DNA of 34,486 bases from a bacterium (lineage in GTDB: Bacteria > Bacteroidota > Rhodothermia > Rhodothermales > UBA10348). The notes beneath the pieces are model-generated. The model worked only from the letters and a program-made list of their open reading frames with translations, did not search any database and had not been told where the DNA came from. Shown here in pieces: positions 1 to 34,486 of this stretch; within the stretch, counting starts at the first letter, position 1, and each line of letters opens with the position of its first letter. The stretch is taken from NCBI GenBank assembly GCA_013204185.1, contig JABMOI010000239.1:1-34486 (forward strand). The letters are read 5' to 3'. The position numbers and the translations under genes are program-made.

Positions 1-24
1 CTCCCTGCCCGATCACATAACCTT

Positions 25-1212
25 CTAGGCGTGCTGCTTGAGCGCCATGAGGATGACTCGGAGCGCCATGTTGAGCACGTCTTCCTCAATATTGAGTGGC
101 GGAGCGACGCGAATTAAGCTGTTAGAATGCAATGTCCAACCCAGCAATACTCCGTTCTCAAGACAGAACTTAGTGACCTTTTCAGTCAAGTTTGCATCGC
201 GGAGGTCCAATCCAAGCATGGCGCCTCGACCCCTAATTTCTCGAATCGAAGGATGTACGAGCGTTTCTCGGATTTGGGCCTCAATTTGAAGTGCCCTCGC
301 TGGTAGCTGCTCGTTCGTAAGGACTTCGAGCGTGGCAAGCGCGGCAGCACACGAAACAGGGTGCCCTCCAAACGTGGTCACGTGGCTCAGTGGTGGATTA
401 TCCCGTAGCGTTGCCATGATGGCGTGCGAGGACACAAATGCGCCGAGCGGCATCCCCCCTCCCATGGCTTTGGCCAGTGTAATAATATCAGGCACCACAC
501 CAAATTGCTCACAGGCAAACATAGATCCAGTCCGGCCAAAACCCGTCTGAATCTCATCGTAAATCAAAAGCGCGCCCACTTCCGAGCATCTTTTTCTAAG
601 AGCCTGATGCCAAGCCACCGAGGGTACAATGATCCCACCTTCGCCTTGAATGGGCTCAGTTATCACGCAGGCAACCGACTCGTCGATAGCCGCCAACGCC
701 TCAATGTCATTGAACGGTAGAAAGCCTACGTCGGGCAGCAATGGCAAAAACGGTTCACGGTATACCTGGCGCCCCGTTACCGAAAGCGATCCGTGCGAAT
801 CTCCGTGATAGGAGTTCTCAAAGGACATCATCCGAGTCCTTCCGGTCGCCTTTTTGGCCAATTTCAGAGCGCCTTCATTGGCCTCCGTACCCGTCATCGT
901 GAAATAAACAGAGTCCAGCCCATCGGGCAAGGCTTTGGCCAGCGCCGCTGCATACCGAGCCTGCGAACCTTGAACAAACTCCCCGTACACCATGACGTGC
1001 AGGTGCTTATCCACTTGGCGTTTGATGGCTTCAATTACCCGAGGGTGCCTGTGACCGAGAGAGGAAACGGCGATCCCACTAATCAGGTCTATGATTCGCC
1101 GACCATCTTTCAAATAGATATACGACCCGACCGCTTGGTCTACTTCGAGCCCAATTGGATTATCACTAGTCCAGGCTAGGTGCTCAGTAAATTGTTGTTT
1201 TGGGTTTTGCAC
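25..1212 (-). CDS. Class III (PLP) aminotransferase, acetylornithine/ornithine type
   Basis: This is a 395-residue fold-type I PLP enzyme that transfers an amino group from an omega-amino donor to a 2-oxo acid. The sequence shows GTEANEGALKLAK (residues 108-120, phosphate binding), SYHGDSHG (134-141), EPIQGEGG (186-193), the IYDEIQTGFGRTG block (217-229, PLP-ring Asp219), and the Schiff-base lysine K248 in LAKAMGGG. Length fits the family. The start is GTG (1210-1212); no ATG lies close enough to replace it. It diverges from the his genes. It could be acetylornithine, ornithine, succinyldiaminopimelate or GABA transaminase; sequence alone does not decide. It is not HisC, which belongs to another class. 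The fold is certain, the substrate is not. Confidence 0.88.
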   Translation of the reverse strand: MQNPKQQFTEHLAWTSDNPIGLEVDQAVGSYIYLKDGRRIIDLISGIAVSSLGHRHPRVIEAIKRQVDKHLHVMVYGEFVQGSQARYAAALAKALPDGLDSVYFTMTGTEANEGALKLAKKATGRTRMMSFENSYHGDSHGSLSVTGRQVYREPFLPLLPDVGFLPFNDIEALAAIDESVACVITEPIQGEGGIIVPSVAWHQALRKRCSEVGALLIYDEIQTGFGRTGSMFACEQFGVVPDIITLAKAMGGGMPLGAFVSSHAIMATLRDNPPLSHVTTFGGHPVSCAAALATLEVLTNEQLPARALQIEAQIRETLVHPSIREIRGRGAMLGLDLRDANLTEKVTKFCLENGVLLGWTLHSNSLIRVAPPLNIEEDVLNMALRVILMALKQHA

Positions 1213-1229
1213 GTTTGGGGTCGCTTGTT

Positions 1230-1247
1230 CGGCCGCTCGAACGGCCG
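1230..1247. repeat. Inverted repeat upstream of the aminotransferase
   Basis: CGGCCG (1230-1235) and CGGCCG (1242-1247) flank CTCGAA. A nested pairing, GTTCG (1227-1231) with CGAAC (1238-1242), is also possible. It lies 18 bases before the GTG start of the aminotransferase, so it could be an operator or a 5' UTR hairpin. No function is shown. Confidence 0.35.
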
Positions 1248-1279
1248 CGTTTCTTTCTGCATTTCTTAATAGAGGGACC

Positions 1280-1312
1280 TTGCACTATTAGGCGCGCTTA
1301 GCCCTATCTTTG
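1280..1312 (+). promoter_or_regulatory. Bacteroidota-type promoter of the his operon
   Basis: TTG (1280-1282), a 22-base spacer, and TATCTTTG (1305-1312) match the TTG-N17-23-TAnnTTTG pattern used by the primary sigma factor of Bacteroidota. Transcription would start near 1317-1320. The RNA would then open with a hairpin, CACACG (1321-1326) pairing with CGTGTG (1336-1341), before the leader peptide at 1370. Confidence 0.6.
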
Positions 1313-1369
1313 ACCTAAGTCACACGAATTCCTTCCGTGTGAGCTTCAAACTAGGGAATACAGACTTCC

Positions 1370-1492
1370 ATGACCATAATCTCACAACAAATATTGACGC
1401 AAGATGGATCTGCCAACAGATCTGTTCTCGCATGCGGTTTGTTTGCTGGATTGGGCATGCATCATGGTCATCACGTGGAGAAGTGCGACTAG
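1370..1492 (+). CDS. hisL: Histidine operon leader peptide, 40 aa
   Basis: This small reading frame runs from ATG at 1370 to TAG at 1490-1492. Near its end it encodes M-H-H-G-H-H-V-E-K-C-D, with four His codons at 1460-1465 and 1469-1474. An internal ATG at 1457 could give just the 11-residue tail. No Shine-Dalgarno is seen, as is usual for this lineage. His enrichment, the position between promoter and terminator before hisG, and the downstream pairing make it a leader for translation-coupled attenuation: stalling at His codons when charged His-tRNA is scarce would favour read-through. The role is inferred by analogy with hisL of enteric bacteria. Confidence 0.75.
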   Translation: MTIISQQILTQDGSANRSVLACGLFAGLGMHHGHHVEKCD

Positions 1493-1538
1493 GTAATCCC
1501 CGAATTTACTTGTTTCAGGGCATCCCAGTCGCGTACTT
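1481..1538 (+). promoter_or_regulatory. his antiterminator helix
   Basis: AAGTGCGACT (1481-1490) can pair with AGTCGC (1527-1532) and ACTT (1535-1538), ten base pairs with a two-base bulge. This uses the loop and inner stem of the terminator at 1519-1545, so the two folds exclude each other. An alternative upstream pairing, TCGCA (1428-1432) with TGCGA (1484-1488), would sequester the 5' strand and allow the terminator to form. This is the 1:2 / 2:3 / 3:4 logic of an amino-acid attenuator. The pairing was read by eye, without energies. Confidence 0.65.
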
Positions 1539-1557
1539 GGATGCCTTTTTTATTTTT
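1519..1557 (+). terminator. his attenuator terminator
   Basis: GGCATCC (1519-1525) pairs with GGATGCC (1539-1545). AGT (1527-1529) and ACT (1535-1537) extend the stem inside one C/T mismatch. TTTTTTATTTTT (1546-1557) follows. This is a textbook intrinsic terminator placed between the leader peptide and the hisG start at 1565, where it would stop his transcription when histidine is plentiful. Confidence 0.85.
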
Positions 1558-1564
1558 ATCAGAC

Positions 1565-2425
1565 ATGAACGACAGACTACGACTCGCGATACAGAAATCC
1601 GGACGCCTTTCGGACGATACCATTGATTTGCTGACTGCTTGCGGTATCAATATCAGCAAACCAGACAGAAAACTGAGGGCGCTGTCTGAGCATTTCAACC
1701 TCGAAGTGCTGTTTCTGCGTGACGATGATATTCCGGGATACGTTGCAGATGGCGTGGCCGACGCTGGGATCGTAGGCGAAAATGTGATCCTCGAAAAGAA
1801 CAAGCCGGTCGACATCATGGAGAGACTGGGCTTTGCCAAATGCCGCCTCTCAATTGCGCTACCTCAAACGGTGGACTACCGCTCGGTGAAGGATTTGAAC
1901 GGCCTCCATATCGCTACCTCGTACCCGGGTTTATTGGGTCGATATTTCGAATCCAATGGAGTCAAGGCATCCATCCACGAAATTTCTGGGTCGGTTGAAA
2001 TTGCCCCTGGTATTGGACTGGCCGATGGGATTTGCGACATCGTGAGCTCCGGTAGCACGTTGATTAGCAACGGGTTACGGGAAGTCGAGGTCGTAACTAA
2101 GTCGGAAGCAGTTCTCATTGCCGCGCCCACGATTACGGCTGAAAAACGAGCACGCCTAGACCGGATGTGTTTCCGCATTCAGTCCGTTTTAAAGGCCAAA
2201 CAGCACCGTTACATCCTGATGAACGTGCCAAACGAATCCATTGATGAAGTCATTAAACTGCTTCCAGGAATGAAGGCACCCACGGTGATGCCATTGGCCA
2301 CCCAGGGTTGGAGTTCTGTGCATTCGGTTATCCCTGAAAACACGTTTTGGGACGTGATCGAATCGCTAAAAAGTGTAGGTGCGGAAGGCATGTTGGTCGT
2401 TCCGATTGAAAAAATGGTGCTCTAA
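1565..2425 (+). CDS. hisG: ATP phosphoribosyltransferase, long form
   Basis: HisG condenses ATP with PRPP in the first step of histidine synthesis. The 286-residue protein opens [15 protein letters not shown] and has the binding-protein-like catalytic lobes (GIVGENVI, then [12 protein letters not shown] around the PRPP loop). A C-terminal ACT-like regulatory domain ([20 protein letters not shown] onward) marks the HisZ-independent long form that is feedback-inhibited by histidine. The start at 1565 is chosen because MNDRL fits the family and the T-run of the attenuator ends just before it; an in-frame start at 1541 lies inside the terminator stem. hisD-hisB begins two bases after the stop, so they are co-transcribed. 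Confidence 0.95.
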
Positions 2426-2427
2426 TT

Positions 2428-4281
2428 ATGATTATTGTAGATAACCCAGGTCGGGATTCGTGGGAAGATCTGTGCCTTCGAAACGACTCTGACGCGCCCG
2501 ACATCACTGAGATTGTGGCTGGTATTCTGGCCGATGTCATTTCAAATGGGGATGAAGCGCTCATTCGCCTCACTCACAAATTTGATGGCGTTACGCTCGC
2601 GTCCTTATCGGTACCGACCGCAGGCGCAACCGTGCCTCCCGAATTGGAGGAAGCAATCTTAGTGGCAAGCCGAAATATTACGGCCTTTCACCGCGCCCAG
2701 AAGGAGTCCGTCGTTGAAATTGAGACATCCCCTGGGATTCAGTGTTGGCGCAAATCTGTAGGGATTGAGCGGGTCGGTTTATACGTGCCCGGTGGCTCCG
2801 CCCCTTTGTTTTCGACCGTCCTGATGCTGGGCATTCCGGCGCAACTTGCAGGTTGTTCTGAAATCGTTCTGTTCACTCCGCCGCAAAAAGACGGCTCGGT
2901 GCATCCAGCTATTCTGTTTGCAGCCAATCAGGCCGGGATTACAGAAGTCGTGCCGGTCGGTGGCGCTCAAGCTATTGCCGCAATGGCCTACGGCACGGAA
3001 ACCATTCAGCCAGTCGACAAGATTTTCGGCCCGGGAAATCAGTGGGTGAATGAAGCCAAGAAATTAGTATCAGCGGATTCCGTGGCCATCGACCTTCCGG
3101 CCGGCCCAACGGAGGTCGCTCTACTCATTGACGACACCGCAAATCTCGAGTTTGTAGCCGCCGACATGTTGGCCCAGGCTGAGCACGACACCGTGAGTAA
3201 TGTTTTTGTTGTGGCCGTTGGAGAAGTCAACGAAAGAGAGTTAACAAGCCGCGTTGCCGATCAATTAGCTTCGCTACCGAGGGCAGATATCGCCCAAAAA
3301 GTTGTTGAACGAGCCCGAATCGTCAAAGTATCGTCTGTTGGAGATGGGATTGACCTCGTCAATATGTACGCCGCCGAGCACCTCATCATCCAAATGCATC
3401 ACGCAGAAGTGATCGCGGAACGGATTGTGCACGCCGGTTCGGTATTTATTGGGACATGGACGCCGGAATCTCTTGGGGACTACGCCTCGGGCACCAACCA
3501 CACGCTTCCTACGAATGGATCTGCACGGGCTTTTTCGGGCGTATCACTAGACTCCTTCGTACGGAAAATCACATTTCAGCGCGCCTCCCAAGCGGGACTT
3601 CAAGGCCTTGGTCCCCACGTTTCAGTGATGGCACGGGCCGAAGAATTAGTAGGTCACGCGCGAGCCGTTGAACTCCGATTGGGCGCAGATCCTGCTGACC
3701 TTTCCCGAACGGGATTTGTGCGGCGCACCACAAACGAAACAGACATTTCTGTTTTGATCGATTTAGATGGAAGTGGGCGGGCGAACTGCGAAACAGGCCT
3801 CGGCTTTTTCGACCATATGTTGGACCAAATTGCGCGTCATTCCGGAATGGATTTGAGCGTTCGGTGCGATGGCGATCTCGAAGTAGATGAGCATCACACC
3901 ATCGAGGACACCGCGATTGCGCTTGGTGAGGCCTTTGCTAAAGCGATTGGGAATAAAAAAGGAATCGGACGCTACGGCTTTACATCTCCGATGGACGATG
4001 CCTTGGCTCAGGTGGCGCTCGATCTGTCTGGGCGTAGCTGGTTGGTTTGGGATGTCGAGCTGAAGCGCGAACGAGTTGGGGATGTGCCAACAGAAATGTT
4101 CAGCCATTTCTTTAAATCCTTCTGCGACGGCGCAAAAGCAAACATCAACATATCGGCCCGCGGAGAGAATGAACACCACATTGTGGAGTCCATTTTTAAA
4201 GGGTTTGCCCGGGCGCTCGGCATGGCCATCGCGCCAACTGGCAACCCGGATATTCTACCGTCAACTAAAGGGTCGCTGTAA
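2428..4281 (+). CDS. hisD-hisB: Fused histidinol dehydrogenase / imidazoleglycerol-phosphate dehydratase
   Basis: This single 617-residue frame carries two enzymes of the histidine pathway. Residues 1 to about 420 are HisD, which oxidises histidinol to histidine: [27 protein letters not shown] (zinc ligands Gln and His), YAAEHLII (catalytic Glu-His), [11 protein letters not shown] and the C-terminal [14 protein letters not shown]. From about residue 428 the protein is the IGP dehydratase part of HisB (step 6), with both manganese motifs, [16 protein letters not shown] and [14 protein letters not shown]. No HAD phosphatase domain is present, so histidinol-phosphate phosphatase must be encoded elsewhere. 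In most operons hisC separates hisD and hisB; here the linker is under ten residues. All key residues seem intact in both halves. Confidence 0.93.
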
Positions 4282-4332
4282 CGTGCTTCGGACGGCCTCT
4301 GCGCCAGCCGTAATTCATTCGCTTCGAATTTT

Positions 4333-4914
4333 ATGTCTGTAGCCATTCTCAAATACAACGCCGGCAACGTGCAGTCCGTCCTGTTTGCGATGAAACGCCT
4401 CGGAGTGGAGGCGCAGGTCACGAACGATCACGACGAGCTTCGCGCCGCCAGCCATGTCATTATTCCAGGTGTGGGCGAAGCGGGATCGGCCATGGCTTAC
4501 TTTCGGGAGCACGGCTTGGACACGCTCATTCCAACACTAAAGCAGCCTGTGCTGGGTATTTGTCTTGGACTTCAGGTAATGTGTGAGCACTCAGAAGAAG
4601 CCGATACGCCGTGCCTCGGTATCTTTCCTCATTCTGTTCGTCGCTTTTCTGGACCAGAGAAAGTCCCACAGGTTGGCTGGAATACAGTGGAGCACAACGG
4701 CTTAGGATTGTACAAGGGCATCGAGGGTCCGTGCTTTATGTATTACGTCCACAGCTACTACGCAGAGTTGGGACCTGCGCAAACTGGATCTTCGAAATAC
4801 ATCGTTCCATTCTGCGCGTCAATTTCCAAGGACAATTTCCACGCAGTCCAGTTTCATCCTGAAAAGAGCGCTGATGCCGGGCAGACGCTGCTTGAGAACT
4901 TCCTGGCTCTGTAA
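4333..4914 (+). CDS. hisH: Imidazole glycerol phosphate synthase, glutaminase subunit
   Basis: HisH hydrolyses glutamine and passes ammonia to HisF, which makes IGP and AICAR. The 193-residue class I glutamine amidotransferase has nucleophile Cys77 in PVLGICLGLQ and the catalytic His175/Glu177 in QFHPEKS, plus the N-terminal YNAGNVQSV and oxyanion-strand PGVGEAGSAM. Length is typical. It follows hisD-hisB by 51 bases on the same strand and is the last his gene here; its obligate partner hisF and also hisA are outside the window. Confidence 0.95.
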   Translation: MSVAILKYNAGNVQSVLFAMKRLGVEAQVTNDHDELRAASHVIIPGVGEAGSAMAYFREHGLDTLIPTLKQPVLGICLGLQVMCEHSEEADTPCLGIFPHSVRRFSGPEKVPQVGWNTVEHNGLGLYKGIEGPCFMYYVHSYYAELGPAQTGSSKYIVPFCASISKDNFHAVQFHPEKSADAGQTLLENFLAL

Positions 4915-4929
4915 CAGCTTGCAAAGCTG
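4915..4929 (+). terminator. Possible weak terminator after hisH
   Basis: CAGCTT (4915-4920), loop GCA, AAGCTG (4924-4929) form a six-base-pair hairpin directly after the hisH stop. It is followed only by a pyrimidine-rich stretch (CTCCTTCATCT), not a real T-run, so it may be a weak or factor-assisted end of the his transcript. Confidence 0.25.
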
Positions 4930-4944
4930 CTCCTTCATCTGCAA

Positions 4945-5010
4945 TCACTGCTCACGATTGAGAATCTCGTCCAGAATATGACGCAGGTAACTATTGGACG
5001 AGTGAAACAT
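4945..5010 (-). pseudogene. Truncated HEPN (HepT/DUF86-like) toxin relic, 21 codons
   Basis: Overlapping the 3' end of the MNT gene in another frame is a short frame from ATG (5008-5010) to TGA (4945-4947) that reads MFHSSNSYLRHILDEILNREQ. The YLRHILDEI segment looks like the first helix of HEPN toxins (DUF86/HepT), whose genes normally overlap or follow the MNT partner. The usual protein is about 110-140 residues, so nearly the whole domain, including the RxxxxH RNase motif, is gone, and hisH begins close by. It is read as the stump of a deleted or stopped HEPN gene. Chance resemblance over nine residues cannot be excluded. Confidence 0.5.
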
Positions 5011-5308
5011 ATTCGGCTTCCTGTAAAATACTTGGCCCAATATGCCGGCTGAGTGATTCTTTGGTAACCAGTTCGACATGACGATGAAAGATGTCTTCCA
5101 ACCGAAAGCTCACGTTCATAAAGCTTTCGAAGTTTTTGCGTCCGGGAGCAAATTCAACTAACAGATCGACATCGCTTTTGTCGTGCGAGTCACCTCTCAA
5201 GAACGAGCCAAAAAGGCCGAGACGTTCCACTCCCATTTCGCGGAGTTCTGGCCCCAATTGCCGCAATCGCTCTAAAATATCTTCCTTGGTATGTACTGAC
5301 GTTTCCAT
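4991..5308 (-). CDS. Minimal nucleotidyltransferase (MntA-like antitoxin)
   Basis: This 105-residue protein belongs to the DNA polymerase-beta-like minimal nucleotidyltransferases. The core motif is LGLFGSFLRGDSHDKSDVDLLVEF: the GS-x-x-R-G loop and the two metal-binding aspartates of SDVDL, followed by a third carboxylate candidate near RHVELV. In MNT-HEPN modules the MNT protein AMPylates and silences the HEPN RNase. ATG at 5306-5308 (METSVHTKED) is preferred over an upstream alternative at 5338 that adds ten hydrophobic residues atypical for the family. The expected HEPN gene is only a stump, so this is a solitary antitoxin that may be decaying or have another use. Confidence 0.85.
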   Translation of the reverse strand: METSVHTKEDILERLRQLGPELREMGVERLGLFGSFLRGDSHDKSDVDLLVEFAPGRKNFESFMNVSFRLEDIFHRHVELVTKESLSRHIGPSILQEAEYVSLVQ

Positions 5309-5424
5309 AATGAGTAGTGTAACGAACCACACAACCAATTTGCTCCGGACATAACTAAACTTGCCTAGCTGTAAGGCCTTGTGCGACTAACGTACCGCTA
5401 TGCATGTAGCTCCAAAGCTCCAAG

Positions 5425-5733
5425 TTAGCGATATGCGTCCTTTCGATGGTCAATTGTTAGCATGTAGATCACTCCAGAGGATGGGTCCACGTGGTAGAAC
5501 AATCGAAACCGTCCAATCCGGTAACGCCAAGTATCCGGCTCATACCCTCGAAGCTTTTTGATATTCTGACCGAAGGTCGGCTCTTCTTTTAATTGGGGGT
5601 AGACGTAAATAGTTAGCTTGTTCCGAACGAATGTGATGTCTCGCCTGGTAAGGTTGTCAAGACGCTTGATGAATTCTTCCGTTTCAAAAATGCGGTACTT
5701 AGACAAATTTACCCCGCTGAGAAGTCGCGTCAT
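5425..5733 (-). CDS. RelE/ParE-family toxin
   Basis: This 102-residue protein has the RelE/ParE fold: an N-terminal helical hairpin (FIKRLDNLTRRDITFVRNKLTIYV) and then the beta-sheet core with KKLRGYEPDTWRYRIGRFRLFYHVD and the terminal IDHRKDAYR. RelE members cleave mRNA in the ribosome A site; ParE members poison gyrase. The basic and aromatic residues of the C-terminal half (RYRIGRFR, HRKDAYR) favour an RNase but do not prove it. The ATG at 5731-5733 overlaps the antitoxin gene by 35 bases. The first ten or so residues are not typical, so the true start may be further in. Confidence 0.8.
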   Translation of the reverse strand: MTRLLSGVNLSKYRIFETEEFIKRLDNLTRRDITFVRNKLTIYVYPQLKEEPTFGQNIKKLRGYEPDTWRYRIGRFRLFYHVDPSSGVIYMLTIDHRKDAYR

Positions 5734-5938
5734 TTAATCCTTTTTTTAGGCTTTTATTCAAGTCAGCGTTGGAATTAATCTCGCTCATCTCGAATTCGTC
5801 TACGTACTCATTCTCCTCAACAAATCGCAATGCGGCCGTCTCTATATAGTTGGACAACGGGCGGTTGTCGTCCTTGGCTAACAGTTTAAATCGGTTATAA
5901 ACGGCCTCATCAAGCCTCAGCGTTACTGTTTTTGACAT
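5699..5938 (-). CDS. Ribbon-helix-helix antitoxin of the RelE-like pair
   Basis: This 79-residue protein starts MSKTVTLRLDEAVYNRFKLLAKDDNRPLSNYIETAALRF, a typical ribbon-helix-helix DNA-binding N-terminus, followed by an acidic tail likely to wrap the toxin. ATG at 5936-5938 is chosen because a perfect AGGAGG (5945-5950 on the minus strand) sits six bases upstream. Such a strong Shine-Dalgarno is unusual in this window and would help make antitoxin in excess of toxin. It lies upstream of the toxin in one operon. Repeats at 5976-6005 are the likely operator. Confidence 0.82.
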   Translation of the reverse strand: MSKTVTLRLDEAVYNRFKLLAKDDNRPLSNYIETAALRFVEENEYVDEFEMSEINSNADLNKSLKKGLNDATSQRGKFV

Positions 5939-5975
5939 CACCAACCTCCTTAATTGTGCACATTATATTCGTTAT

Positions 5976-6005
5976 GAATACATAAGAACACAAACGAATA
6001 CATAA
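5976..6005 (-). promoter_or_regulatory. Direct-repeat operator before the RHH antitoxin
   Basis: GAATACATAA occurs at 5976-5985 and again at 5996-6005, a 20-base period, i.e. about two helical turns on the same DNA face. The pair lies 38-67 bases before the antitoxin ATG, in AT-rich DNA suited to a promoter. RHH antitoxins usually bind such paired sites cooperatively to repress their own operon. Confidence 0.5.
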
Positions 6006-6039
6006 AGTGTTGATTCTGGTTCCAATCTGCGCGGAGAGC

Positions 6040-6405
6040 TCAGTTTTGATTGTGACTTGAGAGCTTTTTTCCCTGGATGCTTTTTTTTAATACCCTTGCA
6101 CAGTACTTGTTAAGACTCTGCCCCTGCTGCATTGCTCTTATAGTCAGTGACTTGTGGAGGTCCTTTCCAACTCGAAGCATGAAGTTACCTGAGTAGTCCC
6201 GTCCTGCGGTTGGTGCAGGCAAGGGTTCACTGCTTGAAATAGCGTCTGTAACCCACTCCTCAACCACGTTGCACAGATCAGAATAAACCTTGGACTCTTC
6301 TGGCCCATGAACTCCTCCGTGAAATAGGCCCGGGCACGACCCCACGTAGCACTGGTCTTCTTCAGACCACTCAACAATTTTCAAATATCGATCGCTGGGT
6401 TTCAT
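6040..6405 (-). CDS. Orphan HicB-like antitoxin
   Basis: This 121-residue protein has the two-domain HicB layout. Residues 1 to about 65 (DRYLKIVEWSEEDQCYVGSCPGLF, then GPEESKVYSDLCNVVEEWV) are the partial RNase H-like domain that holds HicA. Residues about 78-115 (GNFMLRVGKDLHKSLTIRA, then SLNKYCARVLKKS) are an Arc/RHH-type DNA-binding domain. ATG at 6403-6405 is chosen because family similarity begins at MKPSDRYLKIVEW; 26 more codons upstream would overlap the operator. No HicA is seen on either side. It may be a leftover antitoxin, or a free-standing repressor acting through the palindrome at 6461-6479. Confidence 0.75.
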   Translation of the reverse strand: MKPSDRYLKIVEWSEEDQCYVGSCPGLFHGGVHGPEESKVYSDLCNVVEEWVTDAISSSEPLPAPTAGRDYSGNFMLRVGKDLHKSLTIRAMQQGQSLNKYCARVLKKSIQGKKLSSHNQN

Positions 6406-6460
6406 TGTTTGGACTCGAGTATAGCTTTGTCTATTTCGAATGGATGGCGGCATAATATAG

Positions 6461-6479
6461 TGATACCATATTGGTATCA
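6461..6479 (-). promoter_or_regulatory. Perfect palindromic operator inside the hicB promoter
   Basis: TGATACCATATTGGTATCA is a perfect inverted repeat with 8-base arms around TAT. On the minus strand a -35-like TTGATG (6478-6483) and a -10-like TATATT (18-base spacing) flank it, so the palindrome fills the promoter spacer. A repressor there would block RNA polymerase. The HicB C-terminal domain is the obvious candidate. Confidence 0.6.
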
Positions 6480-6597
6480 TCAACTTTTAATAGAAGTCGC
6501 TGCTGTATTTCGACCCCAAAAACTCTTGATGTAACTTGGAGGCGTCCATTTGATGCCCGAAATTCGCATTTAAACCCATCCAGTCTGAGTTCCGCCT

Positions 6598-7644
6598 ATG
6601 ACTCCTGTTAAATCAAACACGATGCGATCCGTTTTACTTTTCCTCTGCTTTGGTTTTGTGTTGTTCGGGTGTGAGAACGAACCGGCTATTGATTCCCTCT
6701 TCGAGGTCTACCAAGGCGATGTCCCAGGCGCAGCGGTTGCGGTAATTAAAGATGGCACGGTTGTGTTCGAAGGCTATTATGGCCTGGCAGACCTTGAGTC
6801 CCAAACACCCATTTCTGCCGCTTCCAACTTCCGCTTGGCATCCGTCACCAAACAGTTCACTGCCACAGCGGTCATGATGCTCATTGACGAGGACTTGGTA
6901 GAACTTGAAACACCCATTCGGCAGGTATTTCCCGCGCTTCCTGCTTTCGCGGAGCCCATCACCATCGAGCATTTACTGCGTCACACGTCAGGACTGATGG
7001 ACTATGAATCCCTCATACCCGATTCAGTAACGGTGCAAGTGCGTGACAGCGACGTGCTCTCGATGCTAGAAACCTCAGATTCATTGTACTTCGAACCAGG
7101 TACGTCTTATTCGTATAGCAATAGCGGATATGCAGTGCTTGCGATGCTTGTCGAAAAGCTTTCCGGTCAATCGTTTCCCGCTTTCTTGAAAGCTCGGATT
7201 TTTGAACCTCTTGGGATGGATGCAACACTGGCCTTTGTGGAAGGAGGACCTGCAGCGCCTAACCGGGCATTTGGCTATTCGGTGTTCGAAGACTCCATTG
7301 CATTTACAGACCAAAGTCTCACAAGTGCTGTATTGGGTGATGGTGGAATCTATTCGTCGATTACGGACCTAAGAAAATGGGATGCATCGCTAACCGCTGG
7401 TGGACTTGTATCTGCTGAACTCCTCGCTCAAGCTTACACGCCCGGCCTTGAAAACTATGGATTCGGGTGGCGAATTGAAGAAGTGGATGGCCACCTTAGG
7501 CACAGCCACACGGGCAGCACGAGCGGCTTTCGAAATATCATCCAGCGCTTCCCGGACGATGATCTGACCGTAATCATCTTAACCAATCGGAACGGACCTG
7601 TCGTTGAACCGCTCGCGAATGAGGTTGCCCAGCGGTTTTTGTAG
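6598..7644 (+). CDS. Serine hydrolase lipoprotein (class C beta-lactamase-like)
   Basis: This 348-residue protein has the beta-lactamase/transpeptidase-like fold shared by class C beta-lactamases, esterases and D-aminopeptidases. The nucleophile motif is S82-V-T-K85, the second motif Y173-S-N175, and the third HTGS near residue 304 replaces KTG. LLRHTSGL (126-133) is another family mark. A lipoprotein signal peptide ends LFG-C25, so the mature protein should be lipid-anchored in the envelope. Start may be 6598 or the in-frame ATG at 6622. Substrate cannot be told; cell-wall peptides or esters are likelier than antibiotics. It is flanked by TA genes and transcribed alone. Confidence 0.85.
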   Translation: MTPVKSNTMRSVLLFLCFGFVLFGCENEPAIDSLFEVYQGDVPGAAVAVIKDGTVVFEGYYGLADLESQTPISAASNFRLASVTKQFTATAVMMLIDEDLVELETPIRQVFPALPAFAEPITIEHLLRHTSGLMDYESLIPDSVTVQVRDSDVLSMLETSDSLYFEPGTSYSYSNSGYAVLAMLVEKLSGQSFPAFLKARIFEPLGMDATLAFVEGGPAAPNRAFGYSVFEDSIAFTDQSLTSAVLGDGGIYSSITDLRKWDASLTAGGLVSAELLAQAYTPGLENYGFGWRIEEVDGHLRHSHTGSTSGFRNIIQRFPDDDLTVIILTNRNGPVVEPLANEVAQRFL

Positions 7645-7670
7645 TGTCTGAACTGAAGGCACAGTGCTAA

Positions 7671-8006
7671 CTAGGAAATAGCCAGCTGGACGCGAATGGC
7701 AGCTTCAACGGTTAGGAGCTCCTTCTTCGTAACCGAACCAAGCTTGCTGGTTAGGCGCTGTTTGCTGGCCGTCATGATCTGATCTGCCATTGCCTTGTTT
7801 GGCAGTCCTTTAACCGTAACTAGTGCTTCACTGGGAAATACCTTGCCCGTTTGGGACGATAGCGGAATCAACTGAACTCTGTTCAAGTGTTTGTTGGATG
7901 AGTTATTGCTCACCACCACCGCAGGGCGCTCTTTTTTTATTTCGCCCCCGATGCGTGAATCTAGACGAACCCACCAGATGTCTCCTCTTCGAATTGACCT
8001 ATTCAT
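7671..8006 (-). CDS. MazF/PemK-family mRNA interferase
   Basis: This 111-residue toxin opens with the MazF signature RRGDIWWVRLD, continues with KERPAVVVSNNSSNKHLNRVQLIPLSS and PNKAMADQIMTASKQRL, matching the RNA-binding loops and the catalytic region of sequence-specific MazF RNases. Length is normal and nothing is missing. ATG at 8004-8006 overlaps the upstream antitoxin by eight bases, as in tightly coupled TA operons. Confidence 0.9.
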   Translation of the reverse strand: MNRSIRRGDIWWVRLDSRIGGEIKKERPAVVVSNNSSNKHLNRVQLIPLSSQTGKVFPSEALVTVKGLPNKAMADQIMTASKQRLTSKLGSVTKKELLTVEAAIRVQLAIS

Positions 8007-8214
8007 CGAAGTCCTCGATCAGGCTTTCCGACCACTCGAGAGCATCTTTCTCTCGAAGTTCAATCTGCGCCATTTCAGCATAAGCCGAATCTAGATCTAG
8101 CACGTGAGGACTCACGAGCTTCTCAATAAACTGGCTGATTTTTCCGGCTCCAATCACGCGGTATAGACCTTCATAGACTTCATTATCGATTGTAATCGTA
8201 AGTTTCTTTGCCAT
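7999..8214 (-). CDS. Antitoxin of the MazF-like toxin
   Basis: This 71-residue protein begins KKLTITIDNEVYEGLYRVIGAGKISQFIEKLV, a ribbon-helix-helix-like DNA-binding segment, followed by an acidic helical tail (IELREKDALEWSESLIEDFDE) expected to block the toxin. This antitoxin type commonly precedes MazF genes but is not the AbrB-fold MazE of E. coli. It starts at ATG 8212-8214 and overlaps the toxin gene. The operator candidate lies at 8230-8248. Confidence 0.85.
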   Translation of the reverse strand: MAKKLTITIDNEVYEGLYRVIGAGKISQFIEKLVSPHVLDLDSAYAEMAQIELREKDALEWSESLIEDFDE

Positions 8215-8229
8215 TGCGACACTCAGTTT

Positions 8230-8248
8230 ACACGTGTATTAACACGTG
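8230..8248 (-). promoter_or_regulatory. Paired CACGTG operator candidate before mazE-like gene
   Basis: ACACGTG occurs at 8230-8236 and 8242-8248; each contains the palindrome CACGTG and the two are 12 bases apart in AT-rich DNA. They lie 16-34 bases upstream of the antitoxin ATG, where its own protein would be expected to bind. Confidence 0.45.
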
Positions 8249-8331
8249 CAATATACAGATGCATGCCTTCTGGCGCTAGGAGTAAGTTGGCATGTGTTAA
8301 ATCCATGGGCGCGCCGTCCGATACCCTAAGA

Positions 8332-8664
8332 ATGACACTCATTCTTCTCGTAGTAATTGGGCCTTGGCTACTATCCCGCGTGATCCATCACTGGGTGGAC
8401 TGGAAACACATGAGCGCGCCTGAGCGCCACGAAGAATCCGATATTGAGCGGAAGTTGAATGATATGCAGGCAGACCTTCGGTTTGAGTCTGCGTGGAATC
8501 TGTCCAGCGCAGAGGAAAGTCAGTCTCGGGAAAATCCAAGGTGGCAAACACCAGAGGAAATGCTCTTAGAAGACAAGCTCAAACGAACAGATAAAGACTG
8601 GACTCCACGGCTTTCAGGACTACCGGGCGTAGTGCACCAAGATCGGGCACCGCACAAGCGCTAA
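8332..8664 (+). CDS. Small single-pass membrane protein, unknown
   Basis: I do not recognise this 110-residue protein. It starts MTLILLVVIGPWLLSRVIHHWV, one membrane segment, followed by a charged cytoplasmic-looking tail with a short amphipathic helix (DIERKLNDMQADLR). The layout recalls PspB, but the similarity is only in shape. The start at 8332 puts the membrane segment at the N-terminus; the frame is open back to an ATG at 8263, next to the mazE-like operator. It may be a chance frame, although the composition looks protein-like. Confidence 0.4.
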   Translation: MTLILLVVIGPWLLSRVIHHWVDWKHMSAPERHEESDIERKLNDMQADLRFESAWNLSSAEESQSRENPRWQTPEEMLLEDKLKRTDKDWTPRLSGLPGVVHQDRAPHKR

Positions 8665-8677
8665 GCGCAATGGGTGG

Positions 8678-9220
8678 CTATGGCCTTTTGTTAATTGCTA
8701 GTTGATCGACAACCCACTGGGCATCCTCATCCCCATTTTCAGCGGAACGCTGCAGTTGAGCAAGCTGGGCCTCTGCAACCCTTCTATTGTGCTCATCTTC
8801 GAAGTGCGTCATGTACGAGATCCTATAATGCTCCTGTATCTGTTGGGCGTAAATCAGCAAGCCTTCTCTGGAGTTGGCATCCAAATTCTTATCAATGTTT
8901 TTCCCAAGAATCCACTTTGCGGTAGCCGTTTCACTTGACCGCAATAGCTCGAGTCCTCTTTGCCTATCGAGAGAGCCTTCACTGGAGTACATGTAATAGA
9001 AATACGCTGCCAATGGATTTCCAGACTCCGCATCTTCAATCAGCTTTTTGCGAAAGTCCGCGCCGATAATCGCTTCTTGATGTTTCATCAGCTTGCCAAT
9101 AACCGGAAGGTTGTGCAACATGCTAGAGCGTCGAATTGGACTAGCTGGATAGTACTCGACGAATGCAAACTCGCCGATTCCTAGTATGGCTACAAGTAAG
9201 ATGAGAAGTCCGTATTTCAT
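8678..9220 (-). CDS. Membrane-anchored helical-repeat protein, unknown
   Basis: This 180-residue protein has an N-terminal membrane anchor or signal (MKYGLLILLVAILGIGEFAFVEYY) and then an all-helical body. Segments such as LIEDAESGNPLAAYFYYMYS and LQRSAENGDEDAQWVVDQLA resemble Sel1/TPR-type repeats. It probably faces the periplasm as a scaffold. ATG at 9218-9220 is preferred over one five codons upstream because it starts right at the hydrophobic segment. The next gene upstream (9414-10028) has the same architecture. Confidence 0.6.
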   Translation of the reverse strand: MKYGLLILLVAILGIGEFAFVEYYPASPIRRSSMLHNLPVIGKLMKHQEAIIGADFRKKLIEDAESGNPLAAYFYYMYSSEGSLDRQRGLELLRSSETATAKWILGKNIDKNLDANSREGLLIYAQQIQEHYRISYMTHFEDEHNRRVAEAQLAQLQRSAENGDEDAQWVVDQLAINKRP

Positions 9221-9413
9221 GGTATTCAGTGGCAAGAAAGATATATTTACCCTGTTATCGACAAATAGAGGACACCTTTCAAGTTGAATACATCAAACAC
9301 CTTACCATATCGTAGGCTGAACAGGTAAACCACCATTCTCAAGGTTGATCTTAACAACGGCAAATTCAACCAGAATAAAGAACTGTATGAACAAGCCCTC
9401 TGTCGCAATTTAA

Positions 9414-10028
9414 CTACAGAGCCAGGCACTTGGTGTTGAAGTCCTCTTCAAACCGAGCCTGCATGAGATGGATCTCTGATACGAGCCCGCTATCCTGGAT
9501 GCGCTGGGTGATGAGCCTACTGCGCTCCAGAAAACGAGCATCACACGTATACAAGGCCGAGCGCCTAGCGAGATCAGCGGTAACAAACATGTGGCTACGC
9601 CCCATATACTGATCCATGTAGGCATCTACAATATCGACGAGCTCCTCTACATCGAGGTTTTCACTCCGCATCCACAAATAGTAGCGAGCCTCTGCGTGGC
9701 CCAGCTCGGCTGCGCGTTCCATGTAGTGGCGTTGACGGACCACATCTAATAGCACGCTGCTCACTTCAGGATTTTCTTCAGGCTTTTCCCGTGCCGCCTC
9801 CACGGCCATCGCGGCCCGGTACATGGCCTGTGCCTCTCCGGACTCTGCGGCTACGATGATCTCCTTCCATACATCCCTGGGTCGTTCCAGCCTCTCGTGG
9901 AGTTGTTTGTTTTTCCAGTACTTAACGGGTATAGAAAGAGTTTGATACGTGGATGTAGGAGTCGATACAGCTACGCCTAAAAGAAGGATGATTCCAACAA
10001 AGACGGTGGTGAGTGCTTTGCGTTGCAT
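9414..10028 (-). CDS. Signal-anchored Sel1-like repeat protein, unknown
   Basis: This 204-residue protein opens MQRKALTTVFVGIILLLGVAV, a signal peptide or anchor, and has helical segments reading AAESGEAQAMYRAAMAVEAA and MERAAELGHAEARYYLWM, close to the Sel1-like repeat pattern (A-x-x-G-x-x-x-A). Two cysteines occur in the C-terminal part (YTCDARF and TKCLAL). Together with the following gene it forms a pair of similar layout on the same strand, 193 bases apart. Function unknown; a periplasmic protein-protein scaffold is a guess. Confidence 0.6.
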   Translation of the reverse strand: MQRKALTTVFVGIILLLGVAVSTPTSTYQTLSIPVKYWKNKQLHERLERPRDVWKEIIVAAESGEAQAMYRAAMAVEAAREKPEENPEVSSVLLDVVRQRHYMERAAELGHAEARYYLWMRSENLDVEELVDIVDAYMDQYMGRSHMFVTADLARRSALYTCDARFLERSRLITQRIQDSGLVSEIHLMQARFEEDFNTKCLAL

Positions 10029-10108
10029 AGGTCAGCGTGTTTAATGGAATCGTTATGATGGAGATCGGCTATCGGGAATTCGTTATTAAGCGCCCCGTCG
10101 GGTACCCG

Positions 10109-10336
10109 TCAAGCAGAGATATTCCCTGCTGCAAAAACGTTAGCACTCAGAGACCACCTCAACTTGCAGCGCAATACTTCGTCAAAAGATGCGTATTCAG
10201 GGACATCAACAACCAACGCAAGTGGAAACATGTCAATATATTTAATCTTGACACGCTCTTCGTTGACCGGAATCAAATCTAGATGTAATTTGAAGGCTTC
10301 GCTGAATATGTGGCCTCGGCCATTGTTCAAAAGCAC
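10109..10336 (-). other. Open frame abutting tRNA-Ser, possible gene fragment
   Basis: The 387 bases between 10028 and the tRNA hold no confident gene. One minus-strand frame reads like protein (IKYIDMFPLALVVDVPEYAS) and stays open upstream to the edge of the tRNA gene without a good start codon; GTG at 10334-10336 is the nearest. It may be the tail of a gene cut off beside the tRNA, or chance. No family was recognised. Confidence 0.2.
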
Positions 10337-10415
10337 TGCATTCTGCCAGCCTATGAATGTCAGCGAACCGGTTTGAGAACCTACGGCGCCCTCGTGGAAT
10401 CGTGATCTTAAGCAA

Positions 10416-10504
10416 GGAGGGGTGGCAGAGCCTGGTTGAATGCACCGGTCTTGAAAACCGGCATACCCTTACCGGTATCGTGGGTTCGAATCCCACCCCC
10501 TCCG
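10416..10504 (+). tRNA. tRNA-Ser (anticodon TGA)
   Basis: Acceptor strands GGAGGGG (10416-10422) and CCCCTCC (10497-10503) pair, with discriminator G10504. The anticodon stem CCGGT/ACCGG (10445-10449, 10457-10461) holds the loop CTTGAAA with anticodon TGA at 10452-10454, which reads UCA. A long variable arm (ATACCCTTACCGGTAT), typical of serine, precedes the T arm GTGGG-TTCGAAT-CCCAC (10480-10496). After the discriminator comes CACCA, so the CCA tail is not exactly encoded. Confidence 0.97.
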
Positions 10505-10518
10505 CACCAATACAACGA

Positions 10519-10555
10519 AGCCCCGTCCACGTAGTGGATGGGGCTTTTTGTTTTT
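10519..10555 (+). terminator. Intrinsic terminator of tRNA-Ser
   Basis: AGCCCCGTCCAC (10519-10530), loop GTA, GTGGATGGGGCT (10534-10545) form a 12-pair stem with one G-T wobble, followed by TTTTTGTTTTT. It sits 14 bases after the tRNA and ends its transcript. Confidence 0.9.
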
Positions 10556-10584
10556 GGCCGGAGAAAGCTTGCTTGCGGAGAGCG

Positions 10585-10623
10585 AAAACAAAAAGCCCGA
10601 ACGAGCGAAGCGAGTACGGGGCT
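10585..10623 (-). terminator. Opposing intrinsic terminator
   Basis: On the minus strand AGCCCCG (10617-10623) pairs with CGGGCT (10594-10599) with one bulged C, followed by TTTTTGTTTT (10585-10594). It faces the tRNA terminator. No minus-strand gene directly upstream needs it, so it may guard the tRNA from antisense transcription or be part of the repeat. Confidence 0.6.
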
Positions 10624-10711
10624 GAGATGAATTGGTGCAGGACCTCCCAAATTAGGGATGTTGGAGCGCGAAGCGCGACAAAATCCCACTCCACACACAG
10701 AGGATCCAAGA

Positions 10712-10742
10712 AACCTTCAATTGATCATAATTGATGAAGGTT
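10712..10742. repeat. Inverted repeat upstream of the TonB receptor
   Basis: AACCTTCA (10712-10719) and TGAAGGTT (10735-10742) are perfectly complementary around an AT-rich centre. It lies about 80 bases before the receptor ATG and could be an operator or an RNA hairpin. No T-run follows on the plus strand. Confidence 0.4.
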
Positions 10743-10823
10743 GGATTGCCAATGTGCCCCTGAACCAAACCGAGCTTAGTTTCTAGACAATCCCAGTGCC
10801 CTTTCGTTTCATACTTCGTTTTT

Positions 10824-13049
10824 ATGCGCCCAGCACCCCTTTCGCTCTTCCTTTTTGTTGTCCTTCTGCTTAGTTCTTCCGTGCCAACCTGGGCTCAACA
10901 GTCTGTTTTCAAGGCGCGGGTCATTGATGAACACGAAAGAGAGGCGCTCTTCGGCGTAAACGTTGCCGTTGAAGGCACAACCATTGGTGGGGCCACCGAT
11001 AGCGAAGGCCTAGTCACGATTTCAGGAATTCCGTCCGGTAAACATACCATCGTCTTTTCGTTTGTTGGATACGAGACGGTGAAGTTGACGGTGACGTTTC
11101 CAACCTCTGACCCCGATTTCCTGTACGAAATCGCTCTTGAAGAGTCGCATGAAGAGCTAGAAGAAGTCTCGGTTAGCGCCACTCGTACGAGTCGGACCAT
11201 TGCAGACCAAGCAACGCGCGTAGAAACCATAGCGGGCGAAGAAATAGAAGAAAAAATCTCGATGGAGCCGGGCAACATTTCTATGCTCCTCAATGAGTCG
11301 CCCGGCATCAATGTGCAGCAAACGTCGGCTGTTACGGGTGGATCTTCGATACAGATTCAGGGACTCGATGGTCGGTACACCCAGATTCTCAAGGATGGCT
11401 TTCCCTTGTTCGGAGGGTTTTCAGGCGGGCTATCCCTTCTGCAGGTTCCACCACTGGATCTACAACAAGTGGAGGTTATCAAAGGCCCATCGTCCATCTT
11501 ATACGGAGGAGACGCAATTGCTGGGCTAATCAACCTAGTCTCGAAAGGACCAACCGAAGATTCTCAACTCTCGCTCCTAGCCAACGCCACTACGGCCGGC
11601 GGAATTGATTTAGGTAGTTTTTACACCAACAGCGGAGAGCGTTTCGGAATAACCTTTTTAGCGACGGGAAACAACCAGCGCCCATACGACCCTGACGACG
11701 ATTCATTTGCCAACCTTCCTAAAACGAGCCGGGTAACGCTTAACCCCAAACTGTACTATTACCCGAACGCTTCCACAACACTCTCGCTTGGGATCTCGGG
11801 TACGGTAGAAGAACGAACGGGCGGCGACATGGAGGTACTTAACAATGGGGCGTCTTCAACCCGTACTTTTTTTGAAGAAAACAGCTCGACCCGGCTTTCC
11901 TCTCAGTTCCGTGTGGATCGGAAACTGAATGGTTCATCTACCAACTTCTTAAAAGGTGATGGCGTTCTCACATTCAAGAACAGCGTCAGCTTTTTTGACC
12001 GCAAAATTGAAGTGCCAGGTTACCAGTTCGAGGGCCAACAAATTGCCACCTATTCAGAGGCGTCCCTTCTTGTGACTCGGTCGTTGCATCAAATCAGTTT
12101 AGGAGTTGACGTGCGGTCGGATGCGTTTGAGGAAGCGCTGGTCTCCCAAGACGAGAACCGTGATTACACGTATGTAAGCAGTGGCGTGTTTATTCAGGAT
12201 ACCTGGGACGTGAATTCGCGTGTGGTTCTGGAGGCGGGTACCCGAGTAGACTATCACAACGAGTATGGCACCTTCGTGCTACCCAAAGCGTCTGTACTTT
12301 TTAGAGCAACGGACCAATTGAGTGCTCGCGTTGGCGGTGGCCTGGGTTACAAAGCTCCCACCGTGTTTTTGGAGCCATCTGAAGAACGCGCCTTTCGTGG
12401 TGTGCGCCCACTCTCCAACCAAGTCGAGGCCGAGACTTCTAACGGAGGTAGCGTCGATATAAACTATAGGACGCTCATCCGAGACAAGGTAGTCCTGACC
12501 CTAAACCAAGCCTTTTACTTCACCAAACTTAAAAATCCGCTTATTCCCGTTTTTGAAGACAATCCCATTGGGCTCGGTTCATTGGAATACAAAAATGCGG
12601 ATGGATCCATGCAAACGCAGGCGTTTGAGACCAATGCTAAAATTGCCTACGGGGACCTCAAGCTGTTCCTCGGGTACGTTCATTTGAAGGCCGAAATGGA
12701 CAAATTAGACGGACCGTTTGCTCTTCCCCTAACCCCAACCCACAAAACGTACACCGTACTCGTCTACGAAAAACACGGTAAAGGACGGATTGGACTAGAA
12801 GCCTATTACACTGGGCCCCAACGACTTACGGACGATTCTAAAACGAAGGGTTATTGGATTACGGGGATCATGGCAGAACGCAAATTTGGGCCAGCAAGCT
12901 TCTTCCTCAATTTTGAAAACATGCTTGATACGAAGCAGAGCAATTTCTCTCCGGTTGTGCTTGGAGACGTTCAAAACCCGCATTTTGCCGATATCTGGGC
13001 GCCCATGGATGGTTTTATAGTGAACGGCGGAGTCAAGTATACGCTTTAA
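10824..13049 (+). CDS. TonB-dependent outer-membrane receptor
   Basis: This 741-residue receptor should import a ligand across the outer membrane using TonB energy. It has a signal peptide ending near SVPTWA (residue 24), a carboxypeptidase-regulatory-like beta-sandwich (about 27-108; FKARVIDEHEREALFGVNVAVEGT, SGIPSGKHTIVFSFVGYE), a plug domain (about 115-235; SATRTSRTIADQ, MLLNESPGINVQQ, VEVIKGPSSILYGGDAIAGLINLVSK) and a C-terminal barrel ending GGVKYTL. It is shorter than SusC proteins and has no SusD neighbour, so it is more like siderophore, cobalamin or metal receptors. The ligand cannot be read from the sequence. It is transcribed alone between a tRNA and a VapBC pair. Confidence 0.93.
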   Translation: MRPAPLSLFLFVVLLLSSSVPTWAQQSVFKARVIDEHEREALFGVNVAVEGTTIGGATDSEGLVTISGIPSGKHTIVFSFVGYETVKLTVTFPTSDPDFLYEIALEESHEELEEVSVSATRTSRTIADQATRVETIAGEEIEEKISMEPGNISMLLNESPGINVQQTSAVTGGSSIQIQGLDGRYTQILKDGFPLFGGFSGGLSLLQVPPLDLQQVEVIKGPSSILYGGDAIAGLINLVSKGPTEDSQLSLLANATTAGGIDLGSFYTNSGERFGITFLATGNNQRPYDPDDDSFANLPKTSRVTLNPKLYYYPNASTTLSLGISGTVEERTGGDMEVLNNGASSTRTFFEENSSTRLSSQFRVDRKLNGSSTNFLKGDGVLTFKNSVSFFDRKIEVPGYQFEGQQIATYSEASLLVTRSLHQISLGVDVRSDAFEEALVSQDENRDYTYVSSGVFIQDTWDVNSRVVLEAGTRVDYHNEYGTFVLPKASVLFRATDQLSARVGGGLGYKAPTVFLEPSEERAFRGVRPLSNQVEAETSNGGSVDINYRTLIRDKVVLTLNQAFYFTKLKNPLIPVFEDNPIGLGSLEYKNADGSMQTQAFETNAKIAYGDLKLFLGYVHLKAEMDKLDGPFALPLTPTHKTYTVLVYEKHGKGRIGLEAYYTGPQRLTDDSKTKGYWITGIMAERKFGPASFFLNFENMLDTKQSNFSPVVLGDVQNPHFADIWAPMDGFIVNGGVKYTL

Positions 13050-13062
13050 AGAGAGCGTTTTA
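13041..13062 (+). terminator. Possible terminator at the receptor stop codon
   Basis: ACGCT (13041-13045) pairs with AGCGT (13054-13058), followed by TTTTA. The stem contains the last codons and spans the stop, and lies where the convergent vapC-like gene ends (13060). It is weak. Confidence 0.3.
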
Positions 13063-13467
13063 AGGGATAATTAGATCGATTCGCTCATTCTGGTTTTTCC
13101 GGTACACATGAAAATCACTATCAAGCGTAAAAACGGTCCCCTTCAACTGCTCAGCCAAACAAACAATGCTGGCGTCTGCAAAAGACATCGGTACGTTCTC
13201 ATAAGCAGACATGAGGTCCAAAACTCTACTCAGATTGCTTTCAACGATGGACGTCAGCTTCAGCTTTCCGGATTCAAGGAGCTGTATGAGGCTTGAACTT
13301 CCTTTGTGAATGCCGGATAGGAGAAAGTGCGCTTCGGCAAGGACCGCTTCGCATGTAAAAAAGGGTGGCTCCAGTAGGCGAGCTTGCTCAACGCACCAAG
13401 CGTGGTACGCGTCTCGTCGGTTTAGTAGTGCGACAATGGGACCCGTATCAACAATAATAGTGCTCAT
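13060..13467 (-). CDS. VapC-like PIN-domain RNase toxin
   Basis: This 135-residue PIN-domain protein carries the acidic metal-binding residues of the family: D7 (IIVDTGPIVALLN), E45 (CEAVLAEA), D98 (SFADASIV) and D116/D118 (TLDSDF). VapC toxins cleave specific tRNAs or rRNA. ATG at 13465-13467 is chosen; a TTG one codon earlier is less likely. It follows its antitoxin by six bases and converges on the TonB receptor, the stops lying ten bases apart. Confidence 0.88.
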   Translation of the reverse strand: MSTIIVDTGPIVALLNRRDAYHAWCVEQARLLEPPFFTCEAVLAEAHFLLSGIHKGSSSLIQLLESGKLKLTSIVESNLSRVLDLMSAYENVPMSFADASIVCLAEQLKGTVFTLDSDFHVYRKNQNERIDLIIP

Positions 13468-13473
13468 CAATAC

Positions 13474-13731
13474 TTATCTCCCAAAACCCTTCAGATGAGT
13501 CCGATTCGTTGACAGATCGGAAGGCCCATTAACCGAACCGATTAACTCTTCAATTCCAGACAAGAACGAGCCCTTCGGAACCACAATCTTATCTTCTAGC
13601 AAAGCGTCTTCAACCAAGCGCATTACAGCCTCCTTGGCCGATACGCCCTGTTTTTTCGCCAGCAGCTTAATCTTTTGCTTTTGTTCTGGAGTCACTTTCA
13701 TCCCAAACCAAACAACTTGTTGCTTTTCCAT
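13474..13731 (-). CDS. VapB-like ribbon-helix-helix antitoxin
   Basis: This 85-residue protein has MKVTPEQKQKIKLLAKKQGV, then SAKEAVMRLVEDAL, an RHH DNA-binding core, followed by a Gly/Ser-rich tail (KGSFLSGIEELIGSVNG) that would insert into the PIN toxin. Two starts are possible, 13731 or the Met eleven codons in. The operator candidate at 13783-13813 lies upstream. Confidence 0.75.
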   Translation of the reverse strand: MEKQQVVWFGMKVTPEQKQKIKLLAKKQGVSAKEAVMRLVEDALLEDKIVVPKGSFLSGIEELIGSVNGPSDLSTNRTHLKGFGR

Positions 13732-13782
13732 TACGATGTTCTAATCAGTTCAATAACACTTAAAACGCAACAACATAACTCC

Positions 13783-13813
13783 GGTTGCAACCACCTCAAA
13801 ACCAGTTGCAACC
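13783..13813 (-). promoter_or_regulatory. Twin palindromic operators before vapB-like gene
   Basis: GGTTGCAACC (13783-13792) is a perfect palindrome. AGTTGCAACC (13804-13813) repeats it with one change, 21 bases apart, on the same helical face. They lie 52-82 bases upstream of the antitoxin ATG. Paired half-sites at two turns suit cooperative binding of an RHH antitoxin or TA complex. The rest of 13732-14033 shows nothing else. Confidence 0.6.
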
Positions 13814-14033
13814 TTGTGCCTCGTCGAGGTAATAAATCTTGTACCCGGCGGCCAGAATCCGAAGGCTTGGAAAAGCCTGTCAATTAGCATTAAGCAAAAA
13901 CGACCTCCGTTCTATCGCAGTGCTATTCTAAAGTACTGTTTCTAGGCTCGTTCACACTTTCGACTCCCTAACAGACTATCCACATCACTATTCGCCACCA
14001 ATAACGAGTTAACACCCTATTCAGGTCTTTACC

Positions 14034-14136
14034 CGTCACATATGACGACTTACATAACGAAGCGGAACAAATCTTCTTATTCGCCATAAGTGACGTATTA
14101 TAGGCTGTTATAACCTTTTATTCGACACATATGGCG
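14034..14136 (+). promoter_or_regulatory. Three palindromic hipB operators, CGnCAnnnnTGnCG
   Basis: CGTCACATATGACG (14034-14047), CGCCATAAGTGACG (14082-14095) and CGACACATATGGCG (14123-14136) share the symmetrical consensus CGnCA-N4-TGnCG. The second and third also share a TTATTCG left flank. The last overlaps the hipB start codon (14131), so binding could block both transcription and initiation. AT-rich DNA between them (TATTATAGG, GTTATAACC) probably holds the promoter. The pattern differs from the TATCC-N8-GGATA site of E. coli HipB. Confidence 0.65.
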
Positions 14137-14487
14137 ACTAATGACGATGCAGACGGATATAGAAGCGACGATGCTGTACTTATGGAGTTCGGCTCGAGAT
14201 TGAGCGCGTTACGCCTTATGCGAGACATGACCCAAGCTCAGCTCGCCCATGAAGCTGGAATTTCTAAACGTACTTTGGAGCGTATTGAAGCGGGTAAATC
14301 GGCTCAGATCACAAGCTATGTCAGGGTCCTGAGGACTTTAAATTTGCTCAATCGTCTGGAGAACGTGCTACCTGCACCGCAACTCGGGCCTATGGATTTA
14401 TTGCAACATGCAGGCAAGTTTCCACAGCGCGCTAGAGGAAGCCAGAACCAATCTGAAAAACCATGGACGTGGGGTGAGGACCAATGA
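14131..14487 (+). CDS. hipB: HipB-like XRE-family antitoxin/repressor
   Basis: This 118-residue protein has an XRE helix-turn-helix (LRLMRDMTQAQLAHEAGISK, then RTLERIEAG) at about 30-55, and a short C-terminal extension. HipB binds operators and masks HipA. It overlaps hipA by four bases (ATGA), showing translational coupling. Three palindromic sites upstream, one on its own start codon, suggest autorepression. Confidence 0.85.
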   Translation: MATNDDADGYRSDDAVLMEFGSRLSALRLMRDMTQAQLAHEAGISKRTLERIEAGKSAQITSYVRVLRTLNLLNRLENVLPAPQLGPMDLLQHAGKFPQRARGSQNQSEKPWTWGEDQ

Positions 14488-15788
14488 GCACACCCGTCGC
14501 TGTTCGCCTGTGGGGTAGCACCATTGGCGCCGTCCACCAAGCGCCAAACACCGACTACTACACATTTCAGTACGATCCCCAGTTTGCGCGAAGCGGTATA
14601 GAAGTAGCACCGCTTGTTATGCCACTTGCACCCCACCCCTATGCGTTTCCGAACCTTTCCAATCGGAGTTTTGCTGGCTTACCTGGACTACTTTCGGATT
14701 CTCTTCCCGACTATTTCGGAAATGCCCTAATCGATGCATGGCTTGCAAGACAAGGCAGAGCCCCTAGGAGCTTTAGTGCATTGGAGCGACTTTGTTATGT
14801 AGGAACCCGAGGCATGGGAGCGTTAGAATATCATCCCATAATCGGCCCCCAACCAGATGTATCTCAGCTGATTGAAGTCGAAGCGCTCGTAGAACTGGCT
14901 GGTCGAATTCTGGATGAACGGCAAAACCTGTCGCTGAATGCCAATGAAGAGGATGATGCTGGAATATTGGCCCAATTGCTTCGGGTCGGTACGTCGGCCG
15001 GTGGAGCCAGGGCAAAGGCATTGATTGCGTGGAACCCCAAGACCCGCGAAGTTCGATCCGGCCAGATTGAAAACGATTCTGATTATGAATACTGGATCCT
15101 AAAATTTGATGGCGTTGTGCGTTCAAGTGATACGCTACTTGCCGACACTTTAGGATTCGGTGCCATTGAGTACGCCTACTATTTGATGGCCCGAGAGGCT
15201 GGCATCACCATGTCGGAATGCCAACTCATGGAAGAAAATGGCCGTCGCCATTTTATGACCCGCCGCTTCGACCGAACTGAAAGTGGCGAAAAACTACATA
15301 TGCTTTCTTTGGGAGGAATGGCCCACTACGATTTCAATCTCGCAGGTGCGTATAGCTATGAGCAGGCATTGAGAGTGCTTCGCAGACTCCAATTGCCCAT
15401 GTCTTCCATCGAAGAACAATATCGAAGAATGGTGTTCAACATCATGGCTAGAAACCAGGATGATCACGTTAAAAACATTGCCTTTCTGATGGATAAGCGA
15501 GGGAAATGGACCCTCTCCCCGGCATTCGACCTAACCTACTCATACAACCCGTCTGGAGATTGGACATCAAGCCATCAAATGACGGTAAACGGCAAACGAG
15601 ACCATTTTACATTGGAAGACCTAAAGGCCATAGCTGAAGGCGCATCCATGAAGCGAGGAAAAGCTACCGAAATTGTTGAACAGGTCCACGCAGCTGTTTC
15701 ATGCTGGAAGGACTTCTTCCAGACAGCCCAAGTAGATGAGCTGCAGGCCCAAAAGATTGGAGCAACGCTTCGGTTGGACCTGTTATAA
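14484..15788 (+). CDS. hipA: HipA-family Ser/Thr kinase toxin
   Basis: This 434-residue protein has the HipA N-subdomain (about 60-120; LLSDSLPDYFGNALIDAW, YVGTRGMGALEY), a Gly-rich loop with Ser171 in RVGTSAGGARAK matching the autophosphorylated serine loop, the catalytic block N324-Q-D-D-H-V-K-N331, and AFDL (347-350), which holds the metal-binding Asp. E. coli HipA phosphorylates glutamyl-tRNA synthetase and induces persistence; the target here is unknown. All kinase residues seem intact. It is coupled to hipB by a four-base overlap. Confidence 0.92.
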   Translation: MSTPVAVRLWGSTIGAVHQAPNTDYYTFQYDPQFARSGIEVAPLVMPLAPHPYAFPNLSNRSFAGLPGLLSDSLPDYFGNALIDAWLARQGRAPRSFSALERLCYVGTRGMGALEYHPIIGPQPDVSQLIEVEALVELAGRILDERQNLSLNANEEDDAGILAQLLRVGTSAGGARAKALIAWNPKTREVRSGQIENDSDYEYWILKFDGVVRSSDTLLADTLGFGAIEYAYYLMAREAGITMSECQLMEENGRRHFMTRRFDRTESGEKLHMLSLGGMAHYDFNLAGAYSYEQALRVLRRLQLPMSSIEEQYRRMVFNIMARNQDDHVKNIAFLMDKRGKWTLSPAFDLTYSYNPSGDWTSSHQMTVNGKRDHFTLEDLKAIAEGASMKRGKATEIVEQVHAAVSCWKDFFQTAQVDELQAQKIGATLRLDLL

Positions 15789-16011
15789 GCCTGACTTTGA
15801 ACTTGGAATGTTGGCAGCTCAACTGGGGCTGTAGCGTAGTTGGATGGGCGAGCATACGGTCAGCAAACGCTCGCCATTGAGGTGCATCGGCAAAGGGAAG
15901 TTGGGTATTTCGATGGTTCACCATGTATTAAAGCCCAAGAACATCACCTCACAAAGCCAGAACGCCCCTCGAAAATCGATACCATCCTTTTCACTTAATT
16001 GAAGGTGGCTC

Positions 16012-16581
16012 ATGTATCGATTCTCTCACACGGCTTCACTCGGATCTGATCTTTTTCGGGTTTTTCTCCCAGCTTTGTTTCTTCTAACCCTCTGCACGAC
16101 AGTGGCTTACGGCCAAAACACCGCCATTCTATACCACGGAGTCGGTAGTGCGCCGGACGATCCATATGAAGTACTCAACCGAGAAGTCTGGAATGCTTTT
16201 AGGACGGAGTTACAACTACGCGGGATTCCAAACGACAAAAGCGGTATGGTGCTGTACGGCCGTACTGTTTCCCATCCTGGAAATGATGCAGAGATGTTGG
16301 TGATGAGCATCACCGAAGGGATGATGCTACGCGAAGCCGCGATTGAAGCAGGGGCCAAAAATCAAATCTGGTATGCTGAGCAATCGGCTCCTGAGGACGC
16401 GACCGAGGCTTCATTTGTGCGCGAGTATATGACGCGTGAAATCCTCCAAAATCACGTTCAGGTAACCAATGTGGTAATCCGAGTTTTCGAGCGTTCAGAA
16501 CTAGAAGCCACGGTGAGCAGGTATGTAGATGACCTGATTCGCCGAGTTAGTTGCAGGTATCCCGACGAATGCGGACAGTAG
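16012..16581 (+). CDS. Secreted protein, unknown
   Basis: I do not recognise this 189-residue protein. It has an N-terminal signal peptide (hydrophobic LFRVFLPALFLLTLCTTVAYG, residues 14-34, then QNTAILY), a mixed alpha/beta body and two C-terminal cysteines (SCRYPDECGQ), which could form a disulfide in the periplasm. It stands alone on the plus strand, 223 bases after hipA, in which no other gene was found. Confidence 0.6.
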   Translation: MYRFSHTASLGSDLFRVFLPALFLLTLCTTVAYGQNTAILYHGVGSAPDDPYEVLNREVWNAFRTELQLRGIPNDKSGMVLYGRTVSHPGNDAEMLVMSITEGMMLREAAIEAGAKNQIWYAEQSAPEDATEASFVREYMTREILQNHVQVTNVVIRVFERSELEATVSRYVDDLIRRVSCRYPDECGQ

Positions 16582-16655
16582 CCCGCACCCAAAGAGAACT
16601 GGCCATGGATCAGCCCCGGGCCAAGGCCGGGAGCGGCTCGAACTCAAGCTATCAG

Positions 16656-17594
16656 TTAAGCCGCCGCTTCTTCCCCCGCCGCTTCCCTAGGAGCAAAAGC
16701 CATCAGGCCTTGCCCAGGGTATCGGCTCTTGGATACCCAAAGGTGGATTGCCACCATTGAAAGCACGACGATGGGCAAAATGAGGATGCTTCCTTCGGCT
16801 CCAAACGCTCCGCCTGAAAGCCAATCGGGGCCAACCGGTGTCTGCGAAATGAGCGTCGGCGATTTCTGTCCACTGGACGCAAAACCAAAGACCGCAGCTT
16901 GGAAGAAATTCCACCCAAGGTGCAATCCAATGGGAAGCCACAATTGGCCCGTTTTTAGATACGCGTACACAAGCTGGATCGCGATCACCGCGATAATCAG
17001 CGTTGGCAAGAGACTTGCGTTGGGATTAAAACCGTGACTTAGGCCAAAAAATATGCTGGACAAGACGGTAGCCCACAACACATTCGTGCCATCAATTAGA
17101 TTTTGTAACAAATAGCCACGCATCACTAATTCTTCCCACCAAGCAACCACAAGTAGCTCCAAAAACACAGCCCCGACAACGATCCACGTGGAGGACTGCA
17201 AGCCGCTGGCTGCTGTTTCGGCTACTTGCCACCATGAGAACCCGTTAAACTCAATCAAGCCAAACCCCAAAAGGAGCAAAAAGACCGCCGCCATCACCAA
17301 GGCGCTGTTGCCAATTCCCATCAACAAATCGAGCGCCGCAAATCGATTCCACTTGAGTCCAAGAGACTGAAACGTGCGCTTATCAAGTTTTGTGCGAGCT
17401 ATGTAAACCGAAACCGCGGCTGTGACCCCAATAATCAAAAATTGAAGCAGGGATCCTTTCTTCAAGCTTCCAAGCATCTCTCTCACGCCAACCATTCCTG
17501 CAGCCGTAATTGCAATGAACAGAATCAAGAAAATGACAAGGCGCCACCCGGCGCGGAGTCGACTAGTCTGAGGGTTAACGAAGTATGCTTTCAT
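16656..17594 (-). CDS. CPBP-family intramembrane metalloprotease
   Basis: This 312-residue polytopic protein has the CPBP/Abi (CAAX-protease-like) motifs in order: E154-E155-x3-R159 in WWEELVMRGYLLQ, FFGLSHGFNP with His187, and HLGWNF with His225. About eight membrane segments are visible. Eukaryotic relatives clip prenylated proteins; bacterial ones act in bacteriocin immunity, peptide maturation or phage exclusion. ATG at 17592-17594 (MKAYFVNPQTSRLRAGWRL) is chosen since the family similarity begins there. No peptide gene lies next to it. Confidence 0.88.
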   Translation of the reverse strand: MKAYFVNPQTSRLRAGWRLVIFLILFIAITAAGMVGVREMLGSLKKGSLLQFLIIGVTAAVSVYIARTKLDKRTFQSLGLKWNRFAALDLLMGIGNSALVMAAVFLLLLGFGLIEFNGFSWWQVAETAASGLQSSTWIVVGAVFLELLVVAWWEELVMRGYLLQNLIDGTNVLWATVLSSIFFGLSHGFNPNASLLPTLIIAVIAIQLVYAYLKTGQLWLPIGLHLGWNFFQAAVFGFASSGQKSPTLISQTPVGPDWLSGGAFGAEGSILILPIVVLSMVAIHLWVSKSRYPGQGLMAFAPREAAGEEAAA

Positions 17595-17665
17595 GGTCCT
17601 GGCCTCTAAATAGAATTTCGAGGGCATTACGGAATGCACCTTTAAGTGTTACACGAGACGAGAAA

Positions 17666-17782
17666 ACGCTCCCTCCCAACACCATCCTGTTTCCCAAGCC
17701 GTTTACGGGTCAGGCCCTCCTTTCCTTTGTGGAACGGGTCTTTGGCGAGAGCGAGGTAATTTCTGAACCTAGTGGTCAGTAG
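17666..17782 (+). pseudogene. Relic of a response-regulator receiver-domain C-terminus
   Basis: Between two minus-strand genes, a plus-strand frame ends TLPPNTILFPKPFTGQALLSFVERVF. This reads like the last strand and helix of a receiver domain, in which the conserved Lys-Pro (here KPF) is followed by a Leu-rich helix, as at the end of many hybrid sensor kinases. The phosphoacceptor part is absent, and upstream codons (17585-17665) do not look related. It is taken as the 3' stump of a deleted gene. Confidence 0.45.
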
Positions 17783-17801
17783 CTTAAACACGAGCCCTGA
17801 A

Positions 17802-18524
17802 CTACTCAGCTTTCAGCAGTTCACGAATCTCTTCCACGGTCATCAGAACGCTGTCGTGTTGAGACTGTAGGTCTTCTGCCCATTGGTAACGCATCACAAT
17901 CCAGTTGCGAAAAGCTCTCGTTCCAAGCACTTCGTAAATGGTCTCAGCATGTTTGGGGTTTGGGGGAGCCGCCTCTCCAGGAAGGAAATTGGCTAAGGAA
18001 AGGTAGTCCAAGTGCTCCATGATATACGGAATAAAAAGCTGCACAAATTGCCGCTCTTGGGTCTCCTCAACAGTATCAACAAGCAAAAGCTGACTGTGAA
18101 AATCGGCCAATAGCGCTCTCAAGTCGCTGTTTTTGATCGTTTGAAGTTCTCCTGCCCCTAGAATATCGTCATAGGTTCGAGTCACTGGCTGAAAGGTGGG
18201 TAGTAACGAAATCGTTTCAACTAGATAGGTTAGCGAATCCAGCCCAATAGCGCGGCCTGCTTGAGCGCTCTCAAGTCTCAGCAACTCAGTTGCTGCAATA
18301 AGTACGGTGTCTGCCACCGCAACTGCGTCCTTCAGGCGGTACTCATTCTCTTCAAAATCCAGTTGAAGGTCGGCCAGATAACCTTCTTCTCTACTGTCCG
18401 ACGCTACGCCTTCCCACCACGTATTAATGGAAAAAGCGAACAGAATTCCCAATACCACCACTAGGAATTCGGACGAAAACCACTTCAAGCGGCCTAACCA
18501 TTTGTGATTTCGATCTTCAGTCAT
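17802..18524 (-). CDS. DUF6090-like membrane-anchored protein
   Basis: This 240-residue protein has one N-terminal membrane segment (FSSEFLVVVLGILFAFSINTWWEG, about 16-39) followed by a long helical region (REEGYLADLQLDFEENEYRL). The pattern of a VVVLGI-x-A-x-x-I-N-x-W membrane helix followed by YL-x-x-L is that of DUF6090, common in Bacteroidota and of unknown function. The soluble part would be periplasmic. It is 45 bases downstream of the RimK-type operon on the same strand and might be read with it. Confidence 0.65.
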   Translation of the reverse strand: MTEDRNHKWLGRLKWFSSEFLVVVLGILFAFSINTWWEGVASDSREEGYLADLQLDFEENEYRLKDAVAVADTVLIAATELLRLESAQAGRAIGLDSLTYLVETISLLPTFQPVTRTYDDILGAGELQTIKNSDLRALLADFHSQLLLVDTVEETQERQFVQLFIPYIMEHLDYLSLANFLPGEAAPPNPKHAETIYEVLGTRAFRNWIVMRYQWAEDLQSQHDSVLMTVEEIRELLKAE

Positions 18525-18569
18525 TTCTGGGTTTTATTGTGCTTCAGATCCCCAAAAGATAGGCAATCT

Positions 18570-19655
18570 CTATCCGACTTGAGGTGGCTCGTGAGTCATC
18601 ATATTTGAGGATAAATCGTCCGAAACTTGTTGACCCAGCCCATCCTTGTTGAAACGTGTTTTAGTTAGCTCCTCTGGGTTGAAGCCGTCAGGCAGCTTAC
18701 CCAAATTACACACAGCTTCTCCAGGGCCAATCGCTGGCAAACTCGTCATCCCAATCACGATCCCATCAAAAGGAGCTTTTAACGTCTTGTGCTCGCGCCC
18801 TAACAAGGTCGTATTCGTGATCAATGGCTGACCTTTTACGACCAAGTCCCCTGGGCTGATATGAAATTGCATGAATCCACCATGGTCCGCCCTGATCCAC
18901 TTCGACGTTTCTATCGTCATCTGAAAGGCCGGCGGCTCGTATTCTCCCGCGAGCATATTCAGACTTCGTAGTACGTTTTTCACCCCTTTCGTGGCAGATT
19001 TTACGATTCCTGGCTCTACTTTCCACACTTCGCCGCCTTCCATAATAATGGTCGGGCAGCCTGCTTTTGTGGCCTCGCGTCGAAATGAACCAACTGGTCC
19101 CTTGCCATTTAGAATTACTTCTATTCCGAATGCCTTGGCTAGCTTTCTAACCTTGGGGTTGGATAGATCGCCGCGCACGTTCGGATAATTGGTGCGCCGA
19201 ATTGCTGCCGTGTGCAGGTCAATACCGTAGTCACAGCGCGAAACAATCTCATCGAAAATGATCCGGGCCATGCGGCTTGCCAGACTTCCTTTCATGGATC
19301 CAGGAAAGGAACGGTTCAGGTCCCGCCGATCAGGCAAGTATCGGTCAAAACGATCAAATCCGAGCAGGTTTAAGACCGGAACCAGAATAACCGTCCCTGA
19401 CGTTAACTTAAACGTTGGGTCCTGAATCAGTTCGCGAATGGCTCCTGTTCCATTAATTTCATCACCATGCAGCGCTGCCGTAACAAAAACAACGGGGCCT
19501 TCTTTCTCTGCGCGTTGGATTTGAATAGGAATCCGCACAGTCATGCTGCTATAGCTCTCGCCAATAGCTAGCGCCACTTCCTTCGTTTCTCCCGGTAGAA
19601 TCGACTCACCAAACCAGTCATCAACTGGTTTTCGTTTACGCAGCTTTGTGGTCAT
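18570..19655 (-). CDS. AstE/AspA-like zinc deacylase (succinylglutamate desuccinylase family)
   Basis: This 361-residue protein is in the M14-related AstE/aspartoacylase family. Zinc ligands are H63 and E66 in LHGDEINGTG, and the third His in YGIDLHTAAIRR; DRRDLNRSFPG is the substrate-binding block. A C-terminal beta-rich, biotinyl-like part (GDLVVKGQPLITNTTLLGRE, KAPFDGIVIGM) is typical. These enzymes hydrolyse N-acyl or amide bonds of acidic amino acids. It starts six bases after the RimK-like gene, so it may trim what that ligase adds; this is inference. Confidence 0.85.
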   Translation of the reverse strand: MTTKLRKRKPVDDWFGESILPGETKEVALAIGESYSSMTVRIPIQIQRAEKEGPVVFVTAALHGDEINGTGAIRELIQDPTFKLTSGTVILVPVLNLLGFDRFDRYLPDRRDLNRSFPGSMKGSLASRMARIIFDEIVSRCDYGIDLHTAAIRRTNYPNVRGDLSNPKVRKLAKAFGIEVILNGKGPVGSFRREATKAGCPTIIMEGGEVWKVEPGIVKSATKGVKNVLRSLNMLAGEYEPPAFQMTIETSKWIRADHGGFMQFHISPGDLVVKGQPLITNTTLLGREHKTLKAPFDGIVIGMTSLPAIGPGEAVCNLGKLPDGFNPEELTKTRFNKDGLGQQVSDDLSSNMMTHEPPQVG

Positions 19656-19661
19656 ATCAGA

Positions 19662-20906
19662 TTATTCGGATGAGTCCGTCTTCGATTGTTTGTGATGGTG
19701 TGAATCGATGGTATCGACTGTTCCAAGTGAATCGGGAAGGGTTCGAATGACCGCTCGTTTTCTCCGTTTAGTTTTGGCTGGGATTAGATGTCTCATCAAA
19801 TCCAGCTTGCCAAAACACAGGAGTCTGTCGCCGGGCTCGAATACGCGTTGTTCATTGGGGTTTGGGATGACGGTTGAACCCCGGTAGAGCGTCAATACGT
19901 TTATATCCTTCTGTCGCAGACCTGATTCAGCAATGGTTTTGCCGAGGTAAGCAGAACCTTCTGGTATGTGAATCTCGGCGACCCCGTAACCTTGGCTAAC
20001 GGTAAGTCGTTGTCGCAGATCTATTTCCGGGAAATCTACTTGGGCTGCGATATAGTCAATGATGGCTCCCGCAATGTCTAGCTGGGTACATCGCTCAATG
20101 CCTTCCAATCCTGGTGAGGAATTGACCTCCACAATCTGTGGCCCATCTTTTCCTTCAAGAAGGTCCACCCCTGCGATACGAAGACCCATAATCTGAGCCG
20201 CTCTTACGGCCGTCTCCGCATACAATGGATCGAGCTCGACCTGTTCGGTAAGCCCTCCTCGGTGTACGTTGCTTCTAAATTCCTGTCCCTGCGCGACTCT
20301 TCGCATGGCGGCCACAACGCGGTCGCCCACAACAAACGCGCGAACGTCTCGGCCTTTACTTTCGGCTACAAACTTTTGAATGAGCACGTTTTGCTTCTGG
20401 CTCTGTAGTAGCTCGATTATTGCCTCGGCAGACTTGACCGTTTCAGCAAGCAGAACCCCAATTCCTTGCGTTCCTTCTAGTAATTTGATGATGACGGGCG
20501 CCCCACCTACTCGGGCAATAGCCGGCAATACGTCCTTTTTATCGCGAACAAACGTGGTTTGAGGAATCCCAATTTCATGCCGGCTCAAGATCTGAAGGCT
20601 TCGAAGTTTGTCCCTAGAGTTGGTGATACCTGCGCTGGAGTTGGCGCAAAAGACATCCATTTGGGCAAATTGCCGCACAACCGCCGTTCCGAAATGAGAA
20701 ATGGAAGCGCCAATACGTGGAAGCACGGCATCGTAATGCGAAAGTTGTTTTTGCCTGAAGTACAAGTCGGGCTCTCCCGGCCTAAGGTCAATGGCAAACT
20801 TGACGGTATTGAGGACCTTAACCTTGTGCCCGCGCTCAAGCGCTGCTTCTTTAAGTCGCTGTGTGCTATAGCAGTGGAGGTTTCGGGATAAGATCGCAAG
20901 TTTCAT
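19662..20906 (-). CDS. rimK: RimK-type alpha-L-glutamate ligase with C-terminal RCK/TrkA-C domain
   Basis: This 414-residue ATP-grasp enzyme begins MKLAILSRNLHCYSTQRLKEAA, as RimK does; ATG at 20904-20906 is chosen for that. ATP-grasp landmarks are VIIKLLEGTQGIGVLLA, VLIQKFVAESKGRDVRAFVVGD, and the metal site AGVDLLEGKDGPQIVEVNSSPGLEGIE. RimK adds glutamates to the C-terminus of ribosomal protein S6. Residues about 307-375 (YGVAEIHIPEGSAYLGKTIA to EPGDRLLCFGKLDLMRHL) are an RCK-C domain, normally a nucleotide or ion sensor in transporters. The tail is basic, then His/Ser-rich. It sits between a RimB-like protease and an AstE-like hydrolase. Confidence 0.88.
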   Translation of the reverse strand: MKLAILSRNLHCYSTQRLKEAALERGHKVKVLNTVKFAIDLRPGEPDLYFRQKQLSHYDAVLPRIGASISHFGTAVVRQFAQMDVFCANSSAGITNSRDKLRSLQILSRHEIGIPQTTFVRDKKDVLPAIARVGGAPVIIKLLEGTQGIGVLLAETVKSAEAIIELLQSQKQNVLIQKFVAESKGRDVRAFVVGDRVVAAMRRVAQGQEFRSNVHRGGLTEQVELDPLYAETAVRAAQIMGLRIAGVDLLEGKDGPQIVEVNSSPGLEGIERCTQLDIAGAIIDYIAAQVDFPEIDLRQRLTVSQGYGVAEIHIPEGSAYLGKTIAESGLRQKDINVLTLYRGSTVIPNPNEQRVFEPGDRLLCFGKLDLMRHLIPAKTKRRKRAVIRTLPDSLGTVDTIDSHHHKQSKTDSSE

Positions 20907-20967
20907 GGTTACCTTTGATTTGCACACGTGTCCTAGCTGCGCTCGCAACGAGGTTCAACTTGCGCCG

Positions 20968-21447
20968 TTATTGTTTAGTGGATGTTGCGGCCTTTAACCG
21001 AGCAGGCTTCCCTGCGTAATATGAACTCGAAGCGTCAACGAGAAAGCGACCTCTAAAGGCTTCCCGCCCGAGTAGCATGCGGAAACCCATTTCATCTCGC
21101 CTTGCTAGGGTCAATTCGATGGGCCAAGTCTTATTCAGAAGCGAAATTGCTGTTACAATGACAGGCCGAACAGACGACTTTCCACTTGAACTTCTGACCG
21201 AACGAAATTCCAGCACCTTGGCTTCAGTTTTTATGCCACCTGAACGGCTTCTCTGTTTGGGATGAATCTCGAATCGAACCCACGCGGAGCCATCCTTTTG
21301 AAACTCTTCCAGACCAAATACATGAAGGGAAGACGATCTAGCTCCCGTATCGACCTTAGCTTTGATCGCTGGTACGCCTAACTCAGGTAATTCAACCCAC
21401 TCTCGCCAGCCAAGGACCGGCAATTTGGATGAGCCAGATTTTTTCAT
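20968..21447 (-). CDS. RimB-like retropepsin-type protease
   Basis: This 159-residue protein belongs to the family often labelled ATP-dependent zinc protease (PF05618), RimB in Pseudomonas. It has VLGWREWVELPELGVPAIKA, then the aspartic-protease-like motif KVDTGARSSSLH, and GFRMLLGREAF with FLVDAS. The fold is retropepsin-like, so the old name is probably misleading. It heads the operon RimB-RimK-AstE, 61 bases before rimK. In Pseudomonas RimB modulates glutamate tailing of S6; a similar role here is inferred. Confidence 0.82.
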   Translation of the reverse strand: MKKSGSSKLPVLGWREWVELPELGVPAIKAKVDTGARSSSLHVFGLEEFQKDGSAWVRFEIHPKQRSRSGGIKTEAKVLEFRSVRSSSGKSSVRPVIVTAISLLNKTWPIELTLARRDEMGFRMLLGREAFRGRFLVDASSSYYAGKPARLKAATSTKQ

Positions 21448-21653
21448 CGCAGAAGGGAAGGGAGAAAAGGAGAAATTGCCGGGACGAAAATCGGTTGGCG
21501 ATGCTACGACTTAAATGACTGTCCAGCAACAGAATAACGCATTAAACCAGAATATGATGCACTTTGGCTGAGGTTAGTAGTCCAGCGACATGCGGCAGAG
21601 TTTCCGAGAGAAATGGCGTCAATCAATACAGGTCAACGGCTAAAGCACGGCTT

Positions 21654-22418
21654 CTATCTTGGCCGAATCGTGCCTAAACCTCCATCAACACCGATTATTT
21701 GCCCCGTCACCCAACCACTTCGGGTAGAGTCGAGCAGCCAATCGATCGCTTCTGCCACATCGTGGGGCTGCCCCAAGCGCCCGAGCGCATGCATCCCTTC
21801 TGAGTGTACGCGAGACGCTTCGTTTGATGTAATTTTAGCACTCATGGGGGTATCAACCAATCCGGGAGCAACGCAATTAACCCGAATGTTGCGCTGAGCA
21901 TACGTTGCTGCTGCGGAGAGCGTCAAGCCAGATACTCCTGCCTTTGCCGCTGCGATCGCTTCATGATTGACCAACCCAGTGCGAGCAACTGCGGACGAAC
22001 AGAGCACGATAGACCCTCCTGATTTATACATTGCTTTCGATGCACTTTTCACAGCAAAAAATGCTGAATCCAGGTTGAGCGCAATTGTCTCCCGATAGTC
22101 ATCAATCGAAGTTAAATGCGCAGGTTTCAACAAAATGGAACCGACACAATTGACTAAACCATCCAGCCGTCCAAACGTCGATATCGCGTGTGCCACAATC
22201 CCATCAACATCTTCGAACCGCGTGGCATCCATGGGCACGTAATGCGGCATTGCACCATATTGAGACCGTGTTTCCGTGGCAAGAGCGTGCAGCTTCTCTG
22301 AGTCTCTAGCTCCGAGTACCAGACTGGCGCCTCGCGCCGCTAATTTTCGAGTTAGGGCAGAGCCAATGCCGCCAGAGGCTCCAATTACAATGTATACAGG
22401 TGAAGTGACGTCCATCAT
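21654..22418 (-). CDS. SDR-family protein lacking the catalytic tyrosine
   Basis: This 254-residue Rossmann-fold protein has the NAD(P) loop GASGGIG (13-19), the NCVGS motif (90-94), N115, and Ser141/142. In the usual Tyr-x3-Lys position it reads I155-A-A-A-K159, so the catalytic Tyr is Ile, while K159 remains. The end WVTGQIIGVDGG is standard. It may be a non-catalytic sensor, or use another acid such as His152. It is 42 bases downstream of the cobalamin-binding regulator on the same strand, so is probably in its operon. Start may be either of two consecutive Met codons. Confidence 0.85.
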   Translation of the reverse strand: MMDVTSPVYIVIGASGGIGSALTRKLAARGASLVLGARDSEKLHALATETRSQYGAMPHYVPMDATRFEDVDGIVAHAISTFGRLDGLVNCVGSILLKPAHLTSIDDYRETIALNLDSAFFAVKSASKAMYKSGGSIVLCSSAVARTGLVNHEAIAAAKAGVSGLTLSAAATYAQRNIRVNCVAPGLVDTPMSAKITSNEASRVHSEGMHALGRLGQPHDVAEAIDWLLDSTRSGWVTGQIIGVDGGLGTIRPR

Positions 22419-22460
22419 TTTAGGTAGGTTACGATTGTGTTAGGTTGCTTTTTTTAGGAT

Positions 22461-23363
22461 TTAAGCGCCGTGAAACCACGAATAAAACGGATTAAGTGAC
22501 TGGAAAAACGCTTGATCGACGAAAGAATACTCAGTTGACATCGACCTATCGTCAGGCCTTGCCGCCCCTCCGCCTAGTGCCAACCGATATGGAGTCTGGT
22601 GGGAGTACATCCGATCAAGCAAGCTTATGATGGTCTGGGCTTCTGCCATTCCCGCAGGCGGAGTCATCGAAATACAAACGAGAGTTGCCCTGTGCTTCAC
22701 TTGTTGATCGGCAAACTCCTCTGTTGGAACGTTGAGTCCGAGATATATAACCGTCCATCCCGCCTCTTCAAGAGCCTTTCGAACCATCAGTGCCCCCAGC
22801 TCGTGTACTTCTGCTCGGGCACACCCCACGATAGCAACGTGCTCCTGTTCGTACGGTAACTTAGGTCCATTTAGACACCATCCAATCAGCGCGTCGCGGA
22901 GTACTCCGGTCATCCGATGTTCGTCGCCAATGGACAGCTTGCCTTCCGCATACTCTTTCCCAACCCTACTCATTACCGGACCAACCAGTCCATCGGCTAG
23001 CTGAGCGGCCGAAAAGCCTGAATTCCTCAACCAAGCCAACAATGCTATCAAATGGTTGGGCTTACGCTGAATGGTCCATTTAAAGAATATCTTTACCAGA
23101 GCCTCAAACGAGCCTCCATCAGTAGCTTTTTCAGTTCCGTCCCAGACTCGACCTGCCTCGCTTCCGAATGGGTCTAGAGCAAAAGCAACGTTGGCGGACT
23201 TAGCATAAGTAAGGAGGGCGTGAATAGGAATGCGTCTATGACCACCAGGCGTACTCCAGTACTCGAGCTGGTTCGAGTTACACCATCTTTTGATCGACGA
23301 CTCATGAACTCCCAGCAAATCCGAGGCCTGTCTCGTTGAAACGGCCGCTTCAAATTCGATCAT
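22461..23363 (-). CDS. MerR-type cobalamin-binding regulator (CarH/LitR-like)
   Basis: This 300-residue protein has a MerR-type winged HTH (about 9-55; STRQASDLLGVHESSIKRWC, then STPGGHRRIP), a four-helix cobalamin cap (about 85-165) and a Rossmann B12 domain (about 174-290). The lower-ligand motif is E185-V-H187-E-L-G190. CarH photoreceptors carry W-x9-E-H in the cap, the residue after W being the upper axial His. Here it is Y138-x9-E148-H149 with Ala139, so the Trp and upper-ligand His are missing. It may bind another cobalamin or sense something other than light. It is divergent from an ABC operon with shared promoter DNA. Confidence 0.85.
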   Translation of the reverse strand: MIEFEAAVSTRQASDLLGVHESSIKRWCNSNQLEYWSTPGGHRRIPIHALLTYAKSANVAFALDPFGSEAGRVWDGTEKATDGGSFEALVKIFFKWTIQRKPNHLIALLAWLRNSGFSAAQLADGLVGPVMSRVGKEYAEGKLSIGDEHRMTGVLRDALIGWCLNGPKLPYEQEHVAIVGCARAEVHELGALMVRKALEEAGWTVIYLGLNVPTEEFADQQVKHRATLVCISMTPPAGMAEAQTIISLLDRMYSHQTPYRLALGGGAARPDDRSMSTEYSFVDQAFFQSLNPFYSWFHGA

Positions 23364-23405
23364 AAAGAATGATTTAGACGATTTCGTTAATACACAGAGC
23401 AGGAA

Positions 23406-23460
23406 TTGACTCTATTACGTTCGTTGAAGTATACTTTGAACGATATTAACAATCAATATC
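23406..23460. promoter_or_regulatory. Face-to-face promoters sharing a palindromic -10
   Basis: On the plus strand TTGACT (23406-23411), 18 bases, TATACT (23430-23435). On the minus strand TTGATT (23451-23456), 17 bases, TATACT (23428-23433). Both -10 boxes lie in the palindrome AAGTATACTT (23427-23436), so only one polymerase can occupy the site at once. Outer TCGTT (23421-23425) and AACGA (23439-23443) nearly extend the symmetry. GATATT (23442-23447) and AATATC (23455-23460) form another inverted repeat. The regulator at 22461-23363 is the likely binder. Confidence 0.6.
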
Positions 23461-23569
23461 ATTCATTGCTAGTTAACAATTCGATCACAACTCATTAAAT
23501 GATCGTTTTTACATCTATCTTGATCTACTCAATCAATTGCCCATAAACGTTGTCCTTCACGGCAGTCAG

Positions 23570-24283
23570 ATGGAAACCAAAAAAGAACCTTTAGTACGCG
23601 TCTCGAACCTCACCAAGGTGTACCGCGAGGGCGAAACGGAACGAGTCGTGTTTAGCGGGATGAACCTAGATCTCCACCCAGGAGAACTGGTGGTGTTACT
23701 AGGACGAAGTGGATCAGGTAAAAGCACCCTATTGAACCTGATCAGCGGGATTGACGAGGCCACCACCGGTAAGATTTTTTTTGGTGAAGTCGAGCTAACG
23801 GCGCTTTCAGAGAACGACCGCACCCTGTTTCGCAGGGAATCGATTGGGATCATATTTCAGTCCTTTAACCTCATTCCGACTCTAACCGTTGCTGAGAACA
23901 TGCTCTTGCCGATGGAGCTCAACGGCCGGCTGTCTGAGGAGCGCCGTGCAAAAGCTTTGGGTGTGCTAGAGGAAGTCGGGTTGTTGAACAGACAAGACAG
24001 TTACCCGGACCGTCTTTCAGGTGGAGAACAGCAGCGGGTGGCGCTCGCCAGAGCGCTGGCGCACGAGCCCTTACTCATTCTAGCAGACGAGCCAACAGGT
24101 AATCTGGACCTCAAAACGGCAGATCAAGTCATGCAGATTCTGCACCGTCTGATCCACGACGAAAAACGGACCATGCTCATTGCGACGCATGACCGAGATA
24201 TTCTGAACCTCGCCGACCGGATACTGTCCTTGAAGGAAGGCGTTTTGACAGAAGTGAAGATCCAAGACATCGCAGGTCTTTAA
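23570..24283 (+). CDS. ABC transporter ATPase, LolD/MacB type
   Basis: This 237-residue ATPase has Walker [10 protein letters not shown], the Q-loop [14 protein letters not shown], signature [15 protein letters not shown], Walker [14 protein letters not shown] and the switch His in IATHD. The SFNLIP and TGNLD forms are typical of ATPases that serve FtsX-like permeases (LolD, MacB, FtsE). ATG at 23570 ([18 protein letters not shown]) is chosen; the frame opens earlier at a TTG. It leads a three-gene operon, 14 bases before the permease. Confidence 0.95.
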
Positions 24284-24297
24284 GGGAACGTACCATT

Positions 24298-26844
24298 ATG
24301 ACCACGCGCCTATTACGCCTTAGTAGTTTCCGGTATTTGTTGAAGCACCCGTTGTTGATGGCTCTCTCCATCCTCGGGGTCGCTCTTGGGGTAGCCGTGG
24401 TGGTTGCGATTGACCTCGCGAACACGAGCGCAACAGAGGCATTTCGGCTCTCTTCCGAAGCAGTAACTGGGCGTGCCACCCATTCAATTACTGGGTCTCG
24501 GGACCTCTTGGATGAAAGAGTCTATCGAGATCTTCGGCTGAATGGATCAATACGCGAAGCAGCTCCCATTATAGATGGATACGTTTCTGCTCCGGGGGAT
24601 CCGGGCAGAACACTTCAGGTGATAGGGGTTGATCCACTTGTTGAAGGCCCATTCCGAGCCTATACGGGAGCGGCGGACAGCGGGCTGGACCTCGGACAGT
24701 TTATGTCCGCAAGGCCGACCGGACTGTTATCTGCTTTTACCGCGACCAGCCTTGGCATCACCGAAGGCGATTCACTAGAGGTCGCGTTCGAAGGCAAACG
24801 GTTTGTGGTCTCGATTCTAGGTTTGATTAACTCAGAGTCCGAGCAAGCAGCACGCGCACTCGACAATGTGATGGTGGTCGATATTTCGACCGCTCAGAAC
24901 CTGTTGAGAATGGATGGCAAACTGAGCCGAGTTGAATTGATCATTCCAGATTCGGAGGGCGGTGCGTCTTTACTTCAGTCCATTGAGAACGTGCTTCCCG
25001 AAGGCGCTCAAATTGAACCATCAGCTTCAAAAACGGACACGCTGGCGCAAATGACACGCGCCTTTAGCCTCAATCTCGTGGCCCTGAGCCTCTTGGCCTT
25101 GGTTGTGGGCATGTTTTTGATTTACAACACGGTTACGTTTTCTATTGTCCAGCGAAGGGCCATGATTGGTCGATTGCGGGCGCTTGGGGTCACGCGTAGG
25201 GAAATATTCCAGCTGATTTTGGGCGAGGCGCTGCTCATTGGCACGCTAGGGACCATCTTGGGCCTTTTTGCTGGAGTTGCGCTTGGAACCGGCCTCGTGC
25301 AGTTGGTCACCCAAAGCATTAACGACCTGTATTATGTGGTTCGCGTACGATCCTTCGACGTGTCCCTTTGGAGCCTCGCTAAGGGAATGGCGCTGGGAAT
25401 TGGAGCCACTTTACTAGCCGCCATCCCTCCAGCACGCGAAGCCACTTCAGCCCCCGCAAGCTCGGTCATGCGCCGCTCGGAAGAAGAAACCAAGCTATAC
25501 CGAATCATCCCTAAACTTGTCTGGATTTCGCTGGCAACCGCCGTGGCTGCTTTTGGTTTGCTCGCTCTTCCTGGAAATAGCATTCCACTTAGTTATACGG
25601 CGCTCCTGCTCCTCATTTTGGCGTTCGCTGGCCTCACTCCCGGCGCTGTGATTCTGTTTACGCGCTGGTTTAAGCCAGTATTAAGTCTTTTTGGCGGCGT
25701 TGTGGGCAGAATGGCCGCCCAGGGAACGGTGACCTCACTTAGCCGCACGGCAGTCGCCATTGCCTCGCTCATGATTGCCATTTCAGCAACCATCGGGGTC
25801 GGCGTGATGGTGAATAGCTTCCGCTCGACCGTCGAAGTCTGGCTTTCATACACCTTGCAAGCAGACGTATACATTTCGCCGCCAGGGCTCGTGTTTAGGC
25901 GTAACGATGCAACGGTCTCGCCCGACGTGGAGGCAGTTTTGAGAAATGCGCCTGGGGTCGCAGCAGCTTATTCTGTTCGGACCGCTGAAGTCACCGCCGG
26001 CGGCAGACCTTCAGATCTGATTGTAGTAGAGCCCGGCCCGCAACGAGATCAAGGCACTCGTTTCAAGGAGGGTGGCCGAATCTGGGGTGACGCTGATGAA
26101 CTAGAAAAGGTGGTCGTCTCAGAGCCGTATAGTTTTAGATATGATGTTCACGTAGGAGATTCTATTGACATCGCGACTGACAGCGGGCTCAAGACCTTCT
26201 CGGTTGGCGGAGTCTACTATGATTATGGGTCAGACCTAGGCGCCATCATGATGAGCCGAAAAACATATGAGGCCCACTTTGACGATCGAGGCATTTCGGG
26301 CATTTCTCTGTACGTAGAGCCTGGAAAAGATGTTGAAGAAGTGATTCGTTCCCTTCGAATAGGGCTCGAGGGTAAACAGGAAGTCCTGATGCGATCCAAC
26401 CGTTCGCTCAGAGAAGCTTCATTGGACGTGTTTGATCGCACGTTTACTGTCACTATTGTCCTGCGGCTTCTTGCAGTCCTTGTCGCATTTATCGGCGTCT
26501 TGAGCGCACTGATGGCCCTTCAACTGGAGCGGGCTCGAGAACTGGCCGTGATGCGGGCCAACGGCCTAACTCCCCGGCAAGTGTGGAAATACGTGACCCT
26601 CCAGACTGGGTTTATGGGGTGGATGGCTGGACTTTTTTCTATACCCCTGGGGCTGGTGCTCGCCTACGTACTGATTTTTGTGATCAACCAGCGCTCCTTT
26701 GGGTGGACGCTGCAAATGGAGTGGTCCCCTGCCATTTTGATTCAAGCGGTGCTGTTGGCGCTCGTCGCCGCGCTTTTGGCAGGTGTCTATCCGGCATGGA
26801 AAATGTCTCGAGCTAAACCAGCGGAGGCGCTTAGAGATGAATAA
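24298..26844 (+). CDS. FtsX-like ABC permease
   Basis: This 848-residue permease has an N-terminal membrane helix (LMALSILGVALGVAVVVAI), a large periplasmic domain, three membrane helices (LVALSLLALVVGMFLIYNTV, then two after the coupling helix), a middle set of helices, a second periplasmic domain and a final three-helix FtsX block (IVLRLLAVLVAFIGVLSALM to ALLAGVYPAWKMSRAKPAEAL). Two FtsX domains in one chain suit a transporter with two ATPase copies. Such permeases move lipoproteins or lipids, or act as mechanotransmitters. The stop overlaps the next start by eight bases, so the AttH-like lipoprotein is coupled. Confidence 0.93.
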   Translation: MTTRLLRLSSFRYLLKHPLLMALSILGVALGVAVVVAIDLANTSATEAFRLSSEAVTGRATHSITGSRDLLDERVYRDLRLNGSIREAAPIIDGYVSAPGDPGRTLQVIGVDPLVEGPFRAYTGAADSGLDLGQFMSARPTGLLSAFTATSLGITEGDSLEVAFEGKRFVVSILGLINSESEQAARALDNVMVVDISTAQNLLRMDGKLSRVELIIPDSEGGASLLQSIENVLPEGAQIEPSASKTDTLAQMTRAFSLNLVALSLLALVVGMFLIYNTVTFSIVQRRAMIGRLRALGVTRREIFQLILGEALLIGTLGTILGLFAGVALGTGLVQLVTQSINDLYYVVRVRSFDVSLWSLAKGMALGIGATLLAAIPPAREATSAPASSVMRRSEEETKLYRIIPKLVWISLATAVAAFGLLALPGNSIPLSYTALLLLILAFAGLTPGAVILFTRWFKPVLSLFGGVVGRMAAQGTVTSLSRTAVAIASLMIAISATIGVGVMVNSFRSTVEVWLSYTLQADVYISPPGLVFRRNDATVSPDVEAVLRNAPGVAAAYSVRTAEVTAGGRPSDLIVVEPGPQRDQGTRFKEGGRIWGDADELEKVVVSEPYSFRYDVHVGDSIDIATDSGLKTFSVGGVYYDYGSDLGAIMMSRKTYEAHFDDRGISGISLYVEPGKDVEEVIRSLRIGLEGKQEVLMRSNRSLREASLDVFDRTFTVTIVLRLLAVLVAFIGVLSALMALQLERARELAVMRANGLTPRQVWKYVTLQTGFMGWMAGLFSIPLGLVLAYVLIFVINQRSFGWTLQMEWSPAILIQAVLLALVAALLAGVYPAWKMSRAKPAEALRDE

Positions 26845-28039
26845 AATTCGCATCAGTTCGATTGTAGGAGTGTGCCTCTTGGGCGCCATGATTTGGATCA
26901 CCGGGTGCCAAGATCCTGTTAATGGGGTTGCGGAACGGTCCTCGGTAGATCTAAACACAGCCATGTCGGGCGACACCACGGGGTATGCGCGAGCACGTCC
27001 CGGGACAGAACTGGTGTTTCCCGCAGACTACGGGCCTCATCCTGCATTCAAGACCGAGTGGTGGTACTTCACCGGAAACCTCGACACGGAGTCGGGACGT
27101 CAGTTCGGGTACGAACTCACCATCTTTCGTTCTGCACTGGCTCCCGAAACGCCCGGCAACCTCGGCGAGGCGGAAGCTCAGTCAAAATGGTCTTCCAACC
27201 AGCTCTACATGGGCCATTTTTCGCTGGCGGATTTGGGCGGCGGCCAAGGGGGCAACGACCAAGGGAACAGCGGCCAAGGTTCTGAACCTCAGTTCTATTC
27301 CTTTGAGCGGTTCAGTCGAGGAGCCCTCGATCTGGCCGGCTCGCAGGCCTCTCCGTTTCGAGTATGGCTGGAGGATTGGTCCATGGATGGCGGTCCAGAC
27401 GACCTGTTCCCCTTGCGCCTTCGCGCTCAAGAGGGAGACATAGCCCTTGACCTAACCTTATCATCCTTAAAACCCATTGTCCTGCAAGGAGATAAAGGTT
27501 TCGACCGAAAAGGAGCGGACGAGGGAAACGCCTCGCATTACTACTCTTTTACTCGACTTGAGACCTCTGGTACCATTGGCATCGGCGGCGATCTAATGCC
27601 TGTTTCCGGAACGAGCTGGAAGGATCACGAGTGGAGCACGAGCGCCTTGGATGAAAATCAGGCCGGATGGGATTGGTTTTCTCTTCAACTGTCTGACAAT
27701 CGGGAGATCATGTTTTACGTACTCCGCGAAAAGGATGGGGGGTCTGGCCAGTTCACCAACGGCATGTTGGTGCAGTCTGATGGCAGCTATTCGCCTCTTT
27801 CTCGGGAAGACGTCTCCATTCGGGTTTTAGACTCGTGGAAAAGTCCGCATAGCGGCGCCACGTATCCGTCAGGATGGGAAATGTCCATTCCTGCACACGA
27901 CATCGAACTAACCATCACTCCCTTGATGCAAGATCAAGAACTCAACGCCACCATTCGATATTGGGAAGGCGCCGTGTCAATTAAGAGCAACACGGACGTG
28001 ACGGGGCGTGGTTATGTAGAGCTAACGGGATACAAATAG
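26837..28039 (+). CDS. AttH/CrtC-like lipocalin-type lipoprotein
   Basis: This 400-residue protein has a lipoprotein signal ending WITG-C24. Its core HPAFKTEWWYFTGNL, followed by FGYELTIFR, and later GTSWKDHEWSTSAL, belongs to the AttH / carotenoid 1,2-hydratase-like fold (two lipocalin-like barrels). Carotenoid hydratase activity is unlikely without crt genes. The ABC ATPase, FtsX permease and AttH arrangement is recurrent, and the lipoprotein may receive or process a lipid extracted by the transporter; this is inference. A Gly/Gln/Asn-rich insertion (about 134-150; GGGQGGNDQGNSGQG) coincides with imperfect CCAAGG DNA repeats. ATG at 26837 is chosen for the signal peptide. Confidence 0.85.
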   Translation: MNKIRISSIVGVCLLGAMIWITGCQDPVNGVAERSSVDLNTAMSGDTTGYARARPGTELVFPADYGPHPAFKTEWWYFTGNLDTESGRQFGYELTIFRSALAPETPGNLGEAEAQSKWSSNQLYMGHFSLADLGGGQGGNDQGNSGQGSEPQFYSFERFSRGALDLAGSQASPFRVWLEDWSMDGGPDDLFPLRLRAQEGDIALDLTLSSLKPIVLQGDKGFDRKGADEGNASHYYSFTRLETSGTIGIGGDLMPVSGTSWKDHEWSTSALDENQAGWDWFSLQLSDNREIMFYVLREKDGGSGQFTNGMLVQSDGSYSPLSREDVSIRVLDSWKSPHSGATYPSGWEMSIPAHDIELTITPLMQDQELNATIRYWEGAVSIKSNTDVTGRGYVELTGYK

Positions 28040-28105
28040 GCTTTTTTCCCCACGAACTACTTCCTATACTCAGTTTTGCATTCAACAACCTGCCGTCGTA
28101 TTCAC

Positions 28106-28795
28106 ATGCATCGTCTCACTTGCTTCGCTTTCGCCTGTTTATTCCTGTTTGCACAATCTTTTGTAGCGCAATCTGCTGTCGCACAATCTTCTGAGGCGCA
28201 AACGAACACAGCCCATCCTGATATGAGCTTTTTCATAACGAGCGCTGGCCCTGGAAATGGAGCAAACTTAGGTGGCCTCGAAGGCGCCGACGATTTTTGC
28301 ATGCTACTCGCCGAATCGGTTGGAGTTGAAGGCAAAGAGTGGGCCGCTTATCTGAGCGCCACAGCTGAAGGAGAAAACGAAGCGGTGAACGCACGAGATC
28401 GGATTGGCAGCGGACCTTGGTTTAACTCGAAAGGGGTTCTCATTGCGAACACTGTCGATGAACTGCACAGCGATAAAGCCAACTTAACCAAAGAGGCTTC
28501 GCTAAATGAAATGGGTGAGATGGTGAATGGCCGCGGGGATTCCCCGAACATGCACGATATCCTAACCGGCAGTACGCTGGACGGTTTTTTGGTCGTTGGA
28601 GAAACAGACACCACGTGTTCTAACTGGACGACTTCATCAGAAGAAGGCAGCGCCATGGTGGGCCACCACGACCGTCAAGGAGGAGGAGCTAATCCTACTT
28701 CATGGAATTCAGCTCATCCATCACGCGGTTGCAGCCAGCCAAACTTGCAGAGCTCTGGTGGAAACGGCTTGTACTACTGTTTTGCTAAGAAATAA
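28106..28795 (+). CDS. Secreted C-type-lectin-like/endostatin-like protein
   Basis: This 229-residue protein has a signal peptide followed by an odd Ala-Gln-Ser-repeat spacer (AQSFVAQSAVAQSSEAQ). The body has MSFFITSAGPGNGANLGGLE, GADDFC, WAAYLSATAEGENEAVNARDRIG, GPWFN and LHSD, then ENGLYYCF-like GNGLYYCFAKK. This is the pattern of bacterial proteins with a C-type-lectin/endostatin-like fold. Four cysteines could form disulfides. It probably binds a ligand at the cell surface. ATG at 28106 (MHRLTCFAFACLFLF) is preferred as it starts the signal. It follows the ABC operon by 66 bases on the same strand. Confidence 0.65.
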   Translation: MHRLTCFAFACLFLFAQSFVAQSAVAQSSEAQTNTAHPDMSFFITSAGPGNGANLGGLEGADDFCMLLAESVGVEGKEWAAYLSATAEGENEAVNARDRIGSGPWFNSKGVLIANTVDELHSDKANLTKEASLNEMGEMVNGRGDSPNMHDILTGSTLDGFLVVGETDTTCSNWTTSSEEGSAMVGHHDRQGGGANPTSWNSAHPSRGCSQPNLQSSGGNGLYYCFAKK

Positions 28796-28815
28796 GCCTT
28801 TCGCTTACCGTCTCC

Positions 28816-29421
28816 TTACTTAGAAGTCCAGAAAATGGAGGAAATCCTCCACGCAGCCAATTCATTCTGGGGAGGAATTCGGGTATCCGGTCCGTCCCAA
28901 GACCCTGAGAAGACATAGAAAAGTTGCTTTCGATCAGGCGCAGCGCAGATAACTTCTCCCGTAAGCTCTTCGACGCCAGGATAGCACGCAACGTCTGTTC
29001 CATCTTGGAATACCTCAGAGAACGTCATACCAACCCGGTGGCGTGTGTCGACTCCTACCTGTGAACTCGACGTACTAACCTTGCCCACATTCCCCAGAAA
29101 GTCAGAATCAATCTGAAGCAATTCGGTTTGGCCTTGTTTAACCGTTAGTATATCCCACGTTTGTCCTTCCGAACTGCCCGTTCCGGCCACGACTTCAAAT
29201 GCTGGCAAGAGAGCGCGCACGGAATCAATCGAGAATGCCGACTCTTCCCAATAGCCGAAAAGTCCGTGCTCGGTCAGCACAATGTCCTCGGGAAACGCAC
29301 TTCGATCGTACTGTGGTATCTCTTCAACCACGACAGCGGTCTCCTCGGGCATTGCAATAGGCTGCTCCTCTTGGCACCCGAACACAAACAACATCAGGAC
29401 CCCGAACAAAAAAGCCTTCAT
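28816..29421 (-). CDS. DUF1131-family lipoprotein (YfeY-like)
   Basis: This 201-residue lipoprotein has the lipobox FVFG-C16. Its C-terminal half carries HRVGMTFSEVF, CYPGVEELTGEVICAAP, and YVFSGSWDGPDTRIPPQNEL, then AAWRISSIFW, the pattern of DUF1131, whose E. coli member YfeY is an RpoE-regulated lipoprotein of unknown role. It starts five bases after the AarF-like kinase gene and is the third gene of that operon. It converges on the lectin-like gene. Confidence 0.75.
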   Translation of the reverse strand: MKAFLFGVLMLFVFGCQEEQPIAMPEETAVVVEEIPQYDRSAFPEDIVLTEHGLFGYWEESAFSIDSVRALLPAFEVVAGTGSSEGQTWDILTVKQGQTELLQIDSDFLGNVGKVSTSSSQVGVDTRHRVGMTFSEVFQDGTDVACYPGVEELTGEVICAAPDRKQLFYVFSGSWDGPDTRIPPQNELAAWRISSIFWTSK

Positions 29422-29426
29422 CTTTG

Positions 29427-30779
29427 CTACCGAATAGAAGTTTCAACACGATCAAGACACGACCTGGAATACCTAGTATCTAGTCGTGCTCCTAGTTGCG
29501 AAAGGATCGATATCATCCCCGCCAAAAGCCTATTTACGAACACAAAGTGGTGAGATCCAACAGGGCGGCGGTACTTAAATGCTTCCCGTCCCGTTAGTTT
29601 TGGAATGATGGATTGAAACTCGGCCAATAGTTCTCCTGACCCAAAATCGTATTCGTCTTCGCGGTACAAGGACTCGATCACGCCACCCATTAGGTCGAGT
29701 ATCTCAAGCAAATATGTGCGCTCATCTCCCTGGATTTCAGGCTTGAGTACTTCAAGCTCCGTGAGTGCTACCTCCTGCTTGGCCTTATCTCCCGACATTC
29801 GGGCCCGGTAAAGGTCAATGAGCGCATCTCGAAAAGAGCGAGGGAATTGCTTCACACACCCATAATCCAACAAGCCCAACTTGCCGTCTTCCCGAAACAG
29901 GAAATTGCCAGGGTGCGCATCGGCGTGTACCGTCAGGTGGTCCGCTGCAATTTGTTGATGGACAGTGTCCCAGAGTACTTGTCCGAAGTGACTTCGAAGC
30001 TCCTGAGATGGGTTTGTAGCCAAAAACTCTTTTAGGTGTAGCCCGTCGACGTAGGTCATGGTCAGGACTCGTTCCGTCGTGTACTCTTCAACCCACCTGG
30101 GGGTGACAACGTCAGAGCCAGCGAACCGCTCTGCAAAGACTTCTATATTGCGACCTTCATGCACATAATCCGTTTCCTCCATCATGTGGAGACGAACTTC
30201 CTCCAAATAGGGATCGAGACTTTTTGAGTCTACAAAACGGCCCGCGATGCCCCTAACAAGGCGCAAATCAGAATCGATACTCTCTCTCACATTCGGATAC
30301 TGCACTTTCACCACGACATCGCGACCATCGTGCGTGGTGGCTCTGTGCACTTGTCCAAGAGACGCTGCGGCAATGGCCTGATCAGAGAATGATGCAAAGA
30401 CTTGCTCAGGCGGCTTTCCGAACGCTTGTGTTACCAAGCGCCTAACAAGTATGCCTCCCATGGAAGGGACTTCGTACTGAGCCTTTGCCAAGATCTGAGA
30501 AAACTGCTCGGGCAAAAACCCGGGCTCCATGCTCAGCCCTTGAGCCATTTTCAAGGCCGTTCCGCGGAGCTTTGACAAGTCCTCGAACAAGTCTTCCGCA
30601 TTCTCGGTGTGAAGTGTTTTTCTAGCTTCGTCCTTTTCGGTGCCGGTTGCTCTACGGGCCAAATAACGTGCGTAGTTGGCGCCCATTTTCAACCCGGTCT
30701 TAGCGGCCATTGTGCCGCGAGCCCGAGCTCCTCCTGGCGGTTCTCCCGAACCCAGTTCATCCCCCTCACGTGGCTCCAT
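29427..30779 (-). CDS. AarF/ABC1/UbiB-family atypical kinase
   Basis: This 450-residue protein is a UbiB/ADCK-type protein-kinase-like ATPase. It has the KxGQ-like motif as K-M-A-Q in LRGTALKMAQGLSMEPGFLP, the Ala-rich nucleotide loop AIAAASLGQVHRA in place of a Gly-rich loop, the VVVKVQYPNV lysine, catalytic VHADAHPGNFLF and the metal-binding LLDYGCVK. Relatives support quinone synthesis and lipid handling. ATG at 30777-30779 is chosen; it lies two bases after the stop of the upstream gene. The KxGQ Gly is replaced by Ala, a change known to raise ATPase activity in human COQ8A (from memory). Confidence 0.9.
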   Translation of the reverse strand: MEPREGDELGSGEPPGGARARGTMAAKTGLKMGANYARYLARRATGTEKDEARKTLHTENAEDLFEDLSKLRGTALKMAQGLSMEPGFLPEQFSQILAKAQYEVPSMGGILVRRLVTQAFGKPPEQVFASFSDQAIAAASLGQVHRATTHDGRDVVVKVQYPNVRESIDSDLRLVRGIAGRFVDSKSLDPYLEEVRLHMMEETDYVHEGRNIEVFAERFAGSDVVTPRWVEEYTTERVLTMTYVDGLHLKEFLATNPSQELRSHFGQVLWDTVHQQIAADHLTVHADAHPGNFLFREDGKLGLLDYGCVKQFPRSFRDALIDLYRARMSGDKAKQEVALTELEVLKPEIQGDERTYLLEILDLMGGVIESLYREDEYDFGSGELLAEFQSIIPKLTGREAFKYRRPVGSHHFVFVNRLLAGMISILSQLGARLDTRYSRSCLDRVETSIR

Positions 30780-30781
30780 GT

Positions 30782-31339
30782 TTAGGCCTCTTTCGATTTC
30801 GAATCCATTCCCAACCAATCCGAAACAAACGGAATGTTGGAAATCGGCAAATAGTCAGCTTCAACAGCGTATCGGAACACGTCTGCGGTCTTTTGTGGAA
30901 TTTGAGACGCCAAAACAGAGGCAGCGGCAGCCAAAACCTTGTCCGACAGGGCCGCTGAGCGTTGTTTTCCCTCGGAATCGTCTCCGAGCGATGCGCTCAA
31001 AAGCTGGACGAGCATCTCAGCAACCATAAATCGCGCCGGGGCAGAATCCGCCAGCACCCGATTCACCAAGGGAACGTCGCTTGAATTCATGACTGCGCTC
31101 AGACCGGTCCGAACCGCTTCGTGGAAATCAGAAGTAAACCAGGCGGCCTCTTTACTGAATGAAGCCCTCAATGCAGCCTGATCTGCGCTTTCAAGTCCCT
31201 CAATTTGATCGAGAAGCAAAAAGAAAAACGCGGTTAAACGATCTGCCACAGGAAGCCCGCTCGATTCTGGAATCTGTTCCAGTTCTGCTAGTGCAACGTG
31301 GACGGCCGCGACAAATTCTTGAGAGGTATGATTCGACAT
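30782..31339 (-). CDS. All-helical protein resembling a TetR C-terminal domain
   Basis: This 185-residue protein is predicted entirely helical, with segments like ADRLTAFFFLLLDQIEGL and SAPARFMVAEMLVQLLSASL. It resembles the ligand domain of TetR regulators but has no N-terminal HTH. COQ9, a partner of the UbiB-like kinase COQ8, has a TetR-like fold, so a lipid-binding partner of the kinase is an attractive idea. It lies two bases before the kinase gene in the same operon. The family call is tentative. Confidence 0.45.
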   Translation of the reverse strand: MSNHTSQEFVAAVHVALAELEQIPESSGLPVADRLTAFFFLLLDQIEGLESADQAALRASFSKEAAWFTSDFHEAVRTGLSAVMNSSDVPLVNRVLADSAPARFMVAEMLVQLLSASLGDDSEGKQRSAALSDKVLAAAASVLASQIPQKTADVFRYAVEADYLPISNIPFVSDWLGMDSKSKEA

Positions 31340-31390
31340 TTCCTTTTATTTAATCGGAGGGCAATTCTGACAGGTGAAATCCGGCGGGCA

Positions 31391-32815
31391 TCATCCGTTC
31401 CCAAATCGGAGCCGGAGAATGCTTGCCCGGTAACCAAACACCTGCTTCAGCTGATCGGCAATAAATAATGCATTCACCATTTTACCAATGGGCCCGGCGG
31501 GGGGAGCGTAATAGACTCTGTCTGTCATAACGGTTTCATTCCCTTTCGCTTCGAAGGTGTGTTCGTGCCACCATGAGTGGTACGGGCCTTTCAGCTGCGA
31601 GTCCACAAACTTCTCGCCGGGGATCCAATTTTCAATTCGGGTTTGCCAGCGGATAGGGACGATGCCCACCTTGAGTTTGTAATCAATGAGCGCTCCGTCT
31701 TCCATCGTTTCCGGCAGATTGGTGATCCGGAACTGCATGGCAGGTGGGGTTATCACACCGAGATTCTCGGGTCTAGAGAAGAAAGGGAATACTTCATCCA
31801 GAGGCCGTTTGATAACGGTGGAAGTTTCCAACACAAAAGCTGGCTTTCGTTTTTTGATATAGTCTGAATCTGGCAGCGCCCCCTCAATTGATTTCACTTC
31901 AATAGAGTCATTCTGCAAGATGTCTTTTAGCGCTTCCGTGACAGTTTGATACTGGAATTTAAACCCTTTTGCCTGTGCGTGAGCGGGTATGGCACGTTGT
32001 CCTTGCAGTAGGACCACAGAGGCATCTCCAAAGAGCATTTTGACCGCAAATGAGGGAATCGGTAAAAAGGACGGACGGCTCAGTTGTTTTCCAATGGCCG
32101 TCGCTAACTCGCTGAAGGTCACCGGGTTAGGAGCTGTGCCATTGAAGGCTCCAGACATCGTTTCATCGTCGATGGCCTTAGTGATGAGTTCAACTAAGTC
32201 CTCAATGTGGATCCACGGAACGTATTGGTCTCCGGACCCAATGGGCCCACCCACACCGAATGAAAAGGCAGGAAGCATTTGCTCCAAGGCTCCACCACCA
32301 CGTCCAAGTACGACGCCGGTACGAATACGTGCAACGCGCACGCCTTTATCCCTCGCATTCAGCGCCTCGGATTCCCAGTCACGGCATAAAGTGGCTAAAA
32401 AGTCATCACCAGAAGGCCATTCCTCGTTGAGAATGGCGTCCCCTCCGTCTCCGTACAGGCCAACCGCGCTACTAGACACTAATACCTTGGGCGGATTTTC
32501 TTTTGACATGGCGGACACGAGGTCACGCGTAAGGTCCAACCGGCTGCTTTTGATAGACGCAATTTTCTCCTCGTTCCACCGTCCGCCCAATAAGGGATCT
32601 CCGGCAAGGTTTACCACGGCGTCAGCTTTGTCCATGGCTGAACGAAGGGCTTCTGGGCCGGAAGATGTTTCTAGGAACGATACTTCCATTCCCAGTTGGG
32701 AAGCGGCACGCTTTTTATCCCGAACATAGGCAACTACTTCGTGCCCGTCGCGGCGCAATCGAAGGGTAAGAGCGCGACCAATAAACCCCGTCGCTCCCGT
32801 GATAAAAATATTCAT
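31391..32815 (-). CDS. TIGR01777-type sugar-epimerase-like protein fused to SRPBCC
   Basis: Residues 1 to about 305 are an extended SDR of the TIGR01777 / SDR39U1 type: NIFITGATGFIGRALTLRL, NLAGDPLLGGRW, SSSAVGLYGD, ARIRTGVVLGRGGGAL and PWIHIEDLV. Residues about 325-474 (FVLETSTVIKRPLDEVFPFF, ENLGVITPPAMQFRI, YHSWWHEHTFEA) are a SRPBCC (START-like) ligand-binding domain. This fusion is known in other bacteria; it probably acts on a hydrophobic or sugar-linked substrate. It diverges from a cupin gene, their starts only 39 bases apart. Confidence 0.88.
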   Translation of the reverse strand: MNIFITGATGFIGRALTLRLRRDGHEVVAYVRDKKRAASQLGMEVSFLETSSGPEALRSAMDKADAVVNLAGDPLLGGRWNEEKIASIKSSRLDLTRDLVSAMSKENPPKVLVSSSAVGLYGDGGDAILNEEWPSGDDFLATLCRDWESEALNARDKGVRVARIRTGVVLGRGGGALEQMLPAFSFGVGGPIGSGDQYVPWIHIEDLVELITKAIDDETMSGAFNGTAPNPVTFSELATAIGKQLSRPSFLPIPSFAVKMLFGDASVVLLQGQRAIPAHAQAKGFKFQYQTVTEALKDILQNDSIEVKSIEGALPDSDYIKKRKPAFVLETSTVIKRPLDEVFPFFSRPENLGVITPPAMQFRITNLPETMEDGALIDYKLKVGIVPIRWQTRIENWIPGEKFVDSQLKGPYHSWWHEHTFEAKGNETVMTDRVYYAPPAGPIGKMVNALFIADQLKQVFGYRASILRLRFGNG

Positions 32816-32854
32816 ATTTTCGACTGATTGATTCGATCAAAAGGTGGGATGTTT

Positions 32855-33187
32855 ATGGAACGCATGACTTTAGAAAACGCCTTCAAAGCACTAGAAATTC
32901 ACGATAAGCCGTTCAAGACGGTTTTCTCACACGGCTCCCTCGTCGTAGAAATCTATAAACCCGACAAGGTGGACCTTCAGACCCCTCACACCCGAGATGA
33001 GGTCTATGTTATTGCGACTGGAACGGGCTTTTTCTTGAACGATGGCGTGCGCCAGCCAGTTGAGTCCGGCGAAGTCCTTTTTGTACCCGCCGGAGTCGAA
33101 CATCGATTCGAGGACTTCTCTGATGATTTCGCAACCTGGGTCTTTTTCTACGGCCCAGAGGGGGGCGAATCGAGCGGCGGCGGGTGA
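32855..33187 (+). CDS. Cupin-domain protein
   Basis: This 110-residue single-domain cupin has KPDKVDLQTPHTRDEVYVIATGTG-like metal motif 1 (H-x3-D/E) and motif 2 VLFVPAGVEHRFED (P-x-x-x-H). Residues His and Glu are kept, so it likely binds a metal. The start at 32855 (MERMTLENAF) is chosen for the AAGGTGG seven bases upstream; ATGs at 32849 and 32828 are alternatives. The C-terminus (GGESSGGG) is encoded by a DNA repeat at 33161-33182. Substrate unknown. Confidence 0.85.
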   Translation: MERMTLENAFKALEIHDKPFKTVFSHGSLVVEIYKPDKVDLQTPHTRDEVYVIATGTGFFLNDGVRQPVESGEVLFVPAGVEHRFEDFSDDFATWVFFYGPEGGESSGGG

Positions 33188-33244
33188 CCGCCTCTCGGTT
33201 CCGCAAACGAAAAGAGGGGGCGAATCGAGCGGCGGCGCATGACC
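33161..33244. repeat. Direct repeat spanning the cupin stop codon
   Basis: A 22-base GC-rich sequence beginning GGGGGCGAATCGAGC occurs at 33161-33182 and again identically at 33216-33237, 55 bases on. Both are followed by two variable bases and TGACC. The first copy codes for the Gly/Ser tail of the cupin and its stop; GGCGG-GTGA-CCGCC (33179-33192) forms a hairpin around it. The second copy is noncoding. It may be a dispersed repeat that landed on the 3' end. Confidence 0.6.
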
Positions 33245-33288
33245 AAGGGCGACGCCGCGTGATGCTCTCCATACTTCTCAAAAGAGAA

Positions 33289-33318
33289 GAGGGGCCGGGC
33301 TTTTAAGCCCGGCCCCTC
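33289..33318. terminator. GC-rich bidirectional hairpin terminator
   Basis: GAGGGGCCGGGCTT (33289-33302) pairs perfectly with AAGCCCGGCCCCTC (33305-33318). On the minus strand it is followed by CTTCTCTTTT, so it best serves the secreted-protein gene ending at 33356; it also lies after the cupin gene. Confidence 0.75.
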
Positions 33319-33355
33319 TCTCAAAGCCATCCCCTACTCTAGTAGTAATTTAAGC

Positions 33356-33829
33356 TTAGTCTTCAGTGATGGTGTAGGTAACCGTGCGAGTTACGTTGTC
33401 TGGTCGAGCGTCTACAGTTGCAACTGCTTCGTAGTTGAGTGCTAAACCGCTTTCGTTTGTTCTGGAGATCTTTTTTACTAGGTCAGATGATCTTTCTGAA
33501 AGACGAACTTTCCCGTTTGAAGATGCTTTTGAAGGAGCAGCCATTGTTGCGAAGAGTGTCAACCCTTCTGGCATGTCGGAGTCTAGTTTAGCTGAAATTT
33601 TCTGCTCTCTTCCGTTCGTTGTGATTGCGTATGTGGCGGAAGCCGTTGCAGCGTCAGGAGCTTGTCCAGCAGTTGCTGAAGCGATGGTCATGTTGATTGT
33701 GCCTTGTACAGAGATGACTGCGATTTCAGCGACTCTGATTGATACTTCCTGGCTAGCTTTGTTGCTCTGAGCCATTGCGGTGGAAGAGAAGGCGAAGGCG
33801 ATAAGGGCAAAGGTAAAGATGTTTTTCAT
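33356..33829 (-). CDS. Small secreted beta-rich protein, tandem paralogue 1
   Basis: I do not recognise the family of this 157-residue protein. It has a clear signal peptide (MKNIFTFALIAFAFSSTAMAQ) and a mature part rich in Thr, Ser and Val with alternating hydrophobicity (VSIRVAEIAVISVQGTINM, ATASATYAITTNG, DNVTRTVTYTITED), like an Ig- or fimbrial-type beta-sandwich. There is no cysteine. A second copy lies upstream at 34277-34486. ATG at 33827-33829 is chosen as it starts the signal. GGCGAG-CGATT-CTCGCC (33858-33874) forms a hairpin in its 5' UTR. It may be an abundant surface protein. Confidence 0.7.
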   Translation of the reverse strand: MKNIFTFALIAFAFSSTAMAQSNKASQEVSIRVAEIAVISVQGTINMTIASATAGQAPDAATASATYAITTNGREQKISAKLDSDMPEGLTLFATMAAPSKASSNGKVRLSERSSDLVKKISRTNESGLALNYEAVATVDARPDNVTRTVTYTITED

Positions 33830-33857
33830 TTTGATAATCTTAGTAGAGGTATGGTTT

Positions 33858-33874
33858 GGCGAGCGATTCTCGCC
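33858..33874 (-). promoter_or_regulatory. 5' UTR hairpin and intergenic region of the secreted paralogue
   Basis: GGCGAG (33858-33863) and CTCGCC (33869-33874) form a six-pair hairpin about 29 bases before the ATG. Of the 447 bases between the paralogues (33830-34276), the rest holds the hairpin at 34123-34159 and no gene; no convincing TAnnTTTG promoter was found. Confidence 0.35.
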
Positions 33875-34122
33875 CTGTGACCCTATAGAGTCGTTGTTGC
33901 CTAATCCTCTACAAGCCGCGTGCCACGACACCTAAAAAAGACCTAAACCCCTCATACGGCCTATTTTGGGGTTTATCCCTTCTGTGCCAACGCTACATTT
34001 GTTTCGATTCCGAAACAGTTCTGCCTCGCTACCACTCCACTTCACGCTGGCAAAAGCCTTCACTGCGCAGCTTTCACAGGTCAATAGGCTAGATGTCTTT
34101 TGTTTCCAACCTATCTAACAAC

Positions 34123-34159
34123 GAAAGGGGGCCGGGCCTATTTGGCCCAGCCCCCTTTC
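34123..34159. terminator. GC-rich hairpin terminator after paralogue 2
   Basis: GAAAGGGGGCCGGGCC (34123-34138), loop TATTT, GGCCCAGCCCCCTTTC (34144-34159) pair with one C/A mismatch. The core GGGGCCGGGC is shared with the hairpin at 33289-33318, so the terminator seems to have been duplicated with the gene. It is 117 bases past the stop of paralogue 2. Confidence 0.7.
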
Positions 34160-34276
34160 TGGTTCACCTAAACTCTACCTTAGGATGTTAAGTCCTGTTT
34201 AGTTGTGAGGGAGTTGGTCTTGATGAAGTGCCGTTTAGCTAACCTCATCTTGGGGTCTGTTAGTTAGCTGTGCTAG

Positions 34277-34486
34277 TTAGTTAGCTGTGATCGTGTAGGT
34301 GACGGTGCGGCTTACGTTGTCTGGCGTTGCGTCTACTGTTGCAACTGCTTCGTAGGCTAGAGCAAGACCGCTCTGGTTCGTGTTAGAGATCTTGGTAACC
34401 AAGTCAGCTGATTTGTCTGTAAGCTCAACTTTGCCGTTTGAAGATGCTTTTGAAGGAGCAGCCATCGTAGCGAAGAGCGAAAGACC
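34277..34486 (-). CDS. Small secreted beta-rich protein, tandem paralogue 2 (partial)
   Basis: The gene runs off the window, so only its last 69 codons are seen, beginning GLSLFATMAAPSKASSNGK. Over this length it matches the end of the 33356-33829 protein with few changes (for example DNVSRTVTYTITAN against DNVTRTVTYTITED), so the two are recent tandem duplicates. TAGTTAGCTGTG occurs at 34261-34272 and 34278-34289, a small duplication of the stop-codon region. Confidence 0.75.
   Translation of the reverse strand, partial: GLSLFATMAAPSKASSNGKVELTDKSADLVTKISNTNQSGLALAYEAVATVDATPDNVSRTVTYTITAN

Follow-up and report, generated by a model that had tools for sequence, protein, structure and literature searches.

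A probable histidine attenuator before the hisG gene of a Rhodothermales genome, with similar leaders in other Bacteroidota

The window, that is, the whole stretch of DNA that we have analyzed, has 34,486 nt (contig JABMOI010000239.1, assembly GCA_013204185.1, order Rhodothermales). Matches that carry a name also place it near Rhodothermales, Bacteroidota. A histidine operon is found close to its beginning, preceded by a short reading frame and several potential RNA stems. The features are the following:

25–1212, minus strand: class III aminotransferase gene, upstream neighbour of hisG and divergent from it
1280–1312, plus strand: predicted Bacteroidota-type promoter, TTG at 1280–1282 and -7 box TATCTTTG at 1305–1312
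1354–1361, plus strand: possible segment 1, protector of the antiterminator arm, pairing with 1493–1500 (MFE fold, g1 alifold)
1370–1492, plus strand: leader peptide reading frame, 40 codons, MTIISQQILTQDGSANRSVLACGLFAGLGMHHGHHVEKCD, ATG at 1370 and stop codon TAG at 1490–1492
1405–1424, plus strand: hairpin inside the leader, candidate RNA polymerase pause hairpin, 1405–1412 with 1417–1424 (RNAalifold of g1)
1460–1474, plus strand: His control codons CAT CAT GGT CAT CAC, His at 1460–1465 and 1469–1474
1481–1493, plus strand: antiterminator 5' arm, overlapping the leader stop codon (1490–1492)
1517–1547, plus strand: intrinsic terminator hairpin, 1517–1525 with 1539–1547
1525–1538, plus strand: antiterminator 3' arm, overlapping the terminator stem and loop
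1546 to about 1558, plus strand: terminator U-run, at least four T in 14 of 14 aligned sequences
1565–2425, plus strand: hisG, ATP phosphoribosyltransferase, 286 aa, first gene of the operon (PF01634, PF08029)
2428–4281, plus strand: hisD-hisB fusion, histidinol dehydrogenase and IGP dehydratase, 617 aa (PF00815 at 18–418, PF00475 at 456–597)
4333–4914, plus strand: hisH-like glutamine amidotransferase (PF00117)

The hisD-hisB fusion contains neither hisC nor the HisB phosphatase domain, its IGP dehydratase is the C-terminal function of HisB. It is retained in genera g1 and g9, and in two loci of other classes (L044 and L048) hisD and hisB are separate genes. Genes of the hisA/hisF type and hisI are found on other contigs, and in the rest of the genome no convincing His leader was detected in front of hisA or hisF-hisI. 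Positions 4991–6483, after hisH, contain small minus-strand genes: an MNT-like nucleotidyltransferase, a ParE-like toxin, a DUF6364-like gene and a HicB-like antitoxin.

Bacteroidota promoters have the pattern TTG / TAnnTTTG. In a pattern scan, TTG 1280–1282 and TATCTTTG fit the sigma-A consensus of this phylum; a sigma-70 scan of the promoter region gave no match, as expected for the phylum. The sequence CTAT(C/A)TTNG is kept at the place of the -7 box in all 10 aligned upstream regions of g1 and g9. The promoter proposed in an earlier note, made from the sequence alone, is therefore of the Bacteroidota type and conserved in both genera, as far as can be predicted. The conserved -7 box precedes the leader, and the most likely start of transcription is therefore near 1318; the box speaks against a hisG start downstream of 1545, which the same note had named as fatal to its reading.

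The 40-codon leader with an HHGHH motif, its four His codons near the end, had also been described in that note: The coordinates are right, and the leader recurs in relatives. When the 300 nt before hisG are shuffled by dinucleotides, only 0.6% of the shuffles give four His within eight codons of a short reading frame. The recurrence in relatives, whose closest genomes are uncultured assemblies, speaks far more strongly against chance. In three genera of the family (g1, g3, and g9), 14 of 14 loci have retained a His-cluster leader, which ends 71–184 nt before hisG, and the ATGACCAT start and the CATGGTCAT block are unchanged across the five g1 loci. The leader is real, yet it is unannotated. 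Sixteen other Rhodothermia loci that we have examined (L014 and L016–L030) contain no His leader. Five of them, L017–L021, belong to the same family and share its HisG type. Among 11 further loci with a distant HisG, a His leader is found only in two, L146 and L148.

The antiterminator has ten base pairs, 1481–1490 with 1527–1538, exactly as had been claimed: They run from U1490-A1527 to G1485-C1532 and then from U1484-A1535 to A1481-U1538. Two further pairs, G1492-C1526 and G1493-C1525, are found past a bulged A1491. The terminator hairpin has in addition a small upper stem (1527–1529 with 1535–1537) and an energy of -15.8 kcal/mol when folded alone. It was said to end, with its T-run, just before hisG, and in fact the hairpin at 1517–1547 and the U-run from 1546 to about 1558 are followed by the hisG ATG at 1565. 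Both structures need the stretch 1525–1538, so they cannot coexist.

We have assessed the support for these stems by counting pairs in an alignment of 14 rows (A1, loci of genera g1, g3, and g9), with stems slid by one to three columns as a control. Duplex energy, compared with shuffled leader ends, was tried as a stem test and abandoned: Only some loci stand out singly, which is why pair counting was adopted. In the antiterminator, 92% of the cells are standard pairs (16–48% when slid), and three pairs are changed on both sides, from GC to AU and from CG to UA. Its covariation score alone is equalled in 35 of 500 column shuffles, a modest support which is due to three core pairs that never vary. 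In the terminator, 97.9% of the pair cells are formed in the 14 sequences (at most 59% when slid). The compensatory changes that the earlier note had suggested looking for are thus found in both stems. The most telling evidence is found in the shared stretch, where two columns co-vary with both partners. When alignment columns 65 and 66 change, they stay paired with both alternatives: A65 faces U25 and U78 in L001 and L002, G65 faces C25 and C78 in L004, and A66 faces U24 and U77 in L005.

A covariance model built from the 14 alignment rows (R1) was run on 60 genomes. It matched the element in two congeners outside its training rows, G005 and G002. The G005 leader, MTINNVQFALQNSPIIGTGHVHGHHFALRD, has HVHGHH and runs into hisG; the protein search had missed this hisG, as it lies at the end of the contig. 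Further matches at E above 5e-4 (G020 C103, G027, G032, and others) were taken as chance. In G002 the leader is MTINPSQKAILKGLSQWSSLHHGHYLENRG, with HHGHY and with CGGCU in place of CGACU, and there is no hisG behind it. This genome is 97% complete and gave no hisG or hisD match, while genes of the hisA/hisF type persist. Most simply, the G002 element is a relic which is losing a His codon after a loss of the operon that was probably recent. Short reading frames ending in NLDT(L/V)FVDR are found at 10037–10282 of the window and at 1725–1967 of the G002 locus (L125), in the latter case beside the lost his operon. This pair is possibly a repeated element of the genus.

Other helices may form in the leader region; the earlier note had missed two of them. 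The hairpin at 1405–1424 is 92.5% paired in five g1 sequences, with both sides changed at four of its eight pairs. Its covariation score is 0.75 (0.32 when shuffled, reached in 0 of 500 shuffles; slid versions give at most 0.14), with some selection bias remaining, as the hairpin was picked from the fold of the same g1 sequences. It is probably well placed to pause the polymerase. The second, a helix of 1354–1361 with 1493–1500, is a possible but weak candidate for a protector: 82% of its cells are paired, with no compensatory change. In g9 there is an alternative protector helix, different from that of g1. A third helix would join the start codon to the His codons (1370–1377 with 1464–1471); all eight pairs are invariant in g1, and hence uninformative. 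Bacteroidota ribosomes rarely use Shine-Dalgarno pairing.

The anatomy of the locus, its conservation and the covariation of two exclusive stems are directly supported. A reading frame with clustered His codons, a terminator before the first gene and an excluding antiterminator which reaches the stop codon are the features by which an attenuator is recognized, and we are highly confident that this region serves the hisG-hisDB-hisH operon as a ribosome-mediated transcription attenuator. We infer that it would work as follows. RNA polymerase would start near 1318 and a ribosome would begin the leader at 1370, catching up while the polymerase is probably paused by the hairpin at 1405–1424. When charged tRNA-His is scarce, the ribosome would stall at the His codons (1460–1474) and leave 1481–1490 free. 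This arm would pair with 1527–1538 once it is made, the terminator would lose these bases, and transcription would proceed into hisG. When histidine is plentiful, a ribosome at the stop codon (1490–1492) would cover the 5' arm of the antiterminator, and the 1517–1547 hairpin and its U-run would end transcription before hisG.

Folding computations, which the earlier note had proposed as a check on its attenuator reading, agree with this scheme only in part. The stems are exclusive, and the terminator has P = 1.00 when the ribosome is at the stop codon. Before the 3' arm of the terminator is made, the antiterminator has P = 0.99 in every stalled state. In the complete RNA with a stalled ribosome, on the other hand, the terminator is still favoured at equilibrium (P 0.68–0.92). 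We have therefore rejected equilibrium folding as a proof of switching: In the complete RNA it fails to yield the read-through state. As the terminator is the more stable structure there, the switch must be kinetic, by co-transcriptional trapping. In classic attenuators the choice is also made during transcription, as we propose here.

The same preference for the terminator at equilibrium might suggest that this is a constitutive short transcript or the terminator of an upstream unit, with a coincidental His cluster and a hisG transcribed from its own downstream promoter; intrinsic terminators near start codons are not rare. We consider this very improbable. The upstream gene (25–1212) is divergent, and thus leaves no upstream unit that would require a terminator at this place. 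Between the end of the U-run and hisG there are, in g1, no more than about 10 nt, too little room for a promoter. Moreover, the His cluster, the -7 box, the antiterminator, and the terminator recur jointly in relatives and in the blind match.

The reading frame might also code for a functional small His-rich protein, perhaps a metal-binding one, with the RNA structures being incidental. In fact, CATCATGGTCATCAC encodes HHGHH, which resembles a metal-binding motif. Nevertheless, apart from their start and their His block, the peptides of the 14 loci of g1, g3, and g9 vary freely in length and sequence, their position before hisG is fixed, and the final codons follow the needs of RNA pairing (CGACU/CGAUC), all of which makes a small protein extremely improbable. 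We give hardly any credence to another RNA route using the same hairpins (a T-box, a protein-binding attenuator or translational control of hisG): Alternative stems alone occur in many attenuators, but no Rfam family matches the region, T-box and His leader included, with E up to 10, the His codons of every genus lie directly 5' of the antiterminator arm, and the hisG start is outside both stems.

In the rest of the phylum, we have found His leaders before hisG in 68 of 71 loci examined; control windows of the same loci give 0–4%, and shuffles 2%. The leaders of Flavobacteriia and others, for instance MRNKNTHHHFYTCPQAR, have CUCAAGCGAGG at their end, a segment pairing with CGUUUGAG in the terminator arm. 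In a set of 40 loci, 99% of the cells of this helix pair (at most 49% when slid), with four of its eight positions free of the search anchor. Compensatory changes are found: Five loci have G-C in place of A-U, and three have U-A in place of C-G. The same attenuator logic, with a different sequence, is found in Flavobacteriia and other classes, and the device appears to be phylum-wide.

The two distant loci mentioned above, L146 (G010) and L148 (G009), belong to the same family as the window. They have His-rich leaders before a replaced hisG which is only 25–30% identical, and a GAGGCC/GGCCUC candidate for the antiterminator precedes a terminator-like hairpin. Attenuation seems to have been rebuilt there with different stems, before an apparently replaced gene. 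A broader reading, which we offer tentatively and regard as rather unlikely as a whole, is that of an unregistered, phylum-wide family of hisG attenuators whose stems have been repeatedly rebuilt while their geometry was kept, even in L146 and L148, and to which the leader of this genus would add a fold of the start codon on the His codons, gating translation.

These results suggest that classic translation-coupled attenuation likely controls histidine synthesis across much of the phylum. The His leaders of Bacteroidota are not in Rfam, and the 14 + 2 loci described here, with about 70 from other classes, are enough for a family model. The aligned set also offers cultured flavobacteria for tests of the mechanism, and the congener G002, where hisG and hisD have been lost and the retained leader is decaying, provides a natural control.

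This kind of switch is well known, and Bacteroidetes/Chlorobi were reportedly counted by Vitreschak et al., in a comparative genomics study of 2004, among the groups with candidate attenuators. A 2021 transcriptome study of F. psychrophilum describes, upstream of hisG, a structured 5' element which is conserved in Flavobacteriaceae and has no Rfam match, and gives clues to leader-peptide attenuation of amino acid operons (PMC9723704). The gene and the phylum are the same as here, the leader and stem sequences are different, and the passages on this element do not deal with Rhodothermales. It probably corresponds to the flavobacterial leaders that we have found (such as MRNKNTHHHFYTCPQAR, in which CUCAAGCG pairs with CGUUUGAG). 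The view of the earlier note that attenuators of Bacteroidota are predicted but little tested agrees with these hints on hisG and amino acid attenuation; the apparent phylum-wide extent is what we add to it, and the element of the window is a new, well-supported member of this known kind.

A 2013 survey with Rfam models suggested a possible origin of amino acid attenuators in gamma-proteobacteria (PMC3766115); this suggestion reflects the models available. The Bacteroid-trp motif (RF01692, PMC2864571) is a cis-regulatory RNA of Bacteroidetes, linked to trp by its name; it is not a his element, and it has no match in the window. Rfam gave no family for the region, either at the gathering score or with E up to 10, and the same is true of the T-box RF00230. 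RF00514 (His_leader) does not match the region, and no Rfam match was found in 11 relative loci either.

The his leader of E. coli has a run of seven His. The enterobacterial attenuator (RF00514) and the one proposed here share a His-rich leader, an exclusive antiterminator and terminator, and their position before hisG. They differ in that the element of the window does not match the model, has four His with a Gly between them, and is found with a predicted Bacteroidota promoter and an operon with a hisD-hisB fusion.

Follow-up and report, generated by a model that had tools for sequence, protein, structure and literature searches.

The P0001 locus

The window (the whole stretch of DNA analyzed here, 34,486 nucleotides) contains a gene for a CarH-like regulator, P0001, which occupies positions 22461..23363 of the minus strand and encodes a protein of 300 amino acids (ATG at 23363, stop codon at 22461). 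This open reading frame and five residues of its product, Y138, A139, E148, H149 and H187, had been pointed out in an earlier note made from the sequence, which gave no strand, and both were confirmed from the codons and by alignment. The CarH-like architecture proposed there was borne out by Pfam and by fold matches. An HTH_17/excisionase-type DNA-binding domain (residues 9-56; 23196..23339, minus strand; 35.2 bits, cut-off 27) is followed by a four-helix B12 cap (B12-binding_2, residues 104-159; 22887..23054, minus strand; 24.6 bits, cut-off 23) and a Rossmann B12-binding domain (PF02310, residues 177-274; 22542..22835, minus strand; 55 bits, cut-off 32.1). The excisionase model TIGR01764 (excise) also scored above its threshold on the DNA-binding domain (29.8; cut-off 28.8). 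The MerR family (PF00376) was considered for this domain and rejected in favor of the HTH_17 type, as its score of 13.6 bits was under the cut-off of 28.2. A cobalamin adenosyltransferase (PF01923) is encoded in the same genome.

A gene for a short-chain dehydrogenase (SDR, by Pfam; 21654..22418, minus strand) lies 42 bp downstream of P0001 and is its probable co-transcribed partner. SDRs of this group (45-65% identity) recur beside other CarH-like regulators. The SDR of the window shares 64-65% identity with its counterparts in the photolyase cassettes of the genus (genomes G026 and G022) and 59-64% with SDRs beside five other CarH-like genes (L074 and L107-L110), and less with the remaining ones. 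It is the only link of P0001 to such cassettes: near P0001 the window has neither a photolyase or rhodopsin gene nor a cluster for carotenoid biosynthesis. On the other side, 173 bp (23364-23536) separate P0001 from a divergent set of genes for an ABC ATPase, an FtsX/MacB permease and a CrtC-type lipocalin (23537..28039, plus strand; Pfam), which, by adjacency only, are a possible second target of the regulator.

Other genes of the window were recorded in passing. Zn_protease, RimK (with a TrkA_C tail) and AstE/AspA-type genes stand in a row behind the SDR (18570-21447, minus strand). A 617-residue ORF (2428-4281, plus strand), which by eye we take to be HisD (histidinol dehydrogenase) fused to HisB (imidazoleglycerol-phosphate dehydratase), is flanked by ORFs that are presumably hisG-like (1541-2425) and hisH-like (4333-4914), again by eye. 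Also by eye, a helix-turn-helix ORF followed by a 434-residue ORF (14131-15788, plus strand) is presumably a HipB/HipA-like pair.

Cobalamin pocket of P0001 and its relatives

In the alignment with Thermus CarH, Y138 and A139 (22947..22952, minus strand) fall on W131 and H132, G135 is kept, and the interval from G135 to E148 is ungapped. Where Thermus CarH has W-H-x8-E-H, P0001 reads Y138-A139-x8-E148-H149. E148-H149 (22917..22922, minus strand) are the equivalent of CarH E141-H142, and H187 (22803..22805, minus strand), within AEVHELG, occupies the position of the lower axial ligand. P0001 also contains the complete lower-axial motif ExHxxG...SxT...GG (E185-V-H187-E-L-G190, S232-M-T234 and G264-G265). 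The view of the earlier note that the lower ligand is retained was therefore upheld by this alignment, and cobalamin binding by P0001, which it had thought probable, is plausible from the sequence. Its observation that P0001 has no residue for the bis-His light state also stood, A139 being at the place of CarH His132.

Relatives of P0001 were collected from 27 genomes of its family (E-value 1e-20; 15 with a match), 114 of its order (1e-10; 35 with a match) and 395 of its phylum (1e-25; 21 with a match, overlapping with the order set). These searches yielded 54 places in the order and 7 more in the phylum; after three partial or fragmentary sequences were dropped, 58 genes from 42 genomes remained. 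Rows left out of the counts were L014 (same contig as G022:C87), G007:C28 (partial, reading W-A) and the fragments G022:C86 and G022:C104. One relative comes from the Bacteroidetes MAG UBA7368, and plasmid records contained no relative at an E-value of 1e-15. The homologs align over the full length of P0001, the nearest (L071, 52% identity, reading Y-F) being from another family of the order, and all five genes of the P0001 type that genus g1 contributed to the set have Tyr followed by a small residue. The residue pattern of P0001 is therefore not due to chance.

Trp occupies its CarH place in 40 relatives, Tyr in 15, His in 2 and Cys in 1, leaving 18 Trp-less genes. The upper His of CarH is absent from 56 of the 58, including all 40 Trp-keepers; the two genes that have it (L043 and L075) are Trp-less. 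In contrast to these variable places, E-H, GxxxP and GG are present in all 58 relatives and the lower His in 55. When CtMerR and Thermus thermophilus CarH (TtCarH) were added (60 rows), only six positions were invariant: E148, H149, G209, P213, G264 and G265. Among the 18 Trp-less proteins, which have a mean identity of 37%, E-H, H187, GxxxP and GG are all invariant. Eleven core members of this group have Tyr at the Trp place, with spacing and G135 kept; in six rhodopsin-linked members from genus g4 the place is varied (Y, Y, H, Y, C, H) and G135 is lost. At the sequence level, R156 is a marker of the Trp-less branch, with Arg in 18/18 Trp-less and 2/40 Trp-keeping proteins; TtCarH also has Arg there. 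Trp-less and Trp-keeping regulators occur together in 10 of the 42 genomes. Of the five genus-g1 genes, only P0001 carries Ala (A184) at this Gly position and stands without the photolyase cassette.

A converse variant was seen in L107, L109 and L110, in which W-x9-EH is kept in the cap and the lower-axial His is replaced by Tyr (DPY instead of the usual DxH). All three genes adjoin an SDR, and L110 also a photolyase.

The earlier note had raised the prospect of another Trp/His pair, for example Trp111, in the same pocket. Such a pair was sought by inspecting the columns of W96, H104, W111 and W162 of P0001, and no conserved replacement was found. W111 and W162 are each Trp in 1 of the 11 core Trp-less sequences, and H104 is His in 1 of the 11. 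The W96 column has Trp in 9 of these 11 sequences, but the same is true of 15 of 18 core Trp-keepers, and W96 is therefore not a substitute for W131.

Sequence signatures and structural neighbors

The motif W-x9-EH in the cap is described in the consulted portion of a review as conserved in all CarH homologues studied and, with the lower-axial motif ExHxxG-SxT/V-GG, as defining CarH (PMC8156234); P0001 keeps E148-H149 and has Y138 at the Trp place. The NCBIfam equivalog model TransRegCarH gave 41.7 bits, against a cut-off of 400. Because the Trp and the MerR domain are both lacking, P0001 is, judged from its sequence, not a CarH by published definitions. With regard to the SignatureFinder motifs for a light-responsive CBD, as given in the excerpted text of PMC11796333, P0001 has EH (E148-H149) and GxxxP (G209-L-N-V-P213), and reads G135-K-E-Y138 for GxxW and A184-E-V-H187 for GxxH. 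The SignatureFinder pattern would therefore pass over P0001. The Gly of GxxH is present in 8/18 Trp-less and 18/40 Trp-keeping relatives.

CtMerR-like homology extends over the DNA-binding, cap and Rossmann domains of P0001. The best PDB chains were those of CtMerR (8JBS/8JBT; phmmer E-value 9e-26, residues 7-240, covering the DNA-binding and B12 parts), and Thermus CarH was far behind by sequence, with best E-values of 1e-4 (H132A entry) and 0.0006 (5C8A). An AlphaFold model of P0001, built from two sequences only (mean pLDDT 65.5, pTM 0.64), likewise had CtMerR as its best fold match (Foldseek E-value 5e-10; Z 18.9 for the B12 part, over 204 residues with 24% identity), followed by photocobilins, the AppA SCHIC domain and TtCarH (Z 13.8). 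The adenosyl or ribose side is where E-H makes contact in CarH, CtMerR and photocobilins.

According to the accessible sections of PMC11796333, CtMerR binds AdoCbl and responds to green light, changing from a tetramer in the dark to a monomer in the light. It has Arg at the His132 place, and in the anaerobic light structure Glu, not His, nears the cobalt (PMC11796333). Loss of the upper His alone is thus compatible with photoreception. The step in the earlier note from the missing His to a sensor of something other than light is therefore not supported; besides CtMerR, all 40 Trp-keeping relatives are without this His. On the other hand, the H132A variant of TtCarH mostly stays tetrameric in light, as reported in the part of PMC10442372 consulted.

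Evolutionary history

A tree of the 60 rows was built without residues 137-140. The Trp state requires two changes on this tree, corresponding to one or two independent pairs, and a single clade of all 18 Trp-less genes is compatible with the data (AU test, p 0.238). Trp was thus lost once or twice, and the loss was kept across several families of the order. The Trp-less paralogs on contigs C168 and C195 of P0001's own genome differ by dN 0.11 and dS 0.65, and sequence divergence of this kind indicates that purifying selection acts on the Trp-less relatives; dS to P0001 is saturated, so this evidence concerns the relatives and not P0001 itself.

Contig C168 (L015) shares 98-99% DNA identity with G026:C215 over parts and 87% across its photolyase gene, and it lacks the SDR of the G026 cassette. 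A gene of the window has 68% identity to its G026 counterpart. On these grounds, C168 may be a foreign contig in a fragmented assembly, and the Trp-less paralogs in this genome may therefore be two, not three.

Gene neighborhoods

Neighbors were scored within 6 kb, with families named by Pfam. Those that recur near Trp-less genes are rhodopsin, blh, lycopene cyclase, photolyase, PTPS, SOUL and SDR. The two groups of regulators differ in crtI, which lies beside 25/40 Trp-keeping and 0/18 Trp-less genes, and in rhodopsin (8/18 Trp-less vs 0/40 Trp-keeping) and blh (6/18 vs 0/40). A PTPS/SOUL/DUF429 cassette accompanies 4/18 Trp-less genes, all in one clade of genus g1, and 0/40 Trp-keepers; a photolyase is found with three of these four cassettes. 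Photolyase as such (4/18 vs 9/40) and SDR (4/18 vs 8/40) adjoin both kinds. Fisher tests gave p 2e-6 for crtI and p 2e-5 for rhodopsin; these values are not independent evidence, since with one or two changes of the Trp state on the tree, the links with neighbors amount to one or two historical associations and not eighteen. For the Trp-less gene L073, looser clustering joined a 922-residue ORF about 3 kb away to the CrtI cluster; by stricter tblastn this ORF is not crtI.

The same division is seen in P0001's own genome. A Trp-keeper on contig C269 has crtI, crtB and idi as neighbors, whereas the Trp-less genes adjoin PTPS-SOUL-DUF429-photolyase (C168), SOUL-DUF429 (C195) and SDR (the window). 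L071, the nearest relative of P0001, sits between a photolyase gene and a divergent rhodopsin-lycopene cyclase-blh set. No cobalamin uptake or synthesis gene was found among the named neighbors of the 18 Trp-less genes. A rhodopsin search of P0001's own genome and that of one relative gave no match, with a control that was likewise silent, so this result does not demonstrate absence.

Two further arrangements were noted. The regulators L043, L049-L054 and L071 are divergent to rhodopsin, mostly with lycopene cyclase and blh (e.g., L049:7660-11185), and are candidate dedicated regulators of retinal phototrophy; a survey of the open literature gave nothing pertinent to a link between CarH-like regulators and rhodopsin. 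In addition, genus CarH-like cassettes contain fusion ORFs of 809-813 residues (L015:2595-5024 and L037:907-3348, both minus strand), with a photolyase/cryptochrome-like N-terminus (PF00875 and weak FAD_binding_7) and a C-terminus of the FAD amine-oxidase type (NAD_binding_8, Amino_oxidase).

Candidate operator

The heptamer TGAACGA/TCGTTCA was the most enriched within 300 bp upstream of the regulators in both Trp groups. It occurred 13 times in 16 Trp-less regions (1.0 expected from dinucleotide shuffles; L037 and L016 dropped) and 23 times in 40 Trp-keeping regions (2.4 expected), although some upstream regions come from related genes and the counts are thus not independent draws. With the near-copies L037 and L085 dropped, its density was 2.10 per kb upstream of the regulators, compared with 0.16 in the remainder of these loci and 0.13 in front of 356 other genes. 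One or more exact copies precede 10/17 Trp-less and 15/39 Trp-keeping genes, whereas the exact site is absent from 7/17 and 24/39, respectively.

Upstream of P0001, TGAACGA (23437..23443, plus strand) forms one arm of an imperfect inverted repeat (23437-23465) and, on the motif enrichment, is a candidate operator half-site. It falls in the spacer of a sigma-70-like promoter match for P0001 (23428..23456, minus strand), which is a consensus match only. The window has six copies of the heptamer, about the chance level, and the one in the P0001 promoter is not significant alone. A motif common to both Trp groups is the expected outcome if the sensor changed and the mode of DNA recognition did not, as in CarA and CarH of Myxococcus, which use one operator according to the consulted part of PMC9304148.

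Proposed mechanism and alternatives

We propose, at roughly even chances, that P0001 is a cobalamin-dependent, light-released repressor of photoprotection genes, of the CtMerR kind, which belongs to the Trp-less branch and works without a bis-His state. Of the parts of this model, AdoCbl binding is predicted with good confidence and a response to light with somewhat less, the balance leaning slightly in its favor. In the dark, P0001 would bind AdoCbl base-off with H187 as the lower ligand, E148-H149 would hold the adenosyl group, and Tyr138 would stack at the place of CarH Trp131. The holo-oligomer would occupy sites with TGAACGA in the divergent promoter of P0001 and thereby silence P0001, the SDR next to it and perhaps the ABC-lipocalin genes on the other side; the oligomer, the repression and these targets are what we infer. 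Light would then cleave the Co-C bond, and the oligomer would be released with no bis-His state being formed, as in CtMerR. For the branch as a whole, we suggest more tentatively that the Trp-less, upper-His-less proteins could form a distinct class of AdoCbl photoreceptors that switch rhodopsin phototrophy and photolyase/pterin repair cassettes, with carotenoid synthesis left to Trp-keeping paralogs of the same genomes; members of such a class would be turned down by the published signatures W-x9-EH and GxxW.

The strongest rival, which we consider rather unlikely, is that the regulators of the Trp-less branch act as dimers without B12 to repress light-stress genes, and that a different signal (an antirepressor, a singlet oxygen pathway or a separate photoreceptor) lifts this repression, with E-H and His kept by structure or descent. 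Its model is Myxococcus CarA, described in the excerpts of PMC9304148 as a B12-independent dimer that has lost the Trp and four flanking residues and keeps E-H and the B12 motif; the absence of Trp was taken to explain this independence (PMC9304148, PMC8156234, as far as consulted). Invariance of E-H is therefore not proof of AdoCbl use. The heptamer common to both Trp groups recalls the CarA/CarH operator, the occurrence of both kinds of regulator in 10/42 genomes fits as well, and class II LitR of Pseudomonas, which works via a LOV protein without B12 (PMC9758184, in the part seen), provides a further B12-free precedent. The six genus-g4 rhodopsin-linked members, with their varied Trp place and lost G135, fit this explanation better than P0001 does. 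However, the 11 core members differ from CarA in keeping the spacing, G135 and a stackable Tyr, the length from G135 to E148 in P0001 is unchanged, and E-H, H187, GxxxP and GG have remained invariant throughout the Trp-less group despite its divergence.

A cobalamin-status or redox sensor, as the earlier note had proposed, would show little preference among cobalamins and report their supply or the redox state of Co. A bis-His state is indeed impossible in P0001, a cap residue smaller than Trp might relax the preference for adenosyl, and CarH photochemistry itself depends on the redox state of Co and on O2 (PMC10442372, in the portion consulted). Yet E-H, which touches the adenosyl side, does not vary, and the Trp-less genes lack cobalamin uptake or synthesis genes among their named neighbors; instead, rhodopsin and photolyase neighborhoods suggest that the regulon has to do with light and not with cobalamin or redox homeostasis, and make this reading improbable. 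Least probable of all, and by a good measure remote, is a decaying or neutral paralog: an additional copy that has diverged and is losing its sensor. The A184 and missing photolyase cassette that set P0001 apart in genus g1 would agree with decay, but its 300-residue frame is intact, it aligns over the full length at 52% identity with a gene of another family, and it retains every position that is invariant in the Trp-less group.

Implications

Textbook accounts of B12 photoreception center on the Trp of W-x9-EH and on the bis-His light state, and both serve to mine databases for photoreceptors. The Trp-less branch, with purifying selection, an otherwise invariant pocket and rhodopsin or photolyase nearby, makes the Trp requirement directly testable. 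If Trp is dispensable, a group of sensors for green light escapes such mining as it is now done, and the rhodopsin operons of bacteria acquire a candidate for a B12 light switch of their own. If Trp is needed, the branch would add a second example, independent of the first, of regulation without B12 in the manner of CarA.

Comparison with known systems

P0001 most resembles CtMerR (Chloracidobacterium thermophilum WP_157850694). Both have an HTH_17-like domain, a cap and a B12 domain, as well as E-H, the lower His and GxxxP, and both lack His where CarH has His132. CtMerR differs in keeping the Trp and the Gly of GxxH, where P0001 has Tyr138 and Ala184, and its photoresponse was measured, whereas that of P0001 is predicted. 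Class I CarH/LitR of Thermus thermophilus also shares the cap, the Rossmann B12 domain, E-H, the lower His and GxxxP with P0001; however, it has a MerR-type domain, Trp131 and His132 (for the bis-His light state), all of which P0001 is without.

Myxococcus xanthus CarA is similar to P0001 in having the B12 motif and E-H, no Trp, and a Trp-keeping paralog with a common operator or motif. It is of the MerR type and has lost the four flanking residues as well, whereas in P0001 the spacing is kept and Tyr is present. Class II LitR (Pseudomonas PplR/PmlR) is defined by the lack of a recognizable Rossmann B12 domain, which P0001 possesses (PF02310, 55 bits). Its regulon nevertheless resembles the gene cassettes around the Trp-less regulators, with light-induced photolyase, SDR, FAD oxidoreductase and pterin genes in Pseudomonas (PMC9758184, in the sections consulted).
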